Source: Myxococcales bacterium
Lineage (GTDB): Bacteria; Myxococcota_A; Polyangia; Polyangiales; Polyangiaceae
Direction: 5' to 3'
NCBI GenBank assembly: GCA_903642325.1
Contig: CAHJWM010000005.1
Span: 1-64,000, forward strand
Length of the DNA: 64,000 bases
The stretch's first letter is position 1; every line of letters starts with the position of its first letter. The notes under the pieces were generated by a model, which worked only from the letters and a program-made list of their open reading frames with translations, was not told where the DNA came from and made no database searches. The translations under genes and the position numbers were made by a program. Of this stretch, positions 1-64,000 are shown one piece after another.

Positions 1-653
1 CCGGCGGCGGGAGGCGGGGCGCCGGCGGCGGGAGGCGGTGGCGGCGGTGGTGGCGCGCTATGCAGCAGTGAGCGTGCCGTATCCTCGATGCTCTTGTCGA
101 AGACCATCGTCGCTTCGTCTTCGTCGTCCCAGTCGATGTCCACGCCGGGCTTCGCGTCGGTTTTGACGGCGGGCACCGGCGTCTTCTCTTCGTCTTCCGG
201 CACGGAAGATTTTTTGGCCTTGGCGGCGGGTGGCGGGACGGGCAGTGCAGGACGCGCGGCGTTCGCCCCGGCGGGCGGAGCGGGCGCCGCGAGAACAGCG
301 CCACCCGGCACAGGCAGTGGCGGCGGTGGCGGTGGCGGCGCGCCAAACACTGACAGGGGCGGCGGGGGAGGCGGCACCGGAAAGCCGCCGGTCGCAAACT
401 TCGAAGGTGAAGGCGAGGGAATACTGCCGCGCATCGGCGGTGGTGCTTGAGGTCGGCTCCCGATAGGCGGCGGCGGCGGAGCGGGGCGGCCAGGGGCGAG
501 GGGCGCCGCCAAGCCGAGCAGCGTCTTCTGGCGCGTGGTCGAAGACAGAACGGCAGGGGCTCGAACGGCAGGCGCGGGCGCGGCACTAGGCCGCGACTTC
601 TTCGCCGCGAGCCCGTCGAAAACGTCCAGATCAGAACCGGCCTTGTCGCTCAT
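1..653 (-). CDS. Pro/Ala-rich hypothetical protein with acidic DWDDEDE box (3' end outside window)
   Basis: The minus-strand frame opens with ATG at 653 (protein begins MSDKAGSDLDVFDGLAAKK) and stays open to the window edge, so the C-terminus is missing. It contains an RQKTLLGLA motif near residue 52, long poly-Pro stretches, and near residue 175 an acidic box DWDDEDEATMVFDK followed by SIEDTARSLL. No signal peptide or catalytic motif is visible in the part seen. From family knowledge, such KTLLG and acidic VFDK boxes inside Pro-rich linkers occur in cytoplasmic or membrane-associated myxobacterial proteins, often ahead of a globular or membrane domain; the domain here would lie outside the window. 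Function unknown. Long C-rich runs on the minus strand make the edge repetitive. Confidence 0.75.
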   Translation of the reverse strand, partial: MSDKAGSDLDVFDGLAAKKSRPSAAPAPAVRAPAVLSSTTRQKTLLGLAAPLAPGRPAPPPPPIGSRPQAPPPMRGSIPSPSPSKFATGGFPVPPPPPPLSVFGAPPPPPPPLPVPGGAVLAAPAPPAGANAARPALPVPPPAAKAKKSSVPEDEEKTPVPAVKTDAKPGVDIDWDDEDEATMVFDKSIEDTARSLLHSAPPPPPPPPAAGAPPPAA

Positions 654-895
654 CGCTCTTTAATTAGTTGAATCTCTGCTGCCGGCAACGCCTGTTAGCA
701 TCGAAAGCACCGCGCTATTCGTGCAAGCGGCCCTGCGTGGCGCGCCCTTCGGGCCCAAGCGCCCTGGATATGGCGAATGACCGCAAATTTGCAGCGGTAT
801 TCGAGTGGCGAACGATACCCTCCCTTGGCTCGGCTTGGCGAGAAATATAAAAGAAATCCGCGCCCTAACGCGCATTCGGCGACCGAGCTGGGTCA

Positions 896-3565
896 TTAGC
901 GGTATCGAACACGCTTTTGTTGTAGCGGCGCCCATTTGGTCGGCGGCACCACGGGCGTATCCGCAAACAGCCGGCGCGCGCCGGGTCCTTCGGCGCGTAC
1001 GAGGCTAACGCCGCCTGGCGCGCTCGCGGCGGGCTCACCGCCAGTGCCACTCGCCGCCACGTCGCGTTGACCACCCAGCTGGACGCCAAGCGGGCGCAGG
1101 AAGAACAAGCTCGAGCTGCAACCGAGATATTTCAGCAGATCGGCGAGCAGCGAGCCCTCGCCGCCGGGGCGCCCACCCGCGGTAAAGCGCACGAAGACCA
1201 ACATCCCGGCGGAGTCGATGCCAAAAGCGGAGGTCGCGCTGCCAGCGATCGCTTCGGCGCCCGCGAAGCCGCGCGTGATCAAGCTGGCGCCTCGCGGCGG
1301 CACGCTTCCGATCAGGAACTTCGAGCCGTCGTGATAGAGCGCGGCTTTGCCAATGCCTTCGCCGAGCGGCTGAGCGATTTCGAGCACGCGCTTTGCGTTC
1401 TGGTCAGCGGCGGCGGCGACGCGCAGAAATTTTGGATCCAAACGAAGGATGCCCACGCGCGTGTCGGCGCGCGCTGGGTCAGGGCGCAACGCCGTCTTGG
1501 CGACCGCGAACGGCCAACCATACTGCGGTAGGCCCTGCACACTCCACGCGCCTTCCCCTGGCTCCGCGGGCTCCATGAGTGGCTTGATTGGCTCTCCCGG
1601 CAGCACATGGCGCAGGGTCAGGTAGAAAAAATCGCGCGCCTCGGTGTTGATGTAGCGGGGGAAATTCATGAGCGCCATCAGGCGGATCATGCGTCGGCCC
1701 ATGAATTCCCAGCCGGCCATGCCGGTGATGGGCCCGCGCGCTTCCCACGTTTCGTCCAGCGTATGGCTCAGCTTGGGCAACATTCCTACAGGCGCCGCGC
1801 GATAGAACTCGAGCCCTGTATGACCCGGGTTCATGTCCAAGTGAATCGCGTAACTGCAGCGGGCTCGTTTCATGGCGAGGGCCAGCACGTCGGGGTCGAC
1901 GCTCGAGCCATAAAAATAACCAATGAAGCCTTCGCGAGTCATGCACAGCCCGCTGCGCACGGTGCGGGCCTCCTCCGTCCAACCCGGCGGCACGCCGCCC
2001 CACCAGTGGCGCTTGTAAGGATTGATTACTTCGTCCTGAAGGAGCGCGGTCATGTTTTGTCGAAACGACAGCACGTCGTCCGGCACGGCCGCTTGTTCGG
2101 GCCACGTACCGAATGCGGTAGACCCATCAGTCAGCTCAGCGACGGTCGCCGCGAACGGTTTCGGAGGCAGGTATAGGACCTTGTCCGCCATCATGCCGAA
2201 CTCGCCATGCACGGCTTGAAAGCCGCCATTGAAGCCGGCGAGGTAGCGGCTCATCACCTCCGGCGTGCGGGGCACGGTGCCCGGGCCAGTCTCACCGGTG
2301 GCGCTCTTCGGTTCGACCGTGCCGCTCATGGCGTGAAGCTCGACTTGGCGCGGGTCCCACATGGTCACGAAGACCTGCGAGTAGATACGATTCTGGTCGC
2401 TGCGAATGAAAGAGAAGACGAACGGCGAAGGTGCGCCTGGGTTTTTCTGAATGAAGGGATCTTTATCGAGCGAAGCCCACTTGCCCTCGCCTTGCAGCGG
2501 CGGGGACAACATGGGGATCATCGGCGCCGGTGGCCAACCGGTCTCGGGATCGGTATTCACGCTGGCGGGGGTGTCGAACAGATCACCGAGCTCCTCCTTC
2601 ACGCTGTCGGAACCGTCGTCTCCCGTCACGGTCCCTACGATCTGATTGAAGTGATCAACGCCATCGAAGGCCACGGCCTTCACCCACTGCATGCGGTCGT
2701 CTCCGAACCACGGCAGCGCACGCACGCGATCTACGGCCCAAGTGACCATGTTTCCGGGCCGCGCTTTGGGTGGAGTCTGCTCTCTTAGCCATGCATTTTG
2801 TGAAAGCGGCAACGCGGGGTCGGTCTGAATGCGAATCCGATGTGAGTCCGCGTCCACCAGCAGTGCGCGTTCCGAAAACCCGAGCACGACCTTGTACGCA
2901 GGCGGATCGAGCTTGAACTCACGCCGGCCCACCCCTTGCACTTGCCCGGTCTCCTGCAAGTTGGTGACCGAATTCTGGAGTCGAGAGAGCTGCGTCCAAG
3001 TGCGCCCCGTCGGTCGCGGCTCGCCGCGTAAGTCGGCATATTGAACGCTAGCAATCGCATTGTCTTCGCCGATCAGCCATGCGGCGCGATCGCCATTGAC
3101 GATCAGCCCGCGCTCGGCCGCCGCCGAGGTGTCCGAAACATCGAATACATCGGTCAGCTCGATCAAATGGCCTTCGGGTGAAACACGGGTCTCTACCAGA
3201 TAAACATCTGCGGGATCCGAACCGCGCTGGGCTAAGGCCACCGCTCTCGGACGACCAACCGGCGACTTGGCGAGCGTCAACGTGTCGCTGATGAAGTGGA
3301 CGTCGCCAGCATCTGCGCTGAGCCCCCGCTCGGCCAGCGCCATCACGATCGCGCGTGTAAGATCGGTCTCGTTGCGCGTGGCCTGCGCAACGCCGTCCGT
3401 GCGTTGCAACAACCACGTCAGCACCAACAAGAGCGGCATGGGCCGAAGGCCACGCAGCAAGCGTTGCGGCTCGAGCGCCTCCCGACCGATGTGCGGCAAG
3501 TGCGGCAAGTGCATGCGCCGCACGCGCGCGGCCAGTACGCCCGGACCCCAAGCATTACCCGCCAA
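896..3565 (-). CDS. Large membrane-anchored or secreted protein, possible phosphodiester glycosidase-like (NAGPA/DUF2233) domain
   Basis: 889 aa. The TTG start at 3565 is supported by a GGGAG Shine-Dalgarno about 8 nt upstream. A hydrophobic segment at residues 43-56 (PLLLVLTWLL) after an Arg-rich stretch suggests a signal anchor; a later ATG at residue 43 would turn it into a normal signal peptide. Around residues 440-455 is the signature FNGGFQAVHGEFGMM, and near 578 HLDMNPGHTGLEF; together they resemble the Asn/Gly-rich core of phosphodiester glycosidase-type (NAGPA) domains, where an FNGGFF motif and a later LDGG motif form the active site. The Asp-for-catalytic-Gly pattern is divergent, so the assignment is tentative. 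The N-terminal 350 residues are unrecognised. A sigma-54-like promoter lies directly upstream. Confidence 0.85.
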   Translation of the reverse strand: MAGNAWGPGVLAARVRRMHLPHLPHIGREALEPQRLLRGLRPMPLLLVLTWLLQRTDGVAQATRNETDLTRAIVMALAERGLSADAGDVHFISDTLTLAKSPVGRPRAVALAQRGSDPADVYLVETRVSPEGHLIELTDVFDVSDTSAAAERGLIVNGDRAAWLIGEDNAIASVQYADLRGEPRPTGRTWTQLSRLQNSVTNLQETGQVQGVGRREFKLDPPAYKVVLGFSERALLVDADSHRIRIQTDPALPLSQNAWLREQTPPKARPGNMVTWAVDRVRALPWFGDDRMQWVKAVAFDGVDHFNQIVGTVTGDDGSDSVKEELGDLFDTPASVNTDPETGWPPAPMIPMLSPPLQGEGKWASLDKDPFIQKNPGAPSPFVFSFIRSDQNRIYSQVFVTMWDPRQVELHAMSGTVEPKSATGETGPGTVPRTPEVMSRYLAGFNGGFQAVHGEFGMMADKVLYLPPKPFAATVAELTDGSTAFGTWPEQAAVPDDVLSFRQNMTALLQDEVINPYKRHWWGGVPPGWTEEARTVRSGLCMTREGFIGYFYGSSVDPDVLALAMKRARCSYAIHLDMNPGHTGLEFYRAAPVGMLPKLSHTLDETWEARGPITGMAGWEFMGRRMIRLMALMNFPRYINTEARDFFYLTLRHVLPGEPIKPLMEPAEPGEGAWSVQGLPQYGWPFAVAKTALRPDPARADTRVGILRLDPKFLRVAAAADQNAKRVLEIAQPLGEGIGKAALYHDGSKFLIGSVPPRGASLITRGFAGAEAIAGSATSAFGIDSAGMLVFVRFTAGGRPGGEGSLLADLLKYLGCSSSLFFLRPLGVQLGGQRDVAASGTGGEPAASAPGGVSLVRAEGPGARRLFADTPVVPPTKWAPLQQKRVRYR

Positions 3566-3597
3566 GGTGTGCTCCCGTTAATCTGATCGTGCTCAGT

Positions 3598-3613
3598 TGC
3601 CTGCGGCGTGCCA
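3598..3613 (-). promoter_or_regulatory. Sigma-54-like promoter (-24/-12)
   Basis: Read on the minus strand the sequence is TGGCACGCCGCAGGCA. It keeps the invariant GG (-24) and GC (-12) at the spacing of the sigma-54 consensus TGGCACGNNNNTTGCA, with mismatches only at the TT. Initiation would fall near 3587, about 20 nt ahead of the TTG start at 3565 and just before its GGGAG ribosome site. The first 12 bases are identical to the site at 17436. Confidence 0.45.
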
Positions 3614-3741
3614 TCGACCCACTACGTCAGCCTGGCGATATCACTGCGCTCGCCGGCTGGCCCACTTTTGGACAACGCGTCCATGAGCGAAGCGCCGGAG
3701 CGCAACCGGCGAGCTCCGCCGACTGAGGCCGAGGCAACGAG

Positions 3742-3783
3742 CGTGCTTGGGCTATGCACCTGGCGAGGGCGCGCGCTGGCGCG
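3742..3783 (+). repeat. 42-bp exact repeat, copy 1 (inverted partner at 26672)
   Basis: A 42-base sequence beginning CGTGCTTGGGCTATGCACCT is repeated perfectly, in the opposite orientation, at 26672-26713; the flanks differ at both ends. This copy lies in the gap between the large minus-strand gene and the small lipoprotein gene. The other copy encodes the Arg-rich tail of the matrixin. The rest of the 3566-3887 gap shows no convincing gene. Confidence 0.8.
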
Positions 3784-3887
3784 CCCGCATGCCCCGCGCG
3801 GCCGAGCATTTGCGAGCGAAAACATGAGCTTGCCGACCGAGCGCGGCGGGCGGAACCAACGCGCGTCACATGCTAGGGTCACAGCGG

Positions 3888-4226
3888 ATGGTCTCCCGGA
3901 CTAGGCGCCGTTGGCTGATTGGCTCAGCCCTGCTGGTCGCCGGCTGCCTATCACCCACGCTTCCTCTGCCGCCGCCTAGTGACCCGACGGTGTCCGCCGT
4001 GAGCGAGGGCTTGGTGCGGCTCAGCGGAACCGTTCAGCCGGACAGTGAGGTGTTTGCCCTCAACCGCAATACCAATCAGATAAGTGGCGAATACGCCGCG
4101 CACGGGAGCTATGAATTCACGCTCGCGGCGTTGGAGGGCGACTCGATTTCACTTTGGTACGTGCACGCAACCGTCGAAAGCCCTCCGAATGATTTCGTCG
4201 TCAAGCTTCCTAAAGCGAGTCCGTAG
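3888..4226 (+). CDS. Small putative lipoprotein
   Basis: 112 aa from the ATG at 3888 (an ATG 18 nt upstream is in frame but would put extra residues before the signal). The N-terminus MVSRTRRRWLIGSALLVAGC is a classic lipoprotein signal: Arg-rich n-region, hydrophobic core and lipobox VAGC with Cys20 as acylation site. The mature part of about 93 residues contains a pattern LVRLSGTVQPDSEVFALNRNT and ends KLPKASP; it looks like a single small beta-rich domain, comparable to carboxypeptidase-regulatory-like folds, but no family can be named. It is flanked by convergent rimO, so it is probably monocistronic. Function unknown. Confidence 0.75.
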   Translation: MVSRTRRRWLIGSALLVAGCLSPTLPLPPPSDPTVSAVSEGLVRLSGTVQPDSEVFALNRNTNQISGEYAAHGSYEFTLAALEGDSISLWYVHATVESPPNDFVVKLPKASP

Positions 4227-4282
4227 CTGCACGGACGTCAGCGATCCGTCGCTTGCCGGCGAGCGGCTGCGCCGGAGCCTGC

Positions 4283-5713
4283 TCAGCGATAAGTGCGGAG
4301 CACGCGTCGCCCGTCGCTGGCGCGGTGGGCGATGGGCATCAGCACAGGAGGAAGCGGCGCCGCCTCCGCGGAATCATCTTCGAGCTCGCCGACCAGATCG
4401 TAGTCACTGGCTTGGGTGATGCGGACGCGCCGGAATTCCCCAGGCACCGCGGAGCCCCCCGACAAATACACGCAGCCGTCGATTTCCGGGGCCTGACCCG
4501 CGTGCCGCCCCATCATCACGAGCTCGCTGTCCTCGCTGACGCCCTCGACCAACACATCGAGCTCCTGACCGACTAGGGCTCGATTTTTTTTCTTGCTGAT
4601 TCGGCGTTGGATGCTCATCAGCTTCTTGGCGCGCGCGGCGATCATCCGCGGCTCAACCTTGTCGGGCAGCGTGCTCGAGTGTGCGCTCTCTTCGTCCGAA
4701 TATTGAAATACGCCGACGCGGTCGAACTCTGCGAAGCGCACGAATTCGCATAGCTCCTCGAACTCCTGTTCCGTCTCTCCGGGGTGGCCAACGATGAACG
4801 CCGTACGAAAAAACAGGCCGGGAATACGCGCCCTCAAGCGCAGCACCAGTTCGCGCAGGCGCGCGCCACCGTGCCCGCGCTTCATGCGGCGCAACATGCC
4901 GTCGGCCGCGTGCTGAAGGGGCATGTCGATATACGGCACGACCTTCGGGTGCGTGCCGATCAAGTCTATCAGGTCGTCCGTCATCTTCTCTGGGTACAAG
5001 TAGAAGACACGGGCCCAGCGCAGACCGGGCACGTCGGCGATCCGGCGTACGGCATCAGCCAGGTGCGAGCCGTCCGCCAGGTCGCGCCCGTAGGCGATGG
5101 TGTCCTGCGATACCAAGTTGACCTCGAGCACGCCTTGCCGAACGAGCTGCTCGACCTCTTGCACGATGTCGTCGGTGCGGCGCGACCGCTGCTTGCCGCG
5201 CATCTCGGGGATGACGCAGAAAGAGCAGCTGCGATTGCAACCCTCGGCAAGCTTGACGTACGCGCTCCGCCCACGGGTTGAGATACGCCGCGGATCGCTG
5301 GCGGTGACGACCCAATCGGCGGGGTTACCGACCAGCATGCGCTGCGCGTCGCCCCGCAGCACGTCGTCGAGCTTGAGCATGTCGCTCGAGCCGAGAAAGT
5401 GATCGACTTCCGGCAAGTCGTTCGCCAAGTCATCGGGATAGCGTTGGCTCAAACAACCCGAGACCACTAGCTTGTGGCACGAGCCGGAATCTTTGTACGA
5501 GCTCAGCTCCAAGATCGTGTCTATCGATTCTTTTTTTGCGGCGTCGATGAAGCCGCAGGTGTTGACGACGATCACCGAAGCCTGAGCCGCTTGTTCGACG
5601 TGGCGATAACCCGCTCGTTCCGCTACGCCCAGCATGACTTCGCTATCGACGCGATTCTTCGGACAGCCCAGGCTGACGAAGTGGATGGTGCGCTGATCGC
5701 TGCTCGAGCTCAT
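4283..5713 (-). CDS. rimO: Ribosomal protein uS12 methylthiotransferase RimO
   Basis: 476 aa. RimO is a radical SAM enzyme with two 4Fe-4S clusters that adds a methylthio group to the conserved aspartate of ribosomal protein S12. Visible features: N-terminal UPF0004 domain starting [14 protein letters not shown] (Cys17), with Cys53 in VVNTCGF and Cys87 in VSGCLSQ binding the auxiliary cluster; radical SAM motif CNRSCSFC (Cys159, 163, 166); a C-terminal TRAM-like segment (about 385-450, [23 protein letters not shown]). SLGCPKN rather than the TGC start of MiaB separates it from that paralogue. Length is slightly above the usual ~440 because of an Asp/Ala/Pro tail. The start overlaps the end of carA by 4 bp (ATGA), so the two are translationally coupled. 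Confidence 0.96.
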
Positions 5714-6852
5714 CGGTCCATCATGCGCCGGAAGCGATCGAACAGGTACAAGGCGTCGTGGGGCCCGGCCGCCGCTTCGGGATGATACTGCACGCTGAAC
5801 GCCTGGGCGTCGGGGGCTTCCAGCCCCTCGCTCGTGCCATCGTTCAAGTGCAGGTGGGTAGTCTTTGCGATGCCCTTGATGGAATCGACATCGACGACGA
5901 AGCCGTGATTTTGCGTGGTGATCTCGATGCGTTGCGTCGTGAGATCCTTTACCGGCTGATTCAAACCTCGGTGCCCAAACTTGAGCTTGTACGTCGTTGC
6001 ACCGAGCGCCCGCGCCAGCAGCTGATGCCCCAGGCAGATACCAAACATGGGCTTTTTACCGAGCAAGCCCCGGATGCTCTCGACCGCGTAAGGCAGCGCG
6101 GCTGGGTCGCCCGGGCCGTTCGACAGGAAAATCCCATCCGGGTTCCGCGCGAGCACTGCCTCCGCACTGGTGCTTGCGGGCACGACGGTCACCTTGAATC
6201 CGCCGTCGACCAGGCAGCGCAGTATGTTGCGCTTGGCACCATAATCGAAGGCGACGACGTGGAACTGGCGGTGACTAGGGGCGCTTCCGCCTTTACGAGG
6301 GTCGGACGCTTTCACGCCCCAGCCCTCGCGCGACTCGGTGAACTCGTAAGCCTGCTTGGGGCTGACGAGCTCGACCAGATCCAGCCCCTCCATAGCGGGC
6401 GCGGCGCGCGCGCGGTCTACTAACGCGTCGGGGGAATCGTTGCCAATGGCGCCATTTTGGGAGCCATTGTCGCGCAGATAACGGGTCAGCTTGCGTGTGT
6501 CGATCTCCGAGATGCCGATGATGCCGCTACGAGCCAGGTACGCGTCGAGCGTCTCCGTCGAGCGGTAGTTCGAGACGACCGGGCTCTCTTCACGGATCAC
6601 GAAGCCCGCGACCTGAACCTTGTCCTCGACACTTTCGGTGTCTTCGGCATTGATGCCAGTGTTGCCTATCTGAGGCGCAGTCATGGTCACGAGCTGACCG
6701 GTATAAGACGGATCGGTGAGGACCTCTTGATAGCCGGTCATGCCAGTGGTGAAGACCACTTCACCGACAGCGGGCTTGTCCGAGCCAAAGGTCTTGCCTG
6801 GGAAGACCGTGCCGTCGGCGAGAGCGAGGTATCCGCGCGCCGAGCTCATCAC
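5710..6852 (-). CDS. carA: Carbamoyl-phosphate synthase small subunit (glutaminase)
   Basis: 380 aa, normal family length. CarA hydrolyses glutamine and channels ammonia to CarB to make carbamoyl phosphate for pyrimidines and arginine. The N-terminal CPSase small-chain domain carries [21 protein letters not shown] (32-50) and TDPSYTGQ; the class I glutamine amidotransferase domain has the nucleophile Cys273 in FGICLGHQ, with His357 and Glu359 in VQYHPEA completing the triad. SNGPGDP at 244-250 is the glutamine-site loop. The gene overlaps rimO by 4 bp. carB is not in the window, so the heterodimer is encoded at separate loci. The 6853-7048 gap upstream is divergent with the TPR gene and should hold both promoters. 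Confidence 0.97.
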
Positions 6853-7048
6853 ACGCCTCCTCCCGCCCAGGCGGTCTGACCCTCGGTCAGGATCGCGATC
6901 TTGCCCATACGTTCGTCCTTCACGGTCAGTTTGGAGGGGGCGTTCACGGCGGCGGGTGATAGCACGCCGCGCTCAATCGGGCAGGGTTCCGGGCGTCAGC
7001 GCGGCGTCGCGGCCCAGCTTCGGCGGGCGTGTTAGATTAATTCCGGTC

Positions 7049-10000
7049 ATGGCGGACGAACCGAACCCATCCAAAAAGCTCGCTCCAGCGCCACGCCTCA
7101 GTCCCCGCTCGGTTCCCCCTCCGTTGCCGCCGCAGGCTCGGCTCTCCAAGGCACCCGAACCAGCTCGCGGCAAAGTGCCCCCGGCGCCGCTTCGATCGGC
7201 GTTCGCCCCGGTACCGGCTCCGGCCCCTCCTCCGCCGCGCCGCTCGCGTGAACGGGCCTCGGCGCCGTCGGCCGGTGAACCGCTGCGGCCTCCTCCGCCG
7301 CCCGATACGGCATCGGCCCTCGCGCCCGCGACGGAGACCGCAGGCGAGCTCGACGCTGTCGATCGGGGCGTCGTCGGCCCGCTGTCGTTCGGAGGCGACG
7401 AGCAACCGAATGGCGATGCGCCGACGCGGCTCGGGGCTGCCCCATCCGGCCACGAGAACCAGGCCGCCGCGGTGCGTGTACAGATCGCCAAAGACCTGCT
7501 GCATGCCTGCGAGGAGGCGCTCACGAACGAGCCCGCTCCGGCGCGCGCTGGCCGCTTGCACTTCGAGTGCGCGCGCCTGCTCGATAGCGCGCTCGGCGAT
7601 GCATCGAACGCAGCCGCGCACTACCTCCGCGCCCACACGTTGCTACCGGATCACTTGCCCTCGATCCTGGGCGCGCGTCGCGCGCTATTGCAAGCGGGAG
7701 ACTATGCGGCTTCTCTGCCTCTCTTCGACGCCGAGCTGCGAGCGACGGCAAGCCCCGCTCGCAAAGCCCTCGTGATGCTCGACAAAGCCCGCGTTTTGGC
7801 GGAGAGACTTGGGCAGAAGCGGGAAGCTCGCGAGGCTTACGAGGCCGCTTTGGAGCTCGACGAGACGAATGCGTCCGCGCTCCGCGCCGTCGAGCGCGCC
7901 GAGCTCGGTTTCAAGGCCTGGGATGCGTTGGATAAGACCTATCAACGCGCCGCGCAGGCTCTCAAGGAGGACGGCCGACATCGCGCTGCGGTGCTGGCCG
8001 AGCGCGCACGCTTGTTCGAGGCCCATAAGCGCGACAACCACACGGCGACCGAGCTCTATCAGGCGGCGTTCGAGGCCGACCCGACCAGCCCGGCGGCTAT
8101 TTTGGCCCTGAAGCGGTTGCACGCGGCCCATCAGCGTCATCATGACTTGATAGTCGTGTTGGAGCGTGAAGCCACGCTGTCCGCGCATCCCACGGTGCGT
8201 GCGCTGTCCCTATACCGTGTGGCGCGCCTGTTCGCTGATCGGATCGGCAACCTGGAGGCCGCCGCCGACGCGCTCGAGCGCGCACTGACGCACGCCGACG
8301 GCGAGCCCATGATCTTGGAGGAGCTCGCGCGCGTCTACGAGCTGTCACGGCGGTACCCGGATTTGGTACGGATCCTCGAGCGCATCTCGACGAGCCTGGT
8401 GCTGCCGAGCGAGCGCGTTGGGCTGTACCACCGCATCGGCCAGATCTACGAGGACCGCCTAGCTGACGAGCGGCAAGCGATTGGATGGTACGAGCGCGCG
8501 CTGCACGAGGATCGCGGATACATGCCCGCGATTCAAGCATTGGGCAAGCTCTACACTCGCCAAAAGCAGTGGCACGAGCTCGTGACCGTTCACACCGGGG
8601 AAGCCGAGGTCGCGCGCGATCCCGTCCGCCGGGCTGATGCGCTCGCGCGTATCGCGCACATTTTCGAGGCGGAGTTGAAGCTCGTGGAACGAGCCATTGA
8701 GTATCACGCTCGCGCGCTCGGCATCGTTCCCGGTTATGCGCCGTCGTTCAAAGCCCTCGCTCGACTGTACACGCAGGCGCGGCGTTTGCCGGAGCTCGCC
8801 GAGCTGTATGAGCGCGCGATCGACGGCGCTGCAGACTACGAGACGAAAATGACGTTTCTGTTCAAGGTGGGTCGATTGTACGAAGACGCGCTGGAAGCGC
8901 CGGCCCAAGCGTTGACCGCCTACCGGCGGATCCTGGAGGTCGAACCTCAAAACTTGGGGGCTATTCACGCCTTGCAACGCGCAGCCGAGCGCGCCGGTCG
9001 GTACAAAGATCTGGTGCAAGCGCTCGAGCTCGAAGCGCAAACGGTTACGGACAAGCGGCAAAGGCTCGCGCTCTTGCACCGCGCGGGAGAGGTGTCGGAG
9101 GTCGAGATGGGCGACGACGAGGCAGCGCTCGCGCTGTATCGCAAGGTCTACGACCTCGACCGCAGTTACACGCCGGCACTTTCCAGCCTTGGGCGACTCC
9201 ACTACAAAGCCGGGCGTTTCGAGGACCTGCTCGAGACGTATCAAGCCGAGCTGCGCGCGGCCGGCAAAAACCCGCAATCGGCGGCGCTGCTGTACAAGAT
9301 GGGGGAGTTGTACGAAGAACGCCTGGGGCGTGACGAGGACGCAATCATCGCTTATCGCAAGGCGATCGAGATGGACCCGCTGAATCTTCGATCCCTGCAC
9401 GCTCTCGGACGAAAGCTGACCGAGCGCGGCCGTTTCGACGAGCTAGCGAAGCTACTCGAGCTGGAGCTGAGCGCGCTGACCGATCCGTCGGCGCGCGCCC
9501 GCACCGCCTTTCGCCTCGGCGAGGTGTACGAGCATCGCCTGAAATCGCCCGAACGTGCGCTAGCCGCGTACGAGCTGACCCTGAGCGCAGATTCCGATTT
9601 CCGGCCCGCGCGTGATGGCCGCTTGCGCTTGCTTACGGACGCTCGCGATTTCAAACGCTTGGTCGAGGAGCTCGCGCGCGAGGCCGAAAGCGCAAGAGAT
9701 CCGAAGCTTGCCGTTGCGGCCTTGCTGCGTGAGGGCGAGGTGTGGCGAGACGAGCTGTCCGATGCTGACCGTGCCATCAGCTGTTTCGAAGCGGTTCTGG
9801 CCAAAGATCCCGGGGACGTGGACGCACTGCTCGCGCTCGAGCCGTTGTATGCGGAACGTGGCGTCTGGGAGCCCTTATGCCAAGTGCTGTCGGCGGAATC
9901 TCGCGTGTTCAAGGATCCGGGGGCCCGCGTCGGCGCGCTGCGCGAGCTTGCGCGCATCCAAGAAGAGTTTGCGGGCGCGCCGCCGGAGCAAGTGCAGCAC

Positions 10001-12403
10001 AGCTATTTCGCCATCTTGCAACTGTTGCCAGGCGATATCGGTGCACTACGCGCGCTCGAGCAGCGCGCATTGCGTGAAGGGGACAAAAAGCTCTTGGCAC
10101 ACATCGATGCCAAGCTCGGCGCGTTGCTCGAGGAGCCACCGCTCGTGGCGCTCCATCACACGCGCCTGGCCGAAGCGCTCGAGGAGCTCGGTGACCCTTC
10201 GGCGCTCGAGGTGTTTCGTTCTGCCCTCGCTCACGATCCGGAGAGCGTGGCGGCGGCACGAGGCCTGAGCCGGCTGGCGGAGACTACGCAAACCCCCGCG
10301 CTCCTAGAAGAAGCCGCTGCGAGTGAAGCGCGCATGGGACTGGACCTCGGCGTGGCTGCACGCTTGTTGGTCAAGGCCGCCAGCTACCGTGCCGACGGCG
10401 GAGACGTGACCGGCGCGATCCAAGATCTGACGCGCGCGCTCGAAATCAATCCCGAGCACGAGGCCGCCGCCACCCTAATACGGCAGCTACTCCTCGCTCG
10501 AGGCGAACTGGATCGCTTGGTCGCGACGTTGACGCAAGCGGCTAGCGCCGCGAAGAATCTGACCCGCATCGCCGAGATTTGGATGAGCCTCGCGGAGCTG
10601 TACGCGGACCATAAGCACGATTTACCTGCTGGTATGGCCTGCCTAAAACGTGCAAGCAACATTTTACCCGGGCACGTCCCAACGCTCATGATGCTTGCAG
10701 CGCTCTACGCGCGTGACGATCAGTGGTCGAAAGCCGTGGAGCGCCTGAACCAGGTGGTCGCCCTGGGACCGCCAGACGAAGTGCGGGTCGAAGCGCACGT
10801 GCGCCTAGCCGCGATGCTGGACGATCACCTAGCGGATGCAGAGGAGGCCTTCCGCAATCTGCACGCCGCGCTCGCGCTAGATCCGGATCAGCGCGCCGCG
10901 CTGGAACGTCTACTGAGCTTGGAACAACGCACGGACCAGCTTGGGTCTGCCAGCGCAACTGCGGAAAAGCTGGTTCGCACGGCGCCGGACTTGCCCGCTC
11001 GGGTCCACGCTCTGATCGAGCTCGGTCGCCTAGAGCGCCGACGCGGTCAGGGCTCGCTCGCCGCGCACGCATATGAAGAAGCGGTGGCACTCGTCGGCGT
11101 CGACGGCGTGGCGGCTGGCGAGCTTCGCGATCTCCTTGCGAGCGAATCACGCAATAGTGCGCCGAACTACCCACGCTATTCGGCGGCGCTGAGCCGTTTC
11201 ACGGGCGACGCGGGAGCGTCGTCGCCCGCCCTGGTTCCGACCTATCTCGAGCTGTCTCGGGTGTTGGCCGAGGACATGGCGGAGCCCGAGCAAGCCGTGC
11301 AGGTGCTGACCCGCGGCTTGAGCAAAATAGGGCCCAAAATCGAGCTTCAGGCCGAGCTTTGCACGCGCTTGCTGAAAGCCGGGCAGTTCGCGGCCGCGCT
11401 GGTCGCGCTTCGGAGCTCACTCGAGCTAGACGTCATGCGCGCGCCGGCCTGGCGAGAGCTATCTGAAGCATTCAAGGGTTTGCAGCGCCCGGCCGAAGCG
11501 ACACTTTCCCTCGCCCCCCTGGTGGCGATGCATGCGGCGAACGATCTCGAGCGGGCGACGCTCAGTGCTCGGGCGTCGCGCACCGGTATCGGTCACTCGG
11601 GCGGGTTCGACGAGACCCAGTTTCGGAGCATCGATCTCTTACCGTCGGGCGACCCCGCCTCGCATTTGCTCGTGCAGATTGCCGAGGGTTTAGGCAAGAT
11701 TTATGCGCCCGACCTCGAACGTTACGGGCTGTCGCCGCGCGACCGCATCACCAGCAAATCAGGGCACCCGCTGCGCGTCCTGGTTGATCGTGTCGCTAGC
11801 CTTTTTGGAGTCGACGAATATGATTTGTACGTGCAGCGCGGCGCCGGAGCCATCGACGTCGAATTCAGCGATCCAGTCTCTCTAGTCCTGCCCGCTTCTT
11901 TCGCCAAGCTTGCCGAAGGTCAGCAAGTATTTGCGCTCGCGCGCATCATGGCCAACGTCGCGCGAAAACTGCACGCCGTCGACAAGCTCGCGCCGGACGC
12001 CTTAGAGGTCCTCTTGGCGGCTGCCGCGCGCACCGTCGACCCAAGCTTCGGAGCTGGCCTCGCGGACGAGGAGGCGTTGAGCAACCATGCGCGACGCGTG
12101 TACCGCTCCCTGCCTTGGCTCGGTCGCGGCGCCGTCGAGGAAGCCGCGCGCGCGTACGTGGCGGCGCCTCGCTTGGATGCGCTCGAGTGGCAATTCAGGG
12201 TTCGGCTTACGGCTTCGCGCGCGGCGCTGATCGCAGCCGACGATCTGCCAGGCAGTGTCGCCGTGCTGCGCCAAACGGAGGGCGATCTGGCCGGACTCAC
12301 CGGGGTTCCGCTTGCGCAAGCCGTGCGTGCTGTTCAAGATATGATGCGCTTTTGGGTGAGCGAGCCTGCGCTTTCGGTCCGGCGCAGGCTTGGCACGTTG
12401 TAG
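7049..12403 (+). CDS. Giant TPR protein with Pro-rich N-terminus and a C-terminal non-TPR domain
   Basis: 1784 aa from ATG 7049 (MADEPNPSKKLAPAPRL). The frame is open further upstream into the carA promoter region, but that part is antisense to carA and Arg/Pro-rich, so the internal ATG is preferred. Residues 1-140 are Pro/Ala-rich and disordered; about 150-1500 is a continuous TPR-like solenoid with recurring patterns such as AIGWYERALHED, AIEYHARALGIVPGYAPSF and AIIAYRKAIEMDPLNLRSL; about 1520-1784 (from DETQFRSIDLLPSG) is a distinct alpha/beta domain. No signal peptide or membrane span, so probably a cytoplasmic scaffold. The C-terminal domain recalls the layout of peptidase-like domains that have lost their HExxH, but no zinc motif is seen and this is inference. 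No Shine-Dalgarno is obvious. A second giant TPR protein lies at 50.6-61.0 kb. Confidence 0.9.
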   Translation: MADEPNPSKKLAPAPRLSPRSVPPPLPPQARLSKAPEPARGKVPPAPLRSAFAPVPAPAPPPPRRSRERASAPSAGEPLRPPPPPDTASALAPATETAGELDAVDRGVVGPLSFGGDEQPNGDAPTRLGAAPSGHENQAAAVRVQIAKDLLHACEEALTNEPAPARAGRLHFECARLLDSALGDASNAAAHYLRAHTLLPDHLPSILGARRALLQAGDYAASLPLFDAELRATASPARKALVMLDKARVLAERLGQKREAREAYEAALELDETNASALRAVERAELGFKAWDALDKTYQRAAQALKEDGRHRAAVLAERARLFEAHKRDNHTATELYQAAFEADPTSPAAILALKRLHAAHQRHHDLIVVLEREATLSAHPTVRALSLYRVARLFADRIGNLEAAADALERALTHADGEPMILEELARVYELSRRYPDLVRILERISTSLVLPSERVGLYHRIGQIYEDRLADERQAIGWYERALHEDRGYMPAIQALGKLYTRQKQWHELVTVHTGEAEVARDPVRRADALARIAHIFEAELKLVERAIEYHARALGIVPGYAPSFKALARLYTQARRLPELAELYERAIDGAADYETKMTFLFKVGRLYEDALEAPAQALTAYRRILEVEPQNLGAIHALQRAAERAGRYKDLVQALELEAQTVTDKRQRLALLHRAGEVSEVEMGDDEAALALYRKVYDLDRSYTPALSSLGRLHYKAGRFEDLLETYQAELRAAGKNPQSAALLYKMGELYEERLGRDEDAIIAYRKAIEMDPLNLRSLHALGRKLTERGRFDELAKLLELELSALTDPSARARTAFRLGEVYEHRLKSPERALAAYELTLSADSDFRPARDGRLRLLTDARDFKRLVEELAREAESARDPKLAVAALLREGEVWRDELSDADRAISCFEAVLAKDPGDVDALLALEPLYAERGVWEPLCQVLSAESRVFKDPGARVGALRELARIQEEFAGAPPEQVQHSYFAILQLLPGDIGALRALEQRALREGDKKLLAHIDAKLGALLEEPPLVALHHTRLAEALEELGDPSALEVFRSALAHDPESVAAARGLSRLAETTQTPALLEEAAASEARMGLDLGVAARLLVKAASYRADGGDVTGAIQDLTRALEINPEHEAAATLIRQLLLARGELDRLVATLTQAASAAKNLTRIAEIWMSLAELYADHKHDLPAGMACLKRASNILPGHVPTLMMLAALYARDDQWSKAVERLNQVVALGPPDEVRVEAHVRLAAMLDDHLADAEEAFRNLHAALALDPDQRAALERLLSLEQRTDQLGSASATAEKLVRTAPDLPARVHALIELGRLERRRGQGSLAAHAYEEAVALVGVDGVAAGELRDLLASESRNSAPNYPRYSAALSRFTGDAGASSPALVPTYLELSRVLAEDMAEPEQAVQVLTRGLSKIGPKIELQAELCTRLLKAGQFAAALVALRSSLELDVMRAPAWRELSEAFKGLQRPAEATLSLAPLVAMHAANDLERATLSARASRTGIGHSGGFDETQFRSIDLLPSGDPASHLLVQIAEGLGKIYAPDLERYGLSPRDRITSKSGHPLRVLVDRVASLFGVDEYDLYVQRGAGAIDVEFSDPVSLVLPASFAKLAEGQQVFALARIMANVARKLHAVDKLAPDALEVLLAAAARTVDPSFGAGLADEEALSNHARRVYRSLPWLGRGAVEEAARAYVAAPRLDALEWQFRVRLTASRAALIAADDLPGSVAVLRQTEGDLAGLTGVPLAQAVRAVQDMMRFWVSEPALSVRRRLGTL

Positions 12404-12587
12404 CTCGATGAGGGTTGCCGCTTGGCCAGGTCCCGTAGCGCTCGTGCACGATTCTGGCGAGGTCGGGACGCCACGACCTCATTCGGGGGGCTCTCAAACT
12501 GAGCTCACCTGCTATTGCTCTCGCGCGCGGCAGCGCGCCGATGACGCGTAGAACGGCCGTTGAGTTGTGTCACACTCCGGCGATCGG

Positions 12588-13448
12588 ATGGACTTCAAAC
12601 AGTACCTCGGCCGTTTCTGTACGCTCGCGTTTCGCCGCTTCAATGCTTCCGGCGGCTTTTTGGGCGAACCGTCGGACTTGCGCCCGAACGCGCCCTGCCT
12701 GTTGCTCATCGGCAGTGAGATTCCGTTGGGTGCTCGCGTGGGCGACGCGTTGCACGTGTTCGTCTACCTGGACTCCGAGGGGCGAATCTTGGCTACAACG
12801 CGCACAGCCAAGCTCAGCTTGCACGAGGTCGCTTTTTTGCGCGTGACTGACACCACGAGCTTCGGTGCCTTCGTGGATTGGGGTTTGGCCAAGGACTTGT
12901 TGGTGCCGTTCGCCGTGCAGACCAAAGATCTCAGCCTGGGCATGCGGGAGCCAATCGGCCTTTACCTCGATGACAGCGGTCGGCTCGCCGGCACGATGCG
13001 AGTAGCGGAGCTGCTCGACCAAGAAGCGCACGAGCTCGCGCTCGACAGCTGGGTGGACGGGGAGGCTTGGCGAAACGATCCAGAGATCGGATTGTTCGTG
13101 ATTGTGCAGAAGCGCTTCGTAGGCTTGGTGCCCGCCGCGGAGCCGCACTCGCTCGGGCGTGGCCAGCCCGCGCGTTTTCGCGTGAGCCACCTGCACCCCG
13201 ACGGCAAGGTCGAGCTGTCGCTCCGCGCGCACGCCCACGAAGAGCTCGAGGTCGATGCCCGCCGGGTGTTCGAGGTGGTGAGTCGGCCGGGCGCGCCAAG
13301 AATGGGCGATCACTCGAGCCCCGAGGACGTGCGCGCCGTGTTCGGCTTGAGCAAAAAGGCCTTCAAGCGAGCGGCCGGCCGCTTGCGGAAGCAGGGCCTC
13401 GTGGTGCTGGACGCGCAAGGCTGCCTGCTCTCGAGCCCAAAGGGCTGA
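12588..13448 (+). CDS. CvfB/YitL-like S1-domain RNA-binding protein
   Basis: 286 aa from ATG 12588 (MDFKQYLGRF); an in-frame GTG 21 nt upstream is possible. CvfB-type proteins carry S1 OB-folds plus a C-terminal winged helix and bind RNA. Matching features: GDALHVFVYLDSEGRILATT (first S1 unit), then FLRVTDTTSFGAFVDWGLAKDLLVPF, the diagnostic middle S1 domain of the family, a third S1-like unit around VDGEAWRNDPEIGLFVIVQKRFVGLVP, and a C-terminal helix-turn-helix EDVRAVFGLSKKAFKRAAGRL where the family's winged helix sits. Length fits (family about 280-300). It follows the TPR gene after 185 bp. The biological role in myxobacteria is not known; in firmicutes the homologue influences virulence gene expression. 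Confidence 0.88.
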   Translation: MDFKQYLGRFCTLAFRRFNASGGFLGEPSDLRPNAPCLLLIGSEIPLGARVGDALHVFVYLDSEGRILATTRTAKLSLHEVAFLRVTDTTSFGAFVDWGLAKDLLVPFAVQTKDLSLGMREPIGLYLDDSGRLAGTMRVAELLDQEAHELALDSWVDGEAWRNDPEIGLFVIVQKRFVGLVPAAEPHSLGRGQPARFRVSHLHPDGKVELSLRAHAHEELEVDARRVFEVVSRPGAPRMGDHSSPEDVRAVFGLSKKAFKRAAGRLRKQGLVVLDAQGCLLSSPKG

Positions 13449-13457
13449 GTCATTCGG

Positions 13458-13485
13458 CCGGGTCAGCGCCGCAGCGGCTACCCGG
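13458..13485 (+). terminator. Terminator-like GC-rich hairpin
   Basis: CCGGGT at 13458 pairs with ACCCGG ending 13485, enclosing an inner GC-rich palindrome. It begins 10 bp after the CvfB-like stop. There is no T-run, so any termination would be weak or factor-assisted. Confidence 0.35.
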
Positions 13486-13544
13486 GCGTCACATCAGCTT
13501 GCCCTGCAGGCGGCGGAGGGTATCCCCGCGAAGCCCATTCTTCG

Positions 13545-13628
13545 TGCCGACGGAGGGACTTGAACCCCCACGACCTTGCGATCGCGTGGACCTGAACCAC
13601 GTGCGTCTGCCAATTCCGCCACGTCGGC
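13545..13628 (-). tRNA. tRNA-Leu (anticodon CAG)
   Basis: 84 nt class II tRNA on the minus strand. Acceptor stem GCCGACG pairs with CGTCGGC plus discriminator A; the D-arm starts GCGGAATTGGCAGACGC; the anticodon stem CGTGG/CCACG holds loop TTCAGGT with anticodon CAG; a long variable arm (GATCGCAAGGTCGTG region) and T-arm GGGGTTCAAGTCCCTCC follow. CCA is not encoded. Confidence 0.97.
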
Positions 13629-13804
13629 ATTCTTGTAATTCAAGAACCCAGGCAACTATCACCTGCTGATACGAGTCTCAGGTTGCTGCAGGTGCCGTCG
13701 GGCGGCCGCGAAGCCAAAATAATTCCCAACAGGCGCGCAGGGTCTACCTCAGCGCGCCCGGCAGATGCAAGAAGAACGAGAGAGCCAAACCGTGGACGGC
13801 TCCC

Positions 13805-15253
13805 TCAGCGCGCTCGTTTCTCGCCACCGGGCGGTGGCAGAGGCGGCGGCAGACTACCGGCGCGCGGTAGGGGGGGCGGGGCAACCGTGGGGCCGCGCCG
13901 GCTGGCGCTCGGCGGTGGCAAGGGGGAGGGAGCGGGGCGCAGCGACGGATGCGCCTGCTCATAGCGGTGCCGCTCTTCGAACAAGACGACCTTGATCAAG
14001 GAGTCGACATCCGCGTCTCGAATGACCGGATCGTTGATGTCGATACTCGGATCCAAAAGCTCGATTAGAGCTAGAAGAGCGCTCGACATCTGCGTGGGAT
14101 TTGGGAACGACTCGCGAATACATTGCTCCCTAGCCTCATCGGTCGAGGCGCTGAGCAGCTCCGAGTACATGGACTCGATCGAAAGCAAGATGGGCGTCGA
14201 GAGGGCCTCATGATGCGGAGGCAGGCGGCTGATCCCCGCAAGCTTTTCGAGCACGCGTCGCCGCGCTTCTTCCTCCGGCGCGGGACGCTGAGCGCTCTCG
14301 ATCAACCGATCGACGTCGTCCTCGGCGGCGGCGATCTCCGCCAAGCTGTCATCCGCGGGGCGAGGGGGCGTGACCGGCGGCGCGTTCGCCGGCTTTGATG
14401 GCGGAATCGACTTGCCAGCGTCGGCGTTCGCTTCCTCTTTTGGCAGAAAGGGCGCGGTGGAGCTGCGCTCTTTCGCTGGCGAGCTCGAGCTCTTCGACTC
14501 GCCGCCGGTCGTGCTCTTCGGCTCACTCGCGGCAGTGGGCAAGAACCCCGCTGGTTTTGCCACGCGCTCGACAATGACGGTCTTCCAGATGTGCTCGAGT
14601 GGGACGTAACCGACGATCGACTGCAACGAGACGCAGTCGAGTAGCGCCTCCTCCGTCAGCGGTTTGCGCTCCCGACCGAGCCTCAGCGCATGGCCAACCA
14701 ACTTTTGCAACTCTTTATGCGGCATGCGCGTCGCCAGCATCTCGAACGTGATGCCATCGCTGATGTCCGCGAGCGACACGAGATCCTCGTGCAGCGCGTT
14801 CTCGAGCGTGAATGTCATGCGCCCGATGGCACGTTCGCGGTTGGCCTCTGCATTCGGCGTCGACCAAAATTCGTCCTCCACCAAGAACGACCACAGCTTG
14901 GATGCGTCCAAGTAGCGCACGCGCTCGTCAGCGGGGAAGAGCTCCAGAATCGCGGGCGCGTCGGTGAGCCCTTCCTCGATGGAGATCCGCAAATCCTCAG
15001 CGCCGGATGAGGTCGACTTTTTGATCGCAATCTTCTGGTGAACTCCCGCGGCCTTCACCAAAATCTCGGCGCGCAGATCGTGCGCCGACTCGAGCGCGAC
15101 CATCAGGTCGAGCGGCTTGAAGTGTCTCAGGAAGTCATCGGGCGTCCGAAAGCCCTGAGCCAACGCATGCGCGAGGGCCTGAGAAAGGAAGCGCTCTGCT
15201 CCCGTCTTCAAAGTGGATTTGAACGCAGCCGAATCGGTAGAGATTTTCGCCAT
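13805..15253 (-). CDS. Conserved-looking hypothetical protein with Pro-rich C-terminal tail
   Basis: 482 aa from ATG 15253 (MAKISTDSAAFKSTLKTG); a GTG two codons upstream is alternative. Residues 1-240 form a helical globular region (QALAHALAQGFRTPDDFLRHF, ALESAHDLRAEILVKAAGVH, ALHEDLVSLADISDGITFEM), followed by a Ser/Lys/Pro linker (245-320), a second acidic helical segment (ESAQRPAPEEEARRRVLEKLAGI to FPNPTQMSSALLALIELLDP) and a Pro/Arg tail that ends GGEKRAR. No signal peptide, membrane segment or known motif is seen, so it is probably cytosolic. A small gene 37 bp upstream may be in the same operon. Function unknown. Confidence 0.82.
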   Translation of the reverse strand: MAKISTDSAAFKSTLKTGAERFLSQALAHALAQGFRTPDDFLRHFKPLDLMVALESAHDLRAEILVKAAGVHQKIAIKKSTSSGAEDLRISIEEGLTDAPAILELFPADERVRYLDASKLWSFLVEDEFWSTPNAEANRERAIGRMTFTLENALHEDLVSLADISDGITFEMLATRMPHKELQKLVGHALRLGRERKPLTEEALLDCVSLQSIVGYVPLEHIWKTVIVERVAKPAGFLPTAASEPKSTTGGESKSSSSPAKERSSTAPFLPKEEANADAGKSIPPSKPANAPPVTPPRPADDSLAEIAAAEDDVDRLIESAQRPAPEEEARRRVLEKLAGISRLPPHHEALSTPILLSIESMYSELLSASTDEAREQCIRESFPNPTQMSSALLALIELLDPSIDINDPVIRDADVDSLIKVVLFEERHRYEQAHPSLRPAPSPLPPPSASRRGPTVAPPPLPRAGSLPPPLPPPGGEKRAR

Positions 15254-15290
15254 GGGCACGACAATGGTAAGTGAATTTGCGCACAGCGCC

Positions 15291-15596
15291 TCACATCTTT
15301 TTACGACGGACGCGCGATCTGCCGTTAACAGAACTTTGCAGCGTGGCGGATCTAGACGGCGAGGCCTGAATGCGAGCCGCAGCCTCGGCCGCCGCGTCGT
15401 CTAAACGAGCCATGGCCCGCACTTGCTCGGCGCGCGTTAGCGGAAAGCCAATGAAGAGCAGCTCGGAACCGACACCGAGGGCGCGTGCTACGCGCGTAAC
15501 CAACGAGCTGCGGAGCTGAGCCCTGGCGTTCAGCAGCACTGCGCCGTTGATCGCCAGGGCGAATGGCGAAGATCGCGCGCGTTTTGTAAGCATGCT
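15291..15596 (-). CDS. Small hypothetical protein
   Basis: 101 aa from ATG 15596 (MLTKRARSSPFALAINGAVL); the frame extends further upstream but with poor composition. It contains ARALGVGSELLFIGFPLTRAEQ and a helical Ala-rich segment MARLDDAAAEAAARIQ, ending with a basic tail RSRVRRKKM. Codon usage is GC-rich at third positions as in the neighbours. No family is recognised. It sits 37 bp upstream of the 482-aa protein on the same strand, which is the main reason to accept it. It could be a chance frame. The 15597-15882 gap upstream shows nothing else clear. Confidence 0.45.
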   Translation of the reverse strand, partial: SMLTKRARSSPFALAINGAVLLNARAQLRSSLVTRVARALGVGSELLFIGFPLTRAEQVRAMARLDDAAAEAAARIQASPSRSATLQSSVNGRSRVRRKKM

Positions 15597-15882
15597 CGGC
15601 GTGAAGTGCGAGGCTCGTGCCAAGCAGATCTCCGCAGATTGGAGCGGGTTCGAGTCCCTCGATGAGAAGTCGTCTCGACCTGACACTGTTGCGACAGCTT
15701 GCGGGTTAGGTCACGCGCTGGCGTTTGGGGCTATCCTGCTCGAGTGAGCATCGATTCGATACCGAAGTCCGGGGCACGCGCCGGTACCGCCCCGAGCGCG
15801 ATGCAGGCCGACGTCCGCTTCCGACCCGGTGCGGGCTCGTTCGAGGAGCAAGAGCTGCGCTCCTGAGCCCAGCCAGTGAGCC

Positions 15883-17127
15883 ATGTCGGCCTTGCGCTTC
15901 GTCTTGCACGCCGACATGGACGCGTTTTACGCGTCCATCGAGCAACGCGACCACCCGGAGCTGCGCGGTCGCCCGGTGATCGTCGGAGGGTCGTCGGCGC
16001 GCGGGGTAGTGGCGGCCGCGTCCTACGAGGCGCGCGTATTCGGCGTCCGCTCCGCGATGCCGGGCTTCCGCGCCCGCGCGCTTTGTCCCGACGGTGTGTT
16101 CGTGTCCCCCAACATGGACCGGTACGCGGAAGTCTCCGAGCAAGTGCATGCCGCATTTGCCGAATTTACGCCGGACATCGAGCCCATCGCCCTCGACGAG
16201 GCCTTCCTCGACATCACCGGTTCCGAGCGACTGTTCGGCGGCCCCCTCGCGCTCGCTCAATCGCTCAAGCAGCGAGTACGCGATCTGACCGACTTATCGG
16301 TGACCGTTGCGGTCGGACCGAACAAGCTGGTGGCGAAAATCGCGTGCACGCTCGCCAAGCCGAACGGTCTTCGGATCGTTTCGCCGAGCGAGGTCGGGCC
16401 GCTGCTCGAGCCATTGCCGGTGCGTAGGTTGTGGGGCGTGGGGCCCGTGCTCGCGGCTAAGCTCGCTCGGCTTGGGCTCAAAACGCTCGGAGACATAGTG
16501 CGCTACGACTCGAGGCAGCTCATACGTGAGCTCGGCGAACGCGCCCTGGAGCTGCAGGCGTTGGCCGCTGGGCGCGACTCGCGTCCGGTGATCTCCGAGC
16601 GTGCGCCGAAGTCGATCGGCGAAGAGAGCACGTTCGAGGTCAATGTTCTCGAACGAGAGCTCGTGAGCGCGGCGCTGACCGCGCACGCGGACGAAGTCGC
16701 GCGTCGCTTACGCCGCACGGGTTACGTCGCCCACACCGTGACGCTGAAGATCAAGCTCGGGCAGGCGCGGCGGCGACGAGAGGCTCGCGTCGGCAGCGAC
16801 GGCGACGAACCGGTGTATCCTCTGCTCACGCGCAGCAAAACGTTGCGGGCACCGACCGATGACGGGCGTATGATCCGGCAAGTAGCGCTTGGCCTCTGGG
16901 ACGCGGCTCGAATTCAAGAGCCGGTACGCCTGCTTGGAGTGAGCGTGTCTCAGCTCGGCGGCCGCGAGCGATCTCAGCTCGACCTGTTTTCCGGAAGCCA
17001 CCCTAAACGGGAGCTAGGCCTAGCTCTCGACGCCATCCGAGACCGATTTGGAAGAGAGTCGATCGGGCCAGCGGTAGGCCATCTGGAAAAAGTTAGCCCG
17101 AGCCTGCGAAAAAAGAGCGGCGATTGA
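15883..17127 (+). CDS. dinB: DNA polymerase IV (Y-family, translesion)
   Basis: 414 aa. DinB copies past damaged bases with low fidelity, contacting the sliding clamp. Motifs: HADMDAFYASIE (catalytic Asp11, steric-gate Tyr16), YEARVFGVRSAMP (fingers, 49-60), and the second metal site LDEAFLDITGSERLFG (Asp105, Glu106). VAVGPNKLVAKIA and RRLWGVGPVLAAKL are the palm/thumb helix-hairpin-helix signatures, followed by the little-finger domain with KSIGEESTFE. The tail LGGRERSQLDLF contains a QLDLF clamp-binding peptide. Length is at the upper end of the family (about 350-420). No LexA-like operator was noticed just upstream. Confidence 0.96.
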   Translation: MSALRFVLHADMDAFYASIEQRDHPELRGRPVIVGGSSARGVVAAASYEARVFGVRSAMPGFRARALCPDGVFVSPNMDRYAEVSEQVHAAFAEFTPDIEPIALDEAFLDITGSERLFGGPLALAQSLKQRVRDLTDLSVTVAVGPNKLVAKIACTLAKPNGLRIVSPSEVGPLLEPLPVRRLWGVGPVLAAKLARLGLKTLGDIVRYDSRQLIRELGERALELQALAAGRDSRPVISERAPKSIGEESTFEVNVLERELVSAALTAHADEVARRLRRTGYVAHTVTLKIKLGQARRRREARVGSDGDEPVYPLLTRSKTLRAPTDDGRMIRQVALGLWDAARIQEPVRLLGVSVSQLGGRERSQLDLFSGSHPKRELGLALDAIRDRFGRESIGPAVGHLEKVSPSLRKKSGD

Positions 17128-17378
17128 TCGGACACCGGCTGAGCGAGAAACGTGCCCGAAAAAAAGAGGAAACGCTCGCAATTTCGGCCACCTGGCCAGG
17201 AGCCGAGCAGTCGGCGAAAGTGGCACATCGTATCCCTTTCGCCTACATTTGGTTTTCGTGCGATAACCCCGCGGTACCGAAGGATTGCAATAAAATTCGA
17301 GTAGTTGTAATAAGGCGCCCCCATGACACGAAAGTCGGGCTTCATGGTCCTGCGGGCCTTGTTCGGCCCCGACCTTTT

Positions 17379-17390
17379 CGATAATTATCG
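17379..17390. promoter_or_regulatory. Perfect 12-bp palindrome upstream of the sigma-54-type promoter
   Basis: CGATAATTATCG, an AT-rich perfect palindrome in GC-rich DNA, lies about 45 bp before the -24 element at 17436. This is where an enhancer-binding or other dimeric regulator could bind. The remainder of 17128-17378 shows no gene. Confidence 0.4.
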
Positions 17391-17435
17391 GCTGAATCCA
17401 AGTACTTAACTTGCGACTCAACAGTGTGTTACTTC

Positions 17436-17451
17436 TGGCACGCCGCATGCT
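17436..17451 (+). promoter_or_regulatory. Sigma-54-type promoter (-24/-12)
   Basis: TGGCACGCCGCATGCT matches TGGCACGNNNNTTGCW at every defined position except one T. GG and GC are at the required spacing. Expected initiation near 17462 would give a leader of about 50 nt before the ATG at 17514 that contains two perfect palindromes and the ribosome site. Confidence 0.6.
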
Positions 17452-17476
17452 TATAACCCAGGGCGGCTCGCCTCGG

Positions 17477-17498
17477 GTCACGTGACTAACCTAGGTTA
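17477..17498. promoter_or_regulatory. Two abutting perfect palindromes in the leader of the Gly-rich lipoprotein gene
   Basis: GTCACGTGAC (17477-17486) is followed immediately by TAACCTAGGTTA (17487-17498), both perfect. They lie between the predicted sigma-54 start and the GGAGAA ribosome site, so they could be repressor operators or form small hairpins in the RNA leader. Confidence 0.45.
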
Positions 17499-17513
17499 TT
17501 CGGAGAAATTGAA

Positions 17514-17777
17514 ATGAAGAAGCTAACAACCTTGTTCGCGGTAGTCGCGCTCGGCGCGAGCGTCGCGATGGTGGGCTGCGGCAGCGACGACGACACGACT
17601 GGCGGCGGGGCAGCAGGCAAAGCCGGCGCCGGTACGGGTGGCGCGAGCGGAAGTGACTCTGGCGGCGCTGGCGGCGAGATCTCTGATGGCGGCATCGGCG
17701 GTCAGCTGCCGTCGTTCGAAGCCGGGGCCGGTGGCGTCGGTGACGCGGGCGCAGCGGGCGCCGCAGGGCACTCCTGA
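17514..17777 (+). CDS. Gly/Ala-rich small lipoprotein
   Basis: 87 aa. The start MKKLTTLFAVVALGASVAMVGCGS is a textbook lipoprotein signal with lipobox MVGC (Cys22), preceded by a strong GGAGAA ribosome site 7-8 nt before the ATG. The mature protein of about 65 residues is nearly all Gly, Ala, Ser and Asp (TGGGAAGKAGAGTGGASG) with no hydrophobic core, so it is probably an extended, disordered surface or periplasmic chain. Such chains are common in myxobacterial lipoproteins, usually as linkers in front of a folded domain; here no domain follows. It is the target of the sigma-54-type control region and is followed by a hairpin, so it looks like a dedicated single-gene transcript. Confidence 0.85.
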   Translation: MKKLTTLFAVVALGASVAMVGCGSDDDTTGGGAAGKAGAGTGGASGSDSGGAGGEISDGGIGGQLPSFEAGAGGVGDAGAAGAAGHS

Positions 17778-17784
17778 TTTGTCT

Positions 17785-17817
17785 CCCTCGGCTCGTGCAT
17801 AAGCAGTGAGCCGGGGG
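17785..17817 (+). terminator. Hairpin after the Gly-rich lipoprotein gene
   Basis: CCCTCGGCTC (17785-17794) pairs with GAGCCGGGGG (17808-17817) over 10 bp with one U-G wobble and a 13-nt loop. It starts 8 bp after the stop codon. No T-run follows. Confidence 0.45.
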
Positions 17818-17918
17818 AACGGTCACTCCGGAAAGGGCGTTGGCCCAGCGGCTACGCACGTCGCGCTCAATCGGCCGGTTTTGTACGCCGCGAGCGAGCG
17901 CGCTAACATCGGCACACG

Positions 17919-18716
17919 ATGACTTTCCGGGTAAGGGCCGTGGCCGGCTTACTTCTGGTGTGTTCGCTGAGCTGTGCGCGCCCGTTCGACCCCGCGCATT
18001 TCGCCGGCTCGCGCGAGCCCCGGCGCGCCACGCCGGAAGCCGTCGTGGAGCTCGCGGCCCGTGCCAGTTACCTCCGTGTGCTCGGCCACGTCCAGGCCAG
18101 CTGTTTCCAGCGCGACGGCTTTCGGCGTCTAGAAGGGGAGACACTGACTGATGTGGACTGCGGTGTGCCACGGCTTGACTGGGCGTTGCGGGAGTCCGCG
18201 GCGGCTGCGGGCGGCGACGCCCTGTTGGCGCCTATCTGCGGCTCGTACCCGTCTGGTACGAGAACGACCAGATCCGTCGTCATCCGCTGTTCGGCAGAGG
18301 TGGCGCGCTTCACCGAGCGTCCGCCGGCGAATTTTGGTCCGCCGTCTCCACCGCGGTCTGGTCCGCCACGGGTTCCGGCCCCGAGCCCGAGTGCAGTGAG
18401 CAGGCTCGATGAGCCGGATGCGTCGTTGGCGTTCCGCATCCTGTTGAGCTTCGAGCCGAAGATTCACTCGTTTCAGCGCAGGCCGCGCGGCGCAAACGAG
18501 GTCAAGGAGCTCGCGTTCTTACCCTTGGCCGATCAACCGCTGGGCGATCTGAGTGCGCGCTGTGAAGATGGCTGTGAGGAGCGTGCGCTACGCTACGGCG
18601 TCTTGGTCGCCGCTGGGCGCTTGGGTGTTCCCGATGTGGTCGCAGTGCGTTGTTTTAGCACCGGCTCCGCCAATACTTGCGTGGGCACCCTGGCCGCCCC
18701 CGCGCTCGACGAGTAG
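17919..18716 (+). CDS. Putative secreted or lipid-anchored hypothetical protein
   Basis: 265 aa. The start MTFRVRAVAGLLLVCSLSCARP is a signal sequence; Cys19 (LSC) may be lipidated but the lipobox is weak. The first mature domain (about 40-140) has four Cys in a pattern GHVQASCFQRDG, DVDCGVPRLDW, APICGSYPSG, VVIRCSAEVA, suggesting disulfides. A Pro-rich linker (150-175) leads to a second domain with a CEDGCEERALRYGVLVAAGRLG segment and a final Cys pair (VRCFSTGSANTC). Periplasmic or outer-membrane location is therefore likely. No family is recognised. It lies 33 bp before the histidine phosphatase gene and may start that transcript. Confidence 0.75.
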   Translation: MTFRVRAVAGLLLVCSLSCARPFDPAHFAGSREPRRATPEAVVELAARASYLRVLGHVQASCFQRDGFRRLEGETLTDVDCGVPRLDWALRESAAAAGGDALLAPICGSYPSGTRTTRSVVIRCSAEVARFTERPPANFGPPSPPRSGPPRVPAPSPSAVSRLDEPDASLAFRILLSFEPKIHSFQRRPRGANEVKELAFLPLADQPLGDLSARCEDGCEERALRYGVLVAAGRLGVPDVVAVRCFSTGSANTCVGTLAAPALDE

Positions 18717-18749
18717 CGCTGCGGTACCTCAGGTGCGCGAGGTCGAATC

Positions 18750-19424
18750 ATGTACATCATGCTGCTGCGTCACGGTGAAAGTGAGGGTAACGCACAAGGG
18801 CGCATGCAAGGCCGCCGCGATTATCCGCTCACTCCGCTTGGCCGCAGACAGGCCATGCGAGCGGGAGCATTCATCGCAGCTCAGGGGCCGTTCGCCGCCG
18901 TGTACACCTCGCCGCTTCGACGCGCGTCCGAGACGGCGGCGATCGTGGCGGCTCAGGGCGTGAGCCCACCTCCCATCGTGGAAGACGATCTGCATGAGCT
19001 GGCGGCGGGCTTGCTGGAGGGCATGAATGAAGCCGAAATCTGCGCGGCTTACCCCGCATTCATGGAGCGCAGCCTGACCGAAACCGGGGATTTTTCCGAG
19101 TACGGCGGCGAAAGCTATGAGGGCGTGCAAGCGCGGGTCAGGGGCGTGATGGCGCGGCTGGAAGCGCGCCATCGCTCCCATGAGGAGCGCGTGCTTTTGG
19201 TCGGTCACGGGGGCTTCCATTATCAGTTGTTGAAGGCCCTGCTATGCGAGCCGGTGCCGCGCGTGTGCATCCTGAAGATTGGCAATTGCGCGACCTCATT
19301 GCTGCGCTTACGCGAACGCCGGGGGCTGTACCTCGGCGAGCTGCTCTTTCATATTCCCGTCGAGCTAATGGCCGGCGAAGTTTTAGCTACTTCGGGCGAG
19401 GGCGCGGCGCGCCTGTTTCGATGA
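18750..19424 (+). CDS. Histidine phosphatase family protein (phosphoglycerate mutase-like)
   Basis: 224 aa. The N-terminus MYIMLLRHGESEGNAQGRMQG carries the RHG catalytic motif, with His8 as the phospho-acceptor; TPLGRRQA, YTSPLRRASETA (second Arg) and LLVGHGGFHYQLL (second catalytic His near 154) complete the four phosphate-pocket residues. These enzymes remove phosphate from small molecules or proteins; the substrate here is unknown. The stop overlaps the start of the XPB-like helicase gene (ATGA), so the phosphatase is made with the helicase-nuclease pair, which makes a nucleotide or DNA-end substrate conceivable, but that is speculation. Confidence 0.9.
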   Translation: MYIMLLRHGESEGNAQGRMQGRRDYPLTPLGRRQAMRAGAFIAAQGPFAAVYTSPLRRASETAAIVAAQGVSPPPIVEDDLHELAAGLLEGMNEAEICAAYPAFMERSLTETGDFSEYGGESYEGVQARVRGVMARLEARHRSHEERVLLVGHGGFHYQLLKALLCEPVPRVCILKIGNCATSLLRLRERRGLYLGELLFHIPVELMAGEVLATSGEGAARLFR

Positions 19425-20821
19425 ACGTTGCGCGAGACGGCACCGGTATCGAGGTCCTCTTTGCCGCGGGCACGCTCGAGCTACGCGGCGTGCTGCCTCC
19501 GGGTATCAAACTTACGCCGCACGCAGCGTGGGACGCCCGCAGTCGTTGCTTTCGCGCGCCCGCGCTGGCTTACGCCGATCTCGTCCGTTTCCTGCACCGC
19601 GAAGGCGTGGCGTTCGAGGATCGCGCGCGCGCGTACGTGGAGCTCGAGCGCGGACTCAGCGTGTCGCGCGAGCCGCGGCCGTTTCAAAGCGAAGCCTTGC
19701 GGGCTTGGCGCGAAGCCAAGGGCCGTGGCGTGGTGGTCTTGCCGACGGGAGCCGGCAAGAGCCATGTGGCAGTGCTGGCCATCGACGATAAGCGCCGGAG
19801 CACACTGGTCGTCGCGCCTACCCTGGACCTCGTGCGGCAATGGTACGATTTGCTGCGTACGAGCTTCGCGTGCGACGTCGGTGTGGTGGGAGGCGGGACG
19901 TACGACGTGCAGCCGCTGACCGTGACGACCTACGACTCGGCATGTTTGCATATGGATCATCTAGGCGCGCGCTTCGGGCTCGTCGTGTTCGACGAATGCC
20001 ATCACCTGCCCGGACCGAGCTATGCGCTTTCGGCGGAGCTTTGTCTCGCGCCGTTCCGACTGGGGCTCAGCGCGACGCCCGAGCGCAGTGACGGGCAGGA
20101 CGCGAAGCTCGTACGGCTGGTGGGGCCAACCGTTTACCGGAAAGACATCGTCGAGCTGAGTGGCCCATACCTAGCCGAATACGAGACCGTGCGCGTGGAG
20201 GTCGACCTGAGCGCCGAGGAACGCGCGGAATACGAGCTTGAGCGCGCCATCTATTTGGATTTCGTGCGCAGTCAGGGCATCCGCATGGGCAGCGCCCGCG
20301 GGTGGAATGATTTTATCATGCGCGCGGCTCGCTCGGGCCCGGGTCAACGAGCGATGCGCGCTTACCGACGCCAAAGGGAGCTCTCGCTCGGCGCGCAAGC
20401 CAAGCTCGAACACTTGGAGCGCCTGCTCGAGGCGCATCGCACCGAAAAGGTGCTGATCTTCACCCAGGACAACGCCACTGCATACAGCATCTCGAGACGT
20501 TTCCTGGTTCCGATCATCACTCACCAAACCAAGATCAAAGAGCGCAGCGAAATCCTGGAACGCTTTGCGGACGGCCGCTATCGCGCCATCGCGACCTCAA
20601 AAGTCTTGAACGAGGGCGTCGACGTGCCCGACGCGAGCGTCGCCATCGTCATCAGCGGCAGTGGCTCGGTGCGCGAGCACGTGCAGCGCCTCGGTCGCAT
20701 TCTACGCAGAAAAGGTGATAAATTTGCAACGCTGTACGAGCTCGTGTCACGCAAGACGGGCGAGGTGTTCACGAGCGAACGGCGCCGAGAACATGCGGCG
20801 TACGGTGGGGGCGGCGCATGA
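19421..20821 (+). CDS. XPB/Ssl2-type DNA helicase (SF2)
   Basis: 466 aa from ATG 19421, which overlaps the phosphatase stop; an upstream in-frame extension is antisense-like and ignored. XPB is a 3'-5' DNA translocase used in nucleotide excision repair. Order: N-terminal damage-recognition-like domain (1-85), motif I LPTGAGKSHVA (107-117), motif Ia VAPTLDLV, motif II VVFDECHHLPG (Walker B DECH at 191-194), motif III LGLSATPERSD, motif V ATSKVLNEGVDVPD and motif VI HVQRLGRILRRKGDK. In the classical family the residues after SATP form an R-E-D motif; here it reads R-S-D. The adjacent gene encodes the Bax1-type nuclease, its known partner in archaea and bacteria, with a 4-bp overlap. Confidence 0.93.
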   Translation: MNVARDGTGIEVLFAAGTLELRGVLPPGIKLTPHAAWDARSRCFRAPALAYADLVRFLHREGVAFEDRARAYVELERGLSVSREPRPFQSEALRAWREAKGRGVVVLPTGAGKSHVAVLAIDDKRRSTLVVAPTLDLVRQWYDLLRTSFACDVGVVGGGTYDVQPLTVTTYDSACLHMDHLGARFGLVVFDECHHLPGPSYALSAELCLAPFRLGLSATPERSDGQDAKLVRLVGPTVYRKDIVELSGPYLAEYETVRVEVDLSAEERAEYELERAIYLDFVRSQGIRMGSARGWNDFIMRAARSGPGQRAMRAYRRQRELSLGAQAKLEHLERLLEAHRTEKVLIFTQDNATAYSISRRFLVPIITHQTKIKERSEILERFADGRYRAIATSKVLNEGVDVPDASVAIVISGSGSVREHVQRLGRILRRKGDKFATLYELVSRKTGEVFTSERRREHAAYGGGGA

Positions 20822-22053
20822 TCGGGCCCGATTTGGTACGGGCGCGAAAACGCAATGGCGTGCTCGCTCTGGCTAAGGAATCCGTCGAGGCGCGCGCGCG
20901 GGCGCGGACGCTGGCCGAAGAGGTGCTGCTGATCATCGCGACCCATGTCGACCAGACGCGCGTGGTGCTCGAAGGGGCGCTTTCGGAGTTGGCGATGGCG
21001 CCCCAGGAGCGAAAGCTCGCGATGGCTCTGAAGAAGCTCGCTCTAGACGACAGCGCGTTCGACGGCAACCCCACGCTCGACGCTCCCGCCTTGCGCCGCG
21101 AAGTGTTCTCGCGCGCCGTCGTTGCTCGCGAGGCGCTCGCCTTGGGGGCCCGATTCGAGCGCGCCACGGTGATCGCAGAGGTAGCGGCTCGCTTGGGCGT
21201 CACGCCAGATGCCCTCGAATCCGGGCTGTACTCGGATCTGCGCAGCGCGCAGCGGCTGCGCGGGGCCCCGATCTACGATGCTGATGGACTTCTAGCGCGC
21301 CACGCGCGGGCCGAGGTGCAAGCCGTCCTTCTGTGCTCGGTGCGTGTCGTAGTCGAGGTGCGCTGCGCCACTGCCGACCAGTATCGCGCGCTCTTTCATA
21401 AGCTGAAGTTTCGGCAACTGCTGTTCGAGATGTCGAGCCTGGAGAGCGGTGGCTATCGCATCGAGATCGATGGCCCTTACAGCTTGTTCGAATCGGTGAC
21501 CAAGTACGGGCTGGAGCTCGCGCTCCTGTTGCCAGCCTTAGAAGCATGCGACAGCGTCAAGCTTTCGGCGGACCTACGTTGGGGCAAAAAGCGCGAGCAG
21601 CTGCGCTTCGCCGTCGATTTGACCCGCGCCGAGCTTTCTGAGCCGGCGCCCGCGCGCGATGACGTACAGGGTCTGCTCGATGGCTTTCGCCAAGGCGCGC
21701 ACTGGCGCGCTGAGCCCGCGCGCGAAGTGCTGGATTTGCCCGGGATCGGTCTGTGCGTCCCGGACCTTTGCTTCACCCACCAGGTCACCGGGGAGCAGGT
21801 GCTCTGCGAGGTGCTCGGGTTTTGGAATCGGGCGGCGGTGTGGCGCCGGATCGAGCTCGTGGAAAAAGGCCTGGCGCATAAGATCGTGTTCGTGGTCAGC
21901 GCACGCCTGCGCGTCAGCGAAGAGATGCTGGACGGCGCCGAGTCGGCCGCGCTCTACGTGTACAAGGGCAGCATCAACCAAAAGGCGCTCGAGCGAAAGC
22001 TCGAGGAGCTCGTCGCGCCCGCGCCCGCGCGCCGTTCCAAATGCACGAAATGA
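20818..22053 (+). CDS. Bax1-type nuclease, DUF790 (XPB partner)
   Basis: 411 aa. Bax1 proteins form a helicase-nuclease complex with XPB. The match rests on the N-terminal IGPDLVRARKRNGVL, a middle region with RALFHKLKFRQLLFEM and GYRIEIDGPYSLFESVTKYGL (DUF790 signature, about 190-235), and a C-terminal restriction-endonuclease-like core GLCVPDLCFTHQVTGEQVLCEVLGFW (302-330), i.e. Pro-Asp then Glu-x-x with Gly-Phe-Trp. The basic residue usually following as Lys is carried by an RRIELVEKG stretch. It starts inside the helicase stop (ATGA). Length is near the family's usual 400-450. Substrate strand and polarity cannot be read from sequence. Confidence 0.92.
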   Translation: MIGPDLVRARKRNGVLALAKESVEARARARTLAEEVLLIIATHVDQTRVVLEGALSELAMAPQERKLAMALKKLALDDSAFDGNPTLDAPALRREVFSRAVVAREALALGARFERATVIAEVAARLGVTPDALESGLYSDLRSAQRLRGAPIYDADGLLARHARAEVQAVLLCSVRVVVEVRCATADQYRALFHKLKFRQLLFEMSSLESGGYRIEIDGPYSLFESVTKYGLELALLLPALEACDSVKLSADLRWGKKREQLRFAVDLTRAELSEPAPARDDVQGLLDGFRQGAHWRAEPAREVLDLPGIGLCVPDLCFTHQVTGEQVLCEVLGFWNRAAVWRRIELVEKGLAHKIVFVVSARLRVSEEMLDGAESAALYVYKGSINQKALERKLEELVAPAPARRSKCTK

Positions 22054-22092
22054 CCGGGCTCGTGCCCGCCGTAGAGCATGGTACGCTGACCC

Positions 22093-22740
22093 ATGACGCG
22101 TCGCGCCGAGACCGCCAATAGCATTCGTAAGACGGGCGTGATTGCCGTCGTGCGGACGCGCGAGTCGGACCGTGTCGCAGCCATCGCCGAGGCGTTGATC
22201 GAGGGCGGCCTGACCGCGATTGAAATCACGACCTCGGTGCCGGGGGCAGTGGATGTCCTGCGCACGTTGTCTGGCGCTCTCGGGACGCGCGTGCTGCTTG
22301 GCGCCGGCACGGTGCTGGACGCGGAAACCGCACGCCGCGTGATCGACGCTGGCGCGCGTTTTGTCGTCTCGCCCATATTTCGGCGCGATTTGCTGAAGCT
22401 GTGTCACGAACAAGACGTGGCGGTCATCCCCGGTTGTTTTACGCCCACGGAGATTTTCGAGGCCTGGGAGTCCGGCGCCGATTTCGTGAACGTGTTTCCG
22501 GCCCAGGCACTGGGCCCGGCTTATTTCCGCGCGCTTCGTGGCCCGGTTCCCCATCTGCCGATCATCGCCTCCGGTGGTGTCACGCTGGACAACGTGGCCG
22601 AGTGGATCGGCGTCGGGGCGGTGGCGCTCGCGGTACACACGGCGTTGCTCGATCCGCAGTCGATCGCGAGCGCCCACTACGGCGTGCTCACCGCGCGCGC
22701 TAGCGCATTTTTGGCGGCGGTCAAACAGGCCAGGGCCTGA
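22093..22740 (+). CDS. KDPG/KHG aldolase-family protein lacking the Schiff-base lysine
   Basis: 215 aa, the normal length for Eda-type (beta/alpha)8 aldolases. Conserved family features: GVIAVVR (15-21), IEITTSVPGA with Glu44, LGAGTVLD (69-76), VSPIF (92-96), IPGCFTPTEIFEAWESGAD (112-130), and IIASGGVTLDN (157-167). The key lysine, expected in VKLFPA or FKFFPA, is Asn133 here (FVNVFPAQALGP); AAC in place of AAG or AAA. Without it the class I Schiff-base mechanism should fail. The usual PTGGV is ASGGV. It may be a non-aldolase or an inactive paralogue. It is 40 bp after the nuclease gene and 10 bp before the DTW-family gene. Confidence 0.9.
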   Translation: MTRRAETANSIRKTGVIAVVRTRESDRVAAIAEALIEGGLTAIEITTSVPGAVDVLRTLSGALGTRVLLGAGTVLDAETARRVIDAGARFVVSPIFRRDLLKLCHEQDVAVIPGCFTPTEIFEAWESGADFVNVFPAQALGPAYFRALRGPVPHLPIIASGGVTLDNVAEWIGVGAVALAVHTALLDPQSIASAHYGVLTARASAFLAAVKQARA

Positions 22741-22749
22741 GCATCGGGC

Positions 22750-23346
22750 ATGCGTTCGGTCACGCCCTCGGATCTGGCCGGGCATTGCCCGCGCTGCGTC
22801 TTGCCGCTGCCCATCTGCGTGTGCGAAGTGTTGCCGCGCGTGCTGGCGACGACGGAGATCATCCTCATTCGTCACGTGACCGAGCTCAAGCTCACCCACA
22901 ATACGGGGCGCTTCGCCGCGCTCGCGTTGCCCAATTCCCGTTTGCTCAGCTACGGCGGCGGCCCCTCGTTCGACTCGGCCGGCCTCCGCGAGCCGAGCAC
23001 AGCCCTGCTTTATTGCAGTGGGCCAGCGCGGCCCGTGTCCTTCGTGCCGCGGCGACTGGTTGTTCTCGACGGCAGCTTTCGGCAGGCCCGGCGCATGTAC
23101 AAGCGCGTGCCCGCTTTGCGCGAGCTACCCGAGCTCACGTTGCCCGCGCTCGCGGTCGCTCCGACTCGGCTCCGACAGCCGCCTCGACCGGAGGGCATGT
23201 CGACGATTGAAGCCATCGCGGAGGCGCTGGCCTTGCTCGAGGGCCCTGAGCGTGCCGAGCCGCTCCGGGCCTTCTATGCCGAGTTGGTACGGCGCGCGGA
23301 TTACATGCGCGGCCGCAAGCGCGAGCTCGTCACTTCGGGTCCTTGA
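22750..23346 (+). CDS. DTW-domain tRNA-uridine aminocarboxypropyltransferase-like protein
   Basis: 198 aa. DTW-family enzymes (TapT/YfiP) transfer the aminocarboxypropyl group of SAM to uridine-47 of tRNA to give acp3U. Features: N-terminal zinc-type cysteines CPRCVLPLPICVCE (13-26), EIILIRHVTELKLTHNTGRF (36-55), and the hallmark VVLDGSFRQARRMY, where the usual D-x-T-W is D-G-S-F; late in the protein MSTIEAIAEALALLEG matches the family's STLEA helix. Length is slightly short of E. coli (232). It overlaps the convergent membrane-protein gene by 17 bp at the 3' ends. Assignment to the family is secure; activity with the changed motif is not. Confidence 0.85.
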   Translation: MRSVTPSDLAGHCPRCVLPLPICVCEVLPRVLATTEIILIRHVTELKLTHNTGRFAALALPNSRLLSYGGGPSFDSAGLREPSTALLYCSGPARPVSFVPRRLVVLDGSFRQARRMYKRVPALRELPELTLPALAVAPTRLRQPPRPEGMSTIEAIAEALALLEGPERAEPLRAFYAELVRRADYMRGRKRELVTSGP

Positions 23347-23611
23347 GCCGCACCTGTTGCCGGTCGGCGTCCAGTTTCAGGATCACGCCCGCTCCGACGC
23401 GGAGAGTAGCCACGACTCCGCAGAACGAGGCCAAAAATAGCCCGCACACCATCAATAGCTCGGCCGCGCCCGAGCGGCCTTGGATCTCGGGGGCATGCGG
23501 TCCCCGGATCGCGAACCAAGCGCCGAGCACTGTGAAAAAACCGCCCAATGCTCCGCCCACGCTGAGTAAACGAGCGTGACGGCGCGCGCGGTTGGGTGCG
23601 GGGCGAATCAC
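23330..23611 (-). CDS. Small two-span membrane protein
   Basis: 93 aa. MIRPAPNRARRHARLLSVGG gives a basic N-terminus, then two hydrophobic segments at about 15-35 (GALGGFFTVLGAWFAI) and 49-78 (LLMVCGLFLASFCGVV), and a short charged tail LDADRQQVRLKDPK. By the positive-inside rule both ends are cytoplasmic. No family is recognised. Its last 17 bases overlap the end of the DTW-family gene on the other strand, so each transcript is antisense to the other there. Confidence 0.7.
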   Translation of the reverse strand: MIRPAPNRARRHARLLSVGGALGGFFTVLGAWFAIRGPHAPEIQGRSGAAELLMVCGLFLASFCGVVATLRVGAGVILKLDADRQQVRLKDPK

Positions 23612-23839
23612 GGTAAGCAGTTTAGCAGGCGAGCGCCGCGCGCTTGCATGGGCCCCGGCCAGCGAGCTTTGGGACGGCTAGGCCCGATGCGCGCCCGCTA
23701 ACCCAAAAAACCTTCAAATCTGGGCCTTGGGTCGTGGTCCCTCGCCAACGATGAAACCAAGCGCCGGGCCGCAGAGCAGAATTTTGCTGCAACAAACGCG
23801 CGACATTCGGCGAAAGATGAGGTACGAACCGGCGCGCAA

Positions 23840-23915
23840 GTCCGGGTAGCTCAGTCGGTAGAGCAGTGGATTGAAAATCCACGTGTCGTCAGTTCAATTC
23901 TGACCCTGGACACCA
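23840..23915 (+). tRNA. tRNA-Phe (anticodon GAA), CCA encoded
   Basis: 76 nt including an encoded CCA. Acceptor GTCCGGG pairs with CCTGGAC (one G-U pair), D-arm GCTC/GAGC, anticodon stem GTGGA/TCCAC around TTGAAAA (anticodon GAA), T-arm GTCAG TTCAATT CTGAC. The 23612-23839 gap upstream contains no gene. Confidence 0.97.
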
Positions 23916-24001
23916 CGAATGCCGAGCCCGCCTTCGGGCGCGCGCGTTCGACGACGCCAGCAGACCGCAGGGGGTAGGCGTGGTAGGTGCTGCGTTGAAA
24001 A

Positions 24002-24283
24002 ATGAGCAATCCAGACAACTACGCCATCACCAAGTCATCCGCGAAAGAGAACGGCGCGAGCGGGGCCAGCACCCGCCTTCAAATTCGCAAACGCGGCGCC
24101 TCCAATTGGGCGCTGCCGGTGCCCGAGGCCTCCTTCGACAGCGAGGGCAAGGAGTGGGAGCAGAGCCTGGCCGCTACCGTGAAGCGCTCGGGTGAATCGG
24201 TCGAATTCTCCGACAGCGATCTGCAGCGGCTGCGAGGCGAGGCGCATCGTGTTCTGCATCCGGTGCAAAGAAACAACAACTGA
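24002..24283 (+). CDS. Hypothetical small soluble protein
   Basis: 93 aa. Begins MSNPDNYAITKSSAKENGAS and contains TRLQIRKRGASNWALPVPE, FDSEGKEWEQSLAATVKRSG and LQRLRGEAHRVLHPVQRNN. Balanced amino-acid composition and a plausible start favour a real gene; the ribosome site is weak. No signal peptide, membrane segment or known motif. It stands alone between tRNA-Phe and the PilT-type gene; the 240-bp gap that follows shows nothing else. Confidence 0.5.
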   Translation: MSNPDNYAITKSSAKENGASGASTRLQIRKRGASNWALPVPEASFDSEGKEWEQSLAATVKRSGESVEFSDSDLQRLRGEAHRVLHPVQRNNN

Positions 24284-24523
24284 GGCGCTGGGCGCGCCGT
24301 GCCGGGCCGCGGACGCGATTGACGAGCGGCCACGCCTCGAAGCAAGCTCACTCACGTCCATTGTTAGCGAGGCGAGCTCCATGACCCGGCGGGATTTGGT
24401 GTCGTAGCTTCAGGGCGGCTTCGCCGGGTGGGCAGCGCATGGTGCGGTTAAGGGTGAGGGCGGCCGGGCCGAGGGCAAAACACTGGGAAAACGTGGCTTG
24501 CCCAGCCGGGCTATGATGCATAA

Positions 24524-25603
24524 GTGGCCAGCTTGTCGCCCGCGCTCTCGCACAACCCGTACGCCTCTGAAGCGTACCTTCACCAGCTCTTGCACAAGGC
24601 AAAGGCGGCAGGGGCGCGCGACGTTCACCTCAAGGTCGGGCAACCGCCGGGCGCGCGCGTCCGCGGGGCCCTCGTGTTCTTTCGGGTCGACAAGATCAGA
24701 CCCGAAGACACCGAGGCGGTGGTCAGACACCTGATCCGCGATCCTGCCATTTTGCAAAACCTGGGCGCGCTACGAGAATACGACACCTCTTACGAGGTGT
24801 TCGGGCTCGGGCGATTCCGCGTCAACGTCTACCGGCAGCGTGCCACGTTGGCCGTCGTCATGCGGGTCATTCCGCATGACGTGCCGACGCTCGAAAAGCT
24901 GGGCGCGCCGGCTGCGTGCCGCCTGCTAGCAGAAAAAGACCGCGGGCTCGTGCTGTGCGTGGGCGCGGCGGGCAACGGCAAGACGAGCACTCTCGCGGCA
25001 ATGCTCGATTACATGAATCACAACGCCGCTCGTCATATCGTCACCATCGAAGACCCCATCGAGTACATTTATACGGACGACAAGTGTTCGGTGAGCCAAC
25101 GAGAAATCGGCTACGACACCCAGAGCTTTGCGAGCGCTCTTCGCGCGGCTTTGCGCCAAGATCCCGATGTAATCCAAGTAGGCGAGATTCGCGATCGGGA
25201 GACGATGGAGATCGCGCTGAAGGCGGCCGAGACAGGTCACTTGGTGCTCTCCACACTGCACACGCCGGACGTGTCTCGGACCATGAATCGAATCATTGCC
25301 TTGAGCGAGGGCGACACGGACGATCTGCGCGAGCGACTTGGCGACTCCCTGCAAGGCATCGTGGCCCAACGGCTGCTCCCTCGCGCCGACGGTCAAGGCA
25401 TGGCCCTGGCGGCGGAGGTGCTGGTGTCTACCGGCTCCGTACGTGAAACCATCAAACGCCCGCTCGGCAATCCGCCGCTGAAGGAGTTGATGGACAGCGG
25501 CCAGGCCATGTACGGCATGCAGACCTTCGAGTCTCACATCAAGGCGCTGATGCGGGACGGGATCATCGACCGCGAAGTGGGCCGCGCGGCCATGGGTTTC
25601 TAG
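24524..25603 (+). CDS. pilT: PilT-type type IV pilus retraction ATPase
   Basis: 359 aa from GTG 24524. PilT-type secretion ATPases form hexamers at the base of type IV pili and depolymerise the pilus, powering twitching/S-motility. Features: N-terminal PAS-like domain with [12 protein letters not shown] (31-42), Walker [11 protein letters not shown] (147-156; usual GPTGSGKS is altered), Asp box [12 protein letters not shown] (171-182), Walker [13 protein letters not shown] (213-224), His box [14 protein letters not shown] (235-248). GEIRD replaces GEMRD. The C-terminal AIRNLI motif of classical PilT is not evident ([11 protein letters not shown]), so it may be a PilU-like or other paralogue. 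No other pilus gene is near. Confidence 0.9.
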
Positions 25604-25679
25604 GGTCGAGCTCGTTGGTCGGCGCGGCTGCGGAAGCGAATCTGGACGCGCTGGCCGGTTGCCGCTAAAAGCCAGGGTG

Positions 25680-26663
25680 ATGTCTGAAGAGAACGCCCGT
25701 CTGCGCTACGACTTTACTTTGAACGAAATCCGAGCCATCCACGATTTGCCGCTGTTCGAGCTGGTGGATCGAGCGCGCGCCGTTCATTTGCGGTTCCATC
25801 AAAAAGAAAAGGTGCAGCTCTGCACGCTCCTGAGCGTGAAGACCGGAGGTTGCCCGGAGGACTGCGCTTATTGTCCGCAGTCGTCGCACCATGACACGCC
25901 CGTGAAGGGCGAGGCCATGCTCAAGCTCGAGGAGGTCATGACGGCGGCACGAGCTGCCAAGGATCATGGCGCGACGCGCTTTTGCATGGGCGCAGCCTGG
26001 CGTGAGGTGAAGGACGGGCCCGCGTTCGACCGCGTGCTCGACATGGTCCGGGGCGTCAAGGGTCTCGGGCTGGAGGCCTGCGTCACGCTCGGCATGCTGA
26101 ACGAAGGACAAGCCGCGAAGCTGAAGGAGGCTGGTTTGGATGCGTACAATCACAACCTCGACACCTCGCGCGAGAACTATAAATCGATCATTTCTACCCG
26201 TACCTTCGACGACCGATTGAACACGTTGAAGAACGTGCGCCGGGCGGGCATCACTGTCTGCTCCGGCGGCATCATCGGCATGGGCGAAAGCGTGGACGAC
26301 CGCTGCTCGATGTTGCTGGAGCTGGCGCAGCTCGAGCCGCATCCGGAGAGCGTGCCGGTAAATGCCTTGGTGCGCGTGCAAGGGACGCCGCTTGCGGCGT
26401 TGCCGCCCATCGACTCATTGGAGCTCGTGCGCATGGTCGCCACGGCGCGGATCACGATGCCGCGCTCAAAAGTCCGGCTGAGTGCCGGGCGAACCGACCT
26501 GCCGCGCGAGGCCCAACTTTTGTGCCTGTACGCGGGCGCCAACAGCATTTTTTACGGGGACAAGTTGCTGACCACGCCGAACCCCGACGCGCACGCGGAT
26601 GTGGAGCTGCTGCGGGCGGCCGGCCTCAGCGCTGAAGCCCCCGCGCCCCCGCCCGGCGGCTGA
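25680..26663 (+). CDS. bioB: Biotin synthase
   Basis: 327 aa from ATG 25680 ([12 protein letters not shown]), preceded by AGGGTG; an in-frame upstream start is weaker. BioB is a radical SAM enzyme that inserts sulfur into dethiobiotin. The SAM cluster motif is [10 protein letters not shown] (Cys58, 62, 65); [44 protein letters not shown] and [11 protein letters not shown]-type segment ([12 protein letters not shown]) are family signatures, and RLSAGR carries the Arg that ligates the 2Fe-2S cluster. Length is typical (320-350). No other bio gene is in the window. The 3' end overlaps the convergent matrixin gene by 38 bp. Confidence 0.97.
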
Positions 26664-27579
26664 CTCGAGCACGCGCCAGCGCGCGCCCTCGCCAGGTGCA
26701 TAGCCCAAGCACGAACCCCCACAGGCCGAGTGTCTGGTTGCGGTCGGGCGCGCTACCGACGGCCGTCGCGCAGCAGCCTTTGCTCGGGCTGCCGCATTCA
26801 CTGCTCCAGCCATGACGAGGGAGGTAGCCGCTGTCTGCAATTGCGACCGTACGTGTTGGGGGGAGGGATGCACAGATAGCCGCCTCGTCGTCCGCCTCCA
26901 GCGTGTCCATTCCGGATTGGTAATTCGAGAACATGGTCGCGTCTCGCGCGGAGGTATGAGACAGGCCGAGGAAGTGACCAAGCTCATGGGTCAGTACTGC
27001 ACTCAAGGCGAACTGATCTCCCACCGGCGTACCGACGGCAAAGCTTTCCTGATTGGAGTTGATCTCCACGTTCGCGTCGTAGATTTGTCCGGTTTCCGGG
27101 TCGAAATACACAGTAGTGAGCGCGAGCGTGTCGATCGACGAATTGGAATAGGGCCACGCGTCGTCGTGGAACGTGATGACGTTCGCGTTCGGGCCGTTGC
27201 TGTTGTACTCCGGCTTGGCGCAAGCTACCGGCCCCAAATCTTTCAGGCTGATGCTCGGGTGGGTGCCGTTGCCGCAGTCGGCGTTGACCCAGGTGCGGAA
27301 GGCGCTCGTGACCACTGCGTCCAGCGCCTCCGCACTGATTAGCTGGAGACGCGAGCCGTCCGGCAGTGTTTTCGACGAGCCGTCGCGTTGGACATCGAAG
27401 GACACCACGTTGCTCGCCCAAAACAAGACGTTCCCACTCATGTTGCAGCCGTCGGCCAAGTCGCAGTGCTCCGCTTTCGGATCGCAAGTACGCGTGAGGC
27501 AGTACGCGAAGGTCCCGCTGGCGACCGTCAGAACCCCGCTGCCGACCGACAAGGCCAGCGCCCAACGGAGGCCCGTCAA
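26626..27579 (-). CDS. Matrixin-family secreted metalloprotease with MYXO-CTERM-like tail
   Basis: 317 aa. TTG start at 27579 has a GGAG site 7 nt upstream and overlaps the previous gene's stop. The signal [22 protein letters not shown] is followed by a Cys-rich region [14 protein letters not shown] typical of this myxobacterial clade. Catalytic zinc motif [11 protein letters not shown] (198-208; His198, 202, 208) with Met-turn candidates after it. The C-terminus has CGSPSKGCC, then hydrophobic [13 protein letters not shown] and basic [13 protein letters not shown], the layout of a MYXO-CTERM-type outer-membrane sorting signal. That tail is encoded by the 42-bp repeat, and the last 38 bp overlap bioB. 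Confidence 0.88.
26672..26713 (-). repeat. 42-bp exact repeat, copy 2
   Basis: Perfect inverted copy of 3742-3783. Here it lies inside the matrixin gene and encodes [14 protein letters not shown], the end of the hydrophobic span and the basic stop. Read in the corresponding frame, copy 1 would encode the same peptide. Confidence 0.8.
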
Positions 27580-28130
27580 GGTCGAGCTCCGAGGATGAGC
27601 TCGCGCGCCTGCTGCATCGGCAGCCCCGGAAGCACAGCCACCGCGGAGTCCGGTCGCCCGAGCAAGTGCGGCATGTTGCGGCTGGCTCCCAGCCGCAACG
27701 TGCCGCCGGCCTCATTTCGAATCGGGTAGTGGCCTTGGGCCATCGCCGTCACTTGATCGATGCCGTCGGTGTTTGCCTGCACGAACACCAGGCATGCTTC
27801 GTCCAGCGCGAGCTCTGCTTCCCCGTGCACCAGCTCTGCAAGCCGTCCAATTTTGCCCCCCAGGGTGCGCACCAGCAGCTCGGGCTCTGCGGGGCCACCG
27901 TGGATCAAGTCTTCGACGCGCAGGCGGGTGTACGTCACGATGTGCCGCGTCTCGCCTACGTCCTCGGCGCGCGCAAAACTTTCGAGTGCCGTGCCGCGAA
28001 CGATACGCGTGCTGCGCGCCACCAGGTCCGGCAAGCTGACGGCCCGCGCGGTGGTGGCTCGTGCGGCGCCCGCCCAGGTAAGAGCCGTCACTGTCGCCCC
28101 CAACAAGCCCAAGCTTTGGCGTCGATTCAT
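27576..28130 (-). CDS. Exported hypothetical protein with Tat-like signal, partner of matrixin
   Basis: 184 aa. N-terminus MNRRQSLGLLGATVTALTWAGAARA has RRxxLGLL, a Tat-like signal, with cleavage probably after ARA (25). The mature domain starts LPDLVARSTRIVRGTALESF and continues TYTRLRVEDLIHGG, LVRTLGGKIGRLAELVHGEAELALDEACLVFVQ, resembling proteins that occur next to secreted matrixins; function unknown. It is preceded by the glnD promoter region on the other side and overlaps the matrixin gene by 4 bp (TTGA), so both are one transcription unit. Co-secretion could mean substrate, inhibitor or chaperone role, not shown by sequence. Confidence 0.82.
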   Translation of the reverse strand: MNRRQSLGLLGATVTALTWAGAARATTARAVSLPDLVARSTRIVRGTALESFARAEDVGETRHIVTYTRLRVEDLIHGGPAEPELLVRTLGGKIGRLAELVHGEAELALDEACLVFVQANTDGIDQVTAMAQGHYPIRNEAGGTLRLGASRNMPHLLGRPDSAVAVLPGLPMQQARELILGARP

Positions 28131-28352
28131 GCGAGCCGGAGAGGTAGCACACCGGCGGAATTAGCCCCGACGCGGCCCGAATGCCCGGGGGCGTTGGGCC
28201 GACGATACGGCCAAACCAGCGCGGTTTGCGGTTTACTTCTTTATGCCAGGGGGTGAGCTATAACAACGCTTCCTCCCGCAGCCGAGCCTGGTGCGCCCGC
28301 ACTTCGTCTCCGTTCCTGAAAGCTCGCGCGTCACCACGCATCTAGCCCACGA

Positions 28353-31037
28353 ATGCCCCCCGCCACTGAAAGAGCACCGTTGCTCGAACGCACCGCCCCC
28401 GGTCTCGTCGAAGAGCTGAAGACCTACCTCGTCCGGCATCGGGTCGCCGTGGAGTCGATGATTCGTCCCGGAGGTCCCGAGGCGGGGCTGGAGGCGGCGT
28501 CACGCTACGCGAAAGCGTTCGACGGCCTTTTGTGCTCCCTATTCAAGGCAGCCGAGAGCACGATGATCAAAGCGGGCACCTGGCAAAACGTGGGGCTCGC
28601 CGCCGTGGGCAGCTACGGCCGGAACGAGCTCGGCTTCCACAGTGACCTGGATGTTCGGCTGATTTCGGCGAGCAAGCCCGAGAAAGTGCGCGCCGTCGCG
28701 GAGGCGCTCCTGTATCCGCTGTGGGATGCGGGGCTGAGCATCGGTCATCAGGTCGTCATGGGCAGTGACATGCTGGAACTGGCCAAAAATGACCTGCCCA
28801 CCGCCACCACGCTGCTCGACTGGCGCGTGCTCACCGGCGACCGCACCAGCTCGGAGAAGATGCTGACCCGGGCCTTCGAAGGCATCTTCGGGATCGGCAA
28901 CATCAAGAGATTTCTGGACCGACTGGAAACCAAGGCCCATGAGCGCTCCGAGCGGTTCGGAGGCTCGGTTTATTTGCTCGAGCCAGACGTCAAAAACGGC
29001 ATTGGCGGCCTGCGCGATCTGGATCTCGCCCATTGGGCCGCACGGGCGCGCTGGCGCGTGTCGGACCTATCCGAGCTCGTGCGGATCGGTGTGCTCTTAC
29101 AGCGTGAATGGCAGCAAATCGAGGCCGCGCGCGCCCTGCTCTGGCGGGTGCGCAACCTGCTGCATTTGCAAGCGGGCCGCCGTTCCGATCGCCTGAGCTT
29201 CGATCGTCAGGAGTCGCTCGCGGTCGACTTGGGCTACGGGCCCGGAGGCCCCGGAGTCGAGGCGTTCATGAGCGACTATTACCAGAAGGCGCGTGTGATC
29301 TCGCAGGCGCGCGAGCTGGTGCTTTCGCGCGCCGCCCCCCCACCCAAGCGCCGCCCGCGCGAGACGGCGATCGGCAAAGGGCTCAAGCTCACGAACGACC
29401 AGTTGTCGTTCGAAGATGGAGCCGCGCTCGAGCAAGAGCCGGCATTGGCGCTTCGTTTGTATGACGAAGCCGTGCGGCGCGACCTGCCAGTCTACGGCTT
29501 TGCTCGTGATCTGGTCGCGCGAGCCGTCACTTCACCGACGTTCTGCGTGCGATTACGGCAAAGCGAGGAGGCGGCTCGCTTGTTCGTACGCCTGGTCACC
29601 GTGATTCAGCGCACGAAGCTACGCGACGAATCGGTCGTGAAGGACCTGCACGACGTTGGGCTGCTCGTGGCGATGATTCCGGAATTTGCCCCGGTCGTCG
29701 GACGCGTCCATCACGACGTCTATCACGTGTACACCGTTGACGTGCATTCGGTGGCGGCGGTCGATCGTTTGCGCGAGCTGTGCCGCGGCGAGCTCGCCGC
29801 CGAGCACCGCTTGGCGTCGCGCTTGGCGGCGGAGATCTCACGCCCGAACGTGCTGTTTTTCGCCGCGCTTCTGCACGACATTGGCAAAGACATCGGCGGC
29901 AAGAGCCACGACGAGCGGGGGCGTGAGATGGCGCGAGTGGTGCTTTCGCGGCTCGGCCTACCGGAGAGCGACATTCGGGAAGTGCAACAGCTGATTTGGA
30001 AGCACCTCCGCATGTATCACGTGGCAACGCGCCGCGACATCGACGACCCGCGCACGCTCGAGTCGTTTTGCGAGGAGGTGCACGGGCGAGAAGGCCTGCG
30101 TGAGCTGTACATCTTGACCATCTGCGACGTCTCGACCACGAGCCCGACCGCGCTTACTAGCTGGAAAGCGCGTGTACTGGAAGAGCTGTACGTCAGCGCG
30201 GACCGGCAATTATCGACGGGCAAGGTCGAACGCGGCGGCGAACGCACCGAGCAGATCCGCGCGGAGGTGCGGGCGCTCTGCCCGCAGCGCGGTGAGCTCG
30301 AGTTCTTGAATCACTTTCTGGCGACGATGCCGGATCGATACCTGTACAGTAACGATCCGCAAGACATCGTGCGCCAATCGCGCTTCGCCCGTCAGGCGCA
30401 AATGCAGCACGTGAACGTGACGGTGATGACCACTGCCGATCCCTACGTTGAGCTCGGCTTCATCGCCGACGATCGACCGGGTTTACTAGCGATGATCACC
30501 GCCACGCTGGCGGCCGCGCGTTTCAAGGTGATCAGCGCCCAGGTCTATTCTTGGGTCGATAGCTTTGGTCGCACGCGCGCGCTCGATTTGTTTTGGGTGC
30601 GAGGCGGGGAAACCACCGATTCCGTCACCGGCTCGATGGCGCGCCTCGATCGCGACTTCAATCGCCTGCTGAGCATGGAGCTTTCACCCTCCGAGCTCGT
30701 GACCGGGGGCGTGCGCCAGTCGCGCCTCTCCGACCGCCCCACGCCGAAGGTGCCAACGGAGGTCAACATCGATAATCGCTGCGCGACCGACCACTCGGTG
30801 ATCGAAGTGACCACCAAGGATCAAGCCGGGTTGTTGTTCTGGCTCGCCAACACCCTCCAGCATCTGGATCTTCAGATTTCGCTCGCCAAAATCAACACGG
30901 AAGGCACGCAGGTGGCGGACGTTTTCTACGTTACCGACAGTAGCGGTGCGAAGATCACATCGGTCGAGCGGATGGAAGTCATCAAGGCGCGCATTCTGTC
31001 GAACATCGCTAACCTCGAAAAGGCATCCGCTTCATGA
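28353..31037 (+). CDS. glnD: [Protein-PII] uridylyltransferase / uridylyl-removing enzyme
   Basis: 894 aa, normal for GlnD. It senses glutamine and adds or removes UMP on PII, linking nitrogen status to glutamine synthetase control. The nucleotidyltransferase domain has GSYGRNELGFHSDLDV (86-101); the GlnD-specific linker NGIGGLRDLDLAHW follows; the HD hydrolase domain contains LLHDIGKDIGGKSHDERG with His508-Asp509; two ACT domains are at about 690-770 (VELGFIADDRPGLLAMITAT) and 815-885 (IEVTTKDQAGLLFWLANTL). No PII gene is nearby. The stop overlaps the next gene's ATG (ATGA). Confidence 0.96.
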   Translation: MPPATERAPLLERTAPGLVEELKTYLVRHRVAVESMIRPGGPEAGLEAASRYAKAFDGLLCSLFKAAESTMIKAGTWQNVGLAAVGSYGRNELGFHSDLDVRLISASKPEKVRAVAEALLYPLWDAGLSIGHQVVMGSDMLELAKNDLPTATTLLDWRVLTGDRTSSEKMLTRAFEGIFGIGNIKRFLDRLETKAHERSERFGGSVYLLEPDVKNGIGGLRDLDLAHWAARARWRVSDLSELVRIGVLLQREWQQIEAARALLWRVRNLLHLQAGRRSDRLSFDRQESLAVDLGYGPGGPGVEAFMSDYYQKARVISQARELVLSRAAPPPKRRPRETAIGKGLKLTNDQLSFEDGAALEQEPALALRLYDEAVRRDLPVYGFARDLVARAVTSPTFCVRLRQSEEAARLFVRLVTVIQRTKLRDESVVKDLHDVGLLVAMIPEFAPVVGRVHHDVYHVYTVDVHSVAAVDRLRELCRGELAAEHRLASRLAAEISRPNVLFFAALLHDIGKDIGGKSHDERGREMARVVLSRLGLPESDIREVQQLIWKHLRMYHVATRRDIDDPRTLESFCEEVHGREGLRELYILTICDVSTTSPTALTSWKARVLEELYVSADRQLSTGKVERGGERTEQIRAEVRALCPQRGELEFLNHFLATMPDRYLYSNDPQDIVRQSRFARQAQMQHVNVTVMTTADPYVELGFIADDRPGLLAMITATLAAARFKVISAQVYSWVDSFGRTRALDLFWVRGGETTDSVTGSMARLDRDFNRLLSMELSPSELVTGGVRQSRLSDRPTPKVPTEVNIDNRCATDHSVIEVTTKDQAGLLFWLANTLQHLDLQISLAKINTEGTQVADVFYVTDSSGAKITSVERMEVIKARILSNIANLEKASAS

Positions 31038-32056
31038 GTTTTGCTGCGCGTATCCGTTGCGTGTGCACTTACACTGCCCTGGGGGGCGCTCTCTGGCTAC
31101 AAGCGTGTGCGGGCAGCCCGGCCCGGCCGGAAGCCCCTCCGCCGCCGCTGGATAGCCCAACGCCCGCGAGTAGCAGCAACGCCGCTCAGCCTTCTAGCCA
31201 GAAGGTCGCGCAAGGCATCGAGGCAATCAAGGCCCAACATTTCGTTGAAGCCAAAGCGCTCCTCGGCGCCGCCCACGCGGAAGCTCCGAAGGATCCGCAG
31301 GCCGCCTTTTATTTGGGGGTAGCTTCGGAAGGTTTGGGAGATGGGACAGGCGCGGGCGTCGCCTATAAGGAAGCGCTCACGCTCGACCCGAAGCTCACCG
31401 AAGCCAGCGTGAACTTGTCCGCCTTGTTACTCGATGCGAAGGACGCTAGCGGGGCCTTGAGCGTGGCCGAGTCGGGCTTGAAGAGTGCGCCAAAACAGCA
31501 AGATTTGCTGCTCAATCGCGCCCTGGCGCTGGAGGGCACGGGTAAGAAGGACGAGGCGCTGAAGGCGTACGGCGCAGCGGTCGCGGCGGCGCCGGACAAT
31601 ATCGAGCTGCGCATTGCCTACGCAGAGCTTCTGACAACGGCCAAGGACGACGCCGCGGCGCTGGCGCAATTACGCGCTGTTTCAACGACCGAAGATCCGA
31701 AGCTGCTTGAAAAATTGTCACAGAAGTTTGGCCGGCTGCACGCATTCGCCGACTGCGTCGCCGTGCTGGACAAAGCGATCAAGATCACCGACAGCGCAGA
31801 CCTGCACGTACGCCGCGCGGTGTGTCGCCATGATCAAAAGGACGATGCGGGCGCGCTCAGCGACTACCAAGCCGCGCTCAAGTTGGACGACAAGTTTTCG
31901 CCCGCTCACTACTACTTGGCGAAACACGTGTGCCCGACGGACAAAAAGCTAGCTGCCGAACACTTCAAACGCGCGGCCGCGCTCGCGGGCAACGACGAGA
32001 TCGGGAAAAGAGCCACGGAGCTCGCCGCCAAAGCCAAGGCCGGCAAATGCGATTGA
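31034..32056 (+). CDS. TPR-containing lipoprotein
   Basis: 340 aa. Signal MSFAARIRCVCTYTALGGALWLQACAGSP with lipobox LQAC (Cys25). A Pro/Ser linker (27-55) is followed by TPR units (AIKAQHFVEAKALLGAAH, AAFYLGVASEGLGDGTGAGVAYKEALTLDP, ALSVAESGLKSAP, DEALKAYGAAVAAAPDN, ALSDYQAALKLDDKFSPAHYYL) to about residue 300. It is an envelope-anchored protein-interaction scaffold. The start overlaps the glnD stop by 4 bp; a functional tie to nitrogen control is not evident. The convergent gap 32057-32169 to parB holds only GC-rich hairpin-like sequence. Confidence 0.88.
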   Translation: MSFAARIRCVCTYTALGGALWLQACAGSPARPEAPPPPLDSPTPASSSNAAQPSSQKVAQGIEAIKAQHFVEAKALLGAAHAEAPKDPQAAFYLGVASEGLGDGTGAGVAYKEALTLDPKLTEASVNLSALLLDAKDASGALSVAESGLKSAPKQQDLLLNRALALEGTGKKDEALKAYGAAVAAAPDNIELRIAYAELLTTAKDDAAALAQLRAVSTTEDPKLLEKLSQKFGRLHAFADCVAVLDKAIKITDSADLHVRRAVCRHDQKDDAGALSDYQAALKLDDKFSPAHYYLAKHVCPTDKKLAAEHFKRAAALAGNDEIGKRATELAAKAKAGKCD

Positions 32057-32169
32057 TCTAGGCGCGACGCGTCTGCGACGCTGAGCTTGGCTAGTCCATG
32101 CGCGCGGCCCGCGAACGTGCAGCGCGCCGGTGCGAGACTGTCCGTCCGCGGCGCATGCTCCGATAGAGC

Positions 32170-33057
32170 TTAGAGCAGCACTTCTAAGAGCTTGTCGAGC
32201 TCGTCCCAAGATCCGTATTTTATCGCGATCTCGCCTTTGCTGTCTTTGTCTCGGACTTCCACTTTGGTGCCGAGCTTTCTGGACAGGCGCAGCTCGAGGT
32301 CGCGGGTCGAGGCGCTCTTGTCTTTTTTGCCCTTGGCGCCCTCGGGCTTGGTCTTGGCGGTCCGCACCAACGCTTCGGTTTGGCGCACGCTCAGCCGACC
32401 GCGCACGACCTTTTCGGCGAGCGAGGCAAGCTGCGCGCCATCCGGTGCACCGAGTAGCGCGCGGGCGTGGCCTTCGCTCAGCTCTCCCGTGACCACTTTT
32501 TCCCGAACCGCGATGGGTAATCGCAACAATCGGAGCGCGTTGGCGATCGTCGAGCGGTCTTTACCGACGCGTTGGGCCAGCGTTTCTTGGGTGTACGAGT
32601 GCTCTTTGATCAGGCGGTCGAGCGCCTCCGCGAATTCGATCGCGTCCAGATCTTCGCGCTGAACGTTCTCGATCAAGGCGAGCTCGTAGGCGTCCTTGGC
32701 TGACACGTCGTGCACGACGACCAGCACCTCTCGAAGCCCCGCGCGTTGCGCGGCGCGCCAACGCCGCTCACCCGCGATGATTTCGAAGTCGTCCGCGCCT
32801 GGCCGCCGGCGCACGATGAGTGGCTCGAGCAAGCCGTGCACCCGAAGCGACGCGGCGAGCTCGTCGATCCGGTCGTTGTCGAAGTGCTGACGCGGCTGGC
32901 CCTTCTGCGGCACTATCTTGTCGAGCGCGCAGCTGAACACGTTGCCTTCGTAGCGGGCGGCGGCGGGGCGTTCTGGAGTCACCGGCACCCGCGCCGGCAT
33001 CAGCGCGTCGAGTCCGCGGCCCAAGCCCCGGAACGGCTTCTTGGGCGGCTCATTCAT
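32170..33057 (-). CDS. parB: Chromosome partitioning protein ParB
   Basis: 295 aa. ParB is a CTP-dependent DNA clamp that loads at parS and works with ParA in origin segregation. The N-terminal ParA-contact motif RGLGRGLDALM (10-20) is followed by a linker, the CTP-binding ParB/Srx domain (VPQKGQPRQHF, LIVRRRPG, AGERRWRAAQRAG with the GERR box, VVHDVSAKDAYELALIENVQREDL), a helix-turn-helix (TLAQRVGKDRSTIANALRLLRLP) and a C-terminal dimerisation segment (ELRLSRKLGTKVEV). It overlaps parA by 4 bp. A parS-like sequence lies upstream of the operon. Confidence 0.95.
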   Translation of the reverse strand: MNEPPKKPFRGLGRGLDALMPARVPVTPERPAAARYEGNVFSCALDKIVPQKGQPRQHFDNDRIDELAASLRVHGLLEPLIVRRRPGADDFEIIAGERRWRAAQRAGLREVLVVVHDVSAKDAYELALIENVQREDLDAIEFAEALDRLIKEHSYTQETLAQRVGKDRSTIANALRLLRLPIAVREKVVTGELSEGHARALLGAPDGAQLASLAEKVVRGRLSVRQTEALVRTAKTKPEGAKGKKDKSASTRDLELRLSRKLGTKVEVRDKDSKGEIAIKYGSWDELDKLLEVLL

Positions 33058-33827
33058 GCCGGTGAGCCCTCGATCAGCTCGCGCGCGAGGCTCAAATAGC
33101 CCTGCGCGCCTTTGCTGCCGACGTCGTACAAGAGAGCGGGCAGACCATGCGAGGGCGCTTCACTGAGCCGCACATTGCGTGGAATGATCGACTTGAATAC
33201 GCGGAAGTGTTTGTTCACTTCATCGGCGACCTGGTGGGCCAGCCGATTCCGGGGATCCCACATCGTGAGCACGATGCCTTCGACGGATAAGCCCGGGTTC
33301 AGCGAAGCCTTGACGCGGTCGATCGTGGCCATCAAGTACGTGATGCCCTCCAGCGCGTAATATTCGGGCTGTAGGGGCACAATCACGCGGTGCGCGGCGA
33401 CCAGCACGTTCAGCGTCAAAACGCCTAGCGACGGTGGCGAATCGATGATCACATAGTCGTACTTCGCCACCTCCGGGCCACGGAGGATCTCGCGCAGATG
33501 CGTGCCGCGCTGCGCGGTGTCGAACAGCTCGTACTCGACCGCTGTGAGATCCTGCGTCGCGGGCGCGAGGTCTAGGGTGGGGATGCCCGTGCCGCGGATG
33601 ACCTCGCGCAGAGAGGCATTGCCGATCAGCGCGTCGTAAATGGTCTTCTCGACGGTGCCGGGGGGCACTCCGACTCCGCTCGACGCGTTGCCTTGAGGGT
33701 CGAGGTCAACGAGCAACGTAGGCCGCTCCGCGGCGGCGAGGCTCGCGGCGAGGTTGACCGCGGTCGTGGTCTTGCCCACGCCACCTTTTTGGTTGGCGAT
33801 GGCGATGATCTGCTGGCGCGAGGTCAT
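33054..33827 (-). CDS. parA: Chromosome partitioning ATPase ParA/Soj
   Basis: 257 aa from ATG 33827 (MTSRQQIIAIANQKGG); the open frame continues 120 codons further but that part is Arg/Pro-rich and non-homologous. Deviant Walker A KGGVGKTTTAVNLA (14-27) with the ParA signature Lys14; Walker A' DLDPQGNASSG; Walker B YDYVIIDSPPSLG; and EGIVLTMWDPRNRLAHQVADEV are family motifs. ParA forms ATP-dependent dimers on DNA and drives ParB-parS movement. The length matches chromosomal Soj proteins (about 250-260). Coupled to parB by a 4-bp overlap. The 33828-34208 stretch upstream has no gene apart from promoter-like signals. Confidence 0.95.
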   Translation of the reverse strand: MTSRQQIIAIANQKGGVGKTTTAVNLAASLAAAERPTLLVDLDPQGNASSGVGVPPGTVEKTIYDALIGNASLREVIRGTGIPTLDLAPATQDLTAVEYELFDTAQRGTHLREILRGPEVAKYDYVIIDSPPSLGVLTLNVLVAAHRVIVPLQPEYYALEGITYLMATIDRVKASLNPGLSVEGIVLTMWDPRNRLAHQVADEVNKHFRVFKSIIPRNVRLSEAPSHGLPALLYDVGSKGAQGYLSLARELIEGSPA

Positions 33828-33923
33828 GGTGGGTGAGTGACGGGGTTGGCCCCGTGGCAACCGTGTGCAGCTTGCCCCGGCTGCGTGCCTCTTATCTAAA
33901 TATCGCGCGCGGGCGGCGATTTT

Positions 33924-33952
33924 TTGGACTGACGGACGAGTTAGCGTACTGT
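33924..33952 (+). promoter_or_regulatory. Sigma-70-type promoter
   Basis: TTGGAC, 17 bp, TACTGT. This would transcribe rightward toward the small acidic protein gene at 34209 with a leader of about 250 nt. The match to consensus is moderate. Confidence 0.35.
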
Positions 33953-33974
33953 GTACGTGGATGTAGGTGAGAGT

Positions 33975-33990
33975 AGTTGCACGTGAGACG
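33975..33990. promoter_or_regulatory. Degenerate parS-like site
   Basis: AGTTGCACGTGAGACG agrees at 12 of 16 positions with the parS consensus TGTTTCACGTGAAACA, including the central CACGTG. It lies 150 bp upstream of parA. Degenerate, so it may be chance or a weak site. Confidence 0.25.
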
Positions 33991-34208
33991 ACAACAAAAT
34001 CTAGAAACCTCGAGCCTCGCGGTCCGCATGGCGCTGGTTCTCGGCCCGCAGAGCCGGGGCGCCGAAACCCGCCGCGCGGCTGCCCGCGACCGAATTCTGC
34101 GCACCGGATTTTGGCAAGCGACCACTGAACGCCCCTCTGCCGAGGTCCTGCTGCTTTACCCCGCCGTCGCCGCACGGCGCGCTCCAACTCCGAACCCCTG
34201 AGGTATTC

Positions 34209-34391
34209 ATGGCCGCCCCTAAAGATTACAGCACGTTTGCCGAGCTCGAGCGCGAGCTAGTTCGTCCGGAGATGCGTATCGGCTGGTCTGTCGACGAGAT
34301 CGAATCCACCGGAGAGACGCTCGAATTCGACATGGATCCGTTCGAAGCCGCCATGTGGCAAGCCGATCAAGAGGACGACGAGGACGACTGA
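34209..34391 (+). CDS. Small acidic protein
   Basis: 60 aa. Begins MAAPKDYSTFAELERELVRPEM, then RIGWSVDEIESTGETLEFDMDPFEAAMWQ and a strongly acidic tail ADQEDDEDD. No signal peptide; probably a cytoplasmic single-helix or adaptor-type protein. The mixed composition and clear start, with a perfect intrinsic terminator 45 bp after the stop, argue for a real monocistronic gene between parA and tig. Function unknown. Acidic tails of this kind can mimic nucleic acid or bind basic partners, but nothing in the sequence proves it. Confidence 0.75.
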   Translation: MAAPKDYSTFAELERELVRPEMRIGWSVDEIESTGETLEFDMDPFEAAMWQADQEDDEDD

Positions 34392-34435
34392 CCGTCGTTC
34401 GAACAAGAATCACTTAACTTACGACTCATTCCCGG

Positions 34436-34467
34436 AAAACCCCGTGGGCTGCCTCCCACGGGGTTTT
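34436..34467 (+). terminator. Perfect intrinsic terminator
   Basis: AAAACCCCGTGGG (34436-34448) and CCCACGGGGTTTT (34455-34467) form an uninterrupted 13-bp stem with a 6-nt loop CTGCCT, ending in a T-run. By symmetry it also functions in the minus direction. Confidence 0.9.
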
Positions 34468-34585
34468 GCTTTGTCCGCTCGCTCATTTCGACGTCTGCGC
34501 TCTCGTCCGTGCTGCCGAGGGCCGCATCGCACTGGCGCACGCGGGCGGCTGCGAGGCGACCCCGACCGAAAGATCAAACCCTTCC

Positions 34586-34613
34586 TTGACCTAGATCCCG
34601 GCGCATGTAACGT
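34586..34613 (+). promoter_or_regulatory. Promoter-like element before tig
   Basis: TTGACC, 16 bp, TAACGT. The start would be about 8 nt before the ATG at 34628, giving a near-leaderless message, or the true site lies further upstream. Moderate match. Confidence 0.35.
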
Positions 34614-34627
34614 CACGCGCTCTTCAG

Positions 34628-35902
34628 ATGCAGGTCAACGTTCAACGGCTTAGTCCGGTCTTGGTCGAGTTCGATGTGGAAATTACTGCCGATCGCGTAA
34701 AGAGCGAGGTCGAGAAGGCATACACATCGGTCGCAAAAACGGCTCGCGTTAGCGGCTTCCGGCCCGGGCGTGCGCCGCGCCAAGTGCTCACGCACCTGTA
34801 TGGCCCGCGCATCGCGGCTGACGTAGCGCAGCGCCTGGTCGACGAAACGTACCCGCAGGCGATCAGTGAGCAAAAGCTTCAGCCGGTGACGGAGCCGGCG
34901 ATCGAGCCCCGTCGTCTAGAGGAGAATAAGGCCTTTGGGTACAAGGCTAGGATAGAGGTGTTGCCCCTGATCGAGAACGTCAAATACGACGGGTTGGAAG
35001 CCACGCGGCCCAAAGTGCAGGTTAGCGCTGAGCAAATCGACGAGCGGCTAGATGAGCTGCGCCGCTCCCATTCGACGCTCGAGCCGCTCAAGGCAGCACG
35101 GGCCGCCGCCAAGGGGGACACCGCGACCATCGACTTCACGCTGTCGGTGGACGGCACGCTGATCGAGGACGCGGGGGCTACCGACTTTCAAGCCGAGCTC
35201 GGCAGCAGCACGCTCATTCCGGAGATCGACCAAGCGCTGGTGGGCAAGAGCATCGGTGAGCAGGCCGAGGCGACCGTTGCCATGCCCGCGCAGCATCCGC
35301 ACCCGAAATTGGCCGGCAAGTCCGCGCTCTTCGCGCTCACCTTGAAGGATTTGAAAGAGCGTGTGCTGCCGGCCGCTGACGACGAGTTCGCCAAGGACGT
35401 CGGTGACTTCGAGACCTTGGAAATGCTGAAGCAAGACATCAGCGGTGCCCTCGAAAAGAGCTCGAAGGAGGAGTCGGACAACAAGCTCGCCGAGCAGCTG
35501 GTGATCGAGCTGGTCAAGGCAAACCCGGTTCCGCTTCCCCCCTCGTTAGTGGAGAGGCAAATGCGTGTGACGGAGCAGGAGATTTTGCAGCGCGCGCGCA
35601 GCCAGGGTCAGCGGGCAACGGGGGTAGGGGAAGAGCTCCGCGGTCAGATCCAGCAGGACAGCGAGGTCAAAGTTCGCGCCGGGCTGCTCATGGCGGAGAT
35701 CGCCAAGGCCGAGGGCATTCAAATCGGCGACGCCGAGTTGGAAGAGGGCCTGAAGGAGCTAGCGGAGCAGACCGGGAAGAACGTTGCCAAGTTGCGCGTG
35801 GAATATCGAGACCAGAAGAAGCGCGAGATGTTGATTGGCATGATTTTGGAAAACAAGGTCCTGGACATCATCGAAGCAAAGGCCAAGATCAGTGACGGCT
35901 GA
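34628..35902 (+). CDS. tig: Trigger factor
   Basis: 424 aa. Trigger factor is the ribosome-bound chaperone that meets nascent chains. The N-terminal ribosome-binding domain holds the signature GFRPGRAPRQVL (43-54), followed by a PPIase (FKBP-like) domain around GDTATIDFTLSVDGTLIEDAG and ELGSSTLIPEIDQALVGKSIGE, and the C-terminal helical chaperone arms (FAKDVGDFETLEMLKQDI, LVERQMRVTEQEILQRARSQG, MLIGMILENKVLDIIEAKAKI). Length is standard (about 430). It is followed by clpP (45 bp), clpX and lon in the widely conserved order. Confidence 0.96.
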   Translation: MQVNVQRLSPVLVEFDVEITADRVKSEVEKAYTSVAKTARVSGFRPGRAPRQVLTHLYGPRIAADVAQRLVDETYPQAISEQKLQPVTEPAIEPRRLEENKAFGYKARIEVLPLIENVKYDGLEATRPKVQVSAEQIDERLDELRRSHSTLEPLKAARAAAKGDTATIDFTLSVDGTLIEDAGATDFQAELGSSTLIPEIDQALVGKSIGEQAEATVAMPAQHPHPKLAGKSALFALTLKDLKERVLPAADDEFAKDVGDFETLEMLKQDISGALEKSSKEESDNKLAEQLVIELVKANPVPLPPSLVERQMRVTEQEILQRARSQGQRATGVGEELRGQIQQDSEVKVRAGLLMAEIAKAEGIQIGDAELEEGLKELAEQTGKNVAKLRVEYRDQKKREMLIGMILENKVLDIIEAKAKISDG

Positions 35903-35947
35903 TCGATCCCGTTAGCCACAGTCTGCGGCAAGCCGAGGAGAAATTGA

Positions 35948-36613
35948 ATGTCGAAGCGACCTGAAACCCGTGCCCAAGCCCTCGACATACTCGAGCGCTA
36001 CCAAGACTCTCCCCGCAGCAACGTGATCTATCCCCACGTAGTCGAGACGACGCACCGGGGCGAGCGCACGTGGGACATCTTCAGCCGCCTCTTGAAGGAC
36101 CGGATCGTGTTCTTGGGCAGCGCGGTCGATGACGATGTGGCCAACATCATCATCGCTCAATTTTTGTTCCTAGAGAGCGAAGACCCGGACAAGGACATTC
36201 AGCTTTACGTAAACTCGCCCGGCGGCGTGGTAACGGCCGGTTTGGCGATCTATGACACGATGCAACTCGTGCGTTGCGCGGTGAGCACCATTTGCGTGGG
36301 TCAGGCGGCTAGTATGGGCGCGGTCCTGCTCGGTGCGGGCAGCAAGGGCAAGCGCTTTGCCCTGCCCCACTCGCGGATCATGATCCATCAGCCTCTCGGC
36401 GGCGCGCGTGGTCAGGCAACGGACATCGAGATTCAGGCGCGTGAGATCCGCCACGTCAAGGACGTGATCACGGACATCCTCGTGAGGTCGACCGGTAAGA
36501 CTCGCGAGGACATCGCCCGCGACATCGAGCGCGATTTCTATATGGGCGGCGCTCAGGCCAAAGAATATGGCCTCATCGACGAGATATTTCAGAGCAAGAA
36601 AAAGGCCCCCTGA
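35948..36613 (+). CDS. clpP: ATP-dependent Clp protease proteolytic subunit
   Basis: 221 aa, ribosome site GAGGAG 7-9 nt before ATG. ClpP forms a double-heptamer serine protease fed by ClpX. Catalytic triad read directly: Ser122 (GQAASMGA), His147 (SRIMIHQP) and Asp196 (DIERDFYM), with the canonical spacing (25 and 49 residues). [18 protein letters not shown] is a short N-terminal propeptide region that is normally trimmed; the body [21 protein letters not shown] matches the family. Located between tig and clpX. Confidence 0.97.
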
Positions 36614-36622
36614 GTGGTGCTC

Positions 36623-36656
36623 GGCCCCCAACTGGCCCAATCCTCGTTGGGGGGCC
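36623..36656 (+). terminator. Hairpin between clpP and clpX
   Basis: GGCCCCCAAC (36623-36632) pairs with GTTGGGGGGCC (36646-36656) with one bulged G, then TTAGTTT. It could terminate part of the tig-clpP message and so tune clpX, or mark its end. Confidence 0.5.
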
Positions 36657-36816
36657 TTAGTTTCGCGGTGGCCTGTGCCGCAGATCTCGCGTGTGTGCAC
36701 CGAGGCGTTCTTCGTTTGTCCTCCGCGCTGCTTGCGGACTACCCCTGGACGCCTTACAATTTGACGGCAATTCGATGGAATCTCCGGTCCCAGTAGGGCG
36801 CTTCCGAGGGTAAATC

Positions 36817-38070
36817 GTGGAGAGAAGGCGCGACGAATCGAACGGTAACTTGTGCTGCTCGTTCTGTGGGAAATCACAGAAGGAAGTAAAAAAGCTCATC
36901 GCAGGGCCTACGGTCTACATTTGCGATGAGTGCATCGCCCTGTGCAACGACATCATTGCGGAAGAGGTGGAGAAGGACGAGCCGTCGGCGGGCTCGGACC
37001 CGATGCCGAAGCCTTCCGAGATCAAAGCGATTTTGGATGACTACGTGGTCGGCCAGGAGCGAGCGAAGAAGACGCTCGCGGTAGCCGTGCACAATCACTA
37101 CAAGCGAATCGACTCCAAGGTCGCGGCCGATGACGTCGAGCTCGGCAAGAGCAATATCCTCCTGCTCGGCCCAACCGGAAGCGGCAAAACGCTCCTCGCT
37201 CAGACCCTGGCCAAGATACTGAAGGTTCCGTTCGCGATTGCGGATGCCACTACCTTGACGGAAGCCGGCTACGTCGGGGAGGACGTCGAGAACATCATCG
37301 TCCAGCTCTTGCAGAACGCCGACCATGACGTCGAGCGCGCGCAGCGCGGCATCGTTTACATCGACGAAATCGATAAGATCAGTCGGAAGAGCGACAACCC
37401 TTCAATCACCCGCGACGTATCCGGCGAGGGCGTCCAGCAGGCGCTTTTGAAGATCATCGAGGGCACGATCGCGAACGTGCCGCCCAAGGGCGGCAGGAAG
37501 CACCCTCAGCAGGACTTCCTGCAGGTCGATACAAGCAACATCTTGTTCATCTGTGGTGGCGCCTTCGTTGGGCTCGACCAAATCGTGCAGCGTCGCTTGG
37601 GCCAGTCGCGGCTCGGTTTTGGCGCCGACGTGAAGAGCAAGAAAGAGCTGAAGCTCGGCGAGCTGCTCACGCACGTGCAGCCCGAGGACTTGCTGAAGTT
37701 CGGGTTGATCCCCGAGTTCATTGGTCGGCTGCCCGTCATCGCCACGCTTCACGAGCTGACCGAAGATGCGCTAATCGACATTCTGACGAAGCCCAAAAAC
37801 AGCTTGGTGAAGCAGTTCCAAAAGCTGTTCGAGATGGATGGCGTGAAGCTGAAGTTCACCAAGGGCGCCCTGCAGGCAATTGCGCGGAAGGCGCTAGTGC
37901 GCGAAAGCGGTGCTCGCGGTCTGCGCGCCATCCTGGAGGAGGCGATGCTCGACATCATGTACGAGGTGCCGAGTAAGCAAGGGATCAAAGAGGTCGTCGT
38001 CAACGAGGACGCGATCACGAACGGGGATGCCCCGCTCATCGTCTATCACAAGGAAGCCGGCGTCGGCTGA
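36817..38070 (+). CDS. clpX: ATP-dependent protease ATP-binding subunit ClpX
   Basis: 417 aa from GTG 36817, with GAGG about 8 nt before it. ClpX unfolds tagged proteins and passes them to ClpP. The zinc-binding domain has paired cysteines [10 protein letters not shown] and [11 protein letters not shown] (Cys14/17 and 36/39). The AAA+ core has Walker A GPTGSGKT (118-125), Walker [10 protein letters not shown], a [21 protein letters not shown] segment, the LGFGAD loop (IGF-type) that docks in ClpP, and the C-terminal domain [17 protein letters not shown]. Separate promoter or read-through from clpP; a 203-bp gap with a hairpin precedes it. Confidence 0.97.
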
Positions 38071-38089
38071 CCGCGTCACGTAAGCCATA

Positions 38090-38105
38090 GCCGGAATCGT
38101 CCGGC
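38090..38105 (+). other. Short hairpin between clpX and lon
   Basis: GCCGGA and TCCGGC form a perfect 6-bp stem with loop ATCG in the 87-bp gap. No T-run; could be a weak pause or processing site. Confidence 0.3.
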
Positions 38106-38157
38106 ACCGCGCTCGTCAACGAACCGCGCCCGGCCGACCGCGACCCTGGGAAAATTC

Positions 38158-40656
<2,499 letters not shown>

Positions 40657-40702
40657 GCTGCTCGGGGCCCCGCTTGCCGGCGATTGGCGCGTCAACGCTC
40701 TT

Positions 40703-40786
40703 TCACACTAACCCTTAGGTGTGATACTGCTGTCGGCGGTGCCCCGCTGGCGTCAACCCCCCCCCGCGACGTAGGCGGGGCGCCAC
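40703..40786. other. Two imperfect hairpins with a C9 tract after lon
   Basis: TCACACTAA pairs with TTAGGTGTGA (40703-40724, one bulge). A longer structure at 40738-40786 pairs GTGCCCCGC with GCGGGGCGCCAC and CGTC with GACG around a run of nine C (40757-40765). Possible lon terminators; no T-run. The rest of 40657-40909 shows no gene. Confidence 0.35.
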
Positions 40787-40909
40787 TATCTCTCACGCTC
40801 ACGACTCTCACTCTGACGATGAAGGCGGTCGGGCTAGGCGGTTCGCACGGCCCGGAAGGGCGCCCGCATTCCCATTCCACTCTCAACGACCCTTGGCTAA
40901 CATCCAAAC

Positions 40910-41092
40910 ATGAAGCTCGCGAGCCCGCGGTTCCTCCTGCTGCTCGTTGTGATGGCGGCTTGCGCCGGCCGGCCCGGCTCTTCTCAAAGCGTGCCCAAAG
41001 AGGCCATCGAGAAGGCTGCGGACACCAAGATTGCCGACGCCGGGGCGAAGGAAGTCGCGGCGAGCGACGCTGGCGCGAGCAGCGACCACTAA
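40910..41092 (+). CDS. Small lipoprotein
   Basis: 60 aa. MKLASPRFLLLLVVMAACAGRPG is a strong lipoprotein signal with lipobox MAAC (Cys18). The mature 43 residues include PKEAIEKAADTKIADAGAKEV, an alternating Lys/Ala/Asp helix, and end DAGASSDH. Too short for an enzymatic domain; likely an envelope-associated peptide. It stands after lon with its own ATG and no strong ribosome site. Function unknown. Confidence 0.7.
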   Translation: MKLASPRFLLLLVVMAACAGRPGSSQSVPKEAIEKAADTKIADAGAKEVAASDAGASSDH

Positions 41093-41180
41093 CGGCGCGG
41101 GCGGACCGGAGCATGGCGGGTTGGCTGAGCTCGCTAGGTGACCCCGCGACGCTCTCGACCACCCCCCGGTGTCTGACTAA

Positions 41181-41939
41181 GTGAGCGAGCAGACCCGGCC
41201 ACAAAATTTAGACTGCGGAGCGGGCGCGCGTTCAGCGGCGTTCCAAAGCGGGCTCACGGACGGCGAGCGCGCCCTGCTCGACGGCGCGCACCGAGACGCG
41301 AGCGAGTCGCTCGCGGAGCTCGGTCGACCTGAGCGCGCCGTACGCGCCGCCGAGCGGGTCTCAGCGGCGGCGGAGAAGTTGAGCCGGCGTCACTTGAGCG
41401 TGGCGCCCTCCATTGCATCGGTCGCCTGCCGCGCCGGGTGCCATTGGTGCTGCCACCTGAAGGTCTCATTAACCGCGCCCGAGGTCTTCGCGATCGCGCA
41501 GTATCTGTTGGAACGCGCCCCGGGGGAGCAGCTGACGCGGGCTCGCGCTCGCGCGGCCGAGCTGGCCCGAGACCCCCGCATTTTCTGCTCCGAAGCCAAG
41601 GCCGAGGCGCGCATCCCCTGCGCTCTTCTGAGCGAGCACGGCGAGTGCACCGTACACGCCGTACGCCCACTCAGTTGCCGGGGCTATACGTCCGTCGATG
41701 CAGAAGTCTGTCGGCGCATGCTCGACGATGACTCGCAGTTCGTGGTGATGAACGAGGCCCTCGCGCGGGAAACCGCCGCGCTCGGTCTCGGACTGCTCGC
41801 CGGGATCGGGGAGGCCGGCCTCGCTCACGAGCTCTTGGAGCTGACGTCCGCCCTCCACATTGCTTTGAATGACCCCCAAGCCATGTCGCGCTGGCTCATG
41901 GGAGAAGCGATTTTCTCCTCAGCGCAAGGCGAGCGCTGA
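41181..41939 (+). CDS. YkgJ-type zinc/iron-chelating cysteine-cluster protein
   Basis: 252 aa from GTG 41181. The YkgJ (CxxCxxCC) family is widespread and presumed to bind Fe or Zn. Visible cluster: VACRAGCHWCCHLKVSLTAPEV (117-139 region), then IPCALLSEHGECTVHAVRPLSCRGY, i.e. the family's C-x8-C-x-V-H-x-x-R-P-x-x-C-R. N-terminal and C-terminal helical parts (SESLAELGRPERAVRAAERV; LLELTSALHIALN) are less conserved. No transport or catalytic role can be assigned. It lies 89 bp after the small lipoprotein gene. Confidence 0.9.
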   Translation: MSEQTRPQNLDCGAGARSAAFQSGLTDGERALLDGAHRDASESLAELGRPERAVRAAERVSAAAEKLSRRHLSVAPSIASVACRAGCHWCCHLKVSLTAPEVFAIAQYLLERAPGEQLTRARARAAELARDPRIFCSEAKAEARIPCALLSEHGECTVHAVRPLSCRGYTSVDAEVCRRMLDDDSQFVVMNEALARETAALGLGLLAGIGEAGLAHELLELTSALHIALNDPQAMSRWLMGEAIFSSAQGER

Positions 41940-41976
41940 GCAAAGAACGTGATTTCGGCCCCGCACTCGCGTACGG

Positions 41977-42180
41977 ATGGGTCCCGTGTCTCGCTTGAGT
42001 GACCCTAACCGCCCCTCCGAGCTGCCACTTGCGCCCGAAACTCCCCGTCGGCGTCGTCGGCACTTGGGCGTCATCGCCGCACTCCTGCTGGCCATCGCGC
42101 TCGCGGCCGGAGCCTGGCACTACCGAGAACGCGCTGCGCAGCCCAACGACAATACCGTTCCCGTACCGGCGCTACGTTGA
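41977..42180 (+). CDS. Small single-span membrane protein
   Basis: 67 aa. After MGPVSRLSDPNRPSELPLAPETPRRRRRH, a hydrophobic segment LGVIAALLLAIALAAGAW (30-47) spans the membrane, followed by HYRERAAQPNDNTVPVPALR. The Arg cluster before the span predicts an inside N-terminus. It starts 37 bp after the YkgJ-type gene and may share its transcript. No family recognised. Confidence 0.55.
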   Translation: MGPVSRLSDPNRPSELPLAPETPRRRRRHLGVIAALLLAIALAAGAWHYRERAAQPNDNTVPVPALR

Positions 42181-42219
42181 GGCCGGTGCCGGGCACCGAG
42201 GAGGTCGGATATCTCTTAG

Positions 42220-42292
42220 TAGGCGGGACCGGGCTTGAACCGATGACATCCGGCGTGTAAAGCCAGCACTCTACCAACTGAGTTACCCGCCC
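42220..42292 (-). tRNA. tRNA-Val (anticodon TAC)
   Basis: 73 nt on the minus strand. Acceptor GGGCGGG pairs with CCCGCCT; the first pair is G-U, with discriminator A and no encoded CCA. D-stem ACTC/GAGT, anticodon stem CTGGC/GCCGG with loop TTTACAC (anticodon TAC), T-arm ATCGG TTCAAGC CCGGT. Confidence 0.95.
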
Positions 42293-42432
42293 AGTGGCAC
42301 AGCGCTTCGTAGCTGCGAACGGGCAGCGCGGCAAGGGTCTCGTCTCGATGGGGGTACGACAGCGTAGGGCCGCCTGCGCGCGCGGCAGCCCGCAGCGCGG
42401 CCGTCAGCGCGAAGCGAGTGCTCGGTGGAGGC

Positions 42433-44628
42433 TTACTTCACGTCGCTCTGCTTGCAGTTTGGGTCGCACTGGTCGCCGTTCTTGCGGTTGCCGTCGTCGC
42501 ATTCTTCGAACTTTGCTTGGAGCACGCCGTCCCCGCAACGTGGGCCCAACACGCAGCCCTTAGCGCACTTGGCGTAAGCGCCGCTGTTTACGCCGTCGTC
42601 GCATTGCTCGAAGCCGGATTGCACTTTGCCGTCTCCGCAGCTCGGACCCGTCACGCAACCTGGTGCGCACCCGCCGTACTGGCTTAGGTTCACGCCGTCA
42701 TCGCAGGCCTCGCCGTCGGTCTTTTTCCCGTCTCCGCAGTACGGGCCGCGCGCTTTGCAGCCTGGCGCGCAGCTGCCGTAACTGCCGTCGTTCTTTTTGT
42801 CGTCGCACACTTCGTCGCTGGCCACGAGGCCGTCGCCGCAGGTCGATTGGCAGCGCGACTTGGGCTTGTTGAAGTTTTTCAAGGTGACGGTGAAGTTCGA
42901 GCCGCATTCGTTGCGCTCCGCTTGGAACATCACCACCTCGTAGATGCCATTGGGCTTGAGCCCGAGGTCGACTTTGAAGGCGGTCTTCTTCAGGTCGGTG
43001 ACAACGGCAGCCGTGCCGTCGGCGGTGTCCGCACCCGCGGCGTCGGTGTCGTCATCCAGATCGAATTGTCCGTTCAGGCGTGAGTGAAGACCGCCGAGAT
43101 CGATGGCGAGCTTGCCATTCACGAACACCCACGTGTCGTCGTCGCCGGAAAACTTGAAGCGCTCGCCGCCCTGATATTCGAACCAAAAGTGAGTCTCGGT
43201 CGTGAATGAAACGTTGCGGTCCGGGCTGCAGCTAGCCAAAGACTCGAAGCCGGCACCGACCAAGCCCTGCTTGTGGATCGGATCGAAAAAGTCAATCGGC
43301 GTGCCTTCGCCGTTGTCGTGTTTTTCTTGGCTATCGTACAAGTACGAACCGTCGTCGCGGTGGGTGAGCAACACTTGGCTCGGCAATGTCATGTTCACGC
43401 CGCTCACGTCCGTGTACCACTGGGCGAAGTTTAGGGCATTCGACGTGTTCGGGCGTTGCCCGCTACCGCCGATATAGAGGTGCCCAGGGTTTGCGTCGCA
43501 GTTGCCGTTCGGGCAGGCGTACACGGGGCGATCGCTTCCGCCTAGGTCGGGCGCGACGATGCCGAGCACGCCGCTACCGGTCAAGTGATTGAAGTCGATG
43601 TGCTCGGCGTGGCCCGCCTGACCGTGCCCTTGGCCGGCGAAATCGCGCAGGACGATCGGCAATGGGATGCTGAGCGGCGGCTGATCGACGATGTCTGTGC
43701 AGGCAAATCCGTTCTCGACGCGGCACGTGCTCGAGCATCCGTCGCCATCCTTGCTGTTGCCGTCGTCGCAGGCTTCATCGTCGAAACGTTGCCCGTCGCC
43801 GCAGACCGACTTGCATACGCCGTTCGTGCAGCTCGGCTCGCTTCGACATTGGTAGCAACCGTCGAACGGCAGTGCGTTCCCGTCGTCGCAATTTTCCCAC
43901 CTTTCTATGGTTTTGTTGCCGCACACGGTGAGCGCGCACGCAAAGGGGGCACTCGTCGCACAATCGTACGGGCTCAAGATCTTGCACTCTGCCGAGCAGC
44001 CCGCCTTCCCGCCCACCGTCTCGCTGCCGGCGTACTCGCATTCTTCCGCGCCCGCGAGCACCCCGTCGCCGCACTTGGCGGCAGAGCAGGGTAGGCCCGC
44101 CACCTCGCAATTCCAGCCCGTCTCGAGCTGACAGGTCTTGCTGCAGCCATCGCCCGCTATCCCATTGCCGTCGTCGCATTGCTCGTTGCCGGTGATCGTT
44201 GAATCACCGCATTTTACCGTGGAGACGCAAGCTTGGCCGGGGGTGGGGCAGGCAAAGTTGACCTCGGTTTGAGTGCAATTGGCGGTACAGCCGTCGCTCG
44301 ACTCGGTGTTGCCGTCGTCGCACACCTCGCCATCGACGTTGATCAGACCGTCACCGCACGTCGGGTCGGGCGCGTTGCCGGAGCTGCCAGCACATTCGTC
44401 GCCGCGGGCTGGGTCGCAAGCAGCGCTGCCCGAGTCGCCCGTGGTGGTGACGTTGATGCCATGGTTGCCGCCGGACGCCGACGCCATCCCGCCCGTCGCA
44501 TGCTGGCCGGCGGCAGCGTCGATACCGCCCGACGACGTCACGTCGGGCGGATTGCCGCAGTGCACGGCGCCCACTAAAGAGACGAAGCCAACCGAAGCAA
44601 GCACGCGCAGGCGAGAGCTGAATCTCAT
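42433..44628 (-). CDS. Secreted fibro-slime domain protein with Cys-rich repeats
   Basis: 731 aa, ATG 44628. The signal MRFSSRLRVLASVGFVSLVGAVHCG is exported; Cys24 may be lipidated though the lipobox is poor. A Gly/Ala-rich linker precedes five DUF4215-type repeats of the pattern CGDGxxxxxExCDDGN...DGCSxxC (about 85-285), then a fibro-slime domain (about 295-565, including LPIVLRDF, FKFSGDDDTWVFVNGKLAIDLGG and YEVVMFQAERNECGSNF), then four more repeats. Fibro-slime domains occur in extracellular matrix or adhesion proteins; binding partners here are unknown. It is alone on this strand, about 140 bp from tRNA-Val, which may have helped its acquisition. Confidence 0.9.
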   Translation of the reverse strand: MRFSSRLRVLASVGFVSLVGAVHCGNPPDVTSSGGIDAAAGQHATGGMASASGGNHGINVTTTGDSGSAACDPARGDECAGSSGNAPDPTCGDGLINVDGEVCDDGNTESSDGCTANCTQTEVNFACPTPGQACVSTVKCGDSTITGNEQCDDGNGIAGDGCSKTCQLETGWNCEVAGLPCSAAKCGDGVLAGAEECEYAGSETVGGKAGCSAECKILSPYDCATSAPFACALTVCGNKTIERWENCDDGNALPFDGCYQCRSEPSCTNGVCKSVCGDGQRFDDEACDDGNSKDGDGCSSTCRVENGFACTDIVDQPPLSIPLPIVLRDFAGQGHGQAGHAEHIDFNHLTGSGVLGIVAPDLGGSDRPVYACPNGNCDANPGHLYIGGSGQRPNTSNALNFAQWYTDVSGVNMTLPSQVLLTHRDDGSYLYDSQEKHDNGEGTPIDFFDPIHKQGLVGAGFESLASCSPDRNVSFTTETHFWFEYQGGERFKFSGDDDTWVFVNGKLAIDLGGLHSRLNGQFDLDDDTDAAGADTADGTAAVVTDLKKTAFKVDLGLKPNGIYEVVMFQAERNECGSNFTVTLKNFNKPKSRCQSTCGDGLVASDEVCDDKKNDGSYGSCAPGCKARGPYCGDGKKTDGEACDDGVNLSQYGGCAPGCVTGPSCGDGKVQSGFEQCDDGVNSGAYAKCAKGCVLGPRCGDGVLQAKFEECDDGNRKNGDQCDPNCKQSDVK

Positions 44629-44893
44629 GGGTTCTCCGACGACGAGGGTCGCCGTGGGGAACGTCCGATTTCAGCCGAACGCTAGGGCTCGGTCCCGCTT
44701 TGTGCGCGGGTAAGCGAAAGTTGTGGGCGCGTGTGAGTCGGTTGGAGGTCAGCGCAAACGAGATAGGGCAACGTCTCCACGCCAACCTCAACCCCCATGA
44801 GCCCGCGCGCGGCCGTTGCGCGGTCACATTCAAGGCTCCATATCGGGGCGGGCCAGCCCGAGCGTGGTGAACGAGCCCGCGCTCAGCGCGCGA

Positions 44894-45493
44894 TCATGGC
44901 GTGTTGCACAATGCGCTCGTGGCGGGCGTATCATTCGACTTCGATTTGACGAAGGCATAGATGTCGTACACGCCTTGATCGGGCAATGCGGTCGCAGGTT
45001 GCTTCGGCATGGTCATACACAAATCTTTGCCGCTGCGTGCCTTTGCATTCCGCACGGCGTTAAAGAACTGAGCCTGCGTCCAGGTCCCGATCCCACCTAT
45101 CGACGAGCCCGTGATGTTCGGGCCGATACCGCCTTGAGCAGCGTCGCCGTGACAGGAGCTGCAGACGAGCGTGGTCGACATGTAGAGCGCGGCGCCCCGA
45201 GTAACATCGCCCGGAACATCCGCGGAGCCCGTTCCGGCACCGCCACCACCCGTTGCGGTGCCGCCACCCGTTGCGGTGCCGCCACCCGTTGCGGTGCCGC
45301 CACCCGTTGCGGTGCCGCCACCCGTTGAAGTACCGCCGCCGGCCGCGCCCGTGCCCCCCACACCTGTGCCCGCCCCTGCCGTGCCCGTCGCGGGCGGTGG
45401 GCTACTGTCACTGTCGCTGCTGCACGCCGCAAGGGAGGCTGCCAATGCACCGCACGCGAGACCGAATGTTAGAAAGCTTTGCAGAGTTCTCAA
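44894..45493 (-). CDS. Cytochrome c lipoprotein with Gly/Thr repeat linker
   Basis: 199 aa. The best start is TTG at 45493, behind an AAGGA ribosome site (7 nt). MRTLQSFLTFGLACGALAASLAACSS has lipobox LAAC (Cys24). Residues 32-90 are a disordered linker with perfect GGGTAT repeats encoded by an 18-bp tandem array. The c-type domain has the heme motif CSSCH (111-115) and an axial Met in CMTMPKQP (about 160), followed by a C-terminal helix GVYDIYAFVKS. Single-heme class I cytochrome, probably an envelope electron carrier. The 250 bp upstream carry a palindrome (45615). Confidence 0.9.
   Translation of the reverse strand: MRTLQSFLTFGLACGALAASLAACSSDSDSSPPPATGTAGAGTGVGGTGAAGGGTSTGGGTATGGGTATGGGTATGGGTATGGGGAGTGSADVPGDVTRGAALYMSTTLVCSSCHGDAAQGGIGPNITGSSIGGIGTWTQAQFFNAVRNAKARSGKDLCMTMPKQPATALPDQGVYDIYAFVKSKSNDTPATSALCNTP
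45249..45338 (-). repeat. 18-bp tandem array in the cytochrome linker
   Basis: CCCGTTGCGGTGCCGCCA (plus strand) is repeated four times identically from 45249 to 45320 with a degenerate fifth unit to 45338. The unit is 6 codons (GGGTAT in protein), so copy-number change keeps the frame. Not CRISPR: no spacers. Confidence 0.9.
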
Positions 45494-45614
45494 GACAGGA
45501 TCCTTTTTTATGAGCTGAGGTACAGCGCTGCCAATTCGACTGTGGGAATTAGTGTTGAGCTGAGGCGTTAGGTGACTTGGGAGGCGTCCGTCGGTCACGA
45601 TTTAACGTCGCATT

Positions 45615-45633
45615 CGGAGGATAGCATCCTCCG
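45615..45633. promoter_or_regulatory. 8-bp perfect inverted repeat upstream of the cytochrome gene
   Basis: CGGAGGAT AGC ATCCTCCG. It lies about 120 bp before the TTG start and could be an operator or a weak hairpin. No -35/-10 was clear around it. Confidence 0.35.
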
Positions 45634-45745
45634 CAGTTTGTCCAGGGGTCAATGACCAGCCGGGCTTGCTACGCTGACCTGCTCAAGCCGAGACGGGTTA
45701 CTCATCGGACACCCGTTTCGATGCAGAGCGAGACGGCGCTTTTCG

Positions 45746-46290
45746 CTACGCGGCGAGCGTACGACGAAAGCACCTGACCGTTTCTGTTAGATTGCCCTCA
45801 AGGTTTACGGTCGGTGTCCAATTGCTCCCTAGACCACTGAGCGAGTGATTTGACTTTCGCTGGCAGGGCTGAACTTTTCCCAGAAAAACGGCACGAGCTC
45901 CGATTGGTACCGAGCAGCTCGACGGCAATCCGAGCCACCTCCCGAGAGGTGAGCTCGCTGGGCTTGCCAATGTCTACGGGCCCGTTCGAGTAGGCTCGCA
46001 CTCCCACGATGGATGCCCAGCACGCCCTCGACCCGGTCGTCTAAGTCCAGCTGGATACGGCGATCGATTCGCGCCATGAGATGGCCGTGACGGCGCCACG
46101 CGAGGCGAGGCGAAGGAGATTCACGCGCGCGCCCCTCATTGGGACGCAGGTGCGGACCACGGGTGTTGGGATCCGAATCAGTCGATGTTCGTCTGATGCT
46201 GTCGTCGTGGCGCTTCACGTCGAACCGCAATGCGTGATGTTTTGCGAAGACAGCTCTGCCGGTGACGCGAGCTTTTTCTAGTCACCGACT
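45746..46290 (-). pseudogene. Frameshifted remnant of a UDP-glucuronate decarboxylase / NAD-dependent epimerase
   Basis: On the minus strand three frames carry consecutive pieces of one protein. First, near 46195, NTRGPHLRPNEGR matches the family's NTYGPRMHPNDGR. Then QLDLDDRVEGVLG matches FCYVDDLVEGL. After a shift, YSNGPVDIGKPSELTSREVARIAVELLG matches [25 protein letters not shown], and in another frame LGSNWTPTVNLEGNLTETVRCFRRTLA matches LGWxPxVxLExGLxxTIxYFR. Only the C-terminal half is present and several frameshifts break it. The Rossmann-fold N-terminus is not recognisable upstream. It abuts tRNA-Asp, so loss of an acquired sugar-nucleotide gene is likely. Confidence 0.7.
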
Positions 46291-46436
46291 CGCCGCTAAC
46301 TAGCGCAGCCACGCGTACAACGTCAGGGCTTGCAAGTTGAGGGCTTGTCTGCCGCGAAGCGGGGTGGCGCACGGTTGGTGAGAAGGCGACACAACGCGTG
46401 CTGCTGCGGCCATGTCACCCTCTTCAATCCAAAAAC

Positions 46437-46512
<76 letters not shown>

Positions 46513-47009
46513 GTGACGGCGGGCGGTACATAGCACGAGGGGTGACGGGCCCGACAACAGAAAACCACGGCGGCGCGGATGAAATGGCCGGCCTGTTGGC
46601 CTGCAGCCGCCCAGCTCAAATTCGGATCGTGGCTAGCGTCATTGCCGAGCTGAGTCGTTGCTTTCGGCGAGCTGGCCTTCGATCTCTCGTTGTAGGGCCC
46701 GCCACGGTCGATAGGTCGTTTCGATTGCATAATGAGGGGCGGATCATTTCGCCACGCCCCTCGACGGAGGGCTCGTTGTAGAGGCGCAACAAATCGGCAC
46801 GTCGCTGGGCGCCGTGCTCGACTCGCAACGACCGGCGAAAGCTGGCTCGGCCGGGCGCCAGCGCCGCGACCGCCGCATTTGACGAATGTCTCGAAATAGC
46901 GCGATAAACCCACCAGGGCGGCGCGGGCGGCGCGGGTTCTCGGCGGTTGCTTGGAGGTCGCGCCTCCAAAAGCTGACGATGCGCTTCGTTCTCGGCTATG
47001 TTTTCGATC
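46513..47009. other. Gene-poor stretch
   Basis: About 500 bp between tRNA-Asp and the next gene. Long frames exist on both strands but with Arg/Pro-rich or unconvincing composition. I see no recognisable gene, repeat or hairpin; eroded accessory DNA is possible. Confidence 0.4.
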
Positions 47010-47426
47010 ATGGACGCTCGTGCTGGCTCGTCTGCCGCGTTGTTTGCGGTCTTCGAACAACTGAAAAAGGCCTGGATCAAGGGCGGATGGAGCTGGGATA
47101 GCCGGTTCGCTTGCGTCGCTTCTTCGTTCAACGTGGAGCTGGAAGCCGAGGCGCGCGCGGTAGTGCTCAAGTTTCTGCCGACCGAGTGGACTTCGAGGAC
47201 CATCGTCAATGGCCCGCCGGCGTTGCGAGAGGTGGCGGAGGCCACTGGCGGGGTTCGCACCGACCAGCGGGTGTTCACCGGCGACACCTCGGGCCGCTTG
47301 CTCGGCTGGGGCCTTTGGTGGCCGTGGGGAGACGAGATCACGATCTCATTGCGAATCGGCATTGGCGGCTACGTGCTGGACCCCGACATGGCGCGCTTGC
47401 GAGAGACGTTCGGCACCGCGGACTGA
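47010..47426 (+). CDS. Hypothetical protein
   Basis: 138 aa from ATG 47010 (MDARAGSSAALFAVFEQLKK). The body WSWDSRFACVASSFNVELEAEARAVVLKFLPTEWTSRTIV, then LREVAEATGGVRTDQRVFTG and WWPWGDEITISLRIGIGGYV, is a compact alpha/beta composition with several Trp; no signal peptide or membrane segment. No family is recognised. It is separated from tRNA-Asp and precedes the YgiQ-type gene by 89 bp. Conserved-looking codon use supports reality. Confidence 0.6.
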   Translation: MDARAGSSAALFAVFEQLKKAWIKGGWSWDSRFACVASSFNVELEAEARAVVLKFLPTEWTSRTIVNGPPALREVAEATGGVRTDQRVFTGDTSGRLLGWGLWWPWGDEITISLRIGIGGYVLDPDMARLRETFGTAD

Positions 47427-47515
47427 CAACCGGCGCTCACTAAGTTCGCACGTGCGGGAGCTTTGCTGACACGCCGTTCGGGCCCCCGGCAGCGCGCGTG
47501 CTACAGACGCGGGCC

Positions 47516-49492
47516 ATGCCTCTGGTCTCGCTCCGAGTGCCCTCCAAGTCGCAAACGCGTGGCCCGAACGCCATGTTTTTGCCGACCACGCGCGCGGACA
47601 TGAGTGAGCGGGGCATCGAGCAGCTCGATATCCTGATCATTACAGGCGACGCTTACGTCGACCACCCGGCATTCGGTCCGGTGTTGATCGCCCGCTTTTT
47701 GGAAGGGCGAGGCTTCAAGGTAGGCCTAATTGCCCAGCCGAATTGGCAGAGCCCCGCCGACATCGCGCGCATGGGTCGACCGAAGTTGTTCGTCGGGGTG
47801 ACCGCCGGAAACCTGGATTCGATGCTGAACAAGCTGACCGCGCAGAAGAAGATGCGGTCCGAGGATCAGTACTCACCCGGCGGTCGCACGGAAGCGCGTC
47901 CCAATCGCGCCAGCATCGTGTATTCGAATCTGTGTCGGCAAGCGTTTCCGGGGCTGCCCATCGTGCTGGGCGGCATCGAGGCTTCGTTGCGCAGGATTGC
48001 TCATTACGACTATTGGTCGGACTCGGTCCGCCGCTCGATTCTGCTCGACGCGAAAGCAGATCTATTGGTTTTCGGCATGGGCGAGCGCGCGGCTTGGGAG
48101 ATCGCCAAACGGCTTGCAGAAGGCGAGCCCGTTGCCGCCCTGACCGATGTGAGGGGGACGGCCCACGTCAAGAAGAACCCCGATGCCTGGCAGGCCATTG
48201 CCAACGAGCCGAGTCGGTTCGTGAGGGACGGCAAAACGGTCGTGCTGCCTTCCTACGAGGAAGTGTGCGCAGACAAGCAAGCCTTCGCCACGATGTCGCG
48301 TCTCTTCCAGTTCGAGACGAATGCCCACAACGGTCGGTCGATTTTGCAAGTTCACGGCAAGGAGGCGGTGTTTTTCAATCCGCCCGCACTGCCTTTGGTC
48401 GAGAGCGAGATGGATGACTTGTACGACCTGCCGTTTTCGCGGAAGCCTCATCCGGACTACGCCGGTCAGCGCATTCCCGCGTACGACACGGTCAAGGAAT
48501 CGATCGTTACGATGCGTGGTTGCTTCGGTGGCTGCACGTTCTGCAGCATCACCGAGCACGAGGGCCGAATCATCCAAAGTCGCTCGGCCAACAGTGTTCT
48601 GCGGGAGGTGCGGCAGCTGTCACGCATGTCCGGCTTCAGCGGCACGATCTCCGACGTGGGCGGTCCGACCGCCAACATGTACAAGATGGCTTGCAAGGAC
48701 GAGCGCACGGAGAGCGCCTGTCGCCGCTTATCCTGCGTCCACCCCGGCGTGTGTGAAAATCTGAAGACCGATCATCAGCCGCTGATCGATCTTTTGCGCC
48801 AAGTCCGCGCGGAAAAGGGGGTCAAGCGCGTGTTCATCGCCTCTGGGATTCGCTACGACCTAGCCGAACGCAGCCCAGAGTTCATCGCCGAGCTAGCCAA
48901 GCATCATACGGGTGGGCAGGTGTCGGTTGCGCCCGAACATTCGAACCCCGACGTGCTGAAGAAGATGAAAAAGCCTGGCATCGAGGTGTACGAGCGCTTT
49001 GCGCAGGCTTTTTGCCAAGCCAGCGAAGCCGCCGGAAAAGACCAGTACCTGGTGCCGTACTTCATCACTGGCCACCCCGGATCCACGCTGGGCGATACCA
49101 TTGAGTTAGCGCTGTATCTGAAGCGCCAAAACCTGCGTCCGCGTCAGATACAGGATTTCATCCCGACGCCGATGGCTATCGCTACCGCCATGTATTACAC
49201 CGGCATCGATCCGCTGAGCAACGAGGCCGTTTATACCGCGCGCGACATGCGCGAAAAGCGGATGATGAAGGCGCTCATTTTTTGGTGGGATCCGCAGCAC
49301 CACGCGCTGGCGCGCGAGGCGCTGAAGAAAGCCGGTCGCAGCGACTTGATCGGGCGCGGACCCAGCCACTTGGTACCGCCGGACTACGGCGTGGCGACGC
49401 CGATGGCTCCGGGCATGCGCGCGCGGGATGCTGGGTCGACGCGCGCCGCCAGCAATCACGCGCGCCCCAAAGCGCCCGCGCGCCCACGCTAA
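47516..49492 (+). CDS. YgiQ-family radical SAM protein
   Basis: 658 aa from ATG 47516; a start further on at MFLPTTRADMSERG (47573) is equally family-like. The N-terminus with DILIITGDAYVDHPAFG, the B12-binding-like region (VLGGIEASLRRIAHYDYWSDSVRRSI) and the radical SAM motif MRGCFGGCTFCSITEHEG (Cys336, 340, 343) are diagnostic of the UPF0313/YgiQ family; SVAPEHSNPDVLKKMKKPG and the C-terminal FIPTPMAIATAMYYTG also match. Its substrate is unknown in all organisms as far as I know. C-terminal tail is basic and Pro/Ala-rich. The next gene starts 15 bp later, so an operon is likely. Confidence 0.93.
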   Translation: MPLVSLRVPSKSQTRGPNAMFLPTTRADMSERGIEQLDILIITGDAYVDHPAFGPVLIARFLEGRGFKVGLIAQPNWQSPADIARMGRPKLFVGVTAGNLDSMLNKLTAQKKMRSEDQYSPGGRTEARPNRASIVYSNLCRQAFPGLPIVLGGIEASLRRIAHYDYWSDSVRRSILLDAKADLLVFGMGERAAWEIAKRLAEGEPVAALTDVRGTAHVKKNPDAWQAIANEPSRFVRDGKTVVLPSYEEVCADKQAFATMSRLFQFETNAHNGRSILQVHGKEAVFFNPPALPLVESEMDDLYDLPFSRKPHPDYAGQRIPAYDTVKESIVTMRGCFGGCTFCSITEHEGRIIQSRSANSVLREVRQLSRMSGFSGTISDVGGPTANMYKMACKDERTESACRRLSCVHPGVCENLKTDHQPLIDLLRQVRAEKGVKRVFIASGIRYDLAERSPEFIAELAKHHTGGQVSVAPEHSNPDVLKKMKKPGIEVYERFAQAFCQASEAAGKDQYLVPYFITGHPGSTLGDTIELALYLKRQNLRPRQIQDFIPTPMAIATAMYYTGIDPLSNEAVYTARDMREKRMMKALIFWWDPQHHALAREALKKAGRSDLIGRGPSHLVPPDYGVATPMAPGMRARDAGSTRAASNHARPKAPARPR

Positions 49493-49507
49493 AAAGGGCG
49501 TAAGCGC

Positions 49508-50353
49508 ATGAAAAGCACGGACTTCGCCGGGCAGCGTGTGGTGGTGACCGGGGCGGCGAGTGGTATTGGTCGAGCCACTGCGCTGGCGTTCGCGCGGCGT
49601 TCGGCTCACCTGTTCGTGTGCGACATCGAACCGAACCCCCTGCAAAAGCTGGAAGCGGATCTGCTCGCGGCAGGGGCCAGGTCTGCGCGAGCATTACGCG
49701 TCGATGTAGGCTCCAGTGAGCAGATGGCGGACTTTAGTGCCGACGCCTGCCGCGCGGGTACCCCGGACGTCTTGGTGAACAATGCGGGCGTGGGACTGGC
49801 CGGTGGCCTCCTGGCTACGACGTTGGAAGATTGGCGCTGGATCATGAACGTCAACCTCTGGGGCGTGGTGCATGGTTGTCACTTCTTCGCGCCGCAGATG
49901 GCGGCTCGCGGCTCGGGTCAGATCGTCAACATCGCGTCCGCCGCGGGATTTTTCAATTCGCCGCTGATGACGGCTTACGGAACGACGAAGTACGCCGTGG
50001 TAGGCTTGTCTGAAGCGCTCCGCGCCGAGCTAGCCCCGCGCGGCGTTGGTGTATCGGTGATCTGTCCGGGCTTCATCGACACGCCGCTCGTAACGTTCAT
50101 GCGTGTGCGGGGCGCCGCCGAGCCTGAGCGCGAGCGCGAGCGGGTGCAGCGCTTTTATAGACGCCGTAGCTATCGGCCGGAGCGCGTTGCGGAAGCGGTT
50201 CTCTGTGCAGTCCGGCACGACTATGCGCTGTTGCCCGTCACGCCCGAGGCTTGGGCGCTGTACGTCTTGAAGCGTGCGGCCCCAGAGCTCAGCCGTCGCC
50301 TCATGCACGGCGCGCAGCGCTTCATCGAACGCCGGCGTGCGACGAACTCGTGA
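49508..50353 (+). CDS. Short-chain dehydrogenase/reductase
   Basis: 281 aa. Classical SDR: cofactor motif TGAASGIG (14-21), DVGSS acidic site, NNAG (91-94), and catalytic Ser144, Tyr157 and Lys161 in YGTTK. The acidic Asp39 after beta2 (CDIEP) favours NAD. The C-terminal part LLPVTPEAWALYVLKRAAPELS is longer than the 250-aa minimum and resembles SDRs acting on lipids or polyketides, but substrate is not readable. It follows the radical SAM gene closely. The 202-bp gap downstream leads to the giant TPR gene. Confidence 0.92.
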   Translation: MKSTDFAGQRVVVTGAASGIGRATALAFARRSAHLFVCDIEPNPLQKLEADLLAAGARSARALRVDVGSSEQMADFSADACRAGTPDVLVNNAGVGLAGGLLATTLEDWRWIMNVNLWGVVHGCHFFAPQMAARGSGQIVNIASAAGFFNSPLMTAYGTTKYAVVGLSEALRAELAPRGVGVSVICPGFIDTPLVTFMRVRGAAEPERERERVQRFYRRRSYRPERVAEAVLCAVRHDYALLPVTPEAWALYVLKRAAPELSRRLMHGAQRFIERRRATNS

Positions 50354-50555
50354 GCGATGGTACACGTGGTCGGTAGTCCGCTCGCGGGTGCGGCCGGCGG
50401 CTGGGCGGGGCCACTCTGCTCATCCGCTCAGCGAAGAAAGCTGCAGCGATAACGGGATCGTCCTCGGGGTACGGTCCTTTGTGCGAGCGGGTCGAGGGAA
50501 GCGCCATACTTCCAAGCATGCCCGAAGCAGGTCTGATAGCTTTTAAGGTCGAACA

Positions 50556-53500
50556 ATGTCAACGATCCCTCCGACTCGGGAAGGCCATCGTCGACCCGTC
50601 AGCGCACTCGCTGTGAAGCTGTGGGAGCTCACTGAAGCCCTCGAGCAGGGGTTCGACAGCCCGGCGGCGGCGCTGGAAACGCTGGTCACAGCGCTCGCTA
50701 ACGGTGAACGACCGGCCGATGCCTGGCAACATCTTCATGCGGCCGCGTTGCGTTACGACAAGGCTGGCGATCTGGCGTTGGCTTATGAGCATATCGCATC
50801 AGAAAAGCGAATCGGGTTACTAGAACCCGAGCAGCAAGCCTTCGTACATCTGCGCGCGGCGGAGTTCTCCTCGGCCGCGCTCGGCGATACCGAGGGCGCC
50901 ATTTTGCATGCGAATCGCGCCGCTCTGGCCGTGCCCGATCATCCCGAAGCGTTCGCGCTGCTCGAGACGCTGCTGCGCGGCGCCGGTGAAAGCCTCAAGC
51001 TCGCCGAGCTTTACGTGGACGCAAGCGATCGCGAGGGAAATCCGGGGCGGCGGGCGTTGTTTCTGCACGAAGCCGCCGAGCTCGTCACCGGCACCCCGGG
51101 CAACGACGACGCCTCTACCGCGCTCGCTCAGCGCATTTTGCAGCTCGATCCCGGAAACGAGGACGTGCGATCTTACTTGGTCCAACGGCTGATCGCGCGT
51201 GGTCGGCACAAAGACGTGGTCGATCTTTTGGAGAACGCGCTCGGAAGGGAGCCCGCGCCGGGCGCGGAAGAGGCCACTTTACTGCGCGAGTGGCTGGTCG
51301 ATCTGTGCTTGTCCGAGCTCAAGGATCCCGCGCGTGCGCTCGTCCAGATCGAAGAGCTGTTGCGCGCAGCGCCGGACCACGCGATGGCCTTGAAGTCTGC
51401 CGAGGCGTTGCTCGAACATCGTGCCGTGTCGCTGCGCGCGGCGGCGGCGCTCTCGGCCGCGTACGAAAGAACGGGGCGCCTCGATCGTGCCGTGGCCATG
51501 CTCGGGCTAGAGCTGAAGCAGGTGCGTGGCCCGCGCCGCATCGAAGTACAACGGCGGCTCGGCATCTTACGCCAAGACGTGCTGCACGATCCCGCGGGTG
51601 CGTTCGAGCTGCTTGCGCCCGTAGTCGCTGGTGATCCGGGAGACGATGGCCTGCGTCGTCGTTTCGTGGATCTCAGCCTCGACTTGAATCAACCAGAGCA
51701 AGCGGCGCGGCTGCTTGCTCGTGCGATGCAGACTAGCCGCGTGCCGAGCGTACGAGCTCGGGTTGGTGTGGACGTGGGGCACGTGTATCTAAAGACCGGA
51801 GATGTGAAGCGGGCGCAGGCTGCCTTCCAGCAGGTCATCGAAGCCGGATGTGACGATTCGGCCGTGCTGGAGTCTGCGAAGCAACTCTCGGACTTGTACG
51901 CGGAAGCAGGCGAGCTCAAACAGCTCGTCGTCGTGCTGGAGAAGGTCGTGTCACTCGAGGCGAAGCGCGAGCCGCGGCAAGCCGCCGCCCGACGGCTGGC
52001 ACGATTGTGCGATGGCGAAGGAGGAGACCCCGCCCGCGCCATCGTCGCCTGGCGGGCATTGCTCGGGTCGCCCTGGACGGACGAGGCCCTCAAGCGGCTC
52101 GAAGCGTTGTACAGCGACGCTTCCGACGACGAAGGTCTGTCCGACGTGCTCTTCGCGCGGGCGGAACGAAGTCGGGATCCGGTCGAGGCGCGTGGCTTGG
52201 CCTTTCGGGCCGCGACGGTCCGCTCGGCCCAGAGCCGCGATCTCGAGGCCGCGCTCAATGCCTGGCAAAAACTGGCAGATCGTTACGGGCCGTCGCGCGA
52301 AGTCCAGGAGCGCATCGTGCCGCTATTGGAGCAGGCGCAACGTTACGCCGAGCTCGCGGCAATGTTGGAGCACGACGCCGAGTTGTTGCACGGTGAGGAT
52401 CGCTTGGCGACGTTGGTTCGGCTTGGGCATGTGCGGGTCACGCGCTTAGCGGATGCGCGCGGCGCCTTGCTAGCGCTGCGCAGCGCGCTCGCGATCAACC
52501 CGAGGGATCCAGCGGCGCGGAGCGCCACGGAAAAGTTGCTCCTCATCGGTGATGCGAGGCTCGAAGCTGCCGATGTCCTCGAGCCGCTGTTTCGCGCCGA
52601 GGAGCTTGCTTCCGGTCTGGTTCGTGTTTTGGAGGTGCGCGCCGAGCTTGGCCTAGACGACGCGAGCAAAATGCAAGCGCTGGACGAGGCGAGCGCGCTG
52701 AGCGAAAGCGCGCTCGAGGACGGGGCGCGCGCGCTCGAGCTGTCGGGACGAGCCTTGGCGTTTGCCGTTCGCTGCGCCCCGGGACAGATCGTGGAGCGCG
52801 TGGCGGTTGAGCAAAGGCTCGCTCAGGTTTCGGGCGCCAACGGTCGACATGCCGAGCTTTTAGCGTTCGCATTGAGCCAAGCGCCGCTGGATTCGCCCGC
52901 GATGCTGGAGCTCGCTAAGGCGGCTGGCGAAGCACTGGCAGCGGCAGGTGAGATCCAACGCGCCGTCGAAACGTACCGACGAGCGCTGGCCGAGGATAGC
53001 TCTTCGCACGAGCTCATGCAGCGGGTAGACGAGCTCCTGACCGAGCAGGGTGCTCCCGAGGAGCGCTTGGCACTTTACACGCAGACGCTGGAGCGCGAGA
53101 CCGATGCCGCACGGCGGCGCGAGCTCTTGCATCGAATCGCCCTCTTGCAGCGGCGGGAGCTCGGCGATCCGACCGCGGCGATCGCCGTCTGGCGCCGTGC
53201 GGTCGCGGAGCAGCCTCGTGACTTCGTTTTGCATGAGTGCCTCGTCGAAGCTCTGACCGAAGCTTCGGACCTGTCGGGCGCTTATGAGGAGCTAGAGCGG
53301 GTGCTTCCGCAATTGGATCGCGAGCGACGACAGGTGGCGGTAATGCGTATGGCTGAGGTGGCAAGCGCGCGTGACGATGGCGTGCGCGCCCTCGTCCACT
53401 ATCGCGAGCTCGTGCAAGCCAGCGACTTATCGGACGACGTGCTCGAAAGAATCGAGCAGCTCGGGCGCGATCAAGACGACGGCACGACGGTGCGAGCAGT

Positions 53501-56500
53501 GCTGGAGCGTCGGCTCGCTCATACCGCCGACCCGGAGCTCCGGGCGAATTTGCTCGAGCGATTGGGCGATGCGCTGGCCTGGCCGCCGCAGGATCCGGTC
53601 AACGCGGCGCGGGTCTGGTTGGAAGGGGGACGACTGAACGCATCCCTGCCAGATCGTGGCCTTCGAGCTCAACGCCTATTTGCGCGTGTGCTGGAAGCTG
53701 ATCCGGACAATCGCGAGGCCGCCGAGTGCCTGGTCGAGCTAGGGGCGTGCGCCGGTGATTTCAACGCCGTGCGCGCTGCCTTCGAGGTCCTCATGCGCAT
53801 GAGCGACGAGCGCGAGCTCGTTTCGCTGATCTTGAGTTTGGAAGCGCGCGCGATCGAAACGGGTAACGCATCGGGGTTCGTGACACTCGTCGATTCGGTA
53901 CTGGCGCGCGGTCTCCAGCCTATTCGCAACCGGCACGTGCAATTGGCCAAGGCGCGCGCATTGGCAGAGGACCCGGCTCAGGCCGACCTCTCCGCCCAAA
54001 TTTTCCGGGCTCTGCTAGAGGGATCCGGAGCGGAAGGGCTCGCTGAGGTCGATGAGTTCGCGGCCTTTTTGAAGCGCACGGCGCGAACAACCGAGCGGCT
54101 CGACGATCACCGCTGGCTTTTTAGATTTCGCTTGGAGCACGCTTCGGACCCCATCGGCATCCTGATGGATTGGGCGAGCGCCGAAGAAACACTGTTCGAC
54201 GACGCACGTGCGGCACAATCTTTATACCTCCGCGTCCTCGAACGCGACCCGGAACACACCGACGCGCTTTCCGAGCTCGCGCGCCTGCAAAGCGCGAGGG
54301 GCGACGCGCACGAGGCGCTTGCTACCTTGGAGGTTCTGGCGCGGCGGGTGGAACCAGAAGCCCGCGCCCTGGTTGAACTTCGTCGTGCACAACTGCTGAT
54401 CGGCCCGCTTGGCCATCCCGCGCAGGCGCTCGCGCTGATCGAGCGCGTATTGTTCGAGAATCCGAGCGACCCGGATGCGCTGCGGCTGGTTCACCAGGCG
54501 CTCTCCGTGCCCGAGACCCGCGCTTCCGCGGCAGCGATCTTGGAGCAGGTCGCCGAGCGGTCAGAAGACCCCGCGGCGCGCGCGGACGTCATCGAGGCGC
54601 TGCTCCTGGTATCCAACGACGCCCCCGAGCTGGCCGCGGCCCGCAGTCGTTGGTTGATGCAGCTGTTGGAGACGAAAGCGGACGTCCCGGAAGAGGCGTT
54701 AAAGCTCGCTTTGCGTGGCGCAGAGGCGGCGCCTGCCGAACAGCAGCTGTGGGCTTTTGCCGAACAGATGGCACGACGTTTGGATCAGCCGGCACTAGTG
54801 GCCGAAGCTTACGCGCGCGCCATCGAACGCGCCTTGCCGGCCGAAGTAGCCGACTCGCTCGGCCGCACGATGGTCGAGTTTCAGGAAGAGTGGTTTGACG
54901 AGCCCGAGCGCGTCGTGCGCTTGCTGGAGCGTGTGCTGACACTTTGTCCGGCTGCAGACTGGGCGTTCGGTCGGCTGAAGCTGTCATTCAATGGCGCGGC
55001 GCGCTGGCCGGAGCTGTTCGCACTCTACGATCGTCGCCTTGCCGGGCCGGTCTCGGACGCAGAGCGCGTCGAGCTTTTGGGTGAAGCGGCCATGGCGGCC
55101 CGCGATTTCGCGAGCGAGCCGGAGCGCGCGATCGCCTACTTCGAGCAGCTCAGCGCGCTGAGTCCAGGTGATGCCCGCGTCGAGTCCTCGCTCGAGCGGC
55201 TGTACGAGCGTCAGGGCCATCGCCGACCCTTGATCGAGCTGCTGGCCGCACGGCTAAGCCGAAAAAAACTCAACGCGGATGCTGACTCCATGGGCCGGAT
55301 CTCCGCGCTGTGGTTGCAACTGAACGAGCCACTGTCCGCGCTGAACTGGGTCGAGAAAATGCTCGAAATGAAGGCGGTCGGTGGGGAGACCGTGAGCCTG
55401 CTCGAGCGCATCGTGAGCTTGCCCGCCTCTGCAGAAGCGGCGGGCGATAGCGCTGAAACCGTGCGCGAGCGTGCGGCTCTCAAGCTCGAAGCTCAGTATC
55501 GAGCCGAAGGCAGCACCGCGGATGTGGTGCGCATATTGGAAGTGCGGGCAGAGAGCGCCCCAAGCGCCTCGCGAATAGCGCTACTGGAAGAGGCGGTGAC
55601 GTTGCGTTTGGACACGCTTGGCGATCTTCCCGGAGCATTCGAGACGCTGCTCGTCCTGACTCGGCTCGAGCCTGCGCTCGGCACGCGGCGAGCGCGCTTT
55701 GCCGAGCTTGCGGCTCGGATTGGCAGTCAAGATCGGCGTGCGGAAACGCTGGTCAGCGTTGCCGAACAGGAAACAGAGCCAGAGCTCCGCGCGATACTGC
55801 TGGTGGAGGCAGGCGACTTGTACCGAGTTGAGCTCGGCGATGGCCGCCGGGCCAAGGACCTTTACCGACGCGTGCTCGGGCTCGCGGGCGGCGCCCCAAC
55901 CACCGCCCTCCATGCGGCGCGCGAGCTGAGTGAGCTGCTACGGGGTGGAGATGAGCAGGCTGAGCTGACGCAGGTGCTCGAACGGCGTGCGGAGCTCGAA
56001 CCGGACGTCGAACAGCGAAAAATCGTGCTCGGGGAGGCGGCGGAGCTGGCGTTGGAGGTGCTCGCTGATCCGGGCCGCGCGGTGCAGAACTTTCAGGCGC
56101 GTTTAACGATGGATGCCGGGGACGCCACGGCGCTGGACGGGCTGTGCCGAGCTCTGCAGCGTGGAGAACGTTGGGACGAGCTGATATCCGCGCTTGGGCG
56201 GCGTGCTGTGCAGAGCGCCGACCCGTCCGCCGCACGCGCCGACCGTGTACGCATCGCCCAGCTGAACGAGCAGGTCAAGGGCGACCGAGCCCAGGCGATT
56301 GTCGCTTGGCGATCGGTGCGATCCCACGACGGCCGCGACTCGGAAAGCTTCGAAGCGCTGCGCTCGCTGCTCGCCGCCGAGTCCCGCTTCCACGAGCTCG
56401 CGGCGTTGCTCGGAGAAGAAGTATCTGCCGAAACCGATGCGAGCCGAGTGCGAAGCTTGCACACCGAGCTCGGACAACTGCATCGCTCTCGTACGGGCGA

Positions 56501-59500
56501 CATGCTGGCCGCGCTCGAGTCATTCGTGGCCGCCGGAGATTGGCAGAAGGCCATCGAAGTTGCCGGCGCCAATCACACCGACGCCGCGCTCGCTCGCACA
56601 ATTTGTGGCCGTCTACTGGAGCTCTCCGTGAGCGCGTGGCGGAACGAGCCAGGGAACGCGCAAGGCCCCGAGGCGAGCGCGGCAGATTGGGCCGTTGCCG
56701 AGCTCGCCGAGCGCTTGGTCGAGGCCGGCATGTACCTAGACGTCGTGGAGCTTCTGTTGAGCTCGTCAGAGTTGCCTTTCGCAAAGCCGCGCCGCCGCGC
56801 CTTACGACGCGACGCAGGCTGCATGTGCTCCGATCGCCTCGAGGACGGCCTGCGCGCGATCGAGCTGTTCCAGGCGTTACTCGCCGAGGACCCTTCGGAC
56901 GAAGTCGCTCGCTCGCTCGTCACCCGCCTTTCGCTCTTGTTGGAAGAACAGGGCCAGCACGGCGCTGTCGTAACGCTCTGGGAACGACAAGCCGACGCGC
57001 GCGCGAGCGCCAATGACCGCTCGGGCGCCGCAGCGCTTTGGGCACGCGCCGGCCAGTTAGCCGAGGAGCGACTCAACGATGAAGCGCGGGCCATCGCTTG
57101 TCACCAGGCAGGGGCGGCGTTGGGCGGCGAAGATTCGCTACAGGCGTTGGCGCGCATCTACCTCGCGCGCCAAGCGTATGAAAACGCCGCCGTGGTGCTC
57201 GAGGAGTTGTGCGCGCAATCGTCACCCGAAGCGCTGGCGGATCGCGCGCTCGAGCTCGCCTCGGCGTACCTTGCCACGGGCGCCTTGAACGAGGCACGCC
57301 GTTGCCTGGAGCGGGCGGTTCTAGTCGCGGTCGAGGCATCAGCGCTACGCGCTCGCTTGGCGATGCTGTATCGACAGGCCAAGGACTATGCCGCCCTTGC
57401 TGCGCTCTTGGCGGAGGACGCAGAGCGGGCGACGGACCGCAGGACGGCGCTCGCGCTGCTGCGTGAAGCTGCCGCCTTGCACCTAGACGAACGTGCCGAC
57501 CCAACGTCGGCGATTCCGCTCCTGGCGCGCGCCATCGAGCTCGAGCCCGAAGACCAGAAGCAGCGACTTCTGCTCGCGAGCGCCTTGTATTCAGCTAAAC
57601 GCTACGAAGAGGCGGCCGAGGCCCTGGCTGAACAGCTCGAGCGGTACGGCTCGCGGCGCCCCAAGGACCGCGCGCTCGCGCATTTCATGTTGGCCCGCGT
57701 GTTGCTCGGGGCAGAGCGTGAAGAGCAGGCGATAGAGGAGCTGGACGCCGCCTCGAGGATCGATCCTGCGCATCCAGGCATCATGCAATTGCTCGCCCGC
57801 GTGGCGCTGGAGCACGGTCAGCTGGATCGCGCGGAGCAGATGTATCGCTCACTGCTCTTGGTGCTGGGCCGCGACAGCTCCGCCGAAGGCCCGAGCCAAG
57901 CGGAGGCCTTGATCGCGCTGAGCTCGATTTCCGCGCAGCGCGGCGACTCCGCGCGTGCAGGAGAATTTTTGGAGTCGGCCTTCGAAGCGGCTCTGCAAAG
58001 CCCCGCGGACGCGCGCGCGTTGGAGAACGCGTTACGCAGCCAACAGCGCTACGACTTGCTGGCGCGGGCGCTCGAGACGCGCCTCGCTGGCGACATGCGA
58101 GCGGGCGATGCGGCTCGAGCTTTGGCGGATTTGGTCCTCCTGCACGCCGAAAGCTTGCGCGATTTGGCGAGTGTGCAAGATGATCTTGCGCTTCGCGCGC
58201 GAAGTCTGGAGTCCGCGCTGGAAGCTACGGTGGAGCCCGAAGACAGTGCCTGGGCTGCGCTCGGGCGTGTCTACGATTGCTTGGGAGATGCGGACCGCGC
58301 TCTCGGGGTGCTCGAGCGCCGTATTGCGACCGAGCCGAGCTCCGGGCCCACGGCGCAAGATGCGGAGCCTTATTACCGACTGGCCGAGGTACGGCTAGCG
58401 GATCCCGCGACTGGTGAGCAAGGCCTCCAGCTGATCGAGCGCGCGCTGGATATCGGTCCCGAATTCGAGCGCGCGCGGGCGATGGTGGCCTCGGCGAGCG
58501 GCCTGAATGCGCCCCGCGTAGGGGCCGTGCTGGAACGTATAGCCCGCGCGATGGGCGACGATCGGGCGCTGTTCGCGGCTCTTGCCAGTCAGGTCGCCGC
58601 GCCCGAGGGGGCATTCGAGAAGATCCGTGAGGCCGTAGCCCTGGCATGGCGTTTGAGCGACGCTGCGCTCGCCCAGCAAATGCTGAACCGCGCGCTGACG
58701 CTCGAAATGTCGGCTAGCGACGCCGCTTGGGTGCGGCTACAGCTCGCGGCGTTGTGCGAGGACGCAGGCCGACACGTACAGGCGCTCGAGTACCGCGCGC
58801 AAGCGGCAGAGCATCTGCCTGCCGCGGAAGCTCGCTCGCTCCGGCTAGCCCTAGCCCAGGAATACGCGCTGAGCCCCGAGCTGGTCGCGCTTGCGGTGAG
58901 CATCTACGAGCAAATGCTGGAGGCCGAGCCCGGCAACCGTGTGATCTGGGAGCCGCTGCTTGCACTGCTGCGTAGCCTGAACGATTCGACGCGAATGGTG
59001 GAGCTCATTTCCCGCGTCAGTCCCTCGCTCGAGGACAGCGCCGAACGCTCCGCCCTACGTGTAGAACAGGTAGATGCCCTCCTGCTCAAGCCGGGTCGAG
59101 TGGGAGAGGTGATCTTATTACTGCAAGACATCCTGGCCGACGATCCTTCGCAACGCGGAGTGGCTCGAAAGCTGTCCGAGTTACTCGAGCGCGAGGGTCG
59201 TTTGGAGGACCTGTCCGCCCTACTTCTGAGCGAAATCGATCGGGCCAAGGACAGCCGGGATGCGCCAACAGTCGCCGCGCTGTCCCTGCGATTGGCCGGC
59301 ATTTGGGAAAGAAAGGGTCGAGCTAAACAAGCGCTCGAGCTATGTCACGCGGCGCTCGAATGGGAGCCGTCGCACTTGGAGCTGCTCGAGACCGCCCTAC
59401 GCGCGGCGGAGGCAACTGGCGAAGCTCTGTCGATCTCGGATGCGCTCGAGGGTCTACTGCCCGTTGCACACGATGCCGCCGCATCCGCGCTTGCTCGCAG

Positions 59501-60974
59501 GCTGGTTGCGCTGCGTGAAGAGCTGGGAGACCCGGCGGGCGCGGAGCGAGCTTTGAGTCTCGGGTTCGAAGCCAATCCGCGTGACTCCTCGCTCCGTGAT
59601 TTACTCGCGCTGCGGTTCAGCGAGCGCCGAGAGTATGATCGCGTTGCCGAGCTCCTGAGCCGTGCCCTGCGCGAGCAGCCCGACGAGCGGCGGCTCGTCG
59701 AGCGGTTAGTGGAAGCTCACCGCGCGGCAGAAAACCCGGAGGCTGCCCTGGGCTTGATCGAGGATCTATTGCGGGCTGAGCCGGAAAACGTCGACCTTCA
59801 ACGCAAGCGCGCAACCGTACTCTGGGACTTGGGTCGCGACGCAGAAGTCGTCGAGGTGCTCGAGCATGCGTACGCCCGCGATCCATCCGTCGTCGGCGAG
59901 CTGAGCGAGGCGCTCGAGCGTGCGATCTTACGCGCCGAGCCCGCGGAGGAAGCGCGACTGACGCTGCGTTTGACCGAGGTCTTCGAACGTTCCGGAGACT
60001 TACCGGTGGCGAGCTCGAGGCTAGCCGTGTTCGTCCACGAGAACCCCGATAACCTCGACGCACAGCGGCGCTTGGCCTGGCTCGAGGCTCGAACCGGCAA
60101 CGTGGAAGCAGCGATAGAGACGCTCGCGCGATTGGTCGATGTCGAGCAAGGCGATGCGCTGATCGAGAGTGCGCTCCGCTACAGCGAAGCCTGCGAGCTC
60201 GGCGGTCGGATTGGCGACGGCCGAGTCGCACTCGAAAGAGCGCTCAACCAAGATCGTCTTCACGTCGAGTTGCGCCGGCGGCTCGAGCGGACATATGAAG
60301 CGCTCGGAGCGCAGCGTCAGCTTGCGGATTTGTTGCACGAGGGGGCGAGCAATGAGCCAGATCCCGTGCTGCGGGTCGCCGCGTTGCTGCGAGTCGCCAC
60401 GCTCTTGCTCGGGCCGGAGGGAGATCCGGCGGCCGCCGTGGCGGTGCTCGAGTCGGCGCGCGAAGATAATCCGGAAAGCGTCGAGGTCGTGTTGCTCTTG
60501 GCGCGCGCGTACGCCCTCGCCCAGTGCTCCGAAGAGGCACTCGCGTTGCTCAATGCGATTGCGGAGGCAAATCGTGGCCGCCGTACGAAGAGCATGGCCG
60601 GCATCTACGACACAATGGCGCAGATCCATATGACCGAGGGCTACCTCACTGACGCGCTGCTGGCGCTTAGTAAGGCTTTCGAGTTCGACCCCAAGAACGG
60701 CGAGCTGGCGATGCGGCTCGGCCAGCTGGCACTCGAGATGGACGAGGACGAGCAAGCCCAGCGCGTCTTTCGTTCGGTGTCGTTGATGAGATCATCGACG
60801 CCCGGAAGTAGTGATGGGGCCCCCGCCGAGGCCAAGGCCGATGCCAACTATTATTTGGCGGTCTTGGCCAGGAAGGCGGGCGACCCACGCAAGGCCAAGG
60901 TGCTCGTGAGCAAGGCGCTCGCGGAGAAATCGGACCACGTGCGCGCGCGCCAGCTGCAGGCGGAGCTCGCGTAG
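50556..60974 (+). CDS. Giant TPR-repeat protein (3472 aa)
   Basis: 3472 aa. The N-terminus MSTIPPTREGHRRPVSALAV has no signal peptide and no membrane span occurs anywhere, so the protein is probably cytoplasmic. Nearly all of it is helical repeats of about 34-40 residues built on patterns such as AIAVWRRAVAEQPRDFVLHECLV, ALATLEVLARRVEPEARALVEL, ALALIERVLFENPSDPDALRLV and AVAVLESAREDNPESVEVVLLLARAYAL, running from residue 30 to the end. The last 100 residues (MAGIYDTMAQIHMTEG, AGDPRKAKVLVSKALAEKSDHVRARQL) form normal TPRs. No enzymatic domain is visible. An AAGG site lies 7 nt before ATG. Possibly a huge scaffold; it lacks the C-terminal domain of the 7-12 kb TPR protein. Confidence 0.93.
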   Translation: MSTIPPTREGHRRPVSALAVKLWELTEALEQGFDSPAAALETLVTALANGERPADAWQHLHAAALRYDKAGDLALAYEHIASEKRIGLLEPEQQAFVHLRAAEFSSAALGDTEGAILHANRAALAVPDHPEAFALLETLLRGAGESLKLAELYVDASDREGNPGRRALFLHEAAELVTGTPGNDDASTALAQRILQLDPGNEDVRSYLVQRLIARGRHKDVVDLLENALGREPAPGAEEATLLREWLVDLCLSELKDPARALVQIEELLRAAPDHAMALKSAEALLEHRAVSLRAAAALSAAYERTGRLDRAVAMLGLELKQVRGPRRIEVQRRLGILRQDVLHDPAGAFELLAPVVAGDPGDDGLRRRFVDLSLDLNQPEQAARLLARAMQTSRVPSVRARVGVDVGHVYLKTGDVKRAQAAFQQVIEAGCDDSAVLESAKQLSDLYAEAGELKQLVVVLEKVVSLEAKREPRQAAARRLARLCDGEGGDPARAIVAWRALLGSPWTDEALKRLEALYSDASDDEGLSDVLFARAERSRDPVEARGLAFRAATVRSAQSRDLEAALNAWQKLADRYGPSREVQERIVPLLEQAQRYAELAAMLEHDAELLHGEDRLATLVRLGHVRVTRLADARGALLALRSALAINPRDPAARSATEKLLLIGDARLEAADVLEPLFRAEELASGLVRVLEVRAELGLDDASKMQALDEASALSESALEDGARALELSGRALAFAVRCAPGQIVERVAVEQRLAQVSGANGRHAELLAFALSQAPLDSPAMLELAKAAGEALAAAGEIQRAVETYRRALAEDSSSHELMQRVDELLTEQGAPEERLALYTQTLERETDAARRRELLHRIALLQRRELGDPTAAIAVWRRAVAEQPRDFVLHECLVEALTEASDLSGAYEELERVLPQLDRERRQVAVMRMAEVASARDDGVRALVHYRELVQASDLSDDVLERIEQLGRDQDDGTTVRAVLERRLAHTADPELRANLLERLGDALAWPPQDPVNAARVWLEGGRLNASLPDRGLRAQRLFARVLEADPDNREAAECLVELGACAGDFNAVRAAFEVLMRMSDERELVSLILSLEARAIETGNASGFVTLVDSVLARGLQPIRNRHVQLAKARALAEDPAQADLSAQIFRALLEGSGAEGLAEVDEFAAFLKRTARTTERLDDHRWLFRFRLEHASDPIGILMDWASAEETLFDDARAAQSLYLRVLERDPEHTDALSELARLQSARGDAHEALATLEVLARRVEPEARALVELRRAQLLIGPLGHPAQALALIERVLFENPSDPDALRLVHQALSVPETRASAAAILEQVAERSEDPAARADVIEALLLVSNDAPELAAARSRWLMQLLETKADVPEEALKLALRGAEAAPAEQQLWAFAEQMARRLDQPALVAEAYARAIERALPAEVADSLGRTMVEFQEEWFDEPERVVRLLERVLTLCPAADWAFGRLKLSFNGAARWPELFALYDRRLAGPVSDAERVELLGEAAMAARDFASEPERAIAYFEQLSALSPGDARVESSLERLYERQGHRRPLIELLAARLSRKKLNADADSMGRISALWLQLNEPLSALNWVEKMLEMKAVGGETVSLLERIVSLPASAEAAGDSAETVRERAALKLEAQYRAEGSTADVVRILEVRAESAPSASRIALLEEAVTLRLDTLGDLPGAFETLLVLTRLEPALGTRRARFAELAARIGSQDRRAETLVSVAEQETEPELRAILLVEAGDLYRVELGDGRRAKDLYRRVLGLAGGAPTTALHAARELSELLRGGDEQAELTQVLERRAELEPDVEQRKIVLGEAAELALEVLADPGRAVQNFQARLTMDAGDATALDGLCRALQRGERWDELISALGRRAVQSADPSAARADRVRIAQLNEQVKGDRAQAIVAWRSVRSHDGRDSESFEALRSLLAAESRFHELAALLGEEVSAETDASRVRSLHTELGQLHRSRTGDMLAALESFVAAGDWQKAIEVAGANHTDAALARTICGRLLELSVSAWRNEPGNAQGPEASAADWAVAELAERLVEAGMYLDVVELLLSSSELPFAKPRRRALRRDAGCMCSDRLEDGLRAIELFQALLAEDPSDEVARSLVTRLSLLLEEQGQHGAVVTLWERQADARASANDRSGAAALWARAGQLAEERLNDEARAIACHQAGAALGGEDSLQALARIYLARQAYENAAVVLEELCAQSSPEALADRALELASAYLATGALNEARRCLERAVLVAVEASALRARLAMLYRQAKDYAALAALLAEDAERATDRRTALALLREAAALHLDERADPTSAIPLLARAIELEPEDQKQRLLLASALYSAKRYEEAAEALAEQLERYGSRRPKDRALAHFMLARVLLGAEREEQAIEELDAASRIDPAHPGIMQLLARVALEHGQLDRAEQMYRSLLLVLGRDSSAEGPSQAEALIALSSISAQRGDSARAGEFLESAFEAALQSPADARALENALRSQQRYDLLARALETRLAGDMRAGDAARALADLVLLHAESLRDLASVQDDLALRARSLESALEATVEPEDSAWAALGRVYDCLGDADRALGVLERRIATEPSSGPTAQDAEPYYRLAEVRLADPATGEQGLQLIERALDIGPEFERARAMVASASGLNAPRVGAVLERIARAMGDDRALFAALASQVAAPEGAFEKIREAVALAWRLSDAALAQQMLNRALTLEMSASDAAWVRLQLAALCEDAGRHVQALEYRAQAAEHLPAAEARSLRLALAQEYALSPELVALAVSIYEQMLEAEPGNRVIWEPLLALLRSLNDSTRMVELISRVSPSLEDSAERSALRVEQVDALLLKPGRVGEVILLLQDILADDPSQRGVARKLSELLEREGRLEDLSALLLSEIDRAKDSRDAPTVAALSLRLAGIWERKGRAKQALELCHAALEWEPSHLELLETALRAAEATGEALSISDALEGLLPVAHDAAASALARRLVALREELGDPAGAERALSLGFEANPRDSSLRDLLALRFSERREYDRVAELLSRALREQPDERRLVERLVEAHRAAENPEAALGLIEDLLRAEPENVDLQRKRATVLWDLGRDAEVVEVLEHAYARDPSVVGELSEALERAILRAEPAEEARLTLRLTEVFERSGDLPVASSRLAVFVHENPDNLDAQRRLAWLEARTGNVEAAIETLARLVDVEQGDALIESALRYSEACELGGRIGDGRVALERALNQDRLHVELRRRLERTYEALGAQRQLADLLHEGASNEPDPVLRVAALLRVATLLLGPEGDPAAAVAVLESAREDNPESVEVVLLLARAYALAQCSEEALALLNAIAEANRGRRTKSMAGIYDTMAQIHMTEGYLTDALLALSKAFEFDPKNGELAMRLGQLALEMDEDEQAQRVFRSVSLMRSSTPGSSDGAPAEAKADANYYLAVLARKAGDPRKAKVLVSKALAEKSDHVRARQLQAELA

Positions 60975-61021
60975 ATCGCGCTTGACCGAAGGTCACGACT
61001 TTGCGTTAAGTTCCGCCCACG

Positions 61022-61297
61022 ATGCAGCGAAAGAAGCGACTCACGAAACGCGAGCAAAAGGCGCTGACGCCCGGCGCGGCCGGCAATCAGCAGCCGGCGC
61101 ATATTCACTGTATCGCGTGTGGGCGTCACCTGGATGCTCAAGAGTTCGCCTCGGTCCCGCCCACGGCCGAATATTTGCTCTGCGAGCATCAATCACGCTT
61201 TCCAGCGTGCTCCGACTGCGAGGTGCCCGCGCAGCGATTGATCGCCGACCATGATCGCACCGGCAAGCCCATCGCGCAGGCGGCCGCTTGGCACTGA
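61022..61297 (+). CDS. Small Cys-rich (zinc-ribbon-like) protein
   Basis: 91 aa, starts 47 bp after the giant TPR gene. MQRKKRLTKREQKALTPG is a basic N-terminus followed by HCIACGRHLD (C-x2-C) and CEHQSRFPACSDC (C-x8-C-x2-C). Two paired Cys sites suggest a treble-clef or zinc ribbon, fitting nucleic-acid or protein binding. The basic leader could bind RNA or DNA. No named family is recognised. It may share the transcript of the TPR gene. Confidence 0.75.
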   Translation: MQRKKRLTKREQKALTPGAAGNQQPAHIHCIACGRHLDAQEFASVPPTAEYLLCEHQSRFPACSDCEVPAQRLIADHDRTGKPIAQAAAWH

Positions 61298-61321
61298 CGT
61301 CTTGAGCGGCGCGCGACCTGC

Positions 61322-62398
61322 TCACTTGCGGGCGACGCGCTCACCACGCTCGCCCTTGGCCCGGTTCCTCTTGAGCTTGGTATCACCGCGGTCGAGCCAG
61401 GCAAGCGCTCCGTGATAAAGCTCTGGCTTCCGATCTAGCGCGAGCTCGTGCCCCATGTCGCCGGGCGTGACAACGCGCGTGTTCACGCCCGCGCGCGCCA
61501 GCCAGTCTTCGACCTGATGCGTATTGTCGATCACGCCGTCGTGCTCGCCAGTGATCAGAAACACTCGACGCACACGTTCTTTAGCGGTCTGCAACGCCTC
61601 GAGGCCAGGGCCCCCCCAATATCGATCGCTGGCGGCCAAGATCAGCCAACGATTGAACACGTGCGGCTCACGCACGCCCACGTTCATGGCCGCGTACGCG
61701 CCCTCGCTGAACCCGATCAACGTGTTTCCGTACAATTGCACGCGGCGTCCGTACTTTTTTCGGAGAACCTGAATGGCTGCCATCGTCGCCGCGTGCGCAG
61801 ATGGCCAATTGTTGTCCCAAGCGCGACCGTCGCCATACGGGGACGGGCCGCTCGGGCACACAAGCCAGCCCAAACGGCGCGCCACCGGTGCCCAGCGTTG
61901 ACAGTCCTTCTCAGGGTGTCCGCCGCGGCCGTGTAAATAGACCAGGATCGGACGCATGCCGTGTCGGCCTGGTCCGCTCGGCTCGAAGTAATAGGCTGGC
62001 GCCACGCCCGGGGGATTGACGACATGCATACCGCCCGGCAGTAGGGTGTCGCTGCGATCGTCGTCGACTTTTACTTTGGGCTCGAGTGCCGGCGGCGACA
62101 CGGCGATTGGACCGGCCTTGCCATCGTCGGGAAGAGTCGCGGGGCTATCGGCTGTATCGGGCGGGCTCTCCTCGCCCACCACCGCTTCCTTGCCGTCGGG
62201 GATGCGCAGCTTCATGCCGATTTTCAAGCGTGTGCGTCGTTGCATGCCGTTCGCTTCGCACAGGGCGGCGATCGTCACATTGTAACGGTCGGCGATTCGG
62301 CCCAGTGTTTGGCCGGCAGACACTACGTGGGTCTCGGCTGCCGCGGGCAAAGCGACCAACAGCCACCCCGCGCAGAGCATTCGACTCAGGAATCGCAT
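61322..62398 (-). CDS. Secreted LysM-alpha/beta hydrolase fusion
   Basis: 358 aa. Signal peptide MRFLSRMLCAGWLLVALPAAAE; LysM domain residues 23-67 (HVVSAGQTLGRIADRYNVTIAALCEANG...IPDG) binds peptidoglycan; a disordered acidic linker (70-115) leads to an alpha/beta hydrolase (148-340) with oxyanion region HGRGG (156-160), nucleophile Ser231 in GFSEG, acid Asp287 (GEHDG) and His317 (GDMGHE). Together these form a complete triad. The architecture suggests a cell-wall-tethered esterase or carboxylesterase; substrate unknown. The tail is very basic (KLKRNRAKGERGERVARK). A lipoprotein gene lies just upstream on the same strand. Confidence 0.88.
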   Translation of the reverse strand: MRFLSRMLCAGWLLVALPAAAETHVVSAGQTLGRIADRYNVTIAALCEANGMQRRTRLKIGMKLRIPDGKEAVVGEESPPDTADSPATLPDDGKAGPIAVSPPALEPKVKVDDDRSDTLLPGGMHVVNPPGVAPAYYFEPSGPGRHGMRPILVYLHGRGGHPEKDCQRWAPVARRLGWLVCPSGPSPYGDGRAWDNNWPSAHAATMAAIQVLRKKYGRRVQLYGNTLIGFSEGAYAAMNVGVREPHVFNRWLILAASDRYWGGPGLEALQTAKERVRRVFLITGEHDGVIDNTHQVEDWLARAGVNTRVVTPGDMGHELALDRKPELYHGALAWLDRGDTKLKRNRAKGERGERVARK

Positions 62399-62471
62399 GA
62401 AGACGGGACTATCACAGGTGACCGGCTAAACAGAAGGAAGTAGCCCGCCGGCTAGCCGGCCGCCCTCGCCA

Positions 62472-62993
62472 TCAGCGCCATAATTCGACCCCGGTGGCGG
62501 ACAGCCGGAGCTCAGCAGCGCTGCCGTCTGCGTTCTTGTTGGGGAACTCGCCGCCTTCGCTCTCCAAGTGAGCGACACGCTCGGGCGGCAGCGTGCTGAC
62601 CGCGAGACTGCCGTGCACCTTCGCGCGAGCCCCAGCCGAGTCCGTAGGGACAAAAAAACCGTAATCCTTGAACGTGACCCGGCAGCCCGGAAGCTTTGGA
62701 TCGTCGCCCTCCGCTAACTCCATCCAACAGCCACGTCGCGTGCAAGCGCGGCGCACGTAGCCTTCGACCGTGATTGCTCGCTCATGGAAGCGCTCCGGCG
62801 TAGCCAACACGTCAGCCAGCGAAAGTGCGGGTTCCAAGCCGAGCGGAGCTCCATACAGTTTCGGAGTAGTGGGCGCGGGCGCGAGCAGAGGAGCGCGTGC
62901 CGGCTGAGGTGTTGGATACACACGCTGCCTTTGGCACCCAGCGAGCGCGCTGAGAAGCACCCCGCAGATCACGCGGAACCAAGCACGAGTCAT
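62472..62993 (-). CDS. Lipoprotein, DUF4920-like
   Basis: 173 aa. MTRAWFRVICGVLLSALAGCQRQ has lipobox LAGC (Cys20). A Pro-rich linker leads to an OB-fold-like domain around LADVLATPERFHERAITVEGYVRRACTRRGCWMELAEGDDP and CRVTFKDYGFFVPTDSAGA, which resembles DUF4920 domains (exported small beta proteins; function unknown). Two Cys pairs (CTRRGCW, and the later C in PGCRV) may bind metal or form a disulfide. Adjacent to the LysM-hydrolase gene. Confidence 0.75.
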   Translation of the reverse strand: MTRAWFRVICGVLLSALAGCQRQRVYPTPQPARAPLLAPAPTTPKLYGAPLGLEPALSLADVLATPERFHERAITVEGYVRRACTRRGCWMELAEGDDPKLPGCRVTFKDYGFFVPTDSAGARAKVHGSLAVSTLPPERVAHLESEGGEFPNKNADGSAAELRLSATGVELWR

Positions 62994-63011
62994 GATGGCT
63001 GCGTCGAACCG

Positions 63012-64000
63012 CTACTGATGGCTGGGCAACGAATAGCGAACCCCAAAAAAACCGGACGTATAACTGTCCACTGCGCCGCCGGCGATGGTCCTGGGTCCGG
63101 TCGATTTTAGCCCGTCGGGGATGGGATTGAAATCAAAGGCGTAGCGCGTGACATCGAGGCCGAAGATCACATCCACGCTAGACATGAGGCTATAGCCGGC
63201 GAAGATCCCGGCTTCGAGGTTCTGCGTTTTCACGTGACCGGGAAACCAATACCGCTCGAGCCCGCCCGTGTCGTTTACGAAGCGCGTGCCCACGTGCAAT
63301 CCAACGCTGAACGCATCCAGGCGGAACCGGCCCTCCGCGCTCACGCGCAAAAACTTGTAATGCACGTCCGGTACGGTTGGCGCCAACTCGTCGCCCAACA
63401 AATTGAACACCTGCTGGCCGTACCCGGCAACGATGCCAATCTCGTGCACGCTCACGGGGATGCGCGCCTTGAGCCCAACGAAGAATTGGTTCGCCTGGGT
63501 CGTGAGCCGGTGCTCGCTCAGCTTCATCGTGGTCGCGTCCAGTGTATTGAACACCGACCTCGTGCCGAAATTGCGTTCGTACGACGCGGTAATACCAAAG
63601 TTGCTGATCAGCGCCCGCGAGCCGAATGCCAGCGGGTAAACCGTCCCGCCAACGAACAGGGCGGGGCCGAGTCCCAACTTGTAGGTTTGCGGCTCGGGAT
63701 AGCCGCGGCCCGGAAACAGCTGAGCGGGGGTGTCGTGGTACTCGAAGTTGCGGTGTACGGCACGTAGACCGGCGTCGAGCTCGAGTGGGGTGTGCCCGTC
63801 GGGATAAGGCGGGGCGTCCGACGACGTTACCGCCGCGGGCCCGTCACCGGGCGGCGCCGGGGTGGGGCTTTCTTCTTGCTCCGTGGCAGGGGTGGCAGCG
63901 GAAGGTGTATCCGCTATCGGCGCAGCCGCGCCAGGCTTGGTCTGCGCGATTGCATCCGCGAGGCTCAGGCCCGCGGTGTCTTCGACATTCTTGTTTAATT
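63012..64000 (-). CDS. Outer-membrane beta-barrel protein (5' end outside window)
   Basis: The minus frame stays open through 64000, so the start lies beyond the window; at least 329 aa are present. An N-terminal part with ENVEDTAGLSLADAI-type residues and a Pro/Ala-rich linker precedes a barrel-like region (from about LDAGLRAVHRNFEYHD): alternating strands such as FNTLDATTMKLSEHRL, GLKARIPVSVHEIGIVAGYG, RVSAEGRFRLDAFSVGLHVG, LDVTRYAFDFNPIP, and a C-terminal FFGVRYSLPSHQ. Alternating hydrophobic/polar residues in strands with short turns are typical of outer-membrane proteins. No porin family can be named. Confidence 0.75.
   Translation of the reverse strand, partial: LNKNVEDTAGLSLADAIAQTKPGAAAPIADTPSAATPATEQEESPTPAPPGDGPAAVTSSDAPPYPDGHTPLELDAGLRAVHRNFEYHDTPAQLFPGRGYPEPQTYKLGLGPALFVGGTVYPLAFGSRALISNFGITASYERNFGTRSVFNTLDATTMKLSEHRLTTQANQFFVGLKARIPVSVHEIGIVAGYGQQVFNLLGDELAPTVPDVHYKFLRVSAEGRFRLDAFSVGLHVGTRFVNDTGGLERYWFPGHVKTQNLEAGIFAGYSLMSSVDVIFGLDVTRYAFDFNPIPDGLKSTGPRTIAGGAVDSYTSGFFGVRYSLPSHQ

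Follow-up and report, generated by a model that had tools for sequence, protein, structure and literature searches.

An Eda-type aldolase-fold protein from a Myxococcales bacterium with asparagine at the Schiff-base lysine position is probably no longer a KDPG/KHG aldolase

The stretch of DNA analysed here, hereafter the window, comprises 64,000 nucleotides of contig CAHJWM010000005.1 from the assembly of a Myxococcales bacterium. It contains an uninterrupted reading frame, from ATG to TGA, for a complete homologue of Eda, the KDPG/KHG aldolase, preceded by genes for an XPB/RAD25-type helicase and for a Bax1-like DUF790 protein, and followed by a gene for a DTW-domain protein (Table 1). These neighbours presumably have roles in DNA repair and RNA modification, and we assume that the helicase and the DUF790 protein, whose genes overlap by 4 bp, represent an archaeal-type repair pair, here found in a bacterium. 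The short gaps on either side of the aldolase gene (39 bp upstream, 9 bp downstream) make co-transcription possible, and the gene may therefore be transcribed together with the DUF790 and DTW-domain genes. No promoter-like site was found at its locus, and a terminator-like hairpin at 22500 was dropped as a candidate, since one was found where 1.7 are expected by chance. The GC3 of the gene (0.79) is in line with that of 8 other measured genes (0.73-0.82).

Table 1. Features of the locus, in window coordinates, and two KDPGal-aldolase-like proteins from elsewhere in the phylum, in the numbering of loci L109 and L199.
Feature	Coordinates	Strand	Basis
XPB/RAD25-type helicase, upstream; true start may lie further in	19244..20821	+	Pfam XPB_DRD, ERCC3_RAD25_C, ResIII on 19424-20818
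DUF790 (Bax1-like) protein, upstream neighbour, 39 bp from the aldolase gene	20818..22053	+	Pfam PF05626, 225.7 bits
Eda-type (KDPG/KHG aldolase fold) protein, 215 aa	22093..22740	+	Reading frame, Pfam/NCBIfam profiles, 1WA3 alignment, AlphaFold
Codon 44, Glu, kept; place of E. coli Glu45	22222..22224	+	Alignment
Codons 47-48, Thr-Ser (nearest group Met-Thr); Ser48 corresponds to E. coli Arg49	22231..22236	+	Alignment
Codon 133, AAC (Asn); Lys in relatives	22489..22491	+	Codon reading, relative alignments
Codons 159-160, Ala-Ser (nearest group Pro-Thr); first phosphate loop	22567..22572	+	Alignment
Codon 182, His (Gly in 97/114 relatives); second phosphate loop	22636..22638	+	Alignment
DTW-domain protein, downstream neighbour, 9 bp from the aldolase gene	22750..23346	+	Pfam PF03942, 95.9 bits
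KDPGal-aldolase-like protein, Gln or Glu at lysine, L109 (G176)	1501-2103		NF006600
KDPGal-aldolase-like protein, Gln or Glu at lysine, L199 (G317)	198-716	minus	NF006600

By profile and by fold the window protein belongs to the Eda family. It scores 134.5 bits against Pfam PF01081 (cut-off 27.8) and 172.6 against NCBIfam TIGR01182 (cut-off 156.05), and falls below the cut-off of the KDPGal aldolase model NF006600 (146 vs 207), of which it is not a member. Its AlphaFold model, made with a 35-sequence alignment, has a pLDDT of 96.7 and shows eight strands and an intact Eda-type alpha/beta barrel; the closest solved structures in VIA-align (8DI1, Z 33.8, 1.4 A over 213; 1WA3, Z 32.4, 1.3 A over 201) are KDPG aldolases or proteins derived from them.

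In class I aldolases a lysine reacts with the donor substrate to give an imine (PMC2431125), and in E. coli Eda the catalytic residue is Lys133, with Glu45, Arg49, Thr73, Pro94 and Phe135 as substrate residues (PMC5334617). Alignment with the T. maritima KDPG aldolase 1WA3 sets Asn133 of the window protein opposite the catalytic lysine, so that strand 6 bears asparagine at the Schiff-base position; its codon is one base away from AAG, and on both counts the original prediction was right. When compared with class I Eda (TIGR01182; 1WA3 from T. maritima, 1FQ0 from E. coli), the protein is alike in fold, length, Glu44, Thr73, Pro94, Phe135 and Gly161-Gly162, and differs in Asn133, in Ser48 at the place of Arg49 and in two loops: Ala-Ser-Gly-Gly where Eda has Pro-Thr-Gly-Gly, and Ala-Val-His-Thr where Eda has Gly-x-Gly-Ser. 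The first of these loops is thus kept in part and the second is not. We take the Thr-Gly-Gly and Gly-x-Gly-Ser loops to be phosphate-binding. The scaffold motifs had been described as all present, phosphate-site glycines included; this holds for Glu44, Gly161 and Gly162, and fails for the second loop, with Ala180 and His182, and for Ala159-Ser160 ahead of the Gly-Gly pair.

These departures are set against a strongly conserved background. In a first set of 114 non-redundant relatives, restricted to the better matches and taken from the loci of several genome searches, column 133 is Lys in 114/114. Ahead of the Gly-Gly pair, Pro is found in 110/114 and Thr in 100/114 relatives; at position 180, Gly in 74/114 and Ala, as in the window protein, in 10/114; and at the place of Arg49, Thr in 78/114. 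A larger set of 155 rows, which includes the window protein and distant matches, has Lys133 in 137; among the 18 other rows, 14 fall into a single group (eight with Ala, five with Ser, one with Cys), the window protein has Asn, L109 has Gln, and L021 and L197 are spurious or partial matches. In addition, protein P0003, read by eye against L109, has Glu at this position. Residue 133 was read in fetched and aligned loci, which exclude the lower-ranked matches of four genome-set searches, L148, L155 and the plasmid matches; among the rows so read, Asn133 is unique to the window protein and His182 is likewise without match, and every aligned full-length relative of more than 32% identity carries Lys133.

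How far the change at codon 133 stands alone can be judged from the nearest group (alignment A2, 29 sequences), in which columns were called conserved, separately for each row, when at least 90% of the other rows agreed. Like alignment A1, A2 consists of better matches and leaves out, among others, L015-L021, L023-L025 and L105-L114, lysine-less proteins being among those left out. The window protein keeps 46 of its 52 conserved columns and breaks six (M47T, T48S, K133N, P159A, T160S and G182H), and both phosphate loops are affected; the claim of clean conservation apart from the lysine is contradicted by this count. Four of ten conserved columns on a list of active-site positions are broken, against two of the 42 others, which both flank listed ones (Fisher p = 0.009, an optimistic value because the list of active-site residues was fixed after some of the changes were known). 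Only one of the 28 other rows exceeds the window protein: L130, which keeps the lysine, breaks 8/52 columns, three of them on the active-site list (F135Y, T160S and G182A).

Alignment with relatives, the check proposed with the original prediction, shows that the nearest homologues of the window protein, at about 50% identity, carry Lys133; at that distance they do not stand for the close orthologues named in its refuting condition. The closest are 50-54% identical (the best, at 53.7%, being Lys-bearing), and most belong to the same phylum as G457, which carries locus L030 and whose record is titled Acidobacteria; further relatives at about 50% come from records titled Ignavibacteria and Vicinamibacterales. 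The best match in the protein's own family reaches 48%, those in its own genus 41-44%, and a second copy in the genus genome G005 35%. In the tree the window protein falls in a 57-row clade (support 93/84, not starred), together with its nearest relatives and with rows from Gemmatimonadota, Bacteroidota, Chloroflexota and its own phylum; its tip measures 0.67 changes per column vs a median of 0.2, and the fork joining it to the nearest relatives is without resolution, in a bootstrap that had not settled. No orthologue of more than 54% identity was found in whole-genome protein searches amounting to 1,283 genome look-ups in overlapping sets. No close orthologue with Asn was present in the relatives (59 genomes), the own family (108) or the phylum sample (377), in the class set (317 genomes, among the matches listed, to E 1e-40), in a 396-genome sample from the phylum of G457, in the order of G808 (19 genomes, one match) or in 49 loci of genome contigs. 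The 401 plasmid records matched were all below 60% identity, and viral contigs gave no relative.

The genomic setting also separates the gene from the pathway in which an Eda would be expected. At the nearest-group loci L030 and L131 the gene order is SDR - Eda - PfkB kinase. Among the five genus mates with an aldolase match, a PfkB kinase adjoins the aldolase in G001 and G007; in G005 it lies within 1 kb only of the second, 35% aldolase copy; and in G002 and G006, whose aldolases are Lys-bearing, the aldolase and kinase matches are on different contigs, so that kinase-aldolase linkage is not general in the genus. The window's own genome has a single PfkB match (38%), on another contig and beside no aldolase. 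Nor is the arrangement at the window locus shared: DUF790 is present in 8/8 genus genomes, the aldolase and the best DUF790 match are on different contigs in all five genus mates with an aldolase match, and no aldolase follows DUF790 in L116 or L117, the two loci read. Protein and PF01081 profile searches found no second Eda for the normal job in the own genome, where the window protein is the sole PF01081 member; the PF01081 search was positive in 8/14 control genomes. No edd exceeded its cut-off in 8/8 genus genomes, compared with 2/14 control genomes above it, and the match in the own genome scored 228 bits vs a cut-off of 708; such sub-cut-off matches are presumably the related dehydratase IlvD. 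The Entner-Doudoroff/KDG gene set, defined as edd or an adjoining KDG kinase, was therefore not found.

Eda-fold proteins without the lysine do occur elsewhere in the phylum. Of 20 regions around distant matches, 13 encode an Eda-fold protein without the lysine and six encode one that has it; the last is unrelated. The 13 (L179-L188 and L191-L193, L179 being almost the same as L180, and L186 truncated at a contig end) come from 13 genomes in families f3, f4, f5 and f9 of the window's order, and the group was found in 6/22 same-order genomes of the relatives set. Position 133, in window numbering, is Ala in seven, Ser in five and Cys in one, position 44 is Gly in seven and Ala in six, and Pro46, Glu120, Pro136 and Asp182 are present in 13/13; a ligand without phosphate would be predicted from Asp182. 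Seven members scanned with PF01081 gave 58.9-85.4 bits, and the six scanned with NCBIfam were all below the TIGR01182 cut-off. When L019, from a further contig of G044, is counted in, the group makes up a single 14-row clade (FastTree support 0.73), with the window protein outside it. Their neighbours differ by branch: in 5/13 loci they are genes whose L191 representatives match CTP_transf_like, Cons_hypoth95 and MATCAP, and in 4/13 loci genes whose L179 representatives match SPFH/Band 7 (two genes) and, with a score under the Pfam cut-off, NfeD. This Lys-less and Glu-less group is a candidate conserved pseudoenzyme and is more widespread than the window gene. Separately, two genomes of genus g141 encode KDPGal-aldolase-like proteins that score above the NF006600 cut-off, keep the catalytic Glu and have Gln (L109) or Glu (P0003) for the lysine. 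The group and the g141 cases are more interesting than the window gene itself.

A further variation was seen among Lys-bearing Eda proteins of the phylum: L012, L013, L088, L089, L091, L092, L097-L099 and L101-L104 have Thr-Asn-Gly, Thr-Ser-Gly or Thr-His-Gly for Thr-Gly-Gly, and lack Gly182. These proteins may act on unphosphorylated substrates.

Our preferred explanation, to which we assign a probability of roughly 0.55, is that the window gene encodes a folded, Eda-derived protein without Schiff-base catalysis, either a relic or an early pseudoenzyme. The substitutions are what this explanation rests on. Judged from the sequence and the model, the Schiff-base aldol reaction has likely been lost, because Lys133 is absent, no lysine stands at a strand end, and the substrate and phosphate loops are changed; with the lysine gone and both phosphate loops altered, cleavage of KDPG would not be expected. 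Residue 129 of the I3-01 nanocage is taken to be the catalytic lysine. This nanocage originates from the trimeric T. maritima KDPG aldolase (PMC9801105) and is in use with K129A (PMC12148025), suggesting that the fold should survive loss of the lysine. The protein is thus probably no longer a KDPG/KHG aldolase, whether it is now a folded relic or has a new job. It probably descends from an aldolase encoded in a gene group of the order SDR - Eda - KDG kinase, like those at the two nearest loci read. In the window lineage the gene sits between the helicase/DUF790 pair and the DTW-domain gene, with no edd detected in the genome and no KDG-kinase-like gene adjoining it, and once freed from that pathway it would have lost Lys133 and had its substrate and phosphate loops remodelled, with the barrel and Glu44 kept. 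Today the protein would most likely be either a relic without activity or an early pseudoenzyme, in whose barrel a small keto acid may still bind. The intact frame, the host-like GC3 and the conserved columns still in place suggest that the loss is recent or that some function is kept, since more decay would be expected of a relic that had long evolved neutrally.

The main rival is a protein repurposed under selection, either as a lysine-independent enzyme, with enolisation by Glu44 together with Asn133 and His182, or as a ligand-sensing pseudoenzyme. We regard it as tentative. Changes found only in and around the active site, with the scaffold and Glu44 retained in an intact frame of host-like codon use, would be in keeping with such a history, and the Lys-less/Glu-less group, spread over 13 genomes and four families of the same phylum, indicates that lysine-free Eda-fold proteins can be kept. 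However, a state seen in one genome, with Asn133 and His182 shared by no sequence read, gives no sign of maintenance, and a Pfam scan of the neighbours recognised no functional partner gene near the window gene. Of the different role that had been predicted for the protein, then, the likely loss of the lysine-dependent reaction is retained, and selection for a new role, or as a regulatory pseudoenzyme, is hypothetical.

It is unlikely that the protein is still a working aldolase, acting through another lysine or through Asn133 itself. A precedent for the former exists in 1FWR, according to its PDB entry title the K133Q/T161K form of E. coli KDPG aldolase, in which the catalytic lysine has been relocated to 161 and which reportedly keeps activity. 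Yet the window equivalent of 161 is Ser160, and the phosphate loops are changed too. The three remaining lysines (13, 102 and 211) lie within helices of the model (3-14, 98-106 and 196-214), away from the strand ends, which disfavours a moved lysine of the 1FWR kind. Both 1FWR and I3-01 K129A share with the window protein the same barrel without its native lysine, but they are laboratory constructs, and 1FWR has a replacement lysine where the window protein has none.

That codon 133 reflects a mistake in sequencing or assembly is less probable still. The gene is known from one draft genome of 140 contigs with 3.49% contamination, and AAC could arise from AAG by one miscalled base; nevertheless, the five other conserved-site substitutions around the active site would themselves require error or coincidence, in a clean frame, and these several changes make a bare sequencing error unlikely. 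The lysine-less proteins found elsewhere in the phylum, moreover, mean that absence of the lysine is by itself no sign of error, and that such proteins can persist. Least probable of all is that the window protein belongs to the separate lysine-less group, with which it has in common the fold, the phylum and, in part, alanine ahead of Gly-Gly and an altered residue 182, since it is only 25.5-30.2% identical to that group vs 53.7% to the nearest Lys-bearing Eda, stands outside the clade, and has Glu44, Thr46 and His182 where the group lacks Glu44 and has Pro46 and Asp182 in 13/13.

Taken together, these comparisons place the window protein, the lysine-less group and the KDPGal-aldolase variants side by side as Eda-fold proteins without the Schiff-base lysine. 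The group is from the same phylum as the window protein, and L109 and P0003, members of a family to which the latter does not belong, represent a separate loss of the lysine with the Glu kept, as in the window protein. Among the matches listed in the open-licence literature, searches that included Eda in myxobacteria returned no report of a natural lysine-less or pseudo-Eda. Three lineages or more have lost the lysine: the window protein (Asn), genus g141 (Gln or Glu) and the Glu-less group (Ala, Ser or Cys). It is conceivable, rather than likely, that this repeated loss points to a role of the barrel that needs no lysine, ligand-binding or enolising, of which the window gene would be a fresh, Glu-bearing case.

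These proteins matter for annotation. Curated score cut-offs would name the window protein (by TIGR01182) and the two KDPGal-like ones (by NF006600) aldolases, each of them without the catalytic lysine, and pathways reconstructed from these labels may be credited with an aldolase step that the genome lacks. Should the barrels without the lysine prove functional, they would represent a natural series, from Lys with Glu, through Glu only, to neither, for the reuse of the class I aldolase scaffold.
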